64,000 bases of DNA from Gracilariopsis chorda (lineage: Eukaryota > Rhodophyta > Florideophyceae > Gracilariales > Gracilariaceae). Below, piece by piece: positions 1-64,000 of this stretch (the first letter of the stretch is position 1; every line of letters begins with the position of its first letter). The notes below the pieces were generated by a model that saw only the letters and a program-made list of their open reading frames with translations, did no database searches and had not been told where the DNA came from. A program made the translations under genes and the position numbers. The stretch spans positions 62,001-126,000 of the forward strand of contig NBIV01000096.1 of the NCBI GenBank assembly GCA_003194525.1, in the 5' to 3' direction.

Positions 1-45
1 GCAAGCTACTTGGCGCAGAACGTTCCACATATTTCGCGACCAAAA

Positions 46-50
46 GGTAC
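46..50. repeat. Target-site duplication, left (GGTAC)
   Basis: Five bases GGTAC directly before the left LTR match the five bases directly after the right LTR. This is the usual 5-bp duplication made by a Ty3/gypsy integrase, and it shows that the two LTRs belong to one insertion. Confidence 0.9.
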
Positions 51-988
51 TGTGGTGCAATAGCCTTCGGAGGTAGAGGGAATCAAATCGCTCTTCACAT
101 AAGATGCGTGGTTAGCCGTTGGGATACGGAATACATGAGGTGTATTGGGCTAACCCATTATATGGGAGATGCCTATATTAAGGGGGTACTTGTGGGTAAC
201 ACGTGTAGTGCCAACCGCCTGAGCGGATGGCTCATGCCAAGTGAGCCACCACGCACACGTGGATGTCAGGCCCGGTGCACCGGGGGTAGTTAGTTGTTTT
301 TAGTTAGTAATCCACACTACAGTGGCCGTACTTAAGTGGCGGCACTCGCCGCCACCCTACGGAAGAAAACCTCAACAAGGGTCTTGGCTCTGACTTTGAC
401 CGTTGGTATACGGCTACGACCTCAACCTAGGGGAGTGCTGCTGCCGATCCGGCTCCGTCACCCCCCTTGCACATCAAGGAGTGATACCACCCTTACTTAC
501 GGAATGTTTTCTGTTTTCTCTTGTTGTTTCTTTTCCTGTTTACCGTCATACGGACTGCTTCTACTCCGCCCTGTATCAGGTTTGGCCCCGACGTCTCGGG
601 ATATTTATTGCTCGTCACGAGTCTGCGCCGGCCGTGCGGCTCGTTCCCCACCCGTCATTTCTCTGTTTTAGAGGATACCGTTGTACGGATCGCTCCCTCA
701 TTCGTGGGTGTTCCACTCGCCGCGCCAAGGCATACAGCAGATTCCACCAGACCACCGGCAACACCGGGTTGCACACTGATCGACTGTCTGTCGAGCGCTA
801 GATCTGATTCTCCCCACATCTCCCTGCGCTGTGCGAGAAGTGACCGTTCGGCCCTACATCCGACTCGTGTCGGTCACGTTCGGAGGGCTCTACCTCTGAG
901 CCGCCCTCAACAAGGGAGCAGGGCTCGGACACCTTGGGTGACTTTGCCGCTGTCGCAGGATCCTTTTCGCGTGTGGTATTGCACCACA
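51..988 (+). repeat. 5' LTR
   Basis: A 938-bp direct repeat of 10665-11601. It begins TGTGGTGCAATA and ends TATTGCACCACA, a perfect terminal inverted repeat. A G-box-like ACACGTGT occurs near position 197. The small reading frames inside it are conserved in the other LTR only as part of the repeat and I do not call them genes. Confidence 0.96.
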
Positions 989-990
989 AG

Positions 991-1008
991 TGGTCTCCCG
1001 ACCTAGAA
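991..1008 (+). promoter_or_regulatory. Candidate primer-binding site
   Basis: The sequence beginning TGGTCTCCC starts two bases after the 5' LTR, where the tRNA primer site of Ty3/gypsy elements lies, and it begins with the expected TGG. I could not match it to a particular tRNA. Confidence 0.45.
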
Positions 1009-1195
1009 TCGGAGTCCTACGCCGCGGGTGGTGAAACGTGGTGTGAATCGCGTTGCTGCTTGTCCGAACAAGGAATCGGTTTGTCTGGTTCCCAGCAGTT
1101 TGGGAGCATCCGCTTTAACGGTATTCATTTACTTGCCCGCATCTTCGGAAGCTCTAACTGGTGAATTTACTTGGTCCGGTCCCTATCGGTGAGCG

Positions 1196-3228
1196 ATGCC
1201 ACGTCCATCGAATACAGGACGTTGCAGAACTGGTTCCGTGCCCGGTTCATCCGGCCCTCCCGGTTCTACCGGTTTGCCTCAGAGCTTACCGCCATTGCCG
1301 CGGGACGCCCTGACCATGCTGGGAAATGATGACCCAGTTCCGGCTTCCAGGGGACCCCGTTCCGTAAACGAGGTTCCCGAAGCTCAAAGAGCAGCTGATC
1401 CCGCTCTGGTAGCGGCTCAAGCCATGTCGTCGAGGTCCGACGAGTTTAACCTCCGTGAATTAGAGGCACAAGTGAGGATCCTGCAGTCCTCGCAGGTGAA
1501 CCTGATTCAGGATATAACGAAACTCCAAACTCGTTTCGATGATGTCGATGTTCAGGACGTTTCGAACGACGTCCGTGTTTTACGAGCCGACGTTAACAGG
1601 GTTATGGAAGGCCGAAAGGTTTCGGGTACCCTCTTGCAAGAGGTGGCCGACGTCTAAATCGCCTGGCAGCCCGTTTGGAAACGGTGGAGCAAACCATCAT
1701 TCATGATGCAGTACCACCGGGTGCCCCGGTTTCCGAGGGATCTCGGAAGTCGCACCGCGCGACGGACCGCCACAGACGGAAGAAGGTCAAGATGGAAGAA
1801 GGTTTGTCATCGTCGTCATCTTCCGAGTCCGACTTCCGCAGTCGCGGCTCTTCCTCCTCTTCATCCGATCCTGAGCCGAGCCACCGTTCCCGTGCATAGC
1901 GGTCGAAGTACACGGAAGCCACGCATGGCGCCATGCGTACCCGTGAGAAAGGACGGAAGCACCTTGGACTCAAGGATTTGAAGCCGACGAATCTTTTGTA
2001 TCGGAAACTACTGTCGTACCGATACTATCGGTTGGAGGACTCTAGTATGGAGAGAACCCCTCGAGGAACTGGCCGTGTGAAGGATAGCATCAAACGGTTG
2101 GAGCTCACGCTCCGCAAACACCAGTTCACAGGAGAGGACCCAATCCTTCTCTTGGATTTCGTTGCCCGCTTTGTTGGAGAAGCCGATATACTCGGGATGA
2201 GCGAGGCTCAGTCCTAGATCGCCTTACCCTACTTTCTGAGGGGAATAGAGGAGGACCATTTCAACCCGGTTCGCGGGTCCTCGAGAGCCTCCGAAGTAGG
2301 AATTACCTGCTGGCCAGAAGCCGTGCAGTATGTCCTGAGATCTTACGCAACAGGGAATGCTATTAAAGCCGCTATCCTCGCTTTGCGGGATACCCGACAG
2401 AAGTCGGAGGAGTCTGAAACAGCTTACTCCACTCGGTTGAACAAGGCATTCCACCGTTGTGGTAAAGTGTCCTCCGCGCAGGAGAGGTGTACCATGTTTG
2501 TGGATGGGCTCGACCCTACGATTCGGACACTGGTTGCCCGTCACCGCGAGGATCGACGGAGACTCACCTACTTGGAACTAGTGCAGCTCGCCCAAGCCGA
2601 GGGCGATGCACTCCGAGCTCGTAAGGGAACGAAGCATTGGTCGGGCAAAGTCCTCCACCTGGAGGCAAGACAGGTACCGTCGCCGCCTCGGACGAGAGGA
2701 ACGGATCACGGGATGTACGACAACCTACATCTGCTGCAAAGCGACTCGTCAGTGCCGACAACGGAGCTACCGTCGACAACGGAACCCTCTACTGAGGACG
2801 TAGACTCCGCAATGTATGATGGAAATCATGTTCCGGCCTTGCCGGTGCCGTACTCCAGTGGAACACGAAGCCAACGACCAGGTTGGAAAGACCCCTATCC
2901 TACACGACTGGACCGCCGACCTCATATAGCGGACCAACTCCGACACATCATCTGCCATCTGTGTTACAAACCGGGACATGTGTCCACCAACTGCTACCTT
3001 CCTATGAAGGATATGGCAAAGGTGATCGTAAACTACGAAGCCTTGACCACTGCCGAAAAGGAGAGGGTACCCGCCTCAGCTTACTTGCGCGCGAGGTCGG
3101 TTTTCCCCCGCAATATAGCGGACTTCCAGTCCCAGGACGCGGGAACCCAACCTCCTCAAGGTGGAAGCACTGCAGCTGTCGCTGGTTCTGCGAACCGGCA
3201 AGGCAGCAGTGAAGCTCGGAAAAACTGA
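1196..3228 (+). pseudogene. Chromovirus gag region (broken)
   Basis: The capsid/nucleocapsid region of the retrotransposon. A coiled-coil-like, charged stretch leads into a Ser-rich segment (about 1800-1880) and then a capsid-like region. A CCHC zinc knuckle with C-x2-C-x4-H-x4-C spacing, in the residues CHLCYKPGHVSTNC, lies at about 2953-2994 and marks the nucleocapsid. The region is interrupted a few times. Confidence 0.8.
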
Positions 3229-3419
3229 GTATGGGAGTCTCAACTCCAGGAGAGGCGCCCTCGACGTTGAGGTCGGAGGCACTGGAGGCTGCAAAGCCTC
3301 GCTCCCCGGTTAAGATCCCCACACGGAAAATGGCCACAACAGACGTGGACTCGGAACACTTAGCTGTTCTCCGTCGCCCGTGGGTACGGTCGAAAAATCT
3401 CCGTATTCCGGAAAGAGTG

Positions 3420-3860
3420 CTGGTCATTGCAAAACGAAACTATAGAGTTTACGCCGACCTCGGCATTTCAAATCAATATATAGTCCGACAGTTGTCCGTC
3501 CTCGACACGGGTGCTGGTCCCAATTTTTTGGTTCAGTCTCTTCTACCCCCGCAGTTACGGGTCAGATTCCCTCGGCAGCGCCGATGGATATCGTTGACGC
3601 GAACAACAACCCCCTTTCAATCGTGGGAACAATCGACCTCGTCTTGAGGCTGGGTCGCTGCGTTGCCCAGTTGCAGTTTGTCGTCTGCAAACAACTGGCT
3701 GCACCGATAATCCTCGGAGCCGACTTTTGCGATCGCTTCGTCGAACCCATACGACCACGTGACAAAACCGTCGAGTTGATAGACGAGACGACACTGCCGA
3801 TTGTTCGGAAGGCGCTCCGGAGGGCGCTCAAAAAGCAGGTTCCCCTGCCGGTCGCCCAAC
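3420..3860 (+). pseudogene. Chromovirus aspartic protease region (broken)
   Basis: A retropepsin-like domain. The active-site signature DTGA is at 3504-3515, and the flap/core sequence ending in IILGADFCDRF follows at about 3710-3735. It lies between gag and reverse transcriptase, the usual order for Ty3/gypsy. The region is part of the broken coding unit. Confidence 0.8.
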
Positions 3861-4559
3861 AACCGTTGGAAAAGGATCACCCTTCCACGAAGCCCCGAGT
3901 GGCTTGGTCTATTTGCATTCCACGAGAGTCGCTAACCAGGGTTACTGTTTCATCCACTACACACGGCATGCAAACGGTTTAACCGTTACCCTCGTTATAT
4001 GAGGCAAAGCATCTCGCCTTGGCGAACGGAATCGTACTCGTAGAACCCGAGAAGCCCTTTAAGGTGTTAGTGGCCAATTTTAGCCCTACCCAACAGTGGT
4101 TGGTCAAGAACCAAGTCATTGGCTCTGTACTTCCACATCCAGTGGCAATCATACCTACGAAGGTATTGGCTGCCGAAGTTCTCGGGATCGCAGAACCTAA
4201 GGAGGGGGAGGAGAAGGAAACCGAAGCGAACTCGGTTGTCACCAAGCCGACAGACTCGGAAAATACTGAATCGCCGAAGAACTCGGAAGCGGAGACACCG
4301 ACCTCGTCGGAAGAAGGACCGGAATCACCCGGAAAAGAGAAGAAGGATCCTGTTGAGGTGCTCGAGTCTCTGGACTTCAGCCACGTCCCAGAGTCTCACC
4401 GTGATCCGTTACGGGATATGTTACGTGAATTCACGTCTATGTGGGACGGTTCCCTGTGGAAAATCGGGATCACCGAACATCGGATTGACTTACTTCCAGA
4501 TACCCGGCCGATCTGACAAAACCCTTACAGGGCAGGTCCGACAGCTCGGGAAGAAGAAA

Positions 4560-5790
4560 AATCTCAAGTTGAGAAGATGCTACGCGCAGGCGTAATCGAG
4601 CCGGCTCACTCTCCTTGGACTTCGCCGGTAGTTCTTGCTCCCAAAGCTGATGGTTCCTGGCGGTTTTGCATTGATTACCGCAAACTCAATGCGGCTACGG
4701 TCAAAGACGTGTATCCCATCCCGCGGATGGACGAATGTATTGACTCGCTTGGAAGTGCGAAAGTGTTCAAAACCTTTGATGCGAATTGGGGGTACTGGCA
4801 GGTCCCAGTCACGGAGGAAGTCCGTGACAAAACGGCTTTAATTTGCCATCAGGGCCTCTACCGTTTCAAACGGATGCCATTTGGCCTCACGAACGCACCC
4901 GCTACTTTCCAACGAGCGGTGGACATCTTGTTAGCCCGCTTCAAGTGGAAGACTTGCCTGTTGTACCTGGATGACATCATCACTTTCTCCAGTAACATGG
5001 ATGGGCACCTGAGCCATGTCAGGGATGTAATGCAAGTCCTACGTGACGCAGGCATAACCGTCAAACTTAAGAACTGCGAGTTCCTCACAGACACCGTGAA
5101 ATATCTCGGCCATGTTATCCGTCCGGGACGGTTGTCGGTTGACGAGGTGCAAGTCAAATCCCTCAAGGAGGCCAAGCACACGACAACGCAAACGGAACTC
5201 CGATCATTTCTCGGTTTGTGCGACGTCTACCGTCGTTTCATCCCGCATTTCGCGGATATTGCAGCCCCTCTCAACGGACCTCCCCGGAAAGGACAACCAG
5301 TCAACCTGGAACCATTTGATGACCTTAAAGCAAAGGCTTCTTCATCCCTCGTGGATGCAGTGACGTCGCCACCGATACTGTCACTACCGAAACTCGGTTT
5401 ACCGTAATCCGTGGACATTAACGCAAGCAACGTCCAGATTGGATGCACATTGTTCCAGACCACAGAGAGTGCAGAGCGCTTACCATTCGGTTATTGGTCA
5501 CGGAGCCTCAACGTTCACGAGAGGAATTACTTGGTGCCCGAGAAGGAATGTCTGGCTGTAGTTTGGGCCCTACAAACCCTTCGCCCATACCTTATGGGAA
5601 ACCATTTCACTATGCACACCGATCACTCGGCCTTGCGTTGGCTCCTCTCCATTGCGGAGCCATCTGGCCGCTTGATGAGGTGGAGACTCCGGCTATCAGA
5701 GTTTGACTTCGAAGTCCGGTACAAGAAGGGTATCCTGAACGCTCAGGCCGACGCACTTTCCCGCTTGCCAACAACTGCGGAAGCTGAACC
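4560..5790 (+). pseudogene. Chromovirus reverse transcriptase and RNase H (broken)
   Basis: Reverse transcriptase motifs appear in order: the WTSPVVLAPK and FCIDYRKLN fingers, FDANWGYWQ, MPFGLTNAPATFQ, and the catalytic YLDD at 4964-4975. The RNase H domain follows (about 5411-5760), with DASN-like and HTDHSALRWLL signatures and the ADALSRLP end typical of gypsy elements. The enzyme family copies element RNA into DNA in cytoplasmic particles. The region is interrupted about once. Confidence 0.93.
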
Positions 5791-6089
5791 AGTGGATGAC
5801 CTGGAGATACCTTGTTTCCTTTTGGAAGACGAAGAGGATGACACCAACTCAGACTCGGAAGAGTACGACATCTTCGATGCCATTCTGGCCGCATCATCTG
5901 CGGAGCCCGTACCCGGTTCTTTTGTACCGATTACTCCGGAAGAAGTGGTCCGGGAACAGCACTCAGACCCGCTGTGCACGCAGATTCGCGCCCGTCTAAA
6001 CGGAGGCGCTACCTTACCCTTTGTCACGAATGACCACAGCTACCTCGTCCGAACAGTCGGAGATCGCCCACAGATCGTGGTACCTCCCT

Positions 6090-7140
6090 CCCAGTCTCGA
6101 GTTCTAAATCTTTCGCATTATGCGAAGTTATCGGCTCATCCAGGCGGGAGAAAGCTTTAATACACCGTACGCAAGGATTTCTACTGGCCAGCTATGGCTG
6201 TTGACGCATATGCTACCGTCCGAAGTTGCTCGGCATGTGCGAAGAACCGCATCAAGTTGCGGATGTACTCAAAGAAGTGGGTCCTATTCTCCGCAAGGGC
6301 TCCCCTTGAATCTGTCGCAATCGACATCTTTGGCGAATTCATCCGAACACCTCGGGCCAACCGCTACTTGCTGGTAATTACTGACCGCTTCTCTTAAACT
6401 TGTGCGGACGGTCCCCTTGCCAAAGGTTTCGGCTACCTCCGTCACGAAGGCTTTTGTTAACCATTGGGTTTTCACCTATGGACCACCATTTGATTTGTTA
6501 TCGGATAATGGATCGCAGTTCTCAACGAAGTTTTTCCAGGACGTATGTCGCATTCTTGACATCAAGAACTGGTTTACCACCACCTACCACCCGCAAGCTA
6601 ACGGGCAGGTGGAGCGTTTCAACCGCACAATGCTGAACGCCCTGAGAACGTTCGTTGCGGAACACCCCACTGATTGGGATCTGTACACTGACGCGGTAAC
6701 CTACGCCTACAATACGCAGGTTCACCGAGTCACCGGAATTGCTCCATTTCAGCTGGTACTCTCGCGTACCCCACCACCGGTGGCAATCGAACTCCAAGCT
6801 ATTTTGGACAAGTTTCCGTCACCACGGTACCACAGGGACGCTTGGAAAGCTTGGTTAACCAAGATCTTACCAGTTGTACGGAATGCGATGTCTAAAGCGC
6901 AAGCCACTTATACGCGGAATTTCGATGCCCGAGTGGACAGGACCCCGAAGTTCGGGGAGAACTCTTATGTATTCCTCGGCAAGGAATATTACAACCCCGA
7001 AAAGGAGAAGCGGCACAAGCTGTCTCCGATCGCGGAGGGCCCATATAGGGTTGTTTCTACTACCGACACGACGGTTGTCCTTGATATCCAGGGACAGCAC
7101 GAACGTCTCTCGCGTGACCGCGTCGTCCTCGCGCCGAGGC
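6090..7140 (+). pseudogene. Chromovirus integrase (broken)
   Basis: An HHCC zinc-binding region (about 6110-6245, ending CSACAKNRIK) precedes a DDE core: VAIDIFGEF near 6316, LLSDNGSQF near 6496 and QANGQVERFNRTM near 6594. The GPF/Y-like module follows in the stretch around GPYRVVSTTDTTVVLDI. The domain order is normal for a chromovirus. It is interrupted a few times in its first part. Confidence 0.92.
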
Positions 7141-8235
7141 CAGCTAACGCCGCTACCCGGGAACCTCCGGCACAGGACACACCCGTCGACACGGAAACCC
7201 CCACCGCGGAGGAGGAAACTACCCGCCCTACTGCTTTACCCCACCCGGAACGTGGCCTTGCTGACTTGCTGACCGCGTCGGAACCTCACCCAGCACGCCT
7301 GGCACCGTCCCACATCCACACGCGCATCGCCGCGCTCATGGGGATTCTTACCTCTGACCCCGTCGCTCCAGCAAAGGAGGGGGAGAGGACAGCTAGTTTT
7401 TCGCCGTCGCAAACGGATTCGCCGGTTACCCCATCGCGGGGAGTACAACCGCAAAAGGCAGAAACAGAGAAGAAGGATGTTAGCAGGAAGCCCGCGCAGG
7501 CGGGATACGTACCGCAAACGCGGAAGGAATTCAAGAGAACCACATCGATCGCGGCAAGAGAAGGGCAGAACACCCGAGAACGCTCGGTGACTGCTGACCC
7601 AGATCTGGGATTGTCTGATGAAGTCGCTCACGACACCGTCGAGAAGACGGACGGGAGCCATGATAACGGAGAGCGCACACGCGCCACGGATAGTGCAGAT
7701 TCACCAAGTCACCTGGACGCGCCAACAGAGCGCCAAGTGTCACCTCCCGTAGAGGAACTGCCTCCACAGGAGCTGGAACTCACACGTGCAACGCGCGGCC
7801 CTGTCGCAAAACGGCCGCCGTTTGAAATTGAAAATTCCGAAATTAACGGCCCGTCCCACGGCGACGTGGAGCTTGACAGTGAACCGCCCGTGCCAAACGG
7901 CCAACCGCCGCCACGGCACGTGACCGTGCACCGCACGCTGAGCGTGCGCGACGCGGAACCTCCTCCGTCAACACGGAAACACCCCTTGAAGCCGAGGAAA
8001 CTCGCAGTACGGGACGACTGGAAGCCCCAGAAAAACCACTCTGAGGTGGAGGACCCGAAGAATCTAGACGTAGCACCAAGGGAGCGCACCACAACCGCCT
8101 CCAAGGCACTGTGGCCTCGCTCACGGGAACCACCTGGAGTACAGGACGCGCTACCACCGAAGCGGGAGAAGGCAGTTACAGCCGACCGCAGTCACAGCGG
8201 AACGGAGCCCTCCGCCAAGGAAAGCCGCGTACCGC
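7140..8235 (+). other. Unusually long Pro/Glu/Thr-rich linker between integrase and chromodomain
   Basis: About 365 codons of low-complexity, Pro-, Glu-, Thr- and Arg-rich sequence, open in one frame, separate the integrase core from the chromodomain. In most chromoviruses the chromodomain follows the GPY/F module closely. The linker has no recognisable domain and is probably disordered. Confidence 0.6.
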
Positions 8236-8462
8236 CCATACAGTGGGAAGTACACGACAAAGAGTTTGTCATTGAGACCATCGTGAGCCATGGTTACGAT
8301 TCCAATGGTGAATTGGTTTACCGAGTGCGTTGGTACGGATACCCTCCAAACGAAGATACACCCGAACCGATCGAGCACCTTCCACGCTCGAAGGTCTTGC
8401 AATACCACCGCAGGATGCGGACTCCGATACCAGCTTCGCTGGACAATGCCCAAGTGGGTTGA
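8236..8462 (+). pseudogene. Chromodomain at the pol C-terminus
   Basis: The sequence VIETIVSHGYD, YRVRWYGYPP and the following acidic segment form a chromodomain with its aromatic positions (Y, W, Y) in place. This places the element in the chromovirus lineage. The known role of the domain is to bind modified histone tails and guide integration. Confidence 0.88.
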
Positions 8463-8869
8463 CCACCCACACCCTCTGTGGAGTAACATCCACATTATTG
8501 AGCGCAACCCGCTAATTGCGGAGAAAAATACCGCTTATTGCGGAAAGCCCGCCCCGTGGCGGATTGAAGAAGAAAGAAGAATAAGGAAGAGGAAGAAGAA
8601 GGAAGGAAGAAAAGAAGAAACATGCCAAGCCGGCGGCTGGCGGAGAAGTTTACCACCTATTCACAGGTGGCACCCACTCTATCATGGGACTACCACACGA
8701 GCCTAAACCCCATGTTAGCGGAGATTTCCTCCCATCCCGGAGAAGTACCCACCAGAGTTACCACCACCACCTCCTCCCCGAAGGTATTCGGAGGCGAGCG
8801 CTTGCAACTGCGCCAGGTTGGTTAACGTATCTGGTACGGGTACACCAACTCCAGCGAGGAATTGGCGGA

Positions 8870-10609
8870 CTACTGCAACTTGCGGATCGGTGCTACTGTT
8901 GTTCGCACCCTACTCCCCGCCACCGTGGAAGGCGGAGCCATTGGAGCATCGTCCGCACCCGAGGGAATGTCACCAGCACCACTGGATGCCCCGACATTGT
9001 CGTTGATGTCGATCTCCTCGACCCCGCCGTCGCCATCCGACATCGGTGACCCTGCTTCAGCGGTTTCCTCGTATTCCTCGCCACCCTCGTCTTCCTCGAC
9101 GAACACGAAGCCCCTTGGATGATCATCGGGGATAATCCGTTCCGCACGGCGCCGCTCAGCCGCTTCGCTAGCGGATATCTGCTCCCATTGCCACGGGTCG
9201 AAGTATACGAAATCGCCTGCAGCTGCATTCCGTCCAGGAGACTTATCCCACCGACGGCGGATCCCTTCCGACGCTTGAGTTGCCGGTACATTGTCCCAGT
9301 CGACCTGGTCGATCACGTCCACCAACCCGGTGGCCTCTCGCGCATTACGCTCGGAACCGAGTACCTCGGAGAGATCCAAACCGCGAATGGAATGGCGGAG
9401 CAACTCTGGAATGAACCAGACCCGGTACTTGTCGTACACCTCCCACAGGAGGAAGGGTGCAAGCCGGACGGTCCACTCCGTCGCTAGGAGACTCCGGAGA
9501 ACGCGAGGCGGATTGTGCAAGAACCGTGAGTACCCGTACGTGAGACCCGGAAGCAACTCAACGTTGCACCTTCGAGGGACTTCCACCGCAGGCCAGAAAC
9601 TAGGCAGCGGAACGTATCGATTCCAGGCCCTCCACGAGAGGCGTTCGATCTCGATGTGCTGGTATGGTACCAGGAGCCTCCGACGGGAAAGTTGCTTCCG
9701 CTCAAAGCGGACCATCTCGAAGAACTCACCGCGACAACTCTTGCGGAGGTACCGAAACTCAGCCCGGAGAGTCGGTCGTGTCCAGAGAACCAGGTTCTGG
9801 TACGGCTGAACACTTTCAGAGTACCGGTCCAACTCTGGTATCACCCCATATAAGCGGTTTCGATAGGAGGCGTCTCCGTAAATACGGTAATACGCGACGT
9901 CGAACCCGTAACTCAACGGAACGGGCACTTCGTTTGCCAACCGATGGTATCGGTGATAGCCCAATCGGGCCATCTCACTTCTCGCCCGATGTCCGGTTTC
10001 GTTTGACGCCCACCACAGTAGTGGCGTGGAGAGCGCAACGTGCGCCAACCAGTCCCACGACCGGACAACGCTCACCGGTAGCCTACTGGGTAGGATTCCG
10101 TTCACCGCGTACGAATCGATGAGCGGAGTGTTCCGAACAGCCTCGGGATCGAACCAACGAGCCCGAGCGAGCCACTCGGAATGCCTCGGCGGAGTCCGGA
10201 TGCGCAAGGCGCCATACGTTGGCCACCCGCTAGAAGCGACAGACATCGACGCGCCAGGTCAAACGCTCCAATTGTGGAAGAACGGTTGGTTTGGTTGACC
10301 CGCGCCTGCGGGGATGTCGTCACTCGGAGCCACCGATGGTGGAGGCGTGCCGAGCGGAGGTGGTAAGGGAGCCGAACGAAACCGTGGCTGCGCGGGAACA
10401 TATAGTCGAGCAGTCGGAGTGCGCCTCGGATACCGCAGAATTCGCGGAGAGGAAGGACCCAATGACGGGTTGGTTGGTGGTTGGTTGGAGCTCCTCGCAG
10501 CTGACGTTGGATGGCGTGGAAAAGGATTGTAAGGAAAAAGCGCGAGTTCGCGTTGGCTCTGCGATGAGTCTGTTGCATCGCCCGAGTCCTCTCGGTTATT
10601 TATGGCCAT
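8870..10609 (-). pseudogene. Antisense accessory reading frame inside the chromovirus
   Basis: A long frame on the strand opposite to gag-pol fills the space between pol and the 3' LTR. It starts with an ATG near 10609 (MAINNRED), has a Pro-rich N-terminal 115 residues, a long basic/aromatic middle (many Trp, Tyr and Arg) and an acidic C-terminus. It is about 580 codons long and interrupted about once. I recognise no domain. Antisense frames upstream of the 3' LTR are known in some large plant gypsy elements. That so long a frame stays nearly open while gag-pol is broken suggests past selection. Its function is unknown. Confidence 0.65.
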
Positions 10610-10650
10610 TTTGGGATGGAAGTCGCCGAAGTTGTTCCGGTGTTTTCACC

Positions 10651-10664
10651 TCAGGAGGAGGAGA
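10651..10664 (+). promoter_or_regulatory. Polypurine tract
   Basis: The purine-rich run CAGGAGGAGGAGA abuts the first base of the 3' LTR, where plus-strand priming occurs in LTR retrotransposons. Confidence 0.8.
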
Positions 10665-11601
10665 TGTGCTGCAATAGCCTCCAGAGGTAGAGGGAATCAA
10701 ATCGCTCTTCACATAAGATGCGTGGTTAGCCGTTGGGATACGGAATACATGAGGTGTATTGGGCTAACCCATTATATGGGAGATGCCCCTATGAAGGGGG
10801 TACTTGTGGGTAACACGTGTAGTGCCCACCACGTGAGCGGACGGCTCATGCCAAGTGAGCCACCACGCACACGTGGATGTCAGGCCCGGTGCACCCGGGG
10901 TAGTTAGTTATTTTTAGTTAGTAATCCACACTACAGTGGCCGTACTTAAGTGGCGGCACTCGCCGCCACCCTACGTAAAAAACCTCAACAAGGGTCTTGG
11001 CTCTGACTTTGACCGTTGGTATACGGCTACGACCCCAACCTAGGAGAGTGCTGCTACCGATCCGGCTCCGTCACCCCCCTTGCACATCAAGGAGTGATAC
11101 CACCCTTACTTACGGACTATTTTCTGTTTTCTCTTGTTGTTTCTTTTCCTGTTTACCGTCATACGTACTGTTTCTACTCCGCCCTGTATCAGGTTTGGCC
11201 CCGACGTCTCGGGATATTTATTGCTCGTCACGAGTCTGCGCCGGCCGTGCGGCTCGTTCCCCACCCGTCATTTCTCTGTCCTAGAGAATACCGTTGTACG
11301 GATCGTTCCCTCATTCGTGGGTGTTTTAATCGCCACGCCGCAGCATACAGCGGATTCCACCAGACCACCGGCAACACCGGGTTGCACACTGATCGAATGT
11401 CTGTCGAGCGCTAGATCCGATTCTCCCCACACCTCCGTGCGCTGTGCGAGAAGTGACCGTTCGGCCCTACATCCGACTCGTGTCGGTCACGTTCGGAGGG
11501 CTCTACGTCTGAGCCGCCCTCACTATGGGAGCAGGGCTCGGACACCTTGGGTGACTTTGCCGCTGTCGCGGGATCTTTTCCGCGTGTGGTATTGCACCAC
11601 A
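10665..11601 (+). repeat. 3' LTR
   Basis: A 937-bp copy of the left LTR, about 95% identical by eye, with the same TG...CA ends and 12-bp inverted termini. Confidence 0.96.
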
Positions 11602-11606
11602 GGTAC
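11602..11606. repeat. Target-site duplication, right (GGTAC)
   Basis: GGTAC directly after the 3' LTR, identical to positions 46-50. Confidence 0.9.
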
Positions 11607-12130
11607 CACGGTAGACGTACACCAACTTGGAATCGATAACACTTGTATAATAGCGTAGAGCGTTAAATGGTACACACGCATGGCAGCCAAGCAGCGCATG
11701 CCACCGCTCGTGCGTGCACTCCTCTTGAGCGCTCGATTACCACAGAGTGAAATCAATTGGTTCTTGCTTCTCTCCGCACAACCCACGCGTCCACGTCCAC
11801 CAACACGCCCAGCACCGACACCCACACGCCAGCTGGCGCACGGCCCGTATGGGCTGGGACTGAATATAGGTCGTGTAAAATGTGTAAAATCTGTGCCAAT
11901 CACAGTACAGAGTTCACACAGGCACAGCGAGCGAAGTGGCAGAGAGGACCGCCTCTACACCCTCTCAGAGAACCTTGTTATGCCATCCAATCAGGGCAGA
12001 GAGTTCACCCCGCCACGGTGCGTATGTAAAGGCGTATCCAATCAGTGCATGAAAAGTCAGCCCAGTGCAGTCAACACGCCGCCCTTGATGCTGATGGACA
12101 TTCCCACAACCGCACTCCGCACGCAGAGCT

Positions 12131-12330
12131 CGGGTCTCATCTTGCCGATCTGTGTGCATCACCTTCTCCGCTCTTCTTGGCATTCTGCGTGCACCACCTC
12201 TTTCGCTCGCAGTACTTCCGTGATAGAACTCAATAAGTTGGTTCGGAACGCGGTTCTCATTTTCCTGGTCTGCGTGCACAACCTCCTCCGCTCGCAGTAT
12301 TTCCGCATGGTAAAACTCATTTTTTCGGTT
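12131..12330. repeat. Degenerate direct repeats
   Basis: Three partial copies of a unit built around TCTGCGTGCACNACCTC followed by CGCTCGCAGTA lie at about 12150, 12184 and 12270. The first and third are about 120 bp apart and also share a preceding CTCAT-T-TTGC/CCTGGTC stretch. An open frame crosses this region, but repeated codons of this kind do not make it a convincing gene. The stretch 11607-12130 between the LTR and these repeats holds nothing I can name. Confidence 0.5.
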
Positions 12331-12606
12331 CAAGCAAGAATACGATGGCGTATACAGAGTGAAGAGTTTCTGGAAAAGATTCGACGAAGAAACTTCTGCA
12401 AGAGGTACTGGCTAGCAGCACTTTGGAAAGTAGTGGGAGATGAATGGATTTTGACCTATGCCAAACCAATCCTTTTTCTTTCGAACGAGATGGGTGGAGT
12501 TAGTGGTATGTCAGTGCGAAGACAGGCTCAAATGCAGTAATGGACTCAAATACCTACGAGGCCTCTGGGCTGCAATCCAACAATACTTGTGGCAGAAGTG
12601 TCATGA

Positions 12607-13743
12607 ATGACGACAATGCGCAGCCGATTACCGTTAATGCAAGCGCCATTGAAATCTGTTGAGAGCACTGGGACCCTCAGCGAATTGCGGAAAGAACACA
12701 CACACGACGCTGCACGATCAAAAAGAACGAAGAAAGTGCGTCTGGAGCTGCAACCAGAAGGCCGCCTGAGGAAGACCCTTTTTGAAATACAACGAGAGAA
12801 GTATATCGCAAAGAGAGCACATGATGCACAAGAAAGTCATCCGGCGATTTCAAGTCCAGACTCAGAGAATCAGTGTTCACCGGGGCCGTCAGTCAAAGAA
12901 CCGCAGAGAGATGCGGAAGAGAGTTCATCCATTGAGGCTGAGGTAGATCTGGAAGCACAAGATCTTCTTCGATATGCTTTGCCATCTGATGTTAGAAGCA
13001 AGAATAAGCAGGACATGGATGTGATATACCGTCAATTACTCAGCAGTTCTGAGCCTTCTTTACGTCAGACTGGTGCTATGGGAAGTGACAACAAAGCATT
13101 CAGCAGCACGGAAGATTATGTTGATTTCTGGGAACCTTTGCTCATAGCTGAGTACCGGGTTTCGGTAATGAAAATGATCGGTGAAGAGAATTTGTTTGCT
13201 GCCCAATTCAAACAGGATCCACACGGCTATAGATATTTCCCAACCGCTTTTGAGGTTCAAGAGCCTCCATCAAGCGTTGGTTATTTCCATCATCTTTCTA
13301 TGCAACTGTGTGAGGGCCAGGGAGGCGAGATCAAGGGCTCACGTGGGGGGTTCTCGAGCTCCCAGTTTTCAATCTTTGACGCCCAGCATACTGACATAGT
13401 TTACTTTTTAATACCGCCAGCAAGATGTACTGTCGGTGAGTCTGGCGATGTAACCGAATCAATTGCCTTTGTTGCTGCTAAGAAAGTGAACCAGGGAGTA
13501 CTAATACTCGAGCTTCGAATCTGCTTTGATGACGCTATTGAGACGGCACCGGGCAAAGGTCGACGGATTCAAGTAAGTCGCCTGATGAGCCTGACTATGT
13601 TCCAAAGACAGATTGAAGCCCTATGGTTAGTGCCTTTTCTTCCTGATGGATTACTATGGCAGATTTTAGATCCGTCAAAGGGTTATGCAGTGAATGATGC
13701 TGAAATGATACAATCACAACCTAGCCGAACAGCGTCAGCATGA
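12607..13743 (+). CDS. Sen1/MAA3-like N-terminal helicase-associated region, helicase lacking
   Basis: A 378-codon frame. The first 130 residues are charged and probably disordered. After that the sequence follows the pre-helicase region of Sen1/senataxin/MAA3-type SF1 helicases: DYVDFWEPLLIAEYR resembles their conserved Y-x-x-FEPLL-x-E, a DIVYFL strand follows, and the C-terminal SLTMFQRQIEAL...LLWQILDPS resembles SLxTxxREyxAL...ILkPS. In that family these residues lead straight into Walker A, but here the frame ends about 20 residues later. It meets the MULE transposase tail to tail with a 57-bp gap. It could be a truncated host gene or a fragment carried by the transposon. The match rests on recalled family patterns and no search was run. 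Confidence 0.5.
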   Translation: MTTMRSRLPLMQAPLKSVESTGTLSELRKEHTHDAARSKRTKKVRLELQPEGRLRKTLFEIQREKYIAKRAHDAQESHPAISSPDSENQCSPGPSVKEPQRDAEESSSIEAEVDLEAQDLLRYALPSDVRSKNKQDMDVIYRQLLSSSEPSLRQTGAMGSDNKAFSSTEDYVDFWEPLLIAEYRVSVMKMIGEENLFAAQFKQDPHGYRYFPTAFEVQEPPSSVGYFHHLSMQLCEGQGGEIKGSRGGFSSSQFSIFDAQHTDIVYFLIPPARCTVGESGDVTESIAFVAAKKVNQGVLILELRICFDDAIETAPGKGRRIQVSRLMSLTMFQRQIEALWLVPFLPDGLLWQILDPSKGYAVNDAEMIQSQPSRTASA

Positions 13744-13800
13744 GAACCAAAAGCAGCGGGCGGTTGACTCTCAGTCGCAGAAATCGAATGGGGCATTACT

Positions 13801-16431
13801 TCACTTATTCTGATCTGCATGATCTTCGACTATGCTCAGGCCTCTATTAATGGCTTTGTCGACCATGTTTCGGATATTCTGTTTAGACATATGGGTAGGA
13901 GTATCAAAAACTTGGGGCCTGCTTCGAGATTCGACTCGCCGATGAGAAGTTTTGCGTCGCGACTTTTTGGTTTGCGAAGTTTCAAGGCATGATCTCTTTC
14001 GTTTTTCGTTTCGCGTTAGTCCTGCGTTTGGATTCTTGACTTCAATAGGATTACTGCTGCTTGAAGATGGTTTCACAGAACGAGCCTCTCGTAGTCCCGA
14101 GGTTTTCTGAACAGAACTTTGAGAAGACGGAAGAGGAGCTCGTCCGCAAGACAATGATTTGATCGCGTTTTCAAGAACGAGGCGTACGCTCTGCAGAGCA
14201 AGCGGACCAAGTCTTGACGCTAGGCCATGCATTTTGTCTGCTAATGCTCTCGCGTCAGACCAAGACAAGTAGTCCCTAACTTCCTTCTCTATGGCCTTAC
14301 TCACTTCTTCTTCTTGTACACACTCAGAGTTGGTGTCAGCTTTCACTTTCTTATTTCGAACAGTTCGGAAGTGCTGCATCGCTATTTTAGACCGGATATA
14401 CGCGATGTACTTTACGTAACCGTCAACATGGTTGAATTTCCAATAAGGGTCGAAAAATTCTTCGATCTCAACCCTGTTACCCAAAATGGCTCCCAATCTG
14501 TCATGGCGGAGAACAATTTCAGGGTATGCAACCGCGCATCGTACCATGTGACGGCATGGAAACCCCGCAATGGAATGTTGTTGGCACGAGCCGGCGGCGA
14601 AAGCCTTGCAACCCTTTTCGTAATCCAGTGTCTCACGTCTGCTCATAAAAACTTGAAACATGGATGGGATCGAGGAGAATTGTATAGTTTGCGGATGACT
14701 GTCCAGTGCCTTTGTGCGTTGCACCTTGAATACAACGACGTCCTCGAGAATATCTTCATCTGGTACTCGATTATCAGGCCACGCTGCGCCGCTCATGGTT
14801 GTTACTTCAGCATTAAGTACAGCATATGATTTGCTCGGAGCCACGCTCAAGTCCACAAACTTCAGGAGAGAATACGCCGTATAGTTCGTGATGAGGCCAT
14901 TCATGACGCGCTTTGGTAGTGGAAGCTGGAAGTTTGCAATCTTTCGGTGACTCCAGCTCTGCTGCTTGAGCGTTTTCTGTCTGGAAAGAGCTCGCTTCTC
15001 ATTGCTCTTCTCGTTTACTCTAGCCATTTCTTTGGGGACTTTGTAAAGGGGCACTTTTCTCTGAAGAATGTGCCGTCTGTATGAGGAGTTCGAACATTCG
15101 GTGTATCCTGTTCCCTGGAAGAGATAAAGGTATGGTACAGATAGGTTTCGGTAGAAAGCCACCAGCATCTGCGGTTGTCTATGGTATAAGAAATTGTACC
15201 ACGAAGGCGGGTCTTGCTGGAAGGAGTAAAAGAACTTTCGTTCGAAATCTGTTCGCAGAGCTCAAAACGTTTCCTCCGTCCTCGAATTTCTTATTCTAAA
15301 GAGATCTGCTGACATCTCTTTCGAAACATTATCGAGCCCAACTTTGCTACACCATGTGGCACAATTCTTCATCTGATTTTGATTCAGATGCCACTCGTCC
15401 AATGCAACGTAAGAAGACTTGAACACTGTCCGGGCGGCATTTATACAGGGCACGCTCTGGTCCATTGCAATCATAGACGAAGACAATCGTATCGTAGACT
15501 GGAACTGTCGTAAGACCCTTTCGAAGCATTCCTCGGTCTCACTAGAAATAAATGCCATAAAGAAAGTTAGAACAAATCCGTCATTTGATCTTCCGTTGAT
15601 GGTCAGTAAAGGAAGCCCAAATCTGTTAGAAATTACCTTGCAATCGATGCTGACTCCGGGTATCACCCCAAATTTCTCGTAGTCATCCAACCACTCCCTG
15701 AATGTCCATGCCGCAGAGTCCATTTTCCCATCATCAGTGATGGTCAAAAACACTTGATGTGCTGAATCCTCTTCTCGTATTCGTAGTAACTCTGGGCAAA
15801 GGCGCATGCATTCGTGGTCTTTGGGAGCCTCCGCACCCATGGCGTAAGTCAGCTTGTTGCGCAACACCTTCGTATTGATAGATATGTCATACCTTTCCTC
15901 CAGCAACCTCAGAATGTCTCGAAATGGGATGTGGATCTCATTTCTCAGCTTAAATGGCTCTGCCTGTAGCCTTGGGGGGAGGTGATGAACCACTTTGTTG
16001 ACATTTGGGGGATGATTGTGGTACGACACCTTCATTTTACACTCATACTTCTTCACAATGCTGTCATCAGTTTCTCGACTGGAGACACAGTCAAGAGTTC
16101 TGATATGGCACGTAAAGGGACACCTCTGCGCTATTCTGTTCTTATCACGTTTCACAATAGCTCTTTGTAGTACTGCTTTGTGAGCAAGTCCCTCATATTT
16201 CTCCTCTCTGGGTGCCACAATGTGTTTGTGATACCGTGAGCTCCTTGTTGTAAGTGTATGTCCAACGCACTCTGCGATAAACTTCACCTCTCCAAGTACC
16301 GCAAGTCTTGGCATGTTTTCTTCTACTTTGGATATGTAAGCATAAAGTGCCTCACTGAATAAACCTTCTTCGCTCTCTTCAGATTCATGACTTCCAACAG
16401 CAAAATGCCCATTCAATTTGGGTTTAAACAT
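13801..16431 (-). pseudogene. Mutator-like element (MULE) transposase
   Basis: One reading frame of about 876 codons starts at ATG 16431 and is interrupted by a single in-frame TGA at 15262-15264. The N-terminal part has a FAR1-like zinc region (CPFTCHIRT ... YECKMKVSYHNHPP). The MULE core follows: GVSIDCKV (first Asp), LLTINGRSNDG, SSETEECFERVL, IAMDQSV (second Asp) and LDEWHLNQN. After the stop a SWIM zinc finger is clear, in the sequence CQQHSIAGFPCRHM (C-x-H pattern), and then a basic, Ser-rich tail. The MULE family moves by cut and paste. I did not find its terminal inverted repeats, so the element borders are open. The 203-bp hairpin array begins about 60 bp upstream of the start codon. 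Confidence 0.85.
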
Positions 16432-16490
16432 TTAGACCAAAACCAAAAACCAGAACCGCAATCCGCCGGACTACAGTCCCGGGTGCGAAT

Positions 16491-17135
16491 GTATTCCATC
16501 ACTGCCATGATGGAGTACATGACATTAATTTGCACTTATTTTTTTGAACGTCAAGCACGGCACCGAACCGCAGCTAAAAACCCGCTCTGCATATATCTCA
16601 CGTGTGGACGCGTAAACAAAGCTACCTGGCCAGATGCCCACATTGCACTGTAAACACCGCTCGGGCTGAGGACTGTGGTCCCAGGTCCCAATATACTCCA
16701 TCACTGCCGTGATGGAGTACATGACATTTAAAAACACTTGTTTTTTTGACCGTCATGCACTGCACCGAACCACAGCGAATCCTCCCGCTTTGCATATCTG
16801 CCACACGTAGACGCGTAGAGAACGCTACCTGGTCACTAGCCCACATTGCACGGTAAACACCACTCGCGCTGAGGACTGCGGTCCCAGGTCCCAATGTACT
16901 CCATCACTGCCGTGATGGAGTACATGAAATTTAAAAACAATTGTTTTTTTGACCGTCATGCACTGCACCAAACCACAGCCAATCCTTTTGCTTTGCATAT
17001 CTGCCACACGTGGACGCGCAAAGAACGCTACCTGGCCACTAGCCCACATTGCACTGTAAACACTGCTCGCACTGAGGACTGCGGTCCCTGGTCCCAATGT
17101 ACACCATCACTACCATGATGGTGTACATGATATTA
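16491..17135. repeat. 203-bp tandem array with one hairpin per unit
   Basis: Three full units of 202-203 bp and part of a fourth. Each begins with a hairpin of 28 bp (starts 16491, 16693, 16896, 17099). The consensus arms are GTACTCCATCAC and GTGATGGAGTAC with a TGCC loop. Between hairpins lie an A/T-rich AAAACAATTGTTTTTTTG-like stretch, a CACACGTGGACGCG motif and a GGACTGCGGTCCC palindrome. In the fourth unit the arms change to CACC and GGTG together, so pairing is kept. The array sits between the MULE start codon and the methyltransferase-SET cassette, ending 190 bp before the latter's ATG. It is not a CRISPR: the units are long, and only the hairpin is palindromic. Confidence 0.92.
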
Positions 17136-17324
17136 AAGAATACCTTTGATACGCTCTGCATTTAATCCGTGAAAGCCCTTCCACAATATAACCCTAACAT
17201 TCAACACTGCTGCGATACGTACAACCTCTCGTGCCCGTACGAATCCGTCCAGTTTGCTAAAAAGAGTACTGTGACGGCCGTATATCTCACACTCGATTCA
17301 TCCTCCTCACGAAACAACGGAAGA

Positions 17325-18660
17325 ATGTATGGCTCCGGAGATGAACTGATTGCGTCTTATCTGGCCCTGCGTGATAAGTACGCCGCCAGTCGACAAAACA
17401 GAGATGACCCAAGGAACGTTCGGAACACGACAATTGTGGATTTCGCAATCAACAATCGGAACGCGCACAATGCCGCTCAGGCAATGTTTAAAACCCTCAT
17501 CGGCCCAGACTATATTTAGTACAAGGAAGATGAGCTACGGGCTGTTGCCTTGAAAGGACCAGCCCGTCAATTGTTTTTCATCTCGAAGATTTTGGACTTG
17601 AAGGATGGAGATCCGGATAAAAGGGTACGTCAGTTTTGGGACGCCTACTCGGCTCAGTCGTTCAAAGGAATCCCAAAGAATGCGTTGTTGTCCTCGTTCT
17701 TTAAATCGAGGATTCTGGGTGTCGGAAAACGTGTCTCTCCCTTCCACACGGAAGGTACGACCACTTTCGAAGTTATCTTATGCCTATCTTTTATCCAAAA
17801 GATATCGCTGGAAAAGAAATCCGCATCGCATAAGAAGAGAAAGACTGGTTCAGGATCTGTAAGTCCTTTTTCCAAATTCAGTGTTTCGGATAGGTTACAA
17901 AGCCAGCTCGTGGGATACGGGATTTAAATCGTCACGAAAGCCTGGGACAGGTTCGCTAAATTTGTTGGATTCCCCGAAGCTGAGTTCATGCTCTTGCCTT
18001 ACCTCACCACCGATTTTGCCCAAATGCTTTTTGTCAATATCCCTAATCGTATAGAAGGTTTCCAACGAAAGCATTCCTCGCTTAACTTACTCGATACCAC
18101 CAGTATAACAGCGGTGGAAACAGAAGTGGTCGAATGGGCATGGAATCTGCCACCTCAAGTGGATGCGTCTTTGCGGTTATGTGCCAAGGAGTTTCTGGCC
18201 GACTAAGACAGCGTGGTGGTGAATGAAAGGCTATTCGAGGTATCTTCCCCTTCCCGATGGGATGTGCTCAGTAGATTCGCAGTGACACCATCCCGAGCCT
18301 TCCCAGAAAGGTTTCATAGCTTTACGGAAGCTTTTGTAACAACGATTCAAGAGATTGTAAGACCACTAAACCTTATATCTCTATATGGCGTTACATTTTT
18401 GGATGCAAACCGCGTGAAGCTGGAACCCAGTGAAGAACTTGTTGCGCACGCTGGAGTCGTGTCGGTGAACACATCCGCACAGGCACGCAGTGGGGTACTC
18501 CTTGGAGACGACGAAGACGACGAAGAGGAAGAAACCAACACCGTAGGAACAAAACAGACAGCACCGTTACCGACGGAGCTGTTCGACAAACCCTTGTACG
18601 ACGCTATACAAACTGGGATTCTATCGCCTCCGACCTCGAACACTATAGACTCCTTAATGG
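17325..18660 (+). other. Cassette 1, N-terminal region of unknown family
   Basis: About 440 codons. Shared stretches with copy 2 prove common descent: LALRDKY / LELRDEY, DDPRNVRNTTIVDFAI / DRPRNARYATLVDHAI, then a DELR-rich helical part, and WDRFAKFVGF / WDCFATFLGF. The part before the methyltransferase holds an acidic run (DDEDDEEEE). No known domain is recognised. It could be a DNA-binding or targeting module. Confidence 0.7.
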
Positions 18661-18739
18661 CCTATAAACGGTGTGAAACAGAGATGAACAAAAACTTCCG
18701 CCTGCACAACTCCCCGTTTCACCTTCTATTGGATGTGGA

Positions 18740-19620
18740 CGACAACACAGCTGGAGATGCTGAGCTGTCTATTGAAGGACGGGTCCAGCTCATCATCACG
18801 GACCCGCCATATAACGTCCGCGCCATGACAGGCATGGAAAATAGTGACTACGACGTCCCCAATGAGAAGAACATGCGACAGATGGGGCGGGTCATGTCTA
18901 AACTACTCCGACCAGGAGGACACTTCATCATTTTCTGCTCATGGGACCAGATATATCTCTGGCGCGATATATTGCAGAGAGTCGCTTACAAGGACGATAA
19001 TGGGGGTGCCAAGTACTCCTTCTTGCTGGGTGAACAACCCATGCACTTTATTCGGTCATTCGGCAACACCATGGGCAATGCTGGACGTTGAGGAGTTCGG
19101 TTTCATCAGACCACGGAGTACGCAGTGCATGGAGTGCGTACCGGTGCTCCTAATTCTCAAATGCATAACATGGTGAACTACGACAACTTCGACCACGTTC
19201 ACCCACGCTACCCGGGATACCATGCGGTAATTGATGAAGTACCCCAGCTGGTGAAAGGGACGTTGTTACAGTGGTCGGTGCAGACAAGCAACGGAGAAGT
19301 GCGAAGACGCAGAGTACGTCCGGAACCAAAATGCCGAGCGCTACTAAAGAAGATAATCTGCAGATTGTCTCAGCCCGGGGACATGGTGGTGGACATGTTT
19401 GCGGGGACATTCTCAACTGCCATGGCATGCATGGAGCTCTCAAAGCATCGCAAGTTTGTCGGATCGGAACAGGATGCGGCGTGCTTTGCTCACGCTAAGC
19501 ACGCCGCCGTTCTACACTTTGCGAGAACCATCCAACTTGCCGAAAACGACATCCCGAAAACCCAAGAAGTCCGTGGCGTAGCACACACAGTGGCATATGC
19601 ATTTCCGGAAACGAGAACCA
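18740..19620 (+). other. Cassette 1, beta-class DNA amino-methyltransferase domain
   Basis: Motif IV is a perfect DPPYN (18801-18812 for DPPY), preceded by hydrophobic VQLIIT. Motif V/VI-like LRPGGHFIIFCSWDQ follows. The AdoMet-binding motif I, DMFAGTFSTAMA (from 19392), comes last, with FVGSE as the motif II acid. The order IV then I defines the beta class (pfam N6_N4_Mtase, as in CcrM). DPPY rather than SPPY points to adenine N6. All residues expected for catalysis and AdoMet binding can be seen, although the cassette as a whole is interrupted. Confidence 0.88.
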
Positions 19621-19748
19621 GACTTTCCCGCACCTGGACAGCACCAAAGCACTTCCAGCCGTAGCAAAAGTTCCCTCCTCATGTTGTAGGCTTTCCCTCG
19701 TCCTTATGGGAAAGCACCGAACTTAACGACATTGGGCGGAGGGTTGCT

Positions 19749-20404
19749 GTGGATCAATGGCCCGCACCCCTGCGAGGGAAATTGAACCTCGTGGACATAA
19801 GGTCGTTGTTATCGGTAGAATCTGTTACATACGGATGCCGTGTGAGCGCATCCTCGATAAAACACGACAACGCGGGTGTTGGGGTTTTCACGAACCGTCG
19901 GATTGTGGAAGGCGAGGTAGTTTGCTACTACTACGGTACAATTGTCTACCACGACTTGTCCGGTAGGAAGGAAATCCATAAGACGTACGGGGAAGGCGTG
20001 ATGGGAGTAACGGCAGATAGATTCCGTAAGTACGCACTGGAGGTCAAGGTACCTGAAGAACACTTCCAACCGCTACCAGAACGTAACAATGACCGCGCAA
20101 ACCGAATTCCAGTTTCGTTGGTGGTCCCGGCCCCCTTTTGCTTGGGAGGCTTCATCAATGATCCAAAATATGTGGAAGGGGATAAAGAGAGAAATGCGGT
20201 GGTGGATGGTCGTATAAAGCGTCGTGAACAGAACGTTTTTATAAGAAGAACACCGGCTGCGGGAAAAACACCTTCGAAACTTAGTGCCAACCACTTGCTC
20301 ATTGTAGAGGCTCTCCGGGACATGACGTGGGTGAAGAATTGTTTATGACCTAAGGCGATGTTTACGATTGGGGAGCGAATACATCTCCTATACTTATTGA
20401 CTAG
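19749..20404 (+). other. Cassette 1, SET domain
   Basis: A SET fold with GVGVFTNRRIVEGEVVCYYYG at its start, a middle region with HKTYGEGVMGVT, and a C-terminal GEELF at 20330-20344 followed by the YDW stretch. The usual NHS motif is replaced by GFINDPKY, and copy 2 has ALINDPRY at the same place, so the change is shared. The family methylates lysines, usually in histones. It is fused in frame behind the DNA methyltransferase. Confidence 0.82.
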
Positions 20405-20550
20405 AGTTTACGCTCATATGTAAAACCCTGTCTTAGTCGAGGTAACCTAATAGAAACCCCTCGAAAACTCAAACAAAAACCTAAAGGATAAACAGAGCAG
20501 TATACCCACGTTTACCGAAAACCTCTGCGTGCTCTTGAGAACCTTTTAGT

Positions 20551-21003
20551 TTAGAACCACGCGTATAGACTGCATACATGTTCAATTGGCACCGCTTGAT
20601 GGTGATTTTTTTCGTCCATGAGAACTCCGTGACGTCTTCTACTATTAGCAAAACCTTCCAAGGAAAGCGTGAGGGCTTGCTGCTCTAGGTGTTTCACAGT
20701 GGGTAAGGGAGAAACCTCGTCTCTGGTTCTACACTCAAACACTATGCCAGAAAAATATATGGTTCCAATTGACCCATTAGAGAAAAGTGCTCTTATCTTG
20801 GGCTGTTCAGTTTGATCTAATAAACCTAAAACCTGAGCCACTGAACAGTACAAAGGTAAAGGCATTATTGACACCGTTCTATCAACGACTAATACAACGT
20901 CACTACTGAGCACAGAGGACTGTGAATTTGTAGTAGACATGTTACGAAGAGTCGTGGTTTGGGAATAACGTTCAAAACCAAAGGAGCTGGTGTTGGGTGA
21001 CAT
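20551..21003 (-). CDS. Hypothetical protein
   Basis: A 150-codon frame starting at ATG 21003 (MSPNTSSFGF). It is Ser/Thr-rich at the start, then has a compact hydrophobic part (VVLVVDRTVSIMPLPLYC, IGTIYFSGIVFEC). I recognise no family. It could be a fragment of a longer gene. The stretch 21004-21599 holds nothing else except a short (TGTA)n run at 21355-21369. Confidence 0.35.
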   Translation of the reverse strand: MSPNTSSFGFERYSQTTTLRNMSTTNSQSSVLSSDVVLVVDRTVSIMPLPLYCSVAQVLGLLDQTEQPKIRALFSNGSIGTIYFSGIVFECRTRDEVSPLPTVKHLEQQALTLSLEGFANSRRRHGVLMDEKNHHQAVPIEHVCSLYAWF

Positions 21004-21599
21004 ATTTAAGCATGACGTAGCTCGGCTGGTGGTTTCATAGCGCTTATGCGAAGAGGCTGTAGGCCTTTTCAGTGGGTGGGGTTTAGAACATGAGTTTCCA
21101 GTTTGAATTGTAGTACTTGACGGGTTTGAACGTTTTGTAACCGATGACGGCGACCACTCGTCTCATATGAGTTTAAAACCCCAAAACTGTAACAAGAATG
21201 TTCTTTTCATATAGGCAATGTATTGTTTGCGGAGACGACTAGCTCCTCATTTGGGGATACTTTTATAATGACTATAGCCCCTTAAACAAGATTATGAAAC
21301 GCCCAACAGATACCAATGCAAATTAACCTCCCAGGCCTACTGGAAGTTGTATTGTATGTATGTATGTATTTTTACGGGCGCATGCCACTAATTCTGACAG
21401 CGTGGTAGGTACTCTTGTTGATCAATCCCTCTCTCCACAAGAATTCCAACAACCTCTCAGGCCATTTCTTCACTGTTTCCGATAGTCCAACTCCTTGCCT
21501 TTCTCGTGGAGACAGGAACGTGTCTCGACTGGACTTCGAGCGTTGTCTACCCCTGATGACAAAATGATGAAGGGTATTTTCAACTCTATCAGAAAACCT

Positions 21600-21890
21600 C
21601 TAATAACTCCTGTGAAAGTTCAACCTAAAGTACTCCATCATTTCAATTTCCTTCTGCTCCTGATGTAATCTTGCAAGCTCATCCGGCTTCGACTCCGCGT
21701 GCTCGTCCCCTAGCAGCCCGTACCTGTGCAGAAGATTGTATACCAAAACGGCCACATCATCATCGCAGCTGCTAGCGAAACGCACTTGATTAACGTACAC
21801 ATAGTTCCGAGTTCTCACAATAACCATCTCTTTCGGTGGCAACCCGGTGGTTGAGGCGTCACTAGTATGACCCTTTTCAACATCAACCAT
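21600..21890 (-). CDS. Small hypothetical protein
   Basis: A 96-codon frame from ATG 21890, with a strand-rich middle (EMVIVRTRNYVYVNQVRF) and a charged C-terminal helix (KPDELARLHQEQKEIEMMEYF). No family is recognised. The region 21891-22458 that follows holds no gene I can support, only an AACCCCTAAAAACC motif near 22300. Confidence 0.3.
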   Translation of the reverse strand: MVDVEKGHTSDASTTGLPPKEMVIVRTRNYVYVNQVRFASSCDDDVAVLVYNLLHRYGLLGDEHAESKPDELARLHQEQKEIEMMEYFRLNFHRSY

Positions 21891-22458
21891 GTTCGAAACA
21901 ACGTTCCGAGAGCTACTGGAAACTTACGAGACAAACGTAGACAAACTTCTTCACGGCAGAGAGATCTCTAAAACCCCGAGAATACACTAGGACGCGAGAT
22001 TGACTGCGAAGGTTGGAAAAGTCGCAACAAATATGACATTCACAATAGAGTCTCCAGTGTGATCACGGAGGTCTTGTAGAAGAGCGTTGCAACAACTGCT
22101 GTGAACTGTGCAAGCAAAGGGGATGACGTTAAACCCTAACAGCACTCAGAATACTTCATAAGGACAGAACTCAGATCCGGGCGCCGACAGGCATAAGCAT
22201 TACCTTTTCGTATGTAACCACTCCCACTGTCTGCTGTCACAGCAGTGACGGCACAGTGCCTGGACTTAAGGCTTTTAAAAACACCCCAGAACATCCCAAA
22301 CCCCTAAAAACCAGCCAGGCTTTGTAATGCTCCATGCTGGTTAGAACCAATTAAAACGCTCCCTTCTTCGCCTCCCAAACGCGCCTCTTCTCTTCTTCTC
22401 TTCCGTTGTCGCCCACTCTTACCTGTCCTACTCCGCTTACTTTGGTTTCGGTCGTATT

Positions 22459-22651
22459 ACTTTAATCAATCTGTAATTAGACACGGGTATGAGACATCAT
22501 AATTCGTAAGCCCGGAAAAGGTTTGCAGGGTTTTACACGTGTTTAATCCACCTGTGATTAGACACGTGTATGAAACACCATTATCTGTCAGCCGGGAAAA
22601 GCTTTGCAGGATTTTACACGTGTTTAATCCATCTGTGCTTAGACACGTGTA
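22459..22651. promoter_or_regulatory. ACACGTGT inverted repeats, set 1 (81-bp direct repeats)
   Basis: Two complete 37-bp inverted repeats (22534-22570 and 22615-22651) and a decayed one (about 22459-22495). Each has TACACGTGTTTAATC on one side and its near-complement ending AGACACGTGTA on the other, around a 7-base loop. They are 81 bp apart and the sequence between them (CGGGAAAAG-TTTGCAGG) is repeated too. The set ends about 85 bp upstream of the ATG at 22737. The same inverted repeat occurs at 31431-31542 and 39875-39910. Confidence 0.85.
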
Positions 22652-22736
22652 TGGTATACCCTTACGTGCTCCACATAAACTTTGGGTGCAGGATAGGAAA
22701 GCTCCAAACAATTCACAACAGTGACATAGCATCGTG

Positions 22737-23444
22737 ATGATGTGCTCCGTCCATTCTTCTAAGCACACGAAACTTTCTGCGGTTATTATTGCTTACAATG
22801 ATCCTAAAAACCTTGAGAAACAATCAAAGCCGCTTTTTCTCCGGTTAGGGAAAGAACTAGCTGAAGTTGCGAGTGAATGTAAGTATCCGCGTGTGCTACT
22901 GGTGTCGCCGGAAGTACATTTCTACAGACTCGGCTTCCTTCACACCTCGGGAACAGAGCTTTTGTTCCATCTGGATGAATCCCCAACATCATGGACAGTT
23001 TCCGACTCCTCTCATGGTAAATCAAACCGTATTCTAGTTAATCAGACGAATGAAGAAACCTTGCACTTCCTCCTAGTCGTACGAGGAGATGAATTGAAAT
23101 TTGTTCCAAAAAGCGCAGCAAGTAGCTATGAGCAATGGATTGGTGGACTGGTGCTGCATCATTCGAAAGAAACGCAACTAATCTGGTCTCTTCTCAGAAC
23201 TTGTAAAGTATCAACCCGCGTCAGGGTCCTTAAAGAATGTGACACATTCAAACCGTCAGTGCTCGTGGAGTATCCTAAACACGAACGCAGATTTTTAGGA
23301 TGGCTTCCGTATGCAAAACCGCCGAGCATAATCTCTTGGTTAGATACCTTAGTGCATCAGTTGCCCTTTGAGGATCATTTGAAACGGTCTTTGCAAGCCT
23401 TTGCAGATAAAAATATATCCCCATGCTTTTCCAACAGTACGTAG
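22737..23444 (+). CDS. Block A unknown protein 1
   Basis: About 235 codons from ATG 22737 (or the ATG three bases later). A mixed alpha/beta-looking protein without signal peptide or membrane span, with stretches such as LSAVIIAYNDP, YPRVLLVSPEVHFY and LHFLLVVRGDELKFVP. It is intact. Its 3' end overlaps the convergent gene 23375-24070 by 70 bp, which is tight packing for a nuclear genome. The ACACGTGT inverted repeats lie just upstream. No family is recognised. Confidence 0.6.
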   Translation: MMCSVHSSKHTKLSAVIIAYNDPKNLEKQSKPLFLRLGKELAEVASECKYPRVLLVSPEVHFYRLGFLHTSGTELLFHLDESPTSWTVSDSSHGKSNRILVNQTNEETLHFLLVVRGDELKFVPKSAASSYEQWIGGLVLHHSKETQLIWSLLRTCKVSTRVRVLKECDTFKPSVLVEYPKHERRFLGWLPYAKPPSIISWLDTLVHQLPFEDHLKRSLQAFADKNISPCFSNST

Positions 23445-24070
23445 AGGTTATATGAGATTGGATTCGATGACCAGGGAGAGGACGAACATATTTGAAGGGT
23501 TGCCTTTTGAGTTTCGGTAGCTATATCCCTCACGTCTAATCCAGGCCTGTCATCTTTCCCTATTATTCTCATTTGTTCCTTATAATCGTTTGCAATAAGT
23601 GTCGCTGTTCTTAGAACACTTCGATGAAGCGACAGCTGCTGTTGATGGGTTGGCGTTCCATCGATCGTGTCTTTCCGTTTACTTTCGCCTCGAAAAACAT
23701 CATCAATCTCGTTCCCTGGTAGACCACTCTCTGAGGGTTTACTTAGATCTTGATTTGTAGGGACCTCATGCATTGCACTAGAGAGCGCTGAGTTTTGGGA
23801 ACAAATATGCTCAACAAGATCCTGTTCAAACCAATCTAAATCCTCCGCTTCTTCAAAACAGATCGAACTCAGTACTTCGTCTGCATCGCCGGCATAAATC
23901 TCAAACCCTTCATACAACACTGAACCAATTTCCTTCGACTCTTCTTCAGTGATAGCTTCTTCCCCACACCCAGACGGCAAAGCTACTGTCAATAATTCTT
24001 GGGAGGTATTCATCCTTCTCTTTTTCTGCGTGTGCCATTGTTCGATTACTTTGTCCAAACTTATATCCAT
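23375..24070 (-). CDS. Block A unknown protein 2, acidic
   Basis: A 231-codon intact frame from ATG 24070. Its first half is very acidic (EEESKEIGSV, FEEAEDLDWFEQD) and its second half helical and basic (LHRSVLRTATLIANDYKEQMR). There is an early basic KKRR. It is divergent from the gene at 24381, so the 310-bp gap 24071-24380 should hold both promoters. I saw no ACACGTGT repeat there. No family is recognised. Confidence 0.55.
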   Translation of the reverse strand: MDISLDKVIEQWHTQKKRRMNTSQELLTVALPSGCGEEAITEEESKEIGSVLYEGFEIYAGDADEVLSSICFEEAEDLDWFEQDLVEHICSQNSALSSAMHEVPTNQDLSKPSESGLPGNEIDDVFRGESKRKDTIDGTPTHQQQLSLHRSVLRTATLIANDYKEQMRIIGKDDRPGLDVRDIATETQKATLQICSSSPWSSNPISYNLYVLLEKHGDIFLSAKACKDRFK

Positions 24071-24380
24071 TAGTGATAATATATATGTATAGATATGTTT
24101 GGCACCTGTTCGTGCCTTTGAAAGTATGAATACCGAAACTACTTGGCATGAAGTAGGGATTCAAAGATCCGCCGGAATAATGAAGATCGAACACCCCAAA
24201 ATGTTTTCAAAACACTGCGAGATTTTTAAATAATTCGAAGTATAAAGGTGTTTCAGTTCCAGGATGTATATTTATTTCGCCCCAGTGTTTTCCACGCTCT
24301 TCTTCTGGATGCTTGTTTCTCTCTTCATGAATGAACTATCATTCACTTCAAAAAGCACCTAAAGCGCTTCTATCCTCATC

Positions 24381-27300
24381 ATGAAACCTCCCTCCAATAC
24401 TCTCCTCTTTGATAGAGGTTCACTTGTTCTTCTGACTGCGGCCCAGCTTCGCTTCATCAAAGAGAACTCGAAAGCGCGATCACTACGGATGGTGAGTGAA
24501 GAGATAGTTAAAAAGTTTGTAGGAGATTTCAATGAGTATGGCCTCGATCCCATAAGGCTGGGACTTCTTGTCATCGCCTTCGAAGCAAAATTGATTCACA
24601 GTGGGTTCTTCAGATCAATATATATGGCTGCCCTCAAGCAAATTAACGTATGGAACATTCGCAAGCAGGTACTACATAACCTCCATGAAGTGCAGACGAT
24701 ATCAGTTGACGGCGTCGACCCAAACATGCTGCGTTGCATGAAATTTAGCGATGGAAGACATCAGTTCGCAGCCGTTCAGAAGTTCATTCTAGAAAATGGT
24801 GTACTTACTCCGGAAGAATTTGACCAAACATATGTTCAGGTTCAGTTTGTTCCAGACTGCACCGAGAATGAGGCCAGAATAATCTCTCTTCAACGTTCAA
24901 GAACTGTTTTGGTAACGACACCTGGCATAACTGACGTAATGAACTGTATGCCGCATCCTGGTGTTGGTCTTGCAAAATTGAAATCGTATATCAAGGACGA
25001 GGCAACTGCAAGGAAATTGATGCTTCCAGACAGCGAATCTGTGCGAAGGGCTCTAAGTCTTTCATTTGGATTATACCCATCTTCCAAAGCGCTCATGAAG
25101 CTCTTTCGATGCACGAATCTGTTTAGTACCAGCATCCTTCTGCGGAAAAACCACGGATTTTATCAACTTGTGGTTTCTACGACGCCTTTACCGCTCGTCC
25201 TATCCAGGTATTCGGCAGTTCTTTCTAAGTTACATAAAGCCTCTCTCACCTTGAAAGAACGATGTCAGTTGGTTTTAATCGCTTTCGCAATATCTATTTG
25301 CATGTTTGGCATCAATGCTAACGAGAACGAACTTCTTGGCAGGTTTTCAAAATGTTTCCTTGAAGCTGTTCCCTCCGGTTTAGAATTTGAGCATATATCA
25401 GAAATTGAAGAAGAAACCATTGCTCTGAGTTCAATGCATTTCTGCCTAAAAGATACCTTCAAAAGGTTCTTAGCGCAATCACACGTTCCTCACGTTATAG
25501 AAAAAGCAAAGAAGGTTATTCGCGCTTTCCCGATGTCTTCGAATCTCTTTCACGAGAACGACCTATGGTCTGAGAAAGTTCTAACCAAAGAGTTACCGCG
25601 TTTGGAATCCACTGAGACAAGAAATATGGAATCTTCTGAGTTTGCCGCAAATATGGGGGAAAGCAAACAGGTTACAGATTCTCATGGCGCATACACACTG
25701 GTGAACGTAGAAGCAAACACGTTTCCATCAAGCACCATTGGCTTGGAACATGCCAAACATCGTGAAATGGTAGAGGAAACGTTGGATACAACTTCCAAGG
25801 CCGAGTTTCATAGTGATAATGGTGGCATGCAAACTTCTTCCTTTGAAATTACGAAGATATGTGGGAGTGAAACAGAAGCGCAACAAGGTGCAGTTCCGTG
25901 TGAGAACGAGGTTAAGGAGGGAGAAGGAAAATCCCTAGATCACATAAACCAAAGTGTTCTTAACGTAATGGCTGAAGCAATGCAAAGTGAACCACTCAAG
26001 TGTACTTCTCAGTTCGAAGAAGAGGCAGCCCCAGATGCTGATGTGACAGCAGATAACATTAGCATATTGCAAAAGCTTCAACCCGCGAAAATGGTGAGAG
26101 AACCACATGGAACCGTCATCCACAAGTTGAAAGAGAAAAATGATAGTCCTCCATCTCGTGAGCAACCTAGCGGTAAATCCGATGGCCTGGTGTTTCAAGA
26201 TAAAGAAAAGGATAGTACGCCACTCTCGAGGAAAGAAGCACCACACAACTCTCAAAGTGAAGACCGAGTCACCAGAAATATCAAACCCCGAGTTAAACAG
26301 AGAAGGTCCAGCGCACGCAAGAAGAGGAAAGAAGACTTAAATTGCAAATCAGAAGCTGGAAGAACGACAAGGTCCCCATTTGATATTAAAAGGAAGAAAG
26401 GGAAGCAAGGTACTGTGCAGACGAACGGGGTTGAAGCAAATAGTCGTAAACGAAAGTTCAAAGAAGTTCGCCAAGATGCGGAAACTGGGGAAAACATGAG
26501 AAGAATAAGCCCCTTGGACAGAAAATTGAAGTACTTTGATTGATGTTGGAAGTTTTCACAAGTACTAGTTGATTGGTTCCATGTGATTGGTGTACGTACT
26601 GATGATTCTGAACGCATACTATTCGAGGTACCAGACACAGCTCCATATCCTTCAGTACTGTTTGTTGACAAGGAAAGCTTCTGGGAAACTGGGCGTTCCG
26701 TATGGGGCGCGGTTGAAGAGTGTATAGCAGAAGAAATCTCCTTTCGGTATATTGCTCATGTATCAAAGTTTTGGGACACGTCTACATCGCAAACAATCGA
26801 TATAGGTGGCCTGAAGTATAGAATGGAGAAAGTCTTGGTTTACAGTGAGAAACCCTGGAATATCTTCGAGCCATCAACCAATATAGAGCTTTGTTGTGTG
26901 ATATACAGTTTCGGAAAAAACAAGAATGTGACGCTAGAGTGTCATTCTGCCGTGAATTGTGCTGTGGACAATTTTCTCTGCTCAGTGATAGACTCTCTGA
27001 TGTCACACTATTATACTATTTACGACTTCACCACATTACGTATTCCTCTGTTGAGGAGTCTTGGGTTTAATAAGAAACTCAGTGAGCGATGCGTGACATT
27101 TCATCGTGCAATGCCGTACAGTGTTTGTGAGGAGTATAGGACATCATACGATCTGCTCCGAGACCTTCTTCTTTCGAGATGTACTTGTGGTGGTCACCAT
27201 ATTCTGGATTCTAAGATGATGAAAGATCTAAATCAATTCAAAGATGAGGAAGATATGGAGCAGCGTTCCAGGGTAGCTGTTGGAGATTGTGACCAGCTTG

Positions 27301-27914
27301 GAGAAATTGAAGTCATTCCCCATGAAAGTGTTTGGCTTAGGAAGGATAAAGATGGAAATGATCCTTTAATTGAACTGAAAGACTCTGATTTATGCGGGAA
27401 GACGAATGACAAAAATGGTGCAGAAGTAGAAATGGGGGCCTTTATTTCAAAGACCTCTACAGAACAGATTTTAAATGCTCCACCAAGATCGAATAAGATG
27501 ATCACTCTCGTATATCCCTGTCGGGAGTTGGTTGACTGGAGAACGGCCATGACGGAAATGGCTGAGTTTCTTTCTCCATTTGATTTGAAACAGTACTTCA
27601 TTAGTGGTTTGACCTCTCACCACCTTTGGATTTTCATGAAAAACAGAAGTATGGGCTCACTGTTCAATACTTCAAAGCAGAAGCAGGACTTGTCAGTGAA
27701 CTTTTTTGAGAACTACAAAAAAGTGCAAGATTTCCGGATATTGTTTATGGAGGGATTCAACCATTTTCTCAATCCGAAGACCGGGTACATAGAGGTCGTT
27801 CTTAATGTTTCAGCAGTTAAGGAACTATACAAGGGTGATAATAGGGTTTACAAGTGCTCAGTGTGCCAGGGCATGGAGTTGCTTTGTGGTTATGGCGATC
27901 TGTATGATCTCTAA
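24381..27914 (+). CDS. Block A long unknown protein 3
   Basis: An open frame of about 1177 codons from ATG 24381, interrupted by one in-frame stop. The first 350 residues look folded. A stretch around FSDGRHQFAAVQKFI is weakly like the VxDGxHR core of ParB/sulfiredoxin folds. Residues 400-720 are charged and low in complexity, ending in a Lys/Arg-rich part (QRRSSARKKRKED) that may be a nuclear signal. The rest is again compact and Cys-rich (SRCTCGGHHI, YKCSVCQGMELLCGYG, perhaps zinc binding). It is convergent with the next gene, with an 80-bp gap. No family is assigned. Confidence 0.5.
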
Positions 27915-27993
27915 TGCCGTACATGATTGTACGCATGGCTTTAAGTGTCGTAGATTTGATATCATAGATAGTAGAGTGCTAGGTAACTCTTCT

Positions 27994-29200
27994 CTACAAG
28001 TCCCCAAGTAAAACTTCAATATGCGATTGCGTTAGTAAAGCATCCCTTTCAACTGCCTGTACGATCTCACTCTCAGCTGATCTATCATTCCTATATTTCT
28101 CTTCCCAGTCTCTGCTCCACATTCTCTCTACCTCAATTCTTACAACCCCAAGTTTTCTTATGTTGTCTATTGGTATATTTCCTGGTTATACAAATAACGG
28201 TACGTCATCATCCACAATATGGGAGGTCGACATTATGCACTTCTCATTGCATTTCACCAAACGCAGTGCTATGGGTTGTCTGAAGATTAGCTTTGTGTGC
28301 CCCTTGAACTTTGTTTGGCCTGACTTTAGTTTTACGGCGTGGAGATCAGCAGAAGCGTCGTCGAATGAAATCATATATTGACCATTGCTTTTTACCAGTG
28401 CACACCTGTAAAATCCTTCATGTCTTGAAGACAAGGATTCAAACCAAAAGCTTTTTGACGGTGTCCAGTCCTGAATTGAAAGGTTGACGTACAAAAACTG
28501 TTTCAGATCGAGAGGTTTAGGGGAGGTGTAGTAGACCCAAAACATATGTGGTGTTGTGATTGCCGGTTGGCTTTTGTTGCCAATGCCAGATCTTATACAT
28601 GGTGAAAATCCCAGTATCGTTGTCCTACACCCTTGCGGCATGTCAATGATATTTTTTTGAGTTCTTCATAGAAACAGATTGAGAGACAGCTAGAAATCCA
28701 ATCCACTCTCGTAATGCTCGATGAGACTGGGTACAAGCTTCTGGGTCTGTTACAATCTCAGAATATCTCCATCTTATCGGTTCGTTCAAATCTACCGGAA
28801 GCAAAAGTATTCTAGTCGGCATAGTGGTATTTGTGGATGCTGCGAGCAAATAACTGTTTTTAAGTGAGTAGGGATCTGAAACAATATCCCAAACGTTCTG
28901 TTTTTTGTCCTGAAGGCACCATAGCCCGGTATCTTTCTATCCAAATAACAGTACGCCGGATATGAAGATAAAGTCATCTTTGCCTTGCATGCATACGAAA
29001 TCTACTGCAACCTTCTCAAAGCCGTTCCAAATATTAGAAAGGGATCCAAGAAAAGAAGAACAGTGTGGTACACTGAAATGGGTAGGGTTTCGGGGGTCTC
29101 TTGGATACAGGAGAAAATCTTCCGGCGTTCTGCTGATGGACACACCTCTTCCATACGCTGCAGATTGATCGCCACTTCGGAAGCGAAGATGTGCTATCAT
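27994..29200 (-). pseudogene. Block A unknown protein 4 (broken)
   Basis: Coding potential is continuous over about 400 codons, with two or three breaks. Visible stretches include YPAYCYLDRKIPGYGAF-like and LAASTNTTMPTRILLLPVDL in the first half and YVNLSIQDWTPSKSFWFESL, YMISFDDASADLHAVKLKS and FRQPIALRLVKCNEKC in the second. It ends with a charged helix (RIEVERMWSRDWEEKY). Probably beta-rich in the middle. No family is recognised. The gap 29201-29604 before PIF1 holds nothing I can name. Confidence 0.4.
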
Positions 29201-29604
29201 CTTATTCTTAAAGTTCAGATATAGTGCTGCTATCGGGTGTTGTAAGTGGTAGCGGTGTAATCTTCATCTCTCTCGGCGGAAGTAAAAACACATACACACG
29301 CATACATGGAACAGCACGCACAGGTGTGTCCAGAACAGTGCACCAGCACTTTGCACTCGTAAAACGCTTCTTCTCTCTCTCTTGAACAAATCAATCATTC
29401 TTTTTCTCCTTCTGCCACTATTGAAAGCGTATAGCCAACGGAGAGGTTATCTCTCCGGTGTCCCTGCCAAAAATGAAGTGGTTCTGAACAGTCAGTCTCA
29501 AGCTTTATGTGAAAAGGGTACAATGGCAGCTCACATATCCCTTAAGATCCTAAATCCACAGCAAGGGTACTCGAACAACATGGGCGGCGCTGAAGGGATG
29601 GATC

Positions 29605-31290
29605 TCAAGATCTAGAGGAATAGTATCGCAAAACCTTTGGATGTACGCGGAAACAGCTCGTTTTGTACCCTCGAATCCGAAGGCCTTGTATAGATGTGCA
29701 TCTTGATATGGCCACGTATGCTTGACCATAATCAAATGCATATGATAATTCCGTCTCAACTCGAGAGAGTGACATTCCTTGTGACCTATGGATAGTAATT
29801 GCCCAACCAAGAATTAGAGGTATCTGCAAAACACTTGCCAAAACTTGTGCATTCGTGCCCACCTGGTCCCAAGATGTTGGGGAAACTATTTTGTACTTTT
29901 TGTTCTCAAAAATTACTGCAGAAAGTACATTCGGGTTTTCCGCACTAGTTGAAAAAATCGCCTATCTCCCTTGACCCTCTTCACAGTTCAGGAGTGCTCT
30001 AACTTCGTTCTCTGTGAGTAATTTTGGAAACAGATATCGTTGTCCGCTTACCGTAACAAAACCAACCACAAACCCAGATGACCCATTTAACAGGCTACTG
30101 CTTTCCTCTATATTCTTCGTACATAGCACTGGGCATCCTTGCTTGAGGTCAACAGTACCTTCAACTGAACTAAAAATTTTGGGAGTGGATGTCCCTCGTA
30201 CAGTATTAAAAGAAGAATAATACCGGACTGTGAAACCTGGAAGGGTTTTTAGTCTGCGCATATTATCAGACTGAACCTGTGATCGAAGTGGTAAGAGCTT
30301 CGTAAAACGAAGAATATCACCTCTAGCAGACAGTTCCGGTTCTTCGTGACGGCTTCCAACAATAGTGGCGTTCAAAACATAGCACGTATGACTGCTGAAA
30401 ACGCCTCTTCTGATCTCAGATAACATACCAAAGAATACTGGACAAGCCTGGCGATGAGGATTGCGTAGAACAAAACCTTTTTCAATTGTCTTTCTCCATG
30501 CCTTAGACTCAAACGCGAAGGAAATATTAGAATTAAACCTGGACTGAACGGGAGGTAGTTGGAAAAAGTCGCCACAGACAACAATTTGAAGCCCACCAAA
30601 CGCATAGCGTGATACTTCATTTTCAGGGGCTTTAGAGAAATAAAACCTCTTTTGCCTTGCAGCAGAGCATACGGCCTCCATAAGGTCAAATAAGTGCCCG
30701 TCGATCATTGATATTTCATCAACGACTAGAGTATCGACTCCTTTGAGCTTTTTTTGAAGGGACACGTTGGAGATGGTACGCGTTCATGCCTGTGATAGAG
30801 ACAAGTCCCCTAATCCTAAGTGAAGAAATGATTGAACAGTGCTTCCTCTACTTGCAACTGCTGCAGAACCTGTGCTTGCTGTGACAGCAACCCATCTTCC
30901 ATCCTTACGAAAACGCTTGATGAGCTCGAACAATGTAAATGTTTTTCCAGTTCCTGCGGATCCAGTGATCAATATGTTTTTCCCATTCAGACCTGCCGTA
31001 ATTACATTGCGTTGCAACGGATCCAGACCTTCGGAAGCAGAGGAACCTCTTCTGTGTTCTCTCGGTACTTTTGTGATGTGGAAATTTTGTGATGGCACAC
31101 TGGCTGCTTTCCACATGGAAGAAGCGATTGTGATTCTCTCGGTACGATCTCTGTGCAACTTCATCTCATATGCTACAGAGCATGGTGTCCAAACAAGATC
31201 AGCAGCGGTACAGGAAGTTTCACGGATGCGCTTGATCCTTTTTGATTTTGGTTCGCTTGGTCGTAACGATGAATCAAATGCTCTTTTCAT
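29605..31290 (-). pseudogene. PIF1: PIF1-family DNA helicase (interrupted)
   Basis: An SF1B helicase of the PIF1 family, which unwinds DNA 5' to 3' and acts at telomeres, G-quadruplexes and replication forks. ATG 31290 is preferred; it is followed by a basic RRA-like KRAFDSS...KSKRIKRIR nuclear signal. Motifs in order: GSAGTGKT (Walker A), VTASTGSAA (Ia), VVDEISM (II), GGLQIVVCGDFFQLPPV (III), the PIF1 signature-like region, LLNGSSGFVVGF, IHRSQGMSLSRV (V) and QAYVAISRCTSIQGLRI (VI). All are intact and in one frame of about 560 codons, broken by two in-frame stops. The motif style is that of cellular PIF1 rather than Helitron, and no HUH nuclease is seen nearby. The ACACGTGT inverted repeats lie 140 bp upstream. 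Confidence 0.88.
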
Positions 31291-31430
31291 ACTTTGTTTT
31301 TGAGGTTCGCTGGAGACGGTATTACCAGTGCAAGAAGAAGGACGCTTTGGCAGCTGAGAACGCGATGGCAAACAGACCTATTTAAAACGCGCCATTTCTC
31401 AAACAATAAACAATTTGAAGACCAGATGGG

Positions 31431-31542
31431 TACACGTGTCTAATCATAGATGGATTGGACACGTCTAAATATCGCAACCGAGATCTACGCGTATATCTAT
31501 ACTCTTACACGTGTCTAATGCTAGATAGATTAAACACGTGTA
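31431..31542. promoter_or_regulatory. ACACGTGT inverted repeats, set 2
   Basis: Two 37-bp inverted repeats (31431-31467 and 31506-31542), each built from TACACGTGTCTAATC, a 7-base loop and GATT-gACACGT. They sit upstream of the PIF1 start codon, as set 1 sits upstream of unknown protein 1. The stretch 31543-32176 holds no gene I can support. Confidence 0.85.
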
Positions 31543-32176
31543 ACCAAACTATGTTCTTTTTCTTTGAAGTCAATGCGGAAGAGATCTGACGTCTTTTACT
31601 TAAGTCTTGAGGGCATTCTATGAGTTTGTAGTTGCACACAGGTTAGCTTTGGTTCATTGGACGCTACGCCGCAAACAATTTAATAATACAATCCAGTACC
31701 TGTCTTAAATTTATTAAAATGAGGAAACTGCAGCTTCTTCCTTTTGGAATGAAACTTCCAGACCCATAAAAGCTTAGGCGGCCATCTGACTAGAAGCAAC
31801 TAAATTAATTGCAGCTGCAATGTGTATGCCTTGTCCTGAACATACCGTTTCCACGCGCAAGGAAACGAGCAGAACCAAAGACATCTATTGCACGGTTTCA
31901 CATTTAGAAAGATGCAATCCGTGATTCAGGGACAGCTAAAAACTATAACACTCAAGATGAAGTCATATTAATGCGGCACTATCAGTCTCACGATGCGAGT
32001 TTTCACGAAGGTGATAGCGCCAGAACCATTTTAATGATAAAGCCATCCCTTCCCTAAAAAGCAATCACCATTCCCCTACGAAGAACAACTATAGCGTCCT
32101 TTCAATATCAGTATAGTCGATTAGAACGAGTCCGAGTCTAAAATATCGAGAAGCGGTTTCTTGACCATTCCCACTT

Positions 32177-33136
32177 TCAGTTTTTCTCCACTTCTCTTCC
32201 TGCGTTTTCGAGTGCTTTCGTACCCCAATGAACGGGCTTTATTTTCAGACTGGTAACGCTTCTGTTATATAGTTTCAGGAAAAAGTATTTCTCTTGTATC
32301 CTTCTCCAATTGCCAACACCATCATTTCTAATGGCCCTAATCAGAAGCTGAGTTTCGTGATCCGAGAACCGTCGGGTTAACGGCCGTCCGAGTTTCTGTT
32401 TAGAGATAGGCTGTACACACTCATCCTCATCTGAATCTGAATCATCCACACATTTCAAAGTGCTTCCTACTTGTTCAGGTACGACATTAGCCGCTAATTC
32501 AACAGAATTAGGTCTGGTTTTTGACTGTTGCTTATGTCGATGAACAAAGGGCTCCTCCAATTCTTCTTCTGTGTCTGAAAGAAACAAAGGAAGGAGTTTT
32601 CGCTGCGGTGTCACGGCAGTCTTCGGTATACAGTTGCCAGTAGACTGGCCAGCTGTCTGTGAGAACGTTATTCCAATCTTTCGCGGAGTAGTTTGAACTT
32701 CCAAGTCAGTAAGGTTCAAATGGGCTTCAAGTTCGCCTAACTTGATTACATCCTGCACAATAGCGTCTCCCTTCACTCTCTTTGCTTCTACTGTTGTATC
32801 CGAGGACAGAAAAAGCGATTTCACCACCCCTTTGAGCTCTCGTGTCCCGCAAAGGGCTTCAAAGGTTTCAGATTTATGCCTCAAGTTCATTAACGGTATT
32901 TGAGAACGAATCGTTTTCACGGTCTTTCGATAAACCTTACTGCCATCTGATCCAGAAATCAAATTGTCACAGATTGCCATTTTTGATATGTCGAAAAGCG
33001 CTTTGTGCATTAGACTCACTGCTATCCGATCGTATTCAGAAGCACGACACACTGCTTTTACAGCGTGATACTGAGAGCTAAGACCTTCAGAATATGGTAC
33101 ATTCTTTTCTTCTGATTGGCTCGCAAAACTTTTCAT
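32177..33136 (-). CDS. Myb/SANT protein, telobox-like, downstream of a second SANT gene
   Basis: A 319-codon frame from ATG 33136. The C-terminal 75 residues form a Myb/SANT domain: RRFSDHETQLLIRAIRNDG, then GVGNWRRIQEKYF with the spaced aromatic residues, then NRSVTSLKIKPVHWG, which resembles the third helix (xTxxDLKDKWRxL) of telomere-binding Myb proteins. The rest is charged and Ser-rich with acidic patches (DTEEELEEP, DDSDSDEDE). Its start overlaps the stop of the upstream gene as ATGA. Chromatin or telomere-repeat binding is inferred from the domain. It is intact. Confidence 0.7.
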   Translation of the reverse strand: MKSFASQSEEKNVPYSEGLSSQYHAVKAVCRASEYDRIAVSLMHKALFDISKMAICDNLISGSDGSKVYRKTVKTIRSQIPLMNLRHKSETFEALCGTRELKGVVKSLFLSSDTTVEAKRVKGDAIVQDVIKLGELEAHLNLTDLEVQTTPRKIGITFSQTAGQSTGNCIPKTAVTPQRKLLPLFLSDTEEELEEPFVHRHKQQSKTRPNSVELAANVVPEQVGSTLKCVDDSDSDEDECVQPISKQKLGRPLTRRFSDHETQLLIRAIRNDGVGNWRRIQEKYFFLKLYNRSVTSLKIKPVHWGTKALENAGREVEKN

Positions 33137-33843
33137 TTGGCAAGCACAGCCCTGAGCTCGACCTCCGTGATTCTCATCAAAGCAATTCTTTCTCCCGTCT
33201 TTGACTCTTTCTCAGCACATAATTTACTAAGAACATCTAGTAAAGAGCCTAGCAGACCAGAAGTGAGCAATATCTTTCCGCAATTCTCAATTGAACAAAT
33301 AGAAAGGAGCCCACTCAAATACTTCTGAAAGTCAGATGTCTCACCTGAGGCACTATGATGTCCGGTTGACAACATCTTCTTCGTCTTTTGGGAGTCAAAT
33401 CCGAAAGAAGGGTTGGCTGTCGACTCGTTTCTGTTGAATGGTTCCAATTGAGGCGGAGCAGAATCAATACATGGCTCAAACTCTTGTTCCTGAGCACATA
33501 TTTCTGATGTCGGGTTTTTATTAAGCATATCGGATGATGCTTTTGCTTCTAGGAAGTCTTTCTTTTCCAATTCTGTTGCCCCGTCACCGGACTCGTTCGG
33601 CTTGAACGAAATGTGCTTCTTCTGTTCATTCAAAATTGACATGCACTTGTTGAAGCACTCCACTGCCGATCTATGCGTTGGAGTAACCCCCCTTTTCTCC
33701 AAAAAGTTCCAGAAATATAGATCTTCATATGCCTGGTTGCCATTTGATATGGCTTCAGTTACGATATCCTCGATGAAAAGGATCTCGGCTTTAGTCCATT
33801 GCGAGACGGAAGTCTTATTTTGTGGTGTGGGGGGCGTTGACAT
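33133..33843 (-). CDS. SANT-like protein
   Basis: A 236-codon intact frame from ATG 33843. The N-terminal part reads QWTKAEILFIEDIVTEAIS ... YFWNFLEKRGVTPTHRSAVECFNKC, with a Trp, an acidic first helix and a HRS-x-x-xC third helix, as in SANT/Myb-like domains. An acidic, Ser-rich middle follows and then a C-terminal helical region (LLSICSIENCGKILLTSGLLGSLLDVLSKLC). It is followed directly by the second SANT gene with a 4-base ATGA overlap. The upstream region 33844-34131 carries half of the ACACGTGT repeat (CCACGTGTAATA near 33987). Confidence 0.6.
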   Translation of the reverse strand: MSTPPTPQNKTSVSQWTKAEILFIEDIVTEAISNGNQAYEDLYFWNFLEKRGVTPTHRSAVECFNKCMSILNEQKKHISFKPNESGDGATELEKKDFLEAKASSDMLNKNPTSEICAQEQEFEPCIDSAPPQLEPFNRNESTANPSFGFDSQKTKKMLSTGHHSASGETSDFQKYLSGLLSICSIENCGKILLTSGLLGSLLDVLSKLCAEKESKTGERIALMRITEVELRAVLAK

Positions 33844-34131
33844 TTTAGCAAGCTTTGCATGGATATGGATTCTCCTCTAAAAACCACGAGAGCAGTCAAT
33901 GGATTAGATAAGAGGTAATAAGACGAGGAGGACATATACACACGTCTGCGTCTGCGCGAAGACAAAACTTATCAACTAATGTCAACGACCACGTGTAATA
34001 CGGGCCTATTTATAAATCTTGAATATAGAGAGATGGTATAGGTACCCTGTAAACCCTTAAGAGCGTTGAAGCAATTGCATGTAGAAAGCACGTACAGAAA
34101 ACATGCCGAAGCAGAAGTATTCGGCAGTCCT

Positions 34132-37100
34132 TTAGATTTTCCTGCTATCTTTTGCCAGGAGGTCTAGAATAAAAGTATTAAAAACCGATAAGAGCACTTC
34201 GGTTGGACAAAGACGCCAATGTACATGCATTCTGCACGCTGTGTCACTGCTCTGCTCTTTGCGATTATGATTATGATAAATGTCTGTAGTGAGGACTCCA
34301 CGATACCTTTCAATATGCAAGTAATTTTCTGAGGTGTCTCCTGTTCTTCTCCGCTTCTGCAGGGTACTTTTAGGGAGCTTATACACAAGACCGGATTCAT
34401 AGATTATTAGTCCAGCTTTGCGAACTTGTGTTTTTCGTGTTACTTTTCCCCGTATTGCATTTGACGTAGCATAAAAACTACCTTCTAGACGTCTCGACAC
34501 TAGATTATTCAACGTTGGAAATACTTCTCCCTCCCTAGCCTGTACCTCTGCAGAGCTCGGAGCATTGCGAACTGATTTTAAGTGCAGCTTTTGATCGGAA
34601 AAGTTACGGGCGGCAAAGACGCCCATGCCTTCATCTCCAATGACGCTACGAACATGGAAAAGAGAACGAATGACTTCAAGTGCCCAGTGAAATGTATCCT
34701 TGTTGAGGTCATGTTCCGTTTCCAGTCGTTTGAAGTGCCACCGAATAATTTCCGCCAATGTAGAGTTTGTGATTTTGTCGTTGAGAAATTGTTGGGAAAG
34801 CAACATGTACCTTTGTTCTGCTTCTCTCAAGTCTTCATCCTGCTTGAGACGAATTGCGCAGTCCCGATCTCTCAATACCTTCATCACGGCTTGCTTCCAA
34901 GACTGCAATTAGTTCAAAAACGATGTACGTGACTGCATGTATGCCCAAGAGCGCCTTGCTATGGCCGCTTGCGTCCCTTCATATTGTAACTGGGCGACTT
35001 TATCGCACTCTAATGGAATGGGGTCCAACACACCAAATCGCAAGGCAGTGAAAGGCATTTTTGGATCCCATAGCATACATCGTCCAGACTGGACATCGGG
35101 AAGTTGGTCAGATATTAGAGGACACAAAACGTCAAACCTTGCATGCTTCAATGCCCGAATCATTGCATCTCCGAACCCAAACTTAAACTTTGACAAAATA
35201 ATGTTCCTCTGAGCCGATGTTGTTACTCTCACTTCCTGACGGAGAATACCTTCAACATATCGTATGGCAACTGGAGCCAGCCACCACGGGTTTTCGTTCA
35301 TGTCAACAGCATTAGTGCTATATGACTCGTCCTCCAAGATATCAGTGAAATGATCGAGGTATTGAGAGCTCTGATAAAGCTTGTGAACGAAATCCGAGTG
35401 GCGCATAGATCAGTCGTTATTAAGAAACCTGTATTTCTTTGAAAACAGTTGCGTATCTTGTATAGCTGAAGTTGAAATCATAGCGCTGGTGTAGAATGAA
35501 AGAATGCTCTCCAGAGCCGCAGAATAGTTCTCCACTGTGAACTCGTTCGAGGACGTTGATACTCTTCCGGTAGCAATGATACACGACTCTGGCCATTGTG
35601 ACCCTTCTTCCAACTTCTTCAGGAGCAGGTGTACGTTTTGAAGAGAAATGAAATGCTCTGTTCTTCGACGATGATGAGCCACTTCCATACGTGTTCGCCT
35701 TGACGTATTTTGAGGTCTCCGATGAGCTTCTAGTCCTTTGCAAATATCGGACAAGATCACACGCACAACAAAGATGGCCAATGCTGAAAACCCACGGGTA
35801 ATTGTGGATGCATTCTGATCTACTCTGTATTCGTAATCATTTCAACAACAATGGCGGACAATGTTGAATACATTTGATATAAACCATTATGCCTTCTTCT
35901 TTCGTAGCTGACGTAAGTCAGTGGTTTCTTATCCAGATACTCAAGTAAACGGTGGCTACGAGGTGGCCATGATAAAACCATATGGACCGGTAGAGCACTT
36001 TGAGTCTGATTATAAGTCCACAATATATTTTGTTCGACTCTTCTGGTCTCTAAGCAGTTGCCTGAAAGGAGTAGATCTTAGTTTTTCACTCTGTGCCTTT
36101 GCAACGCCTTTCGAAACTTCACGTCTATTCCTAATACCCTTGAAACCATAATGCAATGATAACCAAGCACTAACCACGAAACGTCCATACCAGTACCCTG
36201 CATAACGTAGGCAGGGTCTAACATTATTCCAGTGTTTGGATTGCAGAGGACACCATCCACGAAGCACTTTGCTGCCTCAATAGACGCCCAAGTAATTAGG
36301 AGGCACACTTCACTAAACATTGATGGTGTGTACAAGCGTTTTATAACTCTTAATGGTGAGGATAAGTCATGTTCGCTTGATTGATTGGTTCCCAATACGG
36401 AACGCCTTGCAGCAAGATATGCATGTATCGCTTGACGTATTAGAGATTCCTCAATATCCATTTCAAGTTCGTGAACGTCAAACAGAATGTAGACAGGAAA
36501 AGAATCATTTGTTGCAATATCAGATTCAAACTGACGCAGGTGGTGGGACCACCACCAAGGCAGTTTTTGGATACCTCCCAAACTTGAATCTGAAAATGCG
36601 AGACCTATGTCCTCGTCAGACAAAGCATCTCTGTATCTCTGTGACACAAGCAACAACTTTGCTTCATTTAAGTAAGAACTTCTCGCGTCCATCGAATAAG
36701 AAACCTCTATTCGTATTCTTTTCTTGAATGCCTTGAACTTTTCCTTTCGAATGTGAAGGTCATGCACTATGAAGTCGAACGAAGACTTCAGGTCACGTTC
36801 AAATATTGTGTGTTTCTTGCTCCCTTTTCGTTGTCTTTCTTCCTGTGCTTGAAGGCTTGCCACCATATTTGCGTAAACTACCTTCCAAGAGCGCATCTTC
36901 TTAATGAGCTCAAAGTACACCGGGGTGGAATAGGCCGTTTCTCCCCTACTTGCATCGACATGTCTTGTGGTCCGATGTACCTTCACTTTTTTCATTGAAG
37001 GACCAAGCTGCCGTTGACTCGGCCCCACCTGCAAAGTTGCAGTTTGAAATCCAGTGCATATTGGGTACAAATGCGCTGAGAACATTGTCATTCCCAAGTT

Positions 37101-39673
37101 TGCATTTGTTCTATGAGCTGCGGTTGATGGTAGAAATGGGTTTGAATTGACTGAAGAAATTGTAGCCCTTGGCAAATGAATTGACACATCTGTCTCAGCA
37201 CCACTGCTTGCGTATAGAGTGTACCCGACATCGACTATGGAATCAATCATTTTTTCTGCGTCCAACTCCATTTGAATACGTTCTTGCAACTCTGTTACCT
37301 CTGCACTGTTTACGAGTTCTTTCCACATACCATGAAGATAAAGCCTTACAACAATAGGAGCAATCAGCAAGAGATCTTGAAGCACAAAGTTGCCTCGTTC
37401 AAGCGCCAACCTATTCGACTCGGCCGAAGGGAGTCCATTCTGTCCAAACCCATCTGCGTCTGGATTCAAATTAATCAATCCACTTCCAAGAGACCCTTTC
37501 CACACTTCAACAGTGAAGTATTCAACGGTCGCGGGATCATCAATACCATATTCCAGGACTTGCTTTACAGCTGAGGACCCACCGAAATAACGAAACAGAT
37601 GTCGAGGGGTTTCAAAGTAGTCGGAATTCGAGTATTGCGGTACTCGATCATTAACGGGAAGATGCAAAAAAATTCCAAAGCCCGAAACATTCTTTCCATA
37701 TAGTTTAAAGCCAAAGACAAACGTCCCTTGCCAGCAGAGATGCTGACAGACTCAATGGAAGAGTTAGCTTTTCTTCTGATGTGTTGTGCTTTGTTTGAGA
37801 TGACCCTTGGCACCGCACAGCATGGTAACCTTGTCTGGAATTTGTTAAAGTTTACAGGAGCAGAAACCTTTCTCATTGCCATAAGTAAGAACTCAGTGAA
37901 CATGTACCATACAGTTTTATAACACAGAGACCGTCGCTCGTTGCTTGAAACGGTGGATTTCTTTTCATCAACTGTCATAGAGTTCAAGAACAACTGTAAC
38001 AGTGATCCTCCACCCTCCATAAGCAATTTAAGACACAAATATGGAACAACTGCATATAATGGTATGGGGTCAATGCAGAAAGACAACTTCACATCAAAGA
38101 CTTTGAAGGCAATGGGGTCAAAGATAGACTCTGTGTTGCTAGGAGAGCTCCTTCTACCAAAAATATCACGTAAAAAGTAGTTTCCGGGATATTGCTCGTC
38201 GTCGTACTGATAAACGTTACAAAGGTTGTTGTTCTTCTTCAAAACATTTCTTGGGGCTATCATATGAGGTTGGAAAGTGTTCGGTATACGGACTTCACAT
38301 ATACCAAACACACACCCCCCAGAAGGAATGGACAAGACATCCACGGAGTCAACATCAACTGACCAGGTGATTCTCTCGCCAGCTACGGAAGAGTCACGAG
38401 TAGCAGGCGCTAGGTTCAAAGGCTTCTTTTCTAAATCTGAACCACCCAGGTCTCCTGATAAGAAAATCATTTTGTCATGTTTGCACTTTGCTCTTAACTC
38501 TTCCAGTGTCATATGACCACGTTCCAGATTTGTCCATTTCTCCAAAATGTTCCTATTACCATTGGCAGAAGTCTCCATAAACTCTGCAAGGGATGAAAAC
38601 AGAATTGGAAGGGCCAAGCTTGTAATTTGGCTAACACTTTCTTGGAGATTTAAGACATGTTCCACGAGATCTTCGTAAGAACGTCTTTCCCCAATATTCA
38701 CCTCTTCAACTGCAAGACTCTCATGGATACCTTCTGTGTTCTCGAGAGTACTGGGCTGGAGTAATTGGTCCCAATCAACCTCAACTGGATCAAGATCGTC
38801 TTCTGAATCACTATCGTCTTCTTCTCCAACCGATATCTCGTCATCTTTGTTCATCGGCACATTTTGTTGGTACATAGGACCACCAAATTTGGGTATAATT
38901 ACCGACACATGCCTCTCATTTCTGAGCCTCCGAAGAAGATACTACGGGCCATCTTCACTTCACCGTTTTCGGTTCCAAACGGGCGACCACTTGCCACCTC
39001 CTGCAGACTGTACATTCTTTGAGTTCTAGTGTATTTTTGAGGTATATGAACCAAGCAATTATCTCCAATATAGGTCGAGACAACACCTGCAGTTGCGACA
39101 TTTTTTAGATACGGATAACAAGGGTTGGGAAAGAAAACCCCAAGCCCGTTGAGCGAATCATTAATTTCAATTCCCACTCGGAACGTCGAAGACGAGGTCT
39201 CTTCCAGATATAATGGATACAACACAGTAGAAACGGCAGCTTCTGATGATCTCAAGAGGCACAAAGTCGGTGCTTCACCTATGCACCGCAATGGAACATA
39301 TGGTCCATGGTCGGAACAATTGAGAGTGGACTGGTTAAACCCTGGAAATGAACAATCTGATCTCTCCAGACGGTCTGGGAATTGTTTCCAACAAAAGGCC
39401 ACCTGATTGCTGCTGATCTCACGCATGGGATCCATCAGCCAAGCCCAACATAACGCTGAGCTCTACAAAAGACCTTTTGACGAGATCCAAAAACTTTCTC
39501 CCAGAAAAACATTCAGATTCAGAGTACACAGTTTTAAGTTTCTTCCACTGATGTAGCACATTTATCAAAGATGAGCAGTAATCAAACAGCTGCAAACAGT
39601 CACCGCATGGACCTTTATCGGATTTGCACGGTATTTCAATGCCCAAAACTAAAAGATCGGATATAAGGCTCAT
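34132..39673 (-). pseudogene. Block A giant unknown protein (broken)
   Basis: From ATG 39673 the minus strand is coding almost without gap for about 1840 codons, with roughly six breaks. Visible features are an acidic segment (DSDSEDDLDPVEVDWDQ), a Lys/Arg-rich middle (EERQRKGSKKHTIFERDLKS), a region with PWWWSHHLRQFES, hydrophobic helices (VCLLITWASIEAAKC, VSWLVLGYHCIMVSRVLG) and a C-terminal helical, basic part. I recognise no family and no catalytic motif. Its size and place suggest a main protein of the block. The ACACGTGT inverted repeat lies about 200 bp upstream. It shows no similarity I can see to the other giant gene at 54.3-58.2 kb. Confidence 0.45.
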
Positions 39674-39874
39674 CCTGCGTTTTCTTTGTCCAAAACAATG
39701 AGAGGTTCTGACAAAAAAACGATGAGATTAGGGCTGATCAATTGATCCTCGAATTCCAGTGCTTAGGGAGACCACTCGAACCTCTGTACAGGCCGGCTCT
39801 TTGGTCTTACGGCCACACACGTTTCTCACCGCTTTGGTTGTGTACTGCTGTTAAAAGAAATGAGCACTACATAC

Positions 39875-39910
39875 GACACGTGTCTGATCCTCAGAGGAAT
39901 AAACACGTGG
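39875..39910. promoter_or_regulatory. ACACGTGT inverted repeat, set 3
   Basis: One copy of the inverted repeat found at 22.5 and 31.4 kb: GACACGTGTCTGATC, a 7-base loop, and GAATAAACACGTGG. It is upstream of the giant minus-strand gene and marks the right border of block A. The next 1.5 kb (39911-41429) is A/T-rich and holds no gene, repeat or RNA that I can support. Confidence 0.75.
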
Positions 39911-41429
39911 CAACGCTTGCACGGTAGCTTTCCAGAAACGTAGGCTCAAAGGGGAGACAATGCTTGACCCTCATGTTGGTACTTTTATGGCAGAGTGTAT
40001 CGCACTGTGAAAATAGCAGCATCGTACATGCACTCCGGTTGGCCTTTGACGTACTACAGGTACCAGACCAACATGAATACAGTCGGCTTGCCTCTAGACG
40101 TACAACACCAACTTCCAAAACCCCTAGTGGTTTTACCCTTGCACCGCTATGAAACAAGTCGGTATAGCAGTATAGTATGTGTGCATCATTTCGCACTAAA
40201 ATCTGAGGGTTCTTTAGAAAAACATGTTCTCATAGAGTGTTGCAGCCATAAACAAATAGGGCACATGCACGCTGCAGGCTAATATCGTAATTTATACACA
40301 CATTTTGCACCTTGGGAAATGCCTTTTTATGCTTCGAACTAGATCTTTGATACAGTGCGCATGCCAACAGCGTAGTGCGGTGTGAGAATGGCGTGACCCC
40401 AGAATCACAGGTATTCACAAGAAGTGAAGAAAGAAGATTCAGTCTCTGTACATGCATTCTAGGATGTTAAAGGGTCTTCGACCAGTTGCCCTTGACAGAG
40501 CATTAAGTCTTTTGAAATTAAACGATATAACAAGTGAGAAGGAGCCAATCGAAAACCATACGCTGTCCGTAATTATTCGTAAATGCAACATCTATATAGC
40601 AAATCTCTTATAGAAATTCAAGAACTAGGAGACCTAAATGCAACGACAGCAGCGTGCATTTCGTTCTAACTGCCTTTGAAATCAACAATGGAAATAGTAG
40701 AACCACCCCACTGCATATAACACATCTGAGGGAAACAAGGTGACTATTGCAAGCATTTCATAGATCTCTGGGCTCCCGCAAGGTTTAGAAATTTGATGCT
40801 ACATCAACTTGGGACAGTTACTAGCAGTATCGATAATAGATACTAGTGTTTTATGCTCTTATTGTATGCATGATCGCTTTAGAAATGATGTAGAACATTG
40901 GAAGTAAATATTGGCCTCTAATGTTCTTGGTGTACATAATTCTAAGAGGTTTAAGAGGCACCCATGGTATCAGTGCTAAAAAGAGGTGTTGCAACTTCAA
41001 CAAAATCTGGGCGTTGAGCGAGAAAGAATTGCTAGTGCCACAGAAGGCATTTCTGAACGCACGGAAAAAGTAGTTATATGCCCAAAACCATAATTACATG
41101 TCCAACATCGATGTTCTGCATCGCCTAAACCAGAGATAGGGTCCAAATAAACAGGGAGTTTACGATGCTACTGAAGGGGTTCGCTGCACCCGAGAGATGG
41201 TTGCACTCCGGTGACTGCAACGTGACACTGAGATGAAAACGAAGGGATGGAAATGAGACAGGTGGTGATGATGGGAAACTTTGCCGCGCCGCGGGTGATA
41301 AAACGGCGCTCATTCAACTACACACCCCCGGATGTGCCTGATATACCATACCTACCACCAAAATCAACGTCTGTCACATCCAGTATGATCTGCAAACCAA
41401 TAGTGATACTTACAGAACAAACCCAGAGA

Positions 41430-41880
41430 AACCCCTAAAAAACCCCTAAAAACCCCTAAAAAACCCCTAAAACTACTAAACAAATCCTAAACCACCTCAG
41501 ACTCGATAAAGCGCGTTTTATGAAGATCCAGCACAACCCCTTAAACCCCTTATTAAAGTTCTAAAAAAGTCCTAAAACGCATTAAACCCCTAAACAGGCA
41601 CCGTAATACCCCCTAAAGACCACACAACAAAACACCAATACCTACAACGGTTTTGGATACGTAGCACCAACCCTTCAAACCCCTACGTGAACTCTGTGAA
41701 GTCCTAAAAACCCCTTGCACAAAACCCCCCCCGACATAAAACCCCCGGTCTACTAGTAACTAAAAGCCCCCTAAAATCCCCTAAAAACCCCTAACAAATC
41801 ACCGAAAATCCCCAAAAATCCCCAAAAATCCCCTAAAAACCCGTCCTACAAAAACCCCTAACCGAAAACGTCCTACACAA
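41430..41880. repeat. Degenerate telomere-like repeats (CCCCTAAAAA)
   Basis: Four nearly perfect head-to-tail copies of AACCCCTAAAA occupy 41430-41473, followed by about 400 bp full of variants (CCCCTAAAACC, AATCCCCAAAAATCCCC, AACCCCTTATTAAAG). The complement reads TTTTTAGGGG, close to the TTTTAGGG and TTTAGGG telomere repeats known in green algae, plants and other protists. The same word then recurs through the rest of the window, in and between genes. It may be an interstitial telomere remnant, or only a composition bias. Confidence 0.6.
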
Positions 41881-42003
41881 AAACCACCTCAATCCCTCCG
41901 TATCAACTCCTCTACCCGCTTACGTCATTCCCTTTTTTTTCTCGTCACTTACAATTCCCCCAAACCCCTTCAATCCTGCTCTCAATATACAAAACCCCGC
42001 ACA

Positions 42004-44499
42004 ATGCCTTCCTTCCACGTCGCTGGCGTCCCGATTCAGTTTTCGTTTCAGCCCTACCGAACTCAGCTTGCACTCATGCACACCGTCATTTGTGCTGCCA
42101 GACAACCCAAGAACGCCGTCATTGAATCGCCCACAGGACCGGGCAAGAGCTTGGCTCTCTTGTGTTCTGCACTCGCCCTCCAGCAGTACTTGATTGATAA
42201 CGATTCCAACAACACGCCTGAACCCCACCTCACACCCACCCAACCCCTAAACGCACAGCCCAATTCTAAAAACCCCAAAAACCCCCCTCCGTTCTCTCTA
42301 AACCCCTAAAACCTTCTTTCGCCAACGCTTCGGATGACGATGATTTTCAAAAGCCCAAGCCTTTCACGCACACAAAACCCCAAACGCACACACTAGCAGC
42401 CACATCATCTCCTAAACACCGCACACATGAAGACGTTCCGCATGTATCTTGGTTGCAGCAACCCCTAAAACCCACCGACCTCTTTCGCCATCTGCCTTCT
42501 CAACAGGCGCATGCCAGCACAAATGTGAAACCGCCTGTGCGTATCTTCTACGTGACAAGAACCCACTCCCAATTAGCGCAGGTTGCGTCAGAGCTTCGCA
42601 AAACCACCTACACCCCGCGAATGACTATCTTGGGCTCACGCAATGAGTATTGTATCAACCCAATAGTCTGCAGCTCCAACCGCAACACCAACGAAATGTG
42701 CCGCGCTTTACTTTATGGCAAGCACGGCTGCTCTTACGCTTCCGGATCAGAGCTACTGTGCACCCTACACCTCATCGACCAAGAACCTTGGGACATAGAG
42801 GACATGGTCCAGCTAGGAAAACGACATCATGCATGTCCTTACTACGCCGCGCAGACCCTCTTTGATTACGCCCACCTCATCTTGTGCCCTTACAACTACA
42901 TCCTAGACAACGTATGCCGATCGGCCTGCAAGATTGATTTGAGCAACGACATCCTTATATTCGATGAGGCGCACAACGTGGACGAGATGGCGCGTGATTT
43001 TTCCACCTTCTCTGTCGATATACGCACCATTACCAATACCGCCAACCACGCTTTCCATTTGTTGCGCAATGCTACCCCGGAAACGGCTCTACATGTTTCC
43101 TTGCAACACCTCTCCAACATGTACTTTACCCTCGTCACTCTCAGTGAACATTTTCTTGTCCAACTGCAGCTTGTGCAACGAGAACAATTTGACAAAGCCA
43201 TCGTCGAAGGTCGATCCATCCTCAACTACTTTACCCAAAACAAACTCACACGCAACCTACTCCACGACTGGACCGTTGCCGAGTCCTATTTCAAAAAAAA
43301 ACAAGCACTCCCAGCTCATGCAACTGCTCAAAAATCACAATCAGCCTCCCACAGCTCCCAATCGTGCGAGCATAAAAACACCTAAAAACCCCAACAACAA
43401 CAACCTGCTCCCAAACGGTGGCGCCAACTACTCCTCTGAAAAACATCTGGTGGCGTATGAGCTTGTACGCGACGGTTTCAATGACGCAGCCCGCATTATC
43501 ACCTCTTTATCCAACATGCTTTCACAGCCGGAGCACTTCACTTTGGTGGTCACAAGGAAGTTCTGTGACGGAACCACACAGGTCCAACTCTCTCTTTTGT
43601 GCATGAGTGGCTCCCTCTCATTTTAACAAATATCTCGTACAGCGCGATCGGTCATCCTCACCTCCGGAACCTTAAAACCATTACAACAATTCTGCAAAGA
43701 GTTGGGCACTCCTTTTCACTTCGTCAAAACCCTCCCTCACGTGGCCAATGTACACACCCAACTGTTCTTGGCCTTTGCCATTAAAGGTTCCTCGCACGTC
43801 CCGTTCACCGCCACATCTGCTGCTTCTAAAACGCCAGCCTTCAGACACGAACTTGCCAATGCTCTTGTTCAATACCTCCGTGTCATTCCCAATGCAGTTC
43901 TGGTGTTCTTACCAAGCTACACTGTGCTGCATGACTTTCATCGCTACTGGTACTCCTCTGGAGCATGGGACGCGTTTCACAGTACAAAACAGTGTGTGTT
44001 TCTCGAACCAAAGAAAAGGGGAACAGAATTTTACATAACGTTATCCCTGTACACCCACGCTTCCAAACAACCAGGTGGTGCGGTTCTCTTTGCCGTTTAC
44101 CGCGGCAAGTTTTCCGAAGGTGTTGATTTTCGAAATGAAGCTTCTCGAGCCGTCATCTTGATTTGAATCCCCCTACCATACCTTGAGCATCTTCCAACTC
44201 GGTGCAAAAGAATGTGGCAAAACCGCACCAACTCCGTGAGCACTGACCTATCTTCTGGACAAGACTGGTATTACAATCAAGGCTTCAAAGCGTTAAACCA
44301 GGAGCTGGGCAGAGTTTTGAGGCACAAAAATGATTATGGAGCTGTCATATGCGTCGACCACAGATTCCTCAACCATTTTCTTACCCACAAACTGCCCGAA
44401 TGGGCCTTTGAAGGCCTTAAGCTTCCGCCACACCAACCACATCATGTTCTCATTCGGAAACTGAACACCTTTTATGAATCAATGTCTACTATGCATTAA
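42004..44499 (+). pseudogene. FANCJ/BRIP1-type iron-sulfur DNA helicase, broken host gene
   Basis: A homolog of the XPD-like helicase FANCJ/BRIP1 (DNA interstrand-crosslink repair, G-quadruplex unwinding, 5' to 3', nucleus). The N-terminus GVPIQFSFQPYRTQ and ESPTGPGKSLALL give the Q motif and Walker A. All four Fe-S cysteines stand in the FANCJ pattern (YCINP, NEMCRALL, HGCSY, ACPYYAAQ). DEAH is at about 42961 in FDEAHNVDEMA. The C-terminal motifs VILTSGTL, VLVFLPSYTVL, AVYRGKFSEGVDFRNE and QELGRVLRHKNDYGAVI follow. Breaks: a frame change after 42300, another near 43383, TAA at 43624 and TGA at 44164 (where the family has Gly). Walker A also has GPGKS for GTGKT. ATG 42004 is the expected start. 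Introns could explain the first two breaks but not the last two. Confidence 0.85.
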
Positions 44500-44547
44500 A
44501 AGTACAACCCTCTGTGTTCAAGCCTTTCCTAAAACCACAACAACGCC

Positions 44548-45708
44548 TCACTGCCCATCCATTTGAAAGCCGCTTACAACAGGATTTAGGCGCTCAAGAG
44601 TGGCGCTGCGCTTCACAAGCTCGTAATGTACCACAGCGTTTGATGCCACGAGACATACAGCACAAACAGTATTTTTAACCACCAACCCATCCGCAGCACC
44701 TCCTTTACCCCTTGCTGACAAAACAACGGACGCTAGCGACGCAATCGTGCAATATGCTATTCTAATTCCAGCCACTCGAAAAGTAGTTGCAGGGTTACCA
44801 ACGAACAGCGCTGTTTTCAACGATTTGCTAAACGCACGCATGACCACGTTGCTCAACGTTCGTTCATGCATATCGGGGTCCATCGTGAACTTCATTTTCA
44901 AGTACGTACCCGTCAAGCACGATATCAACCCGAATTGAAAGATGTAACTAAAAGCCCCAACGGTAGCACCACCAGCTGAGAACGCAACGCAACCCGTCTT
45001 CAAATTCGACATAAACGTATCATCTGCAGGCATTAACCACAGCGCTACAAGTAGCACCGCATTGTACGGCACTAACAGTGTGAAGAGTAGACCTCCAAAT
45101 TCCAGAAACGCACGTTTCCACCATGAATAACGCTCCATCGCATGAAAAATGGTGCTTTGCAGAGTCCCATACACTGACTTGACTAAACCAACAGCGCCTT
45201 CTACTACAAAAATGTGCAAAACGCTTTGACCAAAACATTGAAATAGAGTCGTCACTGCAAAGTGAACCACCGAGTTTTTTGCACCTGGAATGGCACATTT
45301 CAGCAAAGGGCTTATCACACCGTGCAGAACCGTAAAACCACACGCAAGAATTAGGCAAGATGCGAGCAATCGCCTAAAACTAAACATATTCCCGAACACG
45401 CTACCTTCTTTCGCCGTCGCCGCGCGTTCTACATATCTAGCAATATGGTACCGTTCCTTTAGTATAAAGTCGAGCACGCCCACCTCCATACGTTTGCTAC
45501 GGAGCCCAAGCGCTCTTGTACATGTACAAACGTCATGAAGCTCTTCTAAGAGCGCATCCGAAACACATTGCTTTGCTCGAATTTCATATACATTGCTTAT
45601 TGTTGGTAGTTTAACCTGTAACACGTCATTGATCGTCACCACTGTGCGTTGCACAGGATTATCAACTCTAGTGGTGCACTGAATAGGAGGACTTGGATAA
45701 CTGAACAC
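44548..45708 (-). CDS. Multi-pass membrane protein of unknown family
   Basis: An open frame of 386 codons whose first ATG is at 45492; a start further upstream would need GTG, and a stop lies just before it. After a soluble N-terminus there are about six hydrophobic segments: LLASCLILACGFTVLHGVI, FAVTTLFQCFGQSVLHIFVV, LEFGGLLFTLLVPYNAVLLV, AFSAGGATVGAFSYIFQFGL, RIAYCTIASLASVVLS and VCAVCLVASNAVVHYE. Several are spaced by roughly 90 residues, but the carrier signature PxDxxK is not present. It is convergent with the FANCJ-like gene (48-bp gap). Function unknown. The 45709-46369 gap holds a (TC)n run near 46253-46265 and no gene I trust. Confidence 0.55.
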   Translation of the reverse strand: MFSYPSPPIQCTTRVDNPVQRTVVTINDVLQVKLPTISNVYEIRAKQCVSDALLEELHDVCTCTRALGLRSKRMEVGVLDFILKERYHIARYVERAATAKEGSVFGNMFSFRRLLASCLILACGFTVLHGVISPLLKCAIPGAKNSVVHFAVTTLFQCFGQSVLHIFVVEGAVGLVKSVYGTLQSTIFHAMERYSWWKRAFLEFGGLLFTLLVPYNAVLLVALWLMPADDTFMSNLKTGCVAFSAGGATVGAFSYIFQFGLISCLTGTYLKMKFTMDPDMHERTLSNVVMRAFSKSLKTALFVGNPATTFRVAGIRIAYCTIASLASVVLSARGKGGAADGLVVKNTVCAVCLVASNAVVHYELVKRSATLERLNPVVSGFQMDGQ

Positions 45709-46369
45709 ACGTTCTTAGAACGACTGCATACTGTACAAAAAAAACCTCTTCAAACAAAACACTCAACACAAAAGACAATCACAAAACCCCTCTTGTTCGT
45801 TCGTCCAACGTCCCACTGCAACGCTGCATTTCTTATAAACCTCAAATATCCAGACCCATTTGCCCATTTAGCTACACCCCTTTTCTTCTCTTTCCTGCGA
45901 AATCATGATTTCCTAAAACTCTGAAGCTCTGCGGCACAAACCCCTTTACAAAAAAAACCCTTAACTCTACAAACGCCTGCAATTGAAACAAGCCCCATTA
46001 TTTAACCGCAAAAAAACCCTCAAAAGCATACCAGGACCTCAAAGTTCACAGATCGTGCTCAAAACCCCTCCATAACACATTCCTTTAAAATGCTCTAAAA
46101 GCGCGATTACGATTCATTCATAAAACCAAACGCTTAAACGTCGCCATGCCTACCCCTCAAAAATCTCTTTACCAAACTATATATATACGCGCAAACGAAA
46201 AACAAACTGAACGCCCTAAACCCGTGCTCAAACAAAATCTACAACGTCTCTATCTCTCTCTCTCTCTGAAAACACACTTTCAAAGCCATCTAACAACTAA
46301 TACATTATTTGCTCCCTTATTAAGAAGCTCAGACAATATTTCCAACGCTACGCACTGCAAAAGCGCATT

Positions 46370-47224
46370 TTGCCCGCGGTCATCATTGGCTGTGGAAGAA
46401 TTGGATCCCTCTTCAACACAAAGAGCGCGTACACAGGCTGGCGTCGCATTTTGAACTACTTTTCAAACCCTGGCATTGTGCTTGGCCGTCAAGACGTAAT
46501 CCCGGACGACTACTCCGGACCTATTTTCTGTTGTGTTCGCGCGAACGTCAGGCACACCAGAATCAACGCCTGCCCGCAAGCAAAACGCGAAGACCTAATC
46601 TTTATGCAAAACGGCCATATCAATTACACCCTAGAAAGCACTGGTGTGCTCTCCTCCTGCACGGACGTCGTGCAGTATATTGGTTTATCAACAAAGGACG
46701 CCCTCCCAACCGATGGCGTTACCGAACATGACCCACAGGGACTCACAGTAGCTTGCGGAAAGTGGGCAGAGCAAGTTGAACACCGCCTGGCCTATCACAA
46801 CCTCTCCTGTAACATTGTGGAGAACGATACGTTTGAATTGGCGTACTACGAAAAGATCATCTGGCTCTGTACCTTCAACCTCATCGGAATGTACCACGGC
46901 GGTCTACACATGAGTCAAGTTGCAAATGACAACACGGAGGAAGTCACGACAATCATGCACGAGCTGTTTCAAATCGTTCAGCAACGCACGACCGTTTGCT
47001 TCGATTTACCAAACTCCGTACAGAGGCTTCTTTCCTATAGCCGCACGCTTACGACCTTTCCTACTTCGTTTTCAGAGTATGAAAAAAGGAACGCCTACTT
47101 CTACGAGCATTCTAAGCGTATGATTGCACAAGGTCAGCAGGATCCATCCCCAATACACACTTCTTACGTGCAGGTCTTATTCCGAGATCACATAAACCAA
47201 CCCATTCTGGAATTACCCATCTGA
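46370..47224 (+). CDS. Ketopantoate-reductase-like NAD(P)-dependent oxidoreductase
   Basis: 284 codons, close to the ~300 usual for the ApbA/PanE family, which reduces 2-dehydropantoate in pantothenate synthesis or acts on related substrates. The Rossmann fingerprint VIIGCGRIGSLF is at the very start. DLIFMQNGHINYTL carries the family's QNG. The helical C-terminal half begins ELAYYEKIIWLCTFNLIGM, corresponding to the W/YxK...N motif. The protein looks complete, but its first codon is TTG: homology would begin exactly here (PAVIIGCG), and no in-frame ATG precedes it nearby. So either the start codon was lost, a non-ATG start is used, or a short upstream exon exists. The sequence is otherwise unbroken, unlike most neighbours. 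Confidence 0.7.
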   Translation: MPAVIIGCGRIGSLFNTKSAYTGWRRILNYFSNPGIVLGRQDVIPDDYSGPIFCCVRANVRHTRINACPQAKREDLIFMQNGHINYTLESTGVLSSCTDVVQYIGLSTKDALPTDGVTEHDPQGLTVACGKWAEQVEHRLAYHNLSCNIVENDTFELAYYEKIIWLCTFNLIGMYHGGLHMSQVANDNTEEVTTIMHELFQIVQQRTTVCFDLPNSVQRLLSYSRTLTTFPTSFSEYEKRNAYFYEHSKRMIAQGQQDPSPIHTSYVQVLFRDHINQPILELPI

Positions 47225-47446
47225 GCTTTATAAACATCCCTAAATACCTAAATTAAAACGGCAACAAACCCCGTTGTTGTCAAAAAACCCTTCCTAAAGC
47301 TCCTGAAACCACACTACCGGCCACGATCCCATAAAACCTTGTTCAGCGATTATACAAAACGTTGATGTATACCTACGGCTAACCGTCAACTTTACTAAAA
47401 CCCCCTAAAACCCACAAAAATTCCAAATAGCCAATGTACCAAAAAT

Positions 47447-47495
47447 TCCTCCATTTCTAAACAGCGCACCAAATGGAGGAGGGATTCCTCCATTT
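47447..47495. repeat. Hairpin between convergent genes
   Basis: A perfect inverted repeat with arms AAATGGAGGA (47471-47480) and TCCTCCATTT (47486-47495) and a 5-base loop. A further ATTCCTCCATTT copy lies at about 47445-47456. It sits in the 352-bp gap between the ends of the reductase gene and the minus-strand gene 47577-49550. It could be a transcription end signal or a remnant of a small transposon. Confidence 0.6.
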
Positions 47496-47576
47496 TGCAT
47501 TCAAATTTCTCGTTCATGGTTATAACAAACACCATACACGTTTTTCAATCTTGTGAACAACAAAACCGGGAAAATC

Positions 47577-49550
47577 TCATTCCGTGTGTTTCCTCTTTGC
47601 TCCCCTGCGGGATCTAGACGAAAACCTTCTCAATGCAATTGCATGGGTCACACCTCGCTGCCGCATGTTGTTCACGGCATCCTTTTGCTCCCCCTTTGTC
47701 CCACACGCTGTACAGCTCGTAATCCGTAACTTTTGATCTCCAGCTATGCCACCACCACCACCACCACCACCACCGCCGCCAAAACCACCATTCCCATCAT
47801 CGCATTTCGCGGAAAAGCCCTTGCCCACTTCCCTCGCAACGCCCTCTCCACCGGCCTCAACTTCCTCATCGTCGAAATTCTCCTGCACAACGCCTCTGTC
47901 ATCCCCACATTCAATCTGCGACTGCTTCCTGATCTCTTCCTCACGTATGTCTGCAATGCTGAAAGGAAAACGTAGCGCCTTCCCCCTGAGTGACTCAAAA
48001 TAGTGATATGGCACGTCCTCATCCAACCATCCCTGCTCCCCTTTAACACCCATCGTCCTTACTCCTTCATCATCCCATTCACCTCGCGTTCTCCCACGCT
48101 TTTGCTGCTGCGTGCTACTCTCAAGCACCAAAACTGGGCTCGCCCGGTACACTTCCACCATCGAGCCCACCCCGGGCAGGATGTCATATAAAGGCTCCAC
48201 AATCTTGGGACGTAATGGTGTATTCAGCTGCAGGTTTAGCACGCTCGGGATCGTGCCCACCATAAACCCCTCATCCTCTTCGCTTTCCCCTAAAAACCCT
48301 CTAAACGTAGCCTTGTGGTTGTTGCTTGCGTACCCATCCCTCACAAAGTCGCTCTCACACCCATACTCAAACAGCCGGTCAGCTCGTACAACACCACCGT
48401 CTCTCTTGTAGAAAACCACCTGCCCCTTCTTCCGCTTGTTCAGCCGCTCTGCGCGCACAATGTACCCAAACATCTGAACCGCCCGCGTCGCATGGCTACC
48501 AATCCGAATTGCATACGAGCTTGGAACCATAATGCTAGTGCCCACCTTCATTTAGTACGTCTTCACACACCCCTTGTCCAGCGGATTCAGTGGAGCAACG
48601 TACTCAAAATACAAGCTGCTATTGTCAACCTCTGCGCTGTAGCAGAGCACAATCTCCTTCGTAACAGTTACGTGCACACCCGCTTCTTCCATAACGCCTT
48701 CGCCGGTTGTTGTTGTGGTTAGGATTGCGTTGTTGGTGAGCTTGATGCTTGTGCTGCCCTTAGAATTGCCTTCACTGTCTACCACCTGGCTTGGAAAGAA
48801 GATCAAAACGATGTACTCGCCATACTCCACCCACCTGCCCGCTTGCGCACTATTGCTCTTCCATCCATCCCAAGCATTACATCCACTTCCACTCCCCGTG
48901 CTCGCCCTCGAGCAAAGTACACTGCGAGAGCTCTCCATGGACACCTCGTCCATCCGCTCGTTCAACACCCGAATGAATTCCACCATTCCTGTCACAATCG
49001 GGACTTCCGCACAGAACTGACAATACACACTCGACACTAGCGGCACATTGTAGAATCTCGGGGTCCGATCGGTATTCGCTCCATGCACGCCTTCCACCAG
49101 CGCCCGCTCCAGAACCTTCAGAATCACGTACTGCTGTGCGACCATCATCGAGTCCAGTAGCTTACGTCGTTCACCCCTGGTCGCCCTCCTCTTCACCAGC
49201 CGCGTTAGCCTCGCTACCCCCGACGGGCCTACATAATTATACCGCAGTGCCACTGGGCATTGCTCGGCGCCGAGAAAGCTCTGCACATCCCCCAACCTTT
49301 TGTTATATCGCAAATGCTGTTCGATTTGTAAGTACTTTTCCGCCAAAAACGGGCTTATGGCCATCCCAAACCCGAAACCCCCCACCAACCCTTCGTAAGC
49401 CGCCTTCCAAACCCGACTCTTTGCGTTATCCGTTTCAAAGCCTCTAAATGCCCTTAAAACCGCTTCGTCCACCAAAACCTCCACCGGAACTTCAACCAAC
49501 CCTACCAACTGCATGCTTTCCAGTACGAAACGCTTTTTCCCACGACCCAT
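47577..49550 (-). pseudogene. Unknown protein with a poly-Gly tract
   Basis: From ATG 49550 (MGRGKKRFVLESMQ) one frame stays open for about 657 codons except for a single in-frame TAA, which is followed at once by an ATG. The frame also extends 74 codons further upstream without an ATG. The first half is compact (AVALRYNYVGPSGVARLTRLV, QQYVILKVLERALVEG). The second half includes AQMFGYIVRAERLNKRKKGQVVFYKRDG, an acidic part, an 11-residue Gly run coded by the (CCA)n tract at 47746-47780, and a basic tail (RFSSRSRRGAKRKH) that may be a nuclear signal. No family is recognised. Two adjacent genes, each with its own ATG, remain possible. Confidence 0.45.
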
Positions 49551-49919
49551 ATTATGAAAACCCCTAAAACACAACACAACCCACTTTAAGCGCTCTCCCA
49601 AAAACGCTTCATGTGTGCAGTGCAATAGGAGCAGACGTACCCAGACGGGTAGTAGTGCAAATCTAAAACCGCACCAATCGTCCTGTAACCTTAAAAAGCC
49701 AACAAAGCTTGCTTCCAGCAGTACATTCCGACCAGCAGCATAGACCCCTAACCGTAACAGCCAAACATACACCTATTAAAAGACACGCCTAAACGTATAT
49801 GGCGCCTAATAAGTACATACCCAGGCCCGCTACATTCCACGACGTTATGCTAGAACGCGCCTCCAAAACATAACCCACCGTTCAACCTACTACCGACCTC
49901 CAAAACAGAAAAGATCCCC

Positions 49920-52901
49920 ATGGATTTCTCTGAGCTTTCCTCCGAGATATACCGGAGAATTCAAGCGGCGAGGTCATCTACTATACGTCTCGCCCCCGCA
50001 GATCTATTCGTCGGCCCATTGATAGGACGAAGCACATCACACACCCACTTTGTTGCACTCGCAAACCAGATTTTTCGTGGCGTGGACTTTCATGTGTCGC
50101 AAGCTTTGCTCGTGGTGAAGGGCGATAGCGGCTTGGCCCTTGGAAAACTACTTGTTGTAGGCGGCAGTCACCGACTTCTCGTCAGCGCTCACTTGAATCA
50201 TATGCTTCTCATTCCATACCGGCTAATTAATCTCAGTGGGATGGGTACCAACAACATCATTGTGCACCTGAAACGGTACGACGGCATCATTGCGCACCAT
50301 GTCGAGTCCTCAGAGCCCAGACCCCAAGTACACACCATCATGGACCAAGTGCTCATGTACGGCAAACTAAAGGAATTTTGGACATCGCAGCAGATCAACC
50401 GCCGAAAACTGACACGCACAACACGTGCAAGACCGCCGTCTATGACTCACAACAAGCTGCTACATCTGTATAAAGTGCTTCAAACGTCGGCAGGTATTAA
50501 CAGTTGCCATGCAATACAATTCCTAGACTTCACCTTAAAACCCAATTCCATCAGCGGGTACATGTCTGGAGCGGACAAATTGCTTCAAGCAGACGTGCTT
50601 CCTGATCTGTGCTATCTAGAAAAACAGGCGAGAACCAGATTCTCTCGCGCCTCTCTTAATACCGTTCGACACTGGTGTCTTCACAGAATCCAGAAAAATG
50701 TCACGTACTGGAAGTCTAAATCCCAATGCAGTGGCGCTAGTAACTTTGTGTGTCGCTTCTCTGACGATTATGATCCCTTTCCCAGTGGCGACGAAGAGGA
50801 TCACGACAACAATGGCTCACAACGTTCTAAACGCGACAGTCCTCTCGCCAAGCATATTTCGGAGCACCCTGCCGCCAAGAAACGGAAAACAAAGATAACT
50901 CCGTCCGCCACAACATCTTTGCGAAGACATCAGAAGCAGCAATGTAAGGACGAAACAAACGATGAAGTGCAGCTGGAGCGGCAAGAACAACCGCTTCCCA
51001 AAATACCAACGCGTAATACTGCCACTGCATCCAACACCAAAACCCCATCCCCGTCGCCAAAAGCCCAGCGGTCGACGCGTTCTATTCAAACCCCTAAGCG
51101 TGCTAAATTCGCATGTTCACCACCCCTAGGCTGGTGTGGATACGTCAACTGGGATCTGCAAGGTAATATGACCCTTTTACACAACCTGCAACGACGTTTA
51201 GAGAACGAGCACGTCGCGAAGACCGACGTTCAGGCCCAGCAACATGCAGTACCCTACAGCCAGGAGGAAAGAAATCGTATAGTTAACATGGTAAGAGAAC
51301 GAGTTCTTTCAGCTCCCTACAACCCTAGTATCGCCGAAAATGGCACCGAGCACGACGACAACCAAAACAAGATCAACAACCACAATCCATCCAGCAGGGT
51401 TTTCAATCTTGCGCCGGTTTTTTCACAGGTTTGCGCGGAGTTGCACAACAACACAACCAACAAGGACCTAAATAGCAGTCGTAAGCCCAACTAGCCGCAC
51501 AAGTCAATACTGGCTGCCACAGGAGGCTTCCTTCAAACAACTCTCTCGCTATCCCAGCAAGAGGTGCATTCTATACACGACTGCAGCATGGCTAGTAACC
51601 AAACTATAATGTTCACGTTGTCTTTTCTCAACAGCTGGACTGAGCCATCATCAAAGAAAGAAATGTACATTCTGGACCCTCAGCTGGTGGCTAGATGGTG
51701 GGATACCGTCTCACGCGAGGGCAGTTCACCGTTGGATCATCTCAGCGCCAAAGTCGAAGACTTTCGCAACACATCAACAAAACGCAAATCCAATCCCCAC
51801 GACAAAATCCGTACATCGAAACTGTCCATTGTGATGTTGTGTGGGCACAATCATTGGACGGTAGTTGCGTTTGCAAACCTGCTGCTCCTTTTCGAAAGGC
51901 TGGAGCGTGCCACTCATATGCTAAAACGATCGCACAAACAACACTTGAAACAATGCAGAGCCACCATGTTCTTTGTCGATAGCATGTCGGCCAACAACCC
52001 TCCTCATGCTCCGCTCTCTGAAAACATCGTTCATTACCTAACCGCGTCGTACCCAGGACAGAACGTCGTATCCTTCCACCTCCTATCGTCAATCGTCACC
52101 GCTCACCACCTTCGATGCAGTATCCAGCAAGACCTCGAGTGTGGATTCTTCACAACCTACCACATCGAGATCATTTCTAAACAAATCTCAACGTTTCTAA
52201 ACGGTTCCGAAATTGACGTGCAAAAGCACTTCAACCTATGGTACACCAAATTCTCCTTCAGCCACTACGCCGATTGCATTCGGCACCATATGGAAGTTCT
52301 CATGCACACATTCGAGGAGAACGGACAGGCACGTGTACCATGCAACATGTTCACTGCCTCGGCTCAACAGCCCCTGAAGCAACCCACCGGAACGACCCAT
52401 CCAAGTGTCCCACATACAAAAACCCCTATAACTCCAGAAGCTTTCAACGCCCAGCACACCGTACACCAGCGAGGTGAGGCCAATCGACCAAAAACCACTT
52501 CAAAGCGAGATGGTTTCCATGACGGGAAGCGACAACTTCAACGTAACCCTACACAGCTCACACAGCACGTCCCCAAATCCAATAATAACAACAAAAAACT
52601 ACGCACCATCCTTCAAGACCCTGTGGTACTCAACGTGGTGACAGACGCTGTCAAAGGGAGTGACTTTGCAGGGGTTGAAACGGCCCTCACTACCATTTTG
52701 CTTCCTCGTATTCAGAGAGCTCTGCACAAGCCCAATGATAGCAACTCTTTTCCTGCTACTAACGCTGTCAAATCGCATCAAACACAACAATTGATTCCAC
52801 AACAACAAGCTCGTTCTCCTGTACCCTACTGCAAAAGAAAACCCCAACAACATACTTCCCCGTCGTATATCTACAACCTCCGCACACGCAACGGATGTTA
52901 A
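49920..52901 (+). pseudogene. ParB/sulfiredoxin-like plus Ulp1 (C48) cysteine protease protein
   Basis: One frame of about 993 codons from ATG 49920 with a single in-frame stop. Residues 22-110 look like a ParB/sulfiredoxin fold: DLFVGPLIG, then LLVVGGSHRLLVSAHLNHM in place of the VxDGHHRxxA core, then LIPYRLI. The middle is basic, Ser/Thr-rich and disordered. The C-terminal half carries a complete C48/Ulp1 catalytic set: HNHWTVV (His at 51852), FFVDSMS (Asp at 51978), and a Gln two residues before DLECGFF (Cys at 52140). The family cuts ubiquitin-like tags or viral/transposon proteins. Such proteases occur in host deSUMOylation enzymes and in several DNA transposons. No capsid or polymerase gene is seen beside it. 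The gap 52902-53658 holds no gene I can support. Confidence 0.7.
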
Positions 52902-53658
52902 TATGTCATTGCTCATTTGGGAAGGAAATGATCTCGTGAAGCACACAATGGACGAACACCTACCGGGCGAATGGGAGGGGTGTATGCTGAAAGTACGAGC
53001 TCTTGTTGCCAGGATGAAAAAAAAACAACAGCATAGAACCGTTCGGGGGCAGGCCCATGCCTCACACTAAAAACCGTAAACACCCACCAAACCACGTTCC
53101 ATACAACCCAATTTTCGGCGTAGCAGCGCTTTACGTACAGCTACGAAGAATAACACCCACAAAAATAAAATCCCTACACTATTCCTAAACCTCTACAAAT
53201 CTTTCCTAAGGCAGGTATAGTTGTACCGCCTTTTCGGCAACCAAAGCTCCCATGAGCTGCTTATGTTTAATTCATAACCCAAAACAACCCAACAACACCC
53301 CATGGGTTGCCGCTGACACCCCAAGACTGCGAAATCTGAAAAAGCCACGAACAACAAGCGCGGGGCTATACTTCCACATAGATGCTTTGTTTACATACGT
53401 CGACGCCGACAAAGCACACCGTTCTATTTGGAATTCTTGTACACGCGTGCGAGGAGGTTAATTGAGAACAGCGAGACGTTCGACGCGATCGCAAACACGG
53501 CGCGCTCCCCAAAACGCTACCACACGCTGTTGGGAACATTAAGTTTTGAACAGGTAAAACAGCCTTGCACAACAATGCCCGACCAATGAAACTTATTTCA
53601 AAGTACTCGCTTAACCACTAAAAGTCCCCACTACATACAAGTTATAATGATCCGTGGA

Positions 53659-53945
53659 TAAGCGACCGCTGCGCGCTTGTAGGATGGCAATTGTTCCTAT
53701 CGCACATGCCTGTACTGGTCGCTTGATCACTGGCGCTTCAAAAATTACAATTTTGTTTGCTTGCAGTGGTGGAGCGACCACCGCCGCCATGTACGACAGG
53801 GTTTTTCCTGTCCTACATTCGCGCTGTGGTCGCTCGACCACTGGCGCTCCCAAAAATTACAAGTGTTTAACCTGCAGTGGTAGAGAGACCACCGCCGCTA
53901 TGTAAGAAAGGTCGTTTTGCTGTCGTACATGCGCGCTGTGGTGGC
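53659..53945. repeat. 112-bp hairpin-unit array, short copy
   Basis: About two and a half units of the 112-bp repeat that forms the large array at 58660-59397, in the same orientation (unit starts near 53761 and 53873, with a decayed unit before). Each unit holds GTGGTCGxxCGACCAC palindromes on both sides of a longer ATGTACGACAGG hairpin. Divergence between units is larger than in the big array. The gap 53946-54323 contains a poly-T run and nothing else I can name. Confidence 0.85.
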
Positions 53946-54323
53946 CCTAAAACCACTGAAAAACCGCAAACATTGTTTTTTTTTTCTTGCACCCGGCTTT
54001 CTAACGCCAACTGTACGCATTTGCAGCACCGACAACGTCATACGCATTTCTCAAAGCACCATTGCCACAACCTCATCATCTGCGCAAGTTGTACAAAGAC
54101 CAACACGCAGCCAAAGAAAGTCCTCCACACATATACGAGCAGGAAACGATTTTTTACTTGTACCAACAAGAAGGTCGAAGCCGTAGTTACCCCTTCATTC
54201 TTCCAGTTCTAAAATCACTCTCTCCCCTGTTCCTTCCCCCACATCACTCCTCGCATCCCGTTACTCCTCGCCGCTTCCTGATTCCATCTCTTTATCCACG
54301 AGGTCATCCATTCCGTTCTCATT

Positions 54324-57300
54324 CTATACATCATCACCCGCCCCATAAAGTCGCGTATGGTCCTCCACAAACTGAGGTTTGAACCCTTTCTCGCGATGCA
54401 CCGCATCTGGCAGATGGTACCCATCCGGCATCATGTACATGGGATACCGGAAAATCATTTCCCTCATAGTGCTGTCCAAACCCCCAGCCCCAGCGTGGAA
54501 CACGTCCCGACGTCCCACAAGAATGGAGTACGGCGGTACTTGATACTTCCGGACCACCGTTCCTCGTGACACCTGCTTCAACGTTCTCCAGCCCGTCACC
54601 AAAATCTTGTGGCTCCTTTCAAAAATCCATAATGGGAATTAAAACCGCCCTGAAACCATCAAAAAGTAGCCCGGGTTCGCCTCATCCCTTCTCTCGTCCA
54701 TATTCAGCACACAGAATTCGGTGTGCAGCGCTTGACGCATACAATTCCGAGACGTTGCCAACACTCGTCCCCCAGTACATGGCACGTACATCTTCCTTGT
54801 ACCCGAATCTCGGTTGTTTGCCAACCGCAACGCTGCGGCTACTTGCCCCAACCAAGCATGCAGAAGGGCTCGCTTCTTCACCACCCAATGGGTCCCCTCC
54901 TCGCGTTCCATCGCATGCACAATTCCCTCGCGCGTGGTTATAAAGCGCCTTTCCCCTTTCACACTTTCCGTACCCTCCACCCTTCTTCCAGTATTGATGA
55001 TTGTGTTCCAACACGTCCGGTTCGATTCCACTCGCAAATCCGGTTGCTCACTGTAGTTCGTAACGAAGAACTCCAGCATCTTCCCTCACACATCTTCATC
55101 GTCCAATACCCTAAACAGACAATCCAAACCAATTGAAAACCAGGGAAGAACGCAAAAGCCTTTCTCCTTCACCTCCTGCCGTTTTTCCGCGAAAAAATGT
55201 ACACCCAAAGAGTCCATATAGCGTACTTCGGTTTCTGAAGGCTGACCACCGCCCAAACTTACACCACCAGCGCCCTCGGTCCCACTTTGCTGTAGACCTT
55301 CAAGCACGCCTATGATCCCCCAACCCAAATCATCGTAGCAATGCTTTGCGGCACGACAGTACACCGTGTGGTGAACACTCCGCAGTTCGTCTGCCGTGAG
55401 CACCTCAGCGGGATGTCCAGGCAGAATGTGAAGCGCCTTGAGCCACGGGAGCACATGTTGAATGCAATTCTCGTTCTTAGGCCAAAGACCAGGAGGCATA
55501 ACGGCATAATTGCACCAACGAGGATACGCATCTTCCGATTCGTACGGCTCGCTCCGAGTGAGCGTGCTGGGCCACTCATCCGGATTTGCGTCGTCGAATA
55601 ACCGTTCCAGAACATCCTCTACACCGCCGTTCGCTCGAAACGCGTCGTCACAATCGCTACGATCTTCTTCGTCCTCGGTGCCTTCCTCTTCTTCGTTCAC
55701 GATCCCCATACCACGAATGTTGTTCTCCCTGAATAACATACGCCATCCTTCAGTGTCCAAACTTTGAAGGAAACGTACGGTTGCGGGCGGTAACCGACCG
55801 GCTCTTCTACCAGCCTTCCGAATAGGACCGCGGCGCAAAGTGCTGCGGGCATCTACAGAAGATGCAGGAGTCACCACGGTCATTACGTTACGGCGGCGCC
55901 GGAGTCTTTGTCGTACGCCCCTCAAGCTACTCGATCCGCCTCTTGAATGAACACTATATGCCGGTGCTGAACTTCGTGGCATTCCACTCACCATTTCAAC
56001 CTCCCCGTCCTCCTCAGCTTGTTCGACATCCTGAACTGCACTTTCCATAGGCTCGGCCTCTTGCTGGACGGATACAGCGGCTTCTGGGAGCTCTACATCG
56101 CCCTGGACTTCACATTTAGCATTAACGCACTACTCGGGCATCCACTTCCCCAGCTTACCCTTGAACGTGCTCACAGCCCTCCCAAGGTTACTCCACGCAA
56201 ATCCATACGCGGCACCTTCACGAACCTGTTGAATTGTTCAACGCCGAAAGCCTCGACTGTAGTGGTTCCGTTTGCAACCGCGGACATCGTAATTTCCTGT
56301 CGTAGAAATTCCTCCACATCAAGACTGAGGGCCCGGGCCCACAACCTAGTTTCGCGGCTGAACGCAACCAACTGGCTGTAAAAGTACGACCGCGCCAGCT
56401 CAAACCCACCCCGAATGTCGGGGCCCTTCGGTCCGGTATAAAACTTGAGGCATTCCATCGCGAATGAGAAGTCACGAACATCCAGTTTCAGTAGCATATC
56501 ACTGGAAAGGTGTGTGAGCCCGATGGCGGGCCGCTCCTCACACACCTTCTCAAACACCGGTAGAAGCGCAGGCACTCGCACTAGTTTGAGAACCACATCA
56601 GCAAAACGACGAAGCTGACGTGTGTCTAACTTCCCGCTCACCTCGCTCGACGTCAGCACACCCGCCAATTGCGAAGGGGTAACTTCTTCCATCCCCACTC
56701 CGCGTTCCACTCGTACGGTTCCTACCATACTGACTGTGGAGTGTACACGATCCGCAAAGCGCATTTACAGCACCGCTGAAGACGTATCATTCAATAATGT
56801 TCCAAGACGAAGAATCTCACTAGGTGTGAGGTCCTTACCATCTCGCCTCTTCCATATCAACATGGGCAATGCTTGTGTGATCTGCCGCCACAACTCCGAT
56901 TTAGCCAGCCGACCCCGATGTATAATTCGACGGTGCCTGCAGTCTATGAGTTCAACACGTCGAACAATACGCCCTTTCTCTACAAATCTATCTGTCCTCC
57001 AAAGGACCCCCGTTTGTGTCCACGGTAACACTCATCATGCCAGCCGAATACAGCAAACCCTTCCGATCAAAATGCTCTTCCAGTTGCTGCAAATGATTCT
57101 CACTCGCACCACGCGGACTGAATTTAGGATCATCAATGATCTCTAACTCAATTATATATTCCTGTACTTCATAATCACTGAATTTGATACGCTCGTACAC
57201 AATGCAGGTGCCTATATCCACCAACGGTTCGACATCACCTTCGCTGTACAGAGTGCGTGGGTTCACACTATTCGGCGCTGCCGTCACCGCCACAATTTCC

Positions 57301-58201
57301 ACCTCATCCATTTCACCCCTCTGGGTCGTGGCACCTCGCCCAGAACTACGGAGAGCAGTACCGGGAGACGCTAATGACATGCGCTCCAGCTGGGATTCGT
57401 CTTCGCCATCCCCACCAAGCACCGTTGCGGGTAACGAAATCGGTGGCATCGGCAGTAGGGTCTTGGTACCCGCTACACCAGGCGCAAGGCGCGGCGTGCC
57501 TGCAAGGCTCATACTGCCACCCGCAACGCTAGAGCTTCCGGCAACCGGCCACGTGAAGAGTGGTTCGCATCATTCCGACCATCCGCTCCAGAACTCGGGA
57601 CTGGTACGGTTTGTGAGATGGGCACCATAGCGCGTAATGCGGACCTTGGCGCTGTGCCAGACTTCGACAAGGAACGCGTCACCAAACGATTCGAGTGTAC
57701 CGCAACGGTGGGGCTCGGAATCTTCATACTGGAAGGTCGAGTATCCGGATGAAAACTGCTTCTAACAATCGCTCTCCTGCCGCTAGCCCGCGGGGATGCC
57801 GACACAGAACGCCCACCTGAAACAGTTCTTCTTGAACCGCTTGACCTCAGGATTTAACTTCTTAACCGCACAGAAGCTGACGCACTTCCACGCGGACGCA
57901 TCAACGTTATACTTCAAGCCACAAACAGTCCACCATGAATTTTACACAGATGCTTCGGTGGGTCTTCGCCCCCTTTGAAGGGATAAAGGTACGCCGCACC
58001 TCGATCACCTGTTTTGCGAACGCGGTGCACAACCACCAAATCGTCGTTTGGCTTCGCGATCTCCGAAAGCTTATGATCATGGAGCGTACAGCTAAGCTTT
58101 CCATCATGCGAGAACAGAACAGCCTCGCCAGCAACCTTCCCATCCGCGAAGATCAACGTTACTTCTTCGCTGGCCTTGAACGAGTGTGCGTTTTTCGCCA
58201 T
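54324..58201 (-). pseudogene. Second giant unknown protein (broken)
   Basis: From ATG 58201 (MAKNAHSFKASEE) the minus strand is coding for about 1290 codons, with roughly eight breaks, most of them in-frame stops. The first 95 residues form a small beta-rich domain (VTLIFADGKVAGEAVLFSHDGKLSC). A Ser/Pro-rich part follows, then a compact region (IVYERIKFSDYEVQEYIIELE), a basic-acidic linker, and GWGIIGVLEGLQQ. Near the C-terminus PPYSILVGRRDVFHAGAG resembles the second-His strand of 2-oxoglutarate dioxygenase-like folds, a weak hint. It is framed by two arrays of the same 112-bp repeat. No family is assigned. Confidence 0.42.
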
Positions 58202-58659
58202 GTTGAGCTCGCAGGCTATTGGTTCCAACCTCAAGAACAGTGAAAAGGGGATGTATAGAATGGATGGAAAGAGGGAATAGAGGAAGTACGGATGGATACC
58301 CAGTTAAGAGAAGAACAAACAAGCGGGGAGGTTGTAGATTGAGGCCACGGGCTGCAACTCTCGTGAGCGGCCACGCAAATTTGATGGCGCATGCAGTTTT
58401 CAATTTCCCACTTTTCAATCTCAAAGGCCGCCGGCGCACCCCAGCACAGTGCATAATAAACAGTTATGTCCCCTGCCACGTAATAACGGCACCTTGCAAA
58501 GTTCATGCCACACGCTGCGCACTCATAATGCAACACAGTTTGAAAAGCCACACTGCAATATAAAACCTGCTTCGTAAGCTTTTGAGACGTCCCTTTCTGT
58601 ACCAGCCCTGACCAGCGCTAAAGCATTTGCGCAACTCTGCACGTGCGTATATGTACAAT

Positions 58660-59397
58660 GGGAGTATATCCCGTCGTACATGCCCGCAGAGGACGCTCTG
58701 CAATTTGCGCTCCATAAGCATTACAATTTTTTAGCCTGCAGTGGTCGAGCGACCACCAACGCCATGTACGACAGGAAAAAGTCCTGTCCTACATGTGCGC
58801 AGTGGTCGTTCGACCACTGGCGCTCCAAAAAAATACAATTTTTTAGCATGCAGTGGTCGAGTGACCACCACCGCCATGTACTACAGGAAAAAATCCTGTC
58901 GTACATGCGCGCAGTGGTCGCTCCACCACTGGCGTCCAAAAAAATTACAATTTTTTTAGCATGCAGTGGTCAAGCGACCACCACCGCCATGTACGACAGG
59001 AAAAAGTCCTGTCGTACATGCGCGCAGTGGTCGCTCGACCACTGGCGTTCCAAAAAATTACAATTTTTTAGCCTGCAGTGGTCGAGCGACCACCACCGCG
59101 AGATTCGACAGGAAAAAGTCCTGTCTTACATGCGCCCAGTTGTCACTCGACCACTGGCGTTCCAAACAATTACAATTTTTTAGCCTGCAGTGGTCGAGCG
59201 ACCACCACCGCCATGTACGACAGGAAAAGGTCCTGTCGTACATGCGCGCAGTGGTCGCTCGACCACTGGCGCTTCAAGAAATTACAATTTTTTAGCCTGC
59301 AGTGGTCGAGCAACCACCACCGCCATGTACGACAGGACAGTTGCCTGGGGTACATAGCCGCATTGGTCGCTCGACCACTAGCGGCCCAAAAACAGCC
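58660..59397. repeat. 112-bp tandem array, three hairpins per unit
   Basis: Six units start at 58737, 58849, 58962, 59074, 59186 and 59298 (period 112-113), after a partial one. Each unit has GTGGTCG-AG-CGACCAC, then a hairpin with 14-base arms CATGTACGACAGGA and TCCTGTCGTACATG around a 5-base loop, then GTGGTCG-CT-CGACCAC, then TTACAATTTTTTAGC. The end units are the most worn. The array ends 360 bp before the start codon of methyltransferase-SET cassette 2. It shares ATGTAC...GTACAT hairpin ends with the 203-bp array before cassette 1, but not the rest of the sequence. It is not a CRISPR. The region 58202-58659 upstream of the giant gene holds nothing else I can name. Confidence 0.94.
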
Positions 59398-59691
59398 TTA
59401 TCACCCAGCTGCCGTCGGTGCGCAGGATGTATTCCTGACGTTCAAACCACTAACCCTCCGTCTTCACCTCCCTTTCCCCTAAGCGATTGTGTCTCGTTCC
59501 GTATCCCTACGCTTCCCAATCTTTCCTTCCTTTCCTTCGCTTTTGAACATTGGTGTACTTCACAACCGTTGCGAGACAATTCTGTATTATACACCAACGC
59601 CCGCTCCGTTTACGGATATTTGAGCTGCTTCCTTTTACGCTTGCGAACCCCGTTGGTAATCAGACGACCGCTTGCTCCCAACGTTTTCACG

Positions 59692-59699
59692 TATATAAA
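59692..59699 (+). promoter_or_regulatory. TATA box candidate of cassette 2
   Basis: TATATAAA lies 58 bp before ATG 59757, framed by ACGT...ACGT. It is the only good TATA match between the hairpin array and the cassette. Confidence 0.45.
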
Positions 59700-59756
59700 C
59701 GTGAAGATCGTCGTACCAGGTGCTCATTCAACCGGCTACGAGACGCTATTTTCATA

Positions 59757-60815
59757 ATGCCCAACTACACAAAGACAATCTTGGCTCTGTTGGAGCTACG
59801 CGATGAGTATGCGCGCGAATGAATGCCAAGCGATCGTCCTAGGAACGCCAGGTACGCCACTCTCGTGGATCACGCGATTTGGGTGCGAAGGAACTCCACT
59901 GCTGCGCGCGCTCTCTGCTCCCAAGCAACCAACACCCCGAACGTGTCTACTGTCGGGGATGAAGAACTACGCCGCGCGTTGTTGTACACTTCGAATACCA
60001 CTCGCAATGCGTTCCAACAAAGGCACAAAATTGCGAAAGTGAGCGACCAAACAGACACCGAAAATGAATCAAGGGTGAAGGATTACTACCGCACATGTAA
60101 CGCACGTGGTATAAACTTCACAATTCGCTTCTTGCTCAGCGACTTGATCAAATCGCCCGTCACGTGCATTAATACGCGCAAGAACAAACGCAACGATATC
60201 CCAACAGAACGAGCTTCGTGATTCGAGGTGTTGATTTATATGACGATGTTCGTACAGTTGTCTTGCCAGCGCGTAGCTTTTTCTGGAAAGCGAAAGCGAG
60301 GACCACCCATTCCGGGTGCTCAGACGACGCCGAGCTCCCTTAGGAACTTCGACGCGTTCACCTGCAGCCGAGTTGCGTACGGTGTGCAACAGGTGACTTG
60401 CTTGTGGGATTGCTTTGCCACCTTTCTCGGATTCGCTGATGTTGAGAGCATGATGTACCCGTATATCATTTTCGATCCGGACAGCTTGGGGTTTGAAGTA
60501 ATAGGCAATCGTGGAGATGGCTTCTCTCCACTCACGCAGCTTAAAACTCTCACACGGGACCTTAAATCATGCACTGACCCATCCCAAGTGGACTCCAAAG
60601 CGTTCGCACAATCGGACGAGGTGGATTCAAGGCTTCGCGCACTGATTGATGAGTTCCTTAGCGATGTGGTCAGCGTCGTCTCACATCCCCGACTGTACGA
60701 GGCGAACTTGTGCCCATGGCAGTTGCTGCTAGAGTTGCTTCCAGACGACAAGCGTAAGGCATTCGAACCGCAGCATTCCCGGCAGCGTTCGTTCCCCCAA
60801 CGGTTCGCAAGCTGA
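59757..60815 (+). other. Cassette 2, N-terminal region of unknown family
   Basis: About 350 codons matching copy 1 in LELRDEY, DRPRNARYATLVDHAIW, the DEELRRALLY helical part, RFLLSDLIKSPV and VTCLWDCFATFLGFADVESMMYPYI. Beyond that the two copies align only loosely. Conservation across an old split suggests this region mattered for function. No known domain is recognised. Confidence 0.68.
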
Positions 60816-61074
60816 GTGCGCAACTTTAGAAACCCATTCGTGAGGTCAACACCACAACGCGCACGCGAATGCCAAATCTGCCAGTACTGCTGCTGAGCGT
60901 CCTGCCACTTCTGCCATACCAGTGGACGTCATACACTTGGTACAAGAACCCACCAGCAGCAGCAGCAGTGCTGGAACCACGGGCAGCAACCCCAAAGCGC
61001 CCCACCCCCCCTTCTCGCTAGGCCTGAACCCACAGAGTGCAATGGAGGGCAATCTTCGCTACAGCTAGGAGCAG

Positions 61075-62030
61075 GTGGACGTCATTCCCCCGGACCAGCC
61101 GGCCGACGTACACGTGCTCAATGCGTTGGAATTGGTGCAGGAGCATACGATGAAACACTACGCAATGTATAGCTGTGGTTTTGACGACCTCATGGATGTG
61201 CACAACACACTGCATGCCCAGGACTCCGTGCCATGCTCCCAGGCCCAATTGGTATTGACAGCCTCCCCTTACGCCATTCGCTCTGTGCATGGAAGGCCGA
61301 ACAGCGACTACGACGCCCTCACAGTCACTGACATGAAAGAGGTTACAATAACCATGAGTCGCTTCTTACGTGCTGGTGGCCACTTCGTCATTTTCTGCTC
61401 GCTTGAGCAGTTCCCGCGTTAGCATAAGCTGTTGAACAGCGTTGATCGCAAGGAAGCAGATGGTACCGTTGCCCCAATGTGCCGCGTGGACCACTGCCCA
61501 CTGCACATGATCCGTGCACCGGGTAACAACACCGTGCCCCCGGGCCGAGCATCTAAAGAGTTGATACCCATCACCCAATACGCGGTGCATGGCGTCAAAA
61601 CAGGTCTCACTCGGACCCAAGAGGACAAAATGGTGAACTAAACCAACTTCAGTTACGTCCCATCCACGGTCACCGCGTACAAGAACGTCATCGACCGTTA
61701 TCCGGCCGTCAATGTGAATGAACGTCTCATGTGGTCCCGCTACACAGACAGCGGACATGAGAAGCGTGAGGCTGTTCGTCCAGAACAGAAGCCGATTCGA
61801 CTCAACATGGAGCTAATTGCCAGGTTCTCCCAAACTGTTGATACGGTTCTTAACCTGTTTAGTGGCCTCTTCTCAACAGCGCTTGCCTCCATGTCTTTTA
61901 AGAAAGGCGAAGCACGCAGATTCGTCGGTTGCGAGAAGTACGAAGCATGCTTCCACCACACCAGACATCACGCAGTGAAACACTTCTCAACGCTCATCGC
62001 CGAGAACGTTGCCAGCGTTACCGTCACAAG
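61075..62030 (+). other. Cassette 2, DNA amino-methyltransferase domain with altered motif IV
   Basis: LVLTASPYAIRSVHG aligns with LIITDPPYNVRAMTG of copy 1, so motif IV reads ASPY (61261-61272) instead of DPPY. Shared downstream parts are LRAGGHFVIFCS, TQYAVHGVKTG and motif I LNLFSGLFSTALASM (about 61849) with RFVGCEK. Loss of the motif IV Asp would be expected to abolish adenine methylation. Whether SPY indicates a shift toward cytosine N4 chemistry or plain decay cannot be told here. Confidence 0.82.
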
Positions 62031-62239
62031 GTTTGGTGGATGCAGCCAACGCGGTGCACAACTACTTTAAGGGATATCTGTGCCCCTCCCGGACTTGGGC
62101 AGCCGTGCCAAACTTCCCTCAATACCAAACGCTGCCGGAGCACATAGTTTTCTATTGTGTCTCTAAATGGCGCCCACAGGACTTCGTCATCACCGGCCTT
62201 CACATGGACCTCTCTCAATGGCCCGAGAAGTACCAAGGA

Positions 62240-62902
62240 CTCTTCAACCTAATGAGCGTGAACGAGCTCCGCGCTCATGAGGTCTCAACGCTACGCCTTA
62301 TTGTGGCTGAATCAACCATTTTGCACCCGTCTGCTGGGGTTGGCGTTTTTGCAGGCTCTACGTTCACAGAAGACGAGACAGTCTGCCACTTTTACGGCAC
62401 GTTGGTATATCACGACATGTCCCAGAGAACTGAAATCCACAAAACATACGGCTCCGGCTTGATGGGCGTTACCCGACAGAATTTCCACACGTATTGTATG
62501 CAAGTGGACCCCAGGGCTCCGGACTTCACCTCACTCATCGGACTGAACAAGGACAAGAACATTCCAAGCGTATGGATCTCTCCAGCTCTTTTTTGCGTAA
62601 AAGCACTCATCAATGACCCAAGGTACCCCCATTTGGATCCTGACGCGCAGCCCGTTCGTGATGGTTTCAAACCCTAACGAACAGCCAATGTATACGTTGA
62701 TCGTTCTGCGATAGATGCGCTTAAAACACGTAAGCCTCTCGAGCCTTACACTCTGATAACAATCAGAGCTTCACGCCGTATAGCACGCGGAGAGGAACTC
62801 TTCATCGACTACGGTACTTCTTACGATTGGACCAATGATCTTGGTACCCGTTCGCCCCAAACACCTTCTTCCACTTCTACACAACACAATAAAAACCCCT
62901 AA
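62240..62902 (+). other. Cassette 2, SET domain
   Basis: AGVGVFAGSTFTEDETVCHFYG, YHDMSQRTEIHKTYGSGLMGVT, FCVKALINDPRY and the C-terminal GEELFIDYG (62789-62815) followed by TSYDW give a complete SET fold. The NHS motif is replaced by IND, as in copy 1. The GEELFIDYG end is better preserved than in copy 1. The match to copy 1 is strongest in this domain. Confidence 0.85.
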
Positions 62903-63454
62903 AAACCCTCTTTCTAAGGGTGAAAACTCCTAAACAAATTCCTATAACCTGCTCCTTTGCATGTGCGTAAGAACGTATTACGTAATCCTGTGCCGTATTG
63001 TGGTGTGCACCAGCTCATTGCCACTGTGCGCATGGGCATGTGCATCACCCCACACACAGCAAACCTCCCACCTTATCAAAAACCCAATAACAGTTTGTGT
63101 ATGACGTCATGTGTGTACCTAAACGCACGCCCACGTATCTCTAGCTGCACCAGCCACGTTTTCCCTCTGCACCTCATGGTGTACATGTTTGGCGAGTATC
63201 AGTCCCATAGCCTATGCAAGCTCATACTTCCGACGCTCTATGAGCGCGCCAAAAAAAACCATATTGCGGCGCCTTTGCGCAAGCCCCCTCACAATCATCA
63301 CTACAAAAAACCCACCCACCTGCCCCTAATAAACCCCTTCCCATCTTTCCCCCTACCCCCACAAACGCGTACAGCTCAACTGCACGCCAAGACCCATCTC
63401 TATCTCTCGCTCTGCCTTTCTTTTTATCTCCTTCCCTTCTGCGAGCATACTAAT

Positions 63455-64000
63455 ATGGACAACCTCACTTTGCATAACCACACCATAGGACTGGACTCCA
63501 TCCAGCCTGTTCCGGCTCCAAACGCAAACAAACCACAATCCAACCGTCCCAACCCCAACGCTACCGCCATAATCTCAACATCAGCCGGGCAGATCGCGGA
63601 TAGAGAACGAAATGCATCTCCCTCCTTCACCAACCCGCTCGAAACCGTTATCAAACTTGCCATTCACTCCACCGGCTTCTTCGTCCTGTGCATCAACCGA
63701 TCAACTGCAAATCTGGCATCCCCTCATGACGTGCCGTGCGCTATCATCTCCGAAATGCGCACTTCCTCCCCCTCGAAGAGGCTCGCAAAGCATCCGACAT
63801 CATGTGGTCCCGCAGAGCCGAAATGCTTAAGCAGAACAACCTCCCCCCGCTATCGAATTCGTATGATCCGAAAGCGCAGAGCCAAAACGTGGCTGTTCTG
63901 CGTCCACTAGCCAGGCTGCAAATATTGAACGGCTACCGCTGCGCGCAGTGCCCCTCCTGCTACATTGACTTTCAGCGTCTCCACGAGCACATCACAAACA
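63455..64000 (+). pseudogene. OrsD/DUF3505-like zinc-finger protein, running off the window
   Basis: From ATG 63455 (MDNLTLHNHTIGLDSIQPV) a disordered N-terminus leads into a region that matches the pattern of the OrsD/DUF3505 zinc-finger proteins. It has a first part around FFVLCIN followed by HPLMT-like and ISEMR. A helical stretch follows (LPLEEARKASDIMWSRRAEML, near 63762-63825). The second finger is LARLQILNGYRCAQCPSCY...LHEHI (63907-63994), with C-x2-C and His. One frame change is needed near 63750. Genes of this kind are often found with transposons in fungi and algae. The 3' end is outside the window. The gap 62903-63454 shows no other gene. Confidence 0.42.

Follow-up and report, generated by a model that had tools for sequence, protein, structure and literature searches.

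The window analysed here, a 64,000-nt stretch of the genome of the red alga Gracilariopsis chorda on contig C96, carries two copies of a gene in which a DNA methyltransferase (MTase) domain is followed by a SET domain, and both copies are pseudogenes (Table 1). In copy 1, which represents a lineage termed C, frame 1 of positions 17325–20404 contains, behind an N-terminal stretch, DPPYN, then DMFAGTFSTA, in the beta-class order, and then a SET-like region, as a previous sequence-only reading of this DNA had described. The whole MTase match to PF01555 (C96:80783–81487 in contig coordinates, E=7.7e-18) includes one internal stop, and N6_N4_Mtase was also matched by Pfam in two open pieces of the copy (E=1e-4 and 1e-10). 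SET on the C-terminal piece itself did not reach E≤0.01 in Pfam, and the end of the domain, including its final tyrosine, was not found in that frame by tblastn or in our alignment of the family (A1); the putative SET assignment in copy 1 comes from its alignment with PF00856-matching relatives. Given its in-frame stops, to which that reading had not drawn attention, no single product is possible from copy 1.

The same reading had counted the pairing twice in 64 kb, and copy 2 indeed belongs to the same family, in a different lineage (B2) and with frame breaks and stops. It was assigned to B2 by DNA and is 92% identical to L013 across 5.3 kb; in a three-frame reading its motif IV is ASPY in place of DPPY, and motif I is also changed. 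The DEAD_2 helicase gene of the window is a relative (tblastn, 43–57% identity) of the helicase that follows MTase-SET in lineage B1, and may be part of the element of copy 2.

Table 1. Features of the two window copies and one frame from lineage A (window positions, unless a locus is named).
Feature	Position	Strand	Basis
Copy 1, MTase-SET gene, lineage C, decayed	17322..20315	+	tblastn to P0001 residues 28-1030, single frame, 52% identity, E=0
Copy 1, in-frame stops	17517, 17925, 18204, 19089, 19662; plus 20346 just beyond the aligned part	+	frame reading
Copy 1, conserved N-terminal region, no known domain (end approximate)	17322..18500	+	alignment A1; intact relatives without Pfam match
Copy 1, beta-class DNA methyltransferase domain, DPPYN then DMFAGTFSTA	18783..19487	+	PF01555 and alignment
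Copy 1, putative SET domain (start approximate; last part absent from frame)	19833..20315	+	alignment to PF00856-matching relatives
Tandem array, 203-bp unit x 3.3, palindrome ATGTACTCCATCA..TGATGGAGTACAT per unit, 0.2-0.85 kb upstream of copy 1	16468..17134	.	TRF and palindrome scan
Copy 2, MTase-SET gene, lineage B2, decayed: frame breaks and stops	59757..62875	+	tblastn, 45-52% identity to P0002; three-frame reading
Tandem array, 112-bp unit x 6.4, palindromes CATGTACGACAGGA..TCCTGTCGTACATG, upstream of copy 2	58669..59392	.	TRF and palindrome scan
More 112-bp palindromic units, ~5 kb further upstream of the copy 2 array	53661..53944	.	repeat and palindrome scans
DEAD_2 helicase gene (FANCJ/XPD-like), several frames (decay or introns)	42004..44208	+	DEAD_2, E=7.9e-45
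821-aa frame between Plavaka and MTase-SET in A, L027 and D	L009:1334-3796	-	no Pfam match

Several further features were observed in the window. Beside copy 1 lies a MULE transposase gene (15262–16431, −), which probably belongs to a separate Mutator-like element, because three MULE copies on other contigs, 94–96% identical, end near window position 16400. At 6402–8462 (+), a chromodomain and two integrase matches below cut-offs share one frame, probably a chromovirus-type Gypsy element, and another frame (51564–52898, +) has a weak match, E=4.5e-4 and just under the cut-off, to Ulp1 protease, which is frequent in large transposons. Similar-looking frames with AVIIG.GRIGSLF in common lie upstream of MTase-SET in B2 (window 46301–47221, +, no Pfam match) and in B1 (L077:856–1371, +).

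Intact relatives and domain conservation

The assembly that holds the window has 91.3 Mb in 1081 contigs. Seven nuclear matches to phycobilisome-linker genes and Lhc proteins of the red lineage agree with a red-algal genome; a search for the RuBisCO large subunit found none. Among 20 stretches fetched from the assembly, L009, L010 and L011 each have a frame that stays open for 1065 aa between stops, with about 99.5% identity, and L012 has one of 1039 aa, likewise stop to stop; P0004, which comes from another source and has 1060 aa, matches the lineage A protein with 94% identity across its whole length. Reassigned stop codons were rejected, since the uninterrupted copies need none. In the 1065-aa frame, Pfam matched MTase (PF01555, residues 518–756, E=6.1e-18) and SET (PF00856, residues 882–1044, E=1.1e-4); the 1039-aa frame has matches to both domains as well. 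The intact gene is predicted to encode one protein of about 1035–1060 residues, in which the N-terminal region is followed by a beta-class MTase of the CcrM/DpnA kind and then by SET. Thus, the fusion in one product proposed for this locus stands for the relatives, with open frames of 1065, 1039 and 1060 aa, and falls for the two window copies. Relatives in which MTase and SET are always independent genes were not found. The N-terminal region, which had been called novel, has no Pfam family match in intact relatives and recurs across the aligned lineages.

Genome-wide, at least 59 of 85 SET matches have an MTase match 0–900 nt upstream on the same strand (150 of 175 MTase candidates scored), in agreement with the earlier view that this is no chance neighbourhood. 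The other 26 have no upstream MTase match among the MTase matches listed; many of them are high-scoring and therefore are probably host SET genes. Searching for relatives by protein and by alignment brought P0004 and no further homologue, neither among 7682 candidates scored with a single-protein query nor among the best 7999 candidates with A1 as query. Viral origin is not supported, as patterns from P0001 and P0002 had no match in viral contigs, in a scan that reaches close relatives only; for bacterial relatives, 10 pattern matches were obtained in genome contigs and none was confirmed.

The MTase part has its best sequence matches in CcrM, M.DpnA, M.MboIIA and M.RsrI, of which DpnA and CcrM are nearest, and shares with them the motif order and motif I; its NCBIfam scores are far below the cut-offs. 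We know of no such N-terminal region, and of no SET domain, in these four enzymes. The predicted structure of the whole 1065-aa protein had a mean pLDDT of 46.9 and was too poor to use.

Alignment A1 consists of 18 rows, several of which are pieces of one broken copy, and covers lineages A (P0001, P0004 and the more distant L027), B1 (P0002, L021), B2 (L013, L022, L028), C (copy 1) and D (L020), with P0001 being 36% identical to P0002 and 34% to L020. When full-length rows and pieces are combined, the order N-terminal region, MTase, SET is kept throughout. Motif IV, for which the beta class has (D/S)PP(Y/W) ahead of motif I, precedes motif I here too and is DPPY in P0001, P0004, copy 1, L022 and L028, and is changed to DLPY in the decayed L027, DPTY in L013, DAPT in P0002, DAPA in L021 and DAPY in L020. 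Among the changed sequences, only P0002 (B1) lies in an uninterrupted full-length frame, L020 (D) being interrupted by a stop; DAPT in this intact frame indicates that not every lineage requires DNA methylation.

The MTase domain might then be mainly a DNA-binding and dimer scaffold, with only SET, or neither domain, acting as an enzyme. Such a role would suit the intact B1 frame and D, in which the remaining domain is still recognisable, as well as the dN/dS of 0.13–0.14 for the MTase region of B1 versus B2, a value that is near saturation and includes time before the DPPY loss. It fits poorly, however, with DPPY being kept in P0001, P0004, copy 1 and two of the three aligned B2 pieces, and with GTF(S/T)T of motif I, which is kept in all A1 rows covering it, though not in the decayed copy 2; we regard it as unlikely, though with a real chance of being right.

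SET enzymes usually carry an NHS motif and a C-terminal tyrosine. In the A1 rows covering these sites, GxGVF, INDP and the final tyrosine are kept, the N of NHS is retained and its H is absent. The presence of INDP at this place makes SET activity uncertain. Against the PF00856 cut-off of 22.4 bits, P0001, P0002 and L022 scored 22.9, 26.8 and 30.6, respectively, while P0004 (20.5) and partial pieces of L020 and L027 fell below it.

A Plavaka-type transposon carrying the lineage A gene

In lineage A, MTase-SET is carried by a DNA transposon of the cut-and-paste type that encodes a Plavaka transposase. By comparing C53 with C187, an 11.85-kb element was delimited, with 23-bp terminal inverted repeats (TIRs) and 2-bp target duplications (TSDs). 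The TIR pattern, with one mismatch allowed, had 175 matches versus 0 for the reversed control, and an exact 2-bp TSD was found in C53, in C187 and in 20 of 20 inward-facing TIR pairs picked among the matches listed of the 175. An MTase match is enclosed by 11 of these 20 pairs; the other nine enclose none among the MTase matches listed, so shortened derivatives seem common, and one 8-kb lineage A copy has neither the N-terminus of MTase-SET nor the end of SET. From stop to stop, the frames of the C53 element are Plavaka (1160 aa; transposase domain PF18759, E=1.1e-21, 77.9 bits versus a cut-off of 26.3), an 821-aa frame and MTase-SET on the opposite strand, and a 276-aa frame. The TIRs begin with CGTCGG, which gives the termini CGTCGG..CCGACG. 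In a published account, Plavaka elements have target duplications of 2 or 3 bp and termini of TGT..ACA (PlavakaA) or CATCA..TGATG (PlavakaB) (PMC12730594); judged by its ends, the algal element therefore belongs to a different subgroup.

Lineage D (L019, L020), with an MTase-SET of no more than 34% identity, and L027 have the same order of Plavaka, 821-aa protein and MTase-SET. With 150 of 175 MTase candidates and 123 of 133 Plavaka candidates scored, an MTase or SET match is found less than 8 kb away from 76 of the 114 Plavaka matches, although only 3% of the genome is that close to one, and 75 of these 76 neighbouring pairs are convergent, among the matches listed; conversely, Plavaka is this close to 71 of the 150 MTase matches and not to the other 79, again among the matches listed. 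The gene thus travels with the transposase in lineages A and D, and its copy number reflects transposition. Nothing was found to favour an ordinary host gene or two domains that are neighbours by chance. The TIRs and TSDs, the number of copies, the constant gene order and the open frames all speak against them; for lineage A both were rejected on the TIRs, TSDs and genome-wide pairing, and for the family as a whole we consider them highly improbable.

The compared lineage A copies are about 99% identical, which indicates that they spread recently. This spread speaks against a repressive protein that silences surplus copies of the element or competing elements, a function that could otherwise be read from the best SET matches in a PDB profile search, which were EZH2-like and weak (E=0.003). 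SET domains often write repressive marks; for the present protein we hold such a function to be quite improbable.

Palindromes, gene company and selection

Near-perfect palindromes, in repeated form, lie upstream of MTase-SET in lineages A, B1, B2, C and D. Scanning with arms ≥12, a loop ≤10 and one mismatch, low-complexity matches excluded, found 49 palindromes in the 1.6-kb regions upstream of the gene (14 loci, 22 kb) versus 7 in the remaining 113 kb, and shuffles of six upstream regions gave a mean of ≤0.05 and a maximum of 1. Since the 14 loci are related copies, the independent evidence consists of the lineages, which have two (A, 52–90 bp), 4 (B1), 3–8 (B2), 4 (C) and 3 (D) upstream palindromes. 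These differ among lineages, with a core common to B1 and B2. TRF arrays are present in L023 (B1), B2, C and D, and absent in A, L012 and L027; the last, a relative of A, lacks an array and shows just two small palindromes unrelated to the others, so that a palindrome rule without exceptions is disfavoured.

The B core was found at 120 sites versus 0 for the reversed control, and C70, C138 and C172 each have an additional core site ~10 kb past the array, which shows that palindromes occur beyond the MTase-SET promoter as well. The genes in the B region of the window have palindromes on either side, and another 112-bp palindromic unit is located outside the window, near C96:131.0 kb. The main A palindromes are ~1.5 kb inside the terminus. 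As a separate observation, internal deletions in shortened A copies begin or end at the upstream palindromes (L010:7382–7710 and matching sites), as if these promoted deletion.

For lineages B and C, no Plavaka was found in the window by tblastn, on contig C96 among the matches listed (123 of 133 candidates scored) or in the B stretches examined. What follows MTase-SET in B1 is two helicase genes, one DEAD-box (RecQ-like by reading) and one DEAD_2 (FANCJ/XPD-like by reading); in B2 a DEAD-box helicase follows, which for copy 2 starts just outside the window. The B and C elements were searched for their ends and none were located; comparing flanks for inverted repeats yielded, for B2, no repeats other than the 112-bp palindromic units and, for C, no repeat at all. 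Degenerate CCCCTAAAAT repeats, possibly a telomere repeat, were observed where C9 (C9:1–200) and several further contigs begin, as well as close to the end of C60; the corresponding pattern had 689 matches, with the reversed control also frequent at 288. Sequence of a B1 MTase-SET element, which has two helicase genes, extends to less than 0.2 kb from the C9 end and recalls telomere-linked helicases.

Dam methylation times or limits the excision of some bacterial insertion sequences. By analogy, the protein might serve transposition itself, marking element DNA (new versus old strands, or transposase sites) and so timing or limiting excision. The fixed order beside the Plavaka gene in the examined copies of A, L027 and D, the convergent arrangement of nearly all listed pairs and the palindromes flanking genes on both sides in the B region would agree with this. 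Yet it gives the SET domain no obvious role, the main A palindromes lie well inside the terminus, D keeps Plavaka although its DPPY is DAPY, and no Plavaka was found in the B stretches examined; we judge a service to transposition clearly unlikely.

Between the two A-type lineages, purifying selection has acted on the N-terminus, MTase and SET: comparison of A with the decayed L027 gave dN/dS of 0.18 for the N-terminus, 0.17 for MTase, 0.28 for the linker and 0.21 for SET (75 comparable codons). Silent sites are at or near saturation when A is compared with C, and for most of the comparison between B1 and B2. Within B1 and within B2, copies have dN/dS of 0.57 to 2.0, on few changes, and selection among them is near neutral. 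Purifying selection between A-type lineages and near neutrality within B copies form the pattern of a gene that is kept while jumping and lost after insertion.

A proposed self-targeted chromatin writer

We propose that the MTase-SET protein is a self-targeted dual chromatin writer on a mobile gene family, which counters host silencing, and we give this reading an even chance. The protein would bind the non-coding DNA of its own element, most likely the palindromes before its gene; it would there methylate both DNA and histone, if the catalysis and the base and lysine specificities are as we infer; and the marks so written would keep the promoters of the element open against host silencing. 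In its favour count the intact fused frames, the anatomy and recent spread of the lineage A element, the kept gene order, the purifying selection and the upstream palindromes, all seen in the sequences themselves, together with precedents for epigenetic cargo and the logic of VANC proteins acting on their own arrays, which fits here. More specifically, one protein may recognise its own palindromes and write a DNA-base mark and a histone mark there, with protein and palindromes having changed together over five lineages, with or without Plavaka; this is conceivable, and we lean towards doubting it.

Several features were counted against the writer proposal: the changed DPPY in several lineages, INDP, the SET scores near the cut-off in lineage A and below it in P0004, L027 without an array and the unmapped ends of the B and C elements. 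The palindromes elsewhere around B elements, the lineage-specific nature of the palindromes and the 79 of 150 listed MTase matches without Plavaka also stand against it.

Known systems resemble parts of this arrangement. The N4CMT of bdelloids joins a bacterial-type base methyltransferase to a chromatin module in a eukaryote, as does the gene described here; it is a host gene with a chromodomain, a reader, whereas here a transposon gene carries SET. Base methylation in red algae has, to our knowledge, been little studied. Among transposons, Plavaka and other fungal DNA transposons carry TET/JBP, and these Plavaka elements have the Plavaka transposase, the 2-bp TSD and an epigenetic enzyme as cargo in common with lineage A, while the lineage A cargo is a DNA methyltransferase-SET protein rather than a dioxygenase, its host is a red alga and its termini differ (PMC12730594). 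HarbingerS and MuDR transposons of Phytophthora encode SET and thus also have a SET methyltransferase as cargo; they belong to other transposase superfamilies, and the available part of that account does not mention a DNA methyltransferase in them (PMC12730594). In Arabidopsis, VANC proteins act on the tandem motif arrays of their own VANDAL transposons, with DNA binding and methylation loss, and the architecture is the same in that lineage-specific tandem motif arrays lie in non-coding DNA, some of them upstream of the gene (PMC5735166). VANC proteins are described, in the passages concerned, without methyltransferase domains, unlike the MTase-SET protein, and the VANC21 motif is a 9-base word in one orientation, whereas the repeats in the MTase-SET arrays, putative binding sites, are palindromes (PMC5735166).

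Cargo-bearing Plavaka elements and SET as cargo are therefore kinds already known. The pairing was unfamiliar to the sequence-only reading, and a literature search by title and abstract, partly of best-ranked results only, likewise found no description of an MTase-SET fusion or of a transposon carrying one; relative to the literature searched, the fusion, its place in a red-algal Plavaka-type element and the palindromes are new. If the proposal is true, a DNA methyltransferase and a histone methyltransferase united in one protein, moved by a transposon and kept by selection, would be a new arrangement. Transposons with a single epigenetic enzyme are already known; this family would allow a direct test of the ways in which mobile DNA withstands silencing by chromatin, and its uninterrupted, nearly identical copies make it testable.
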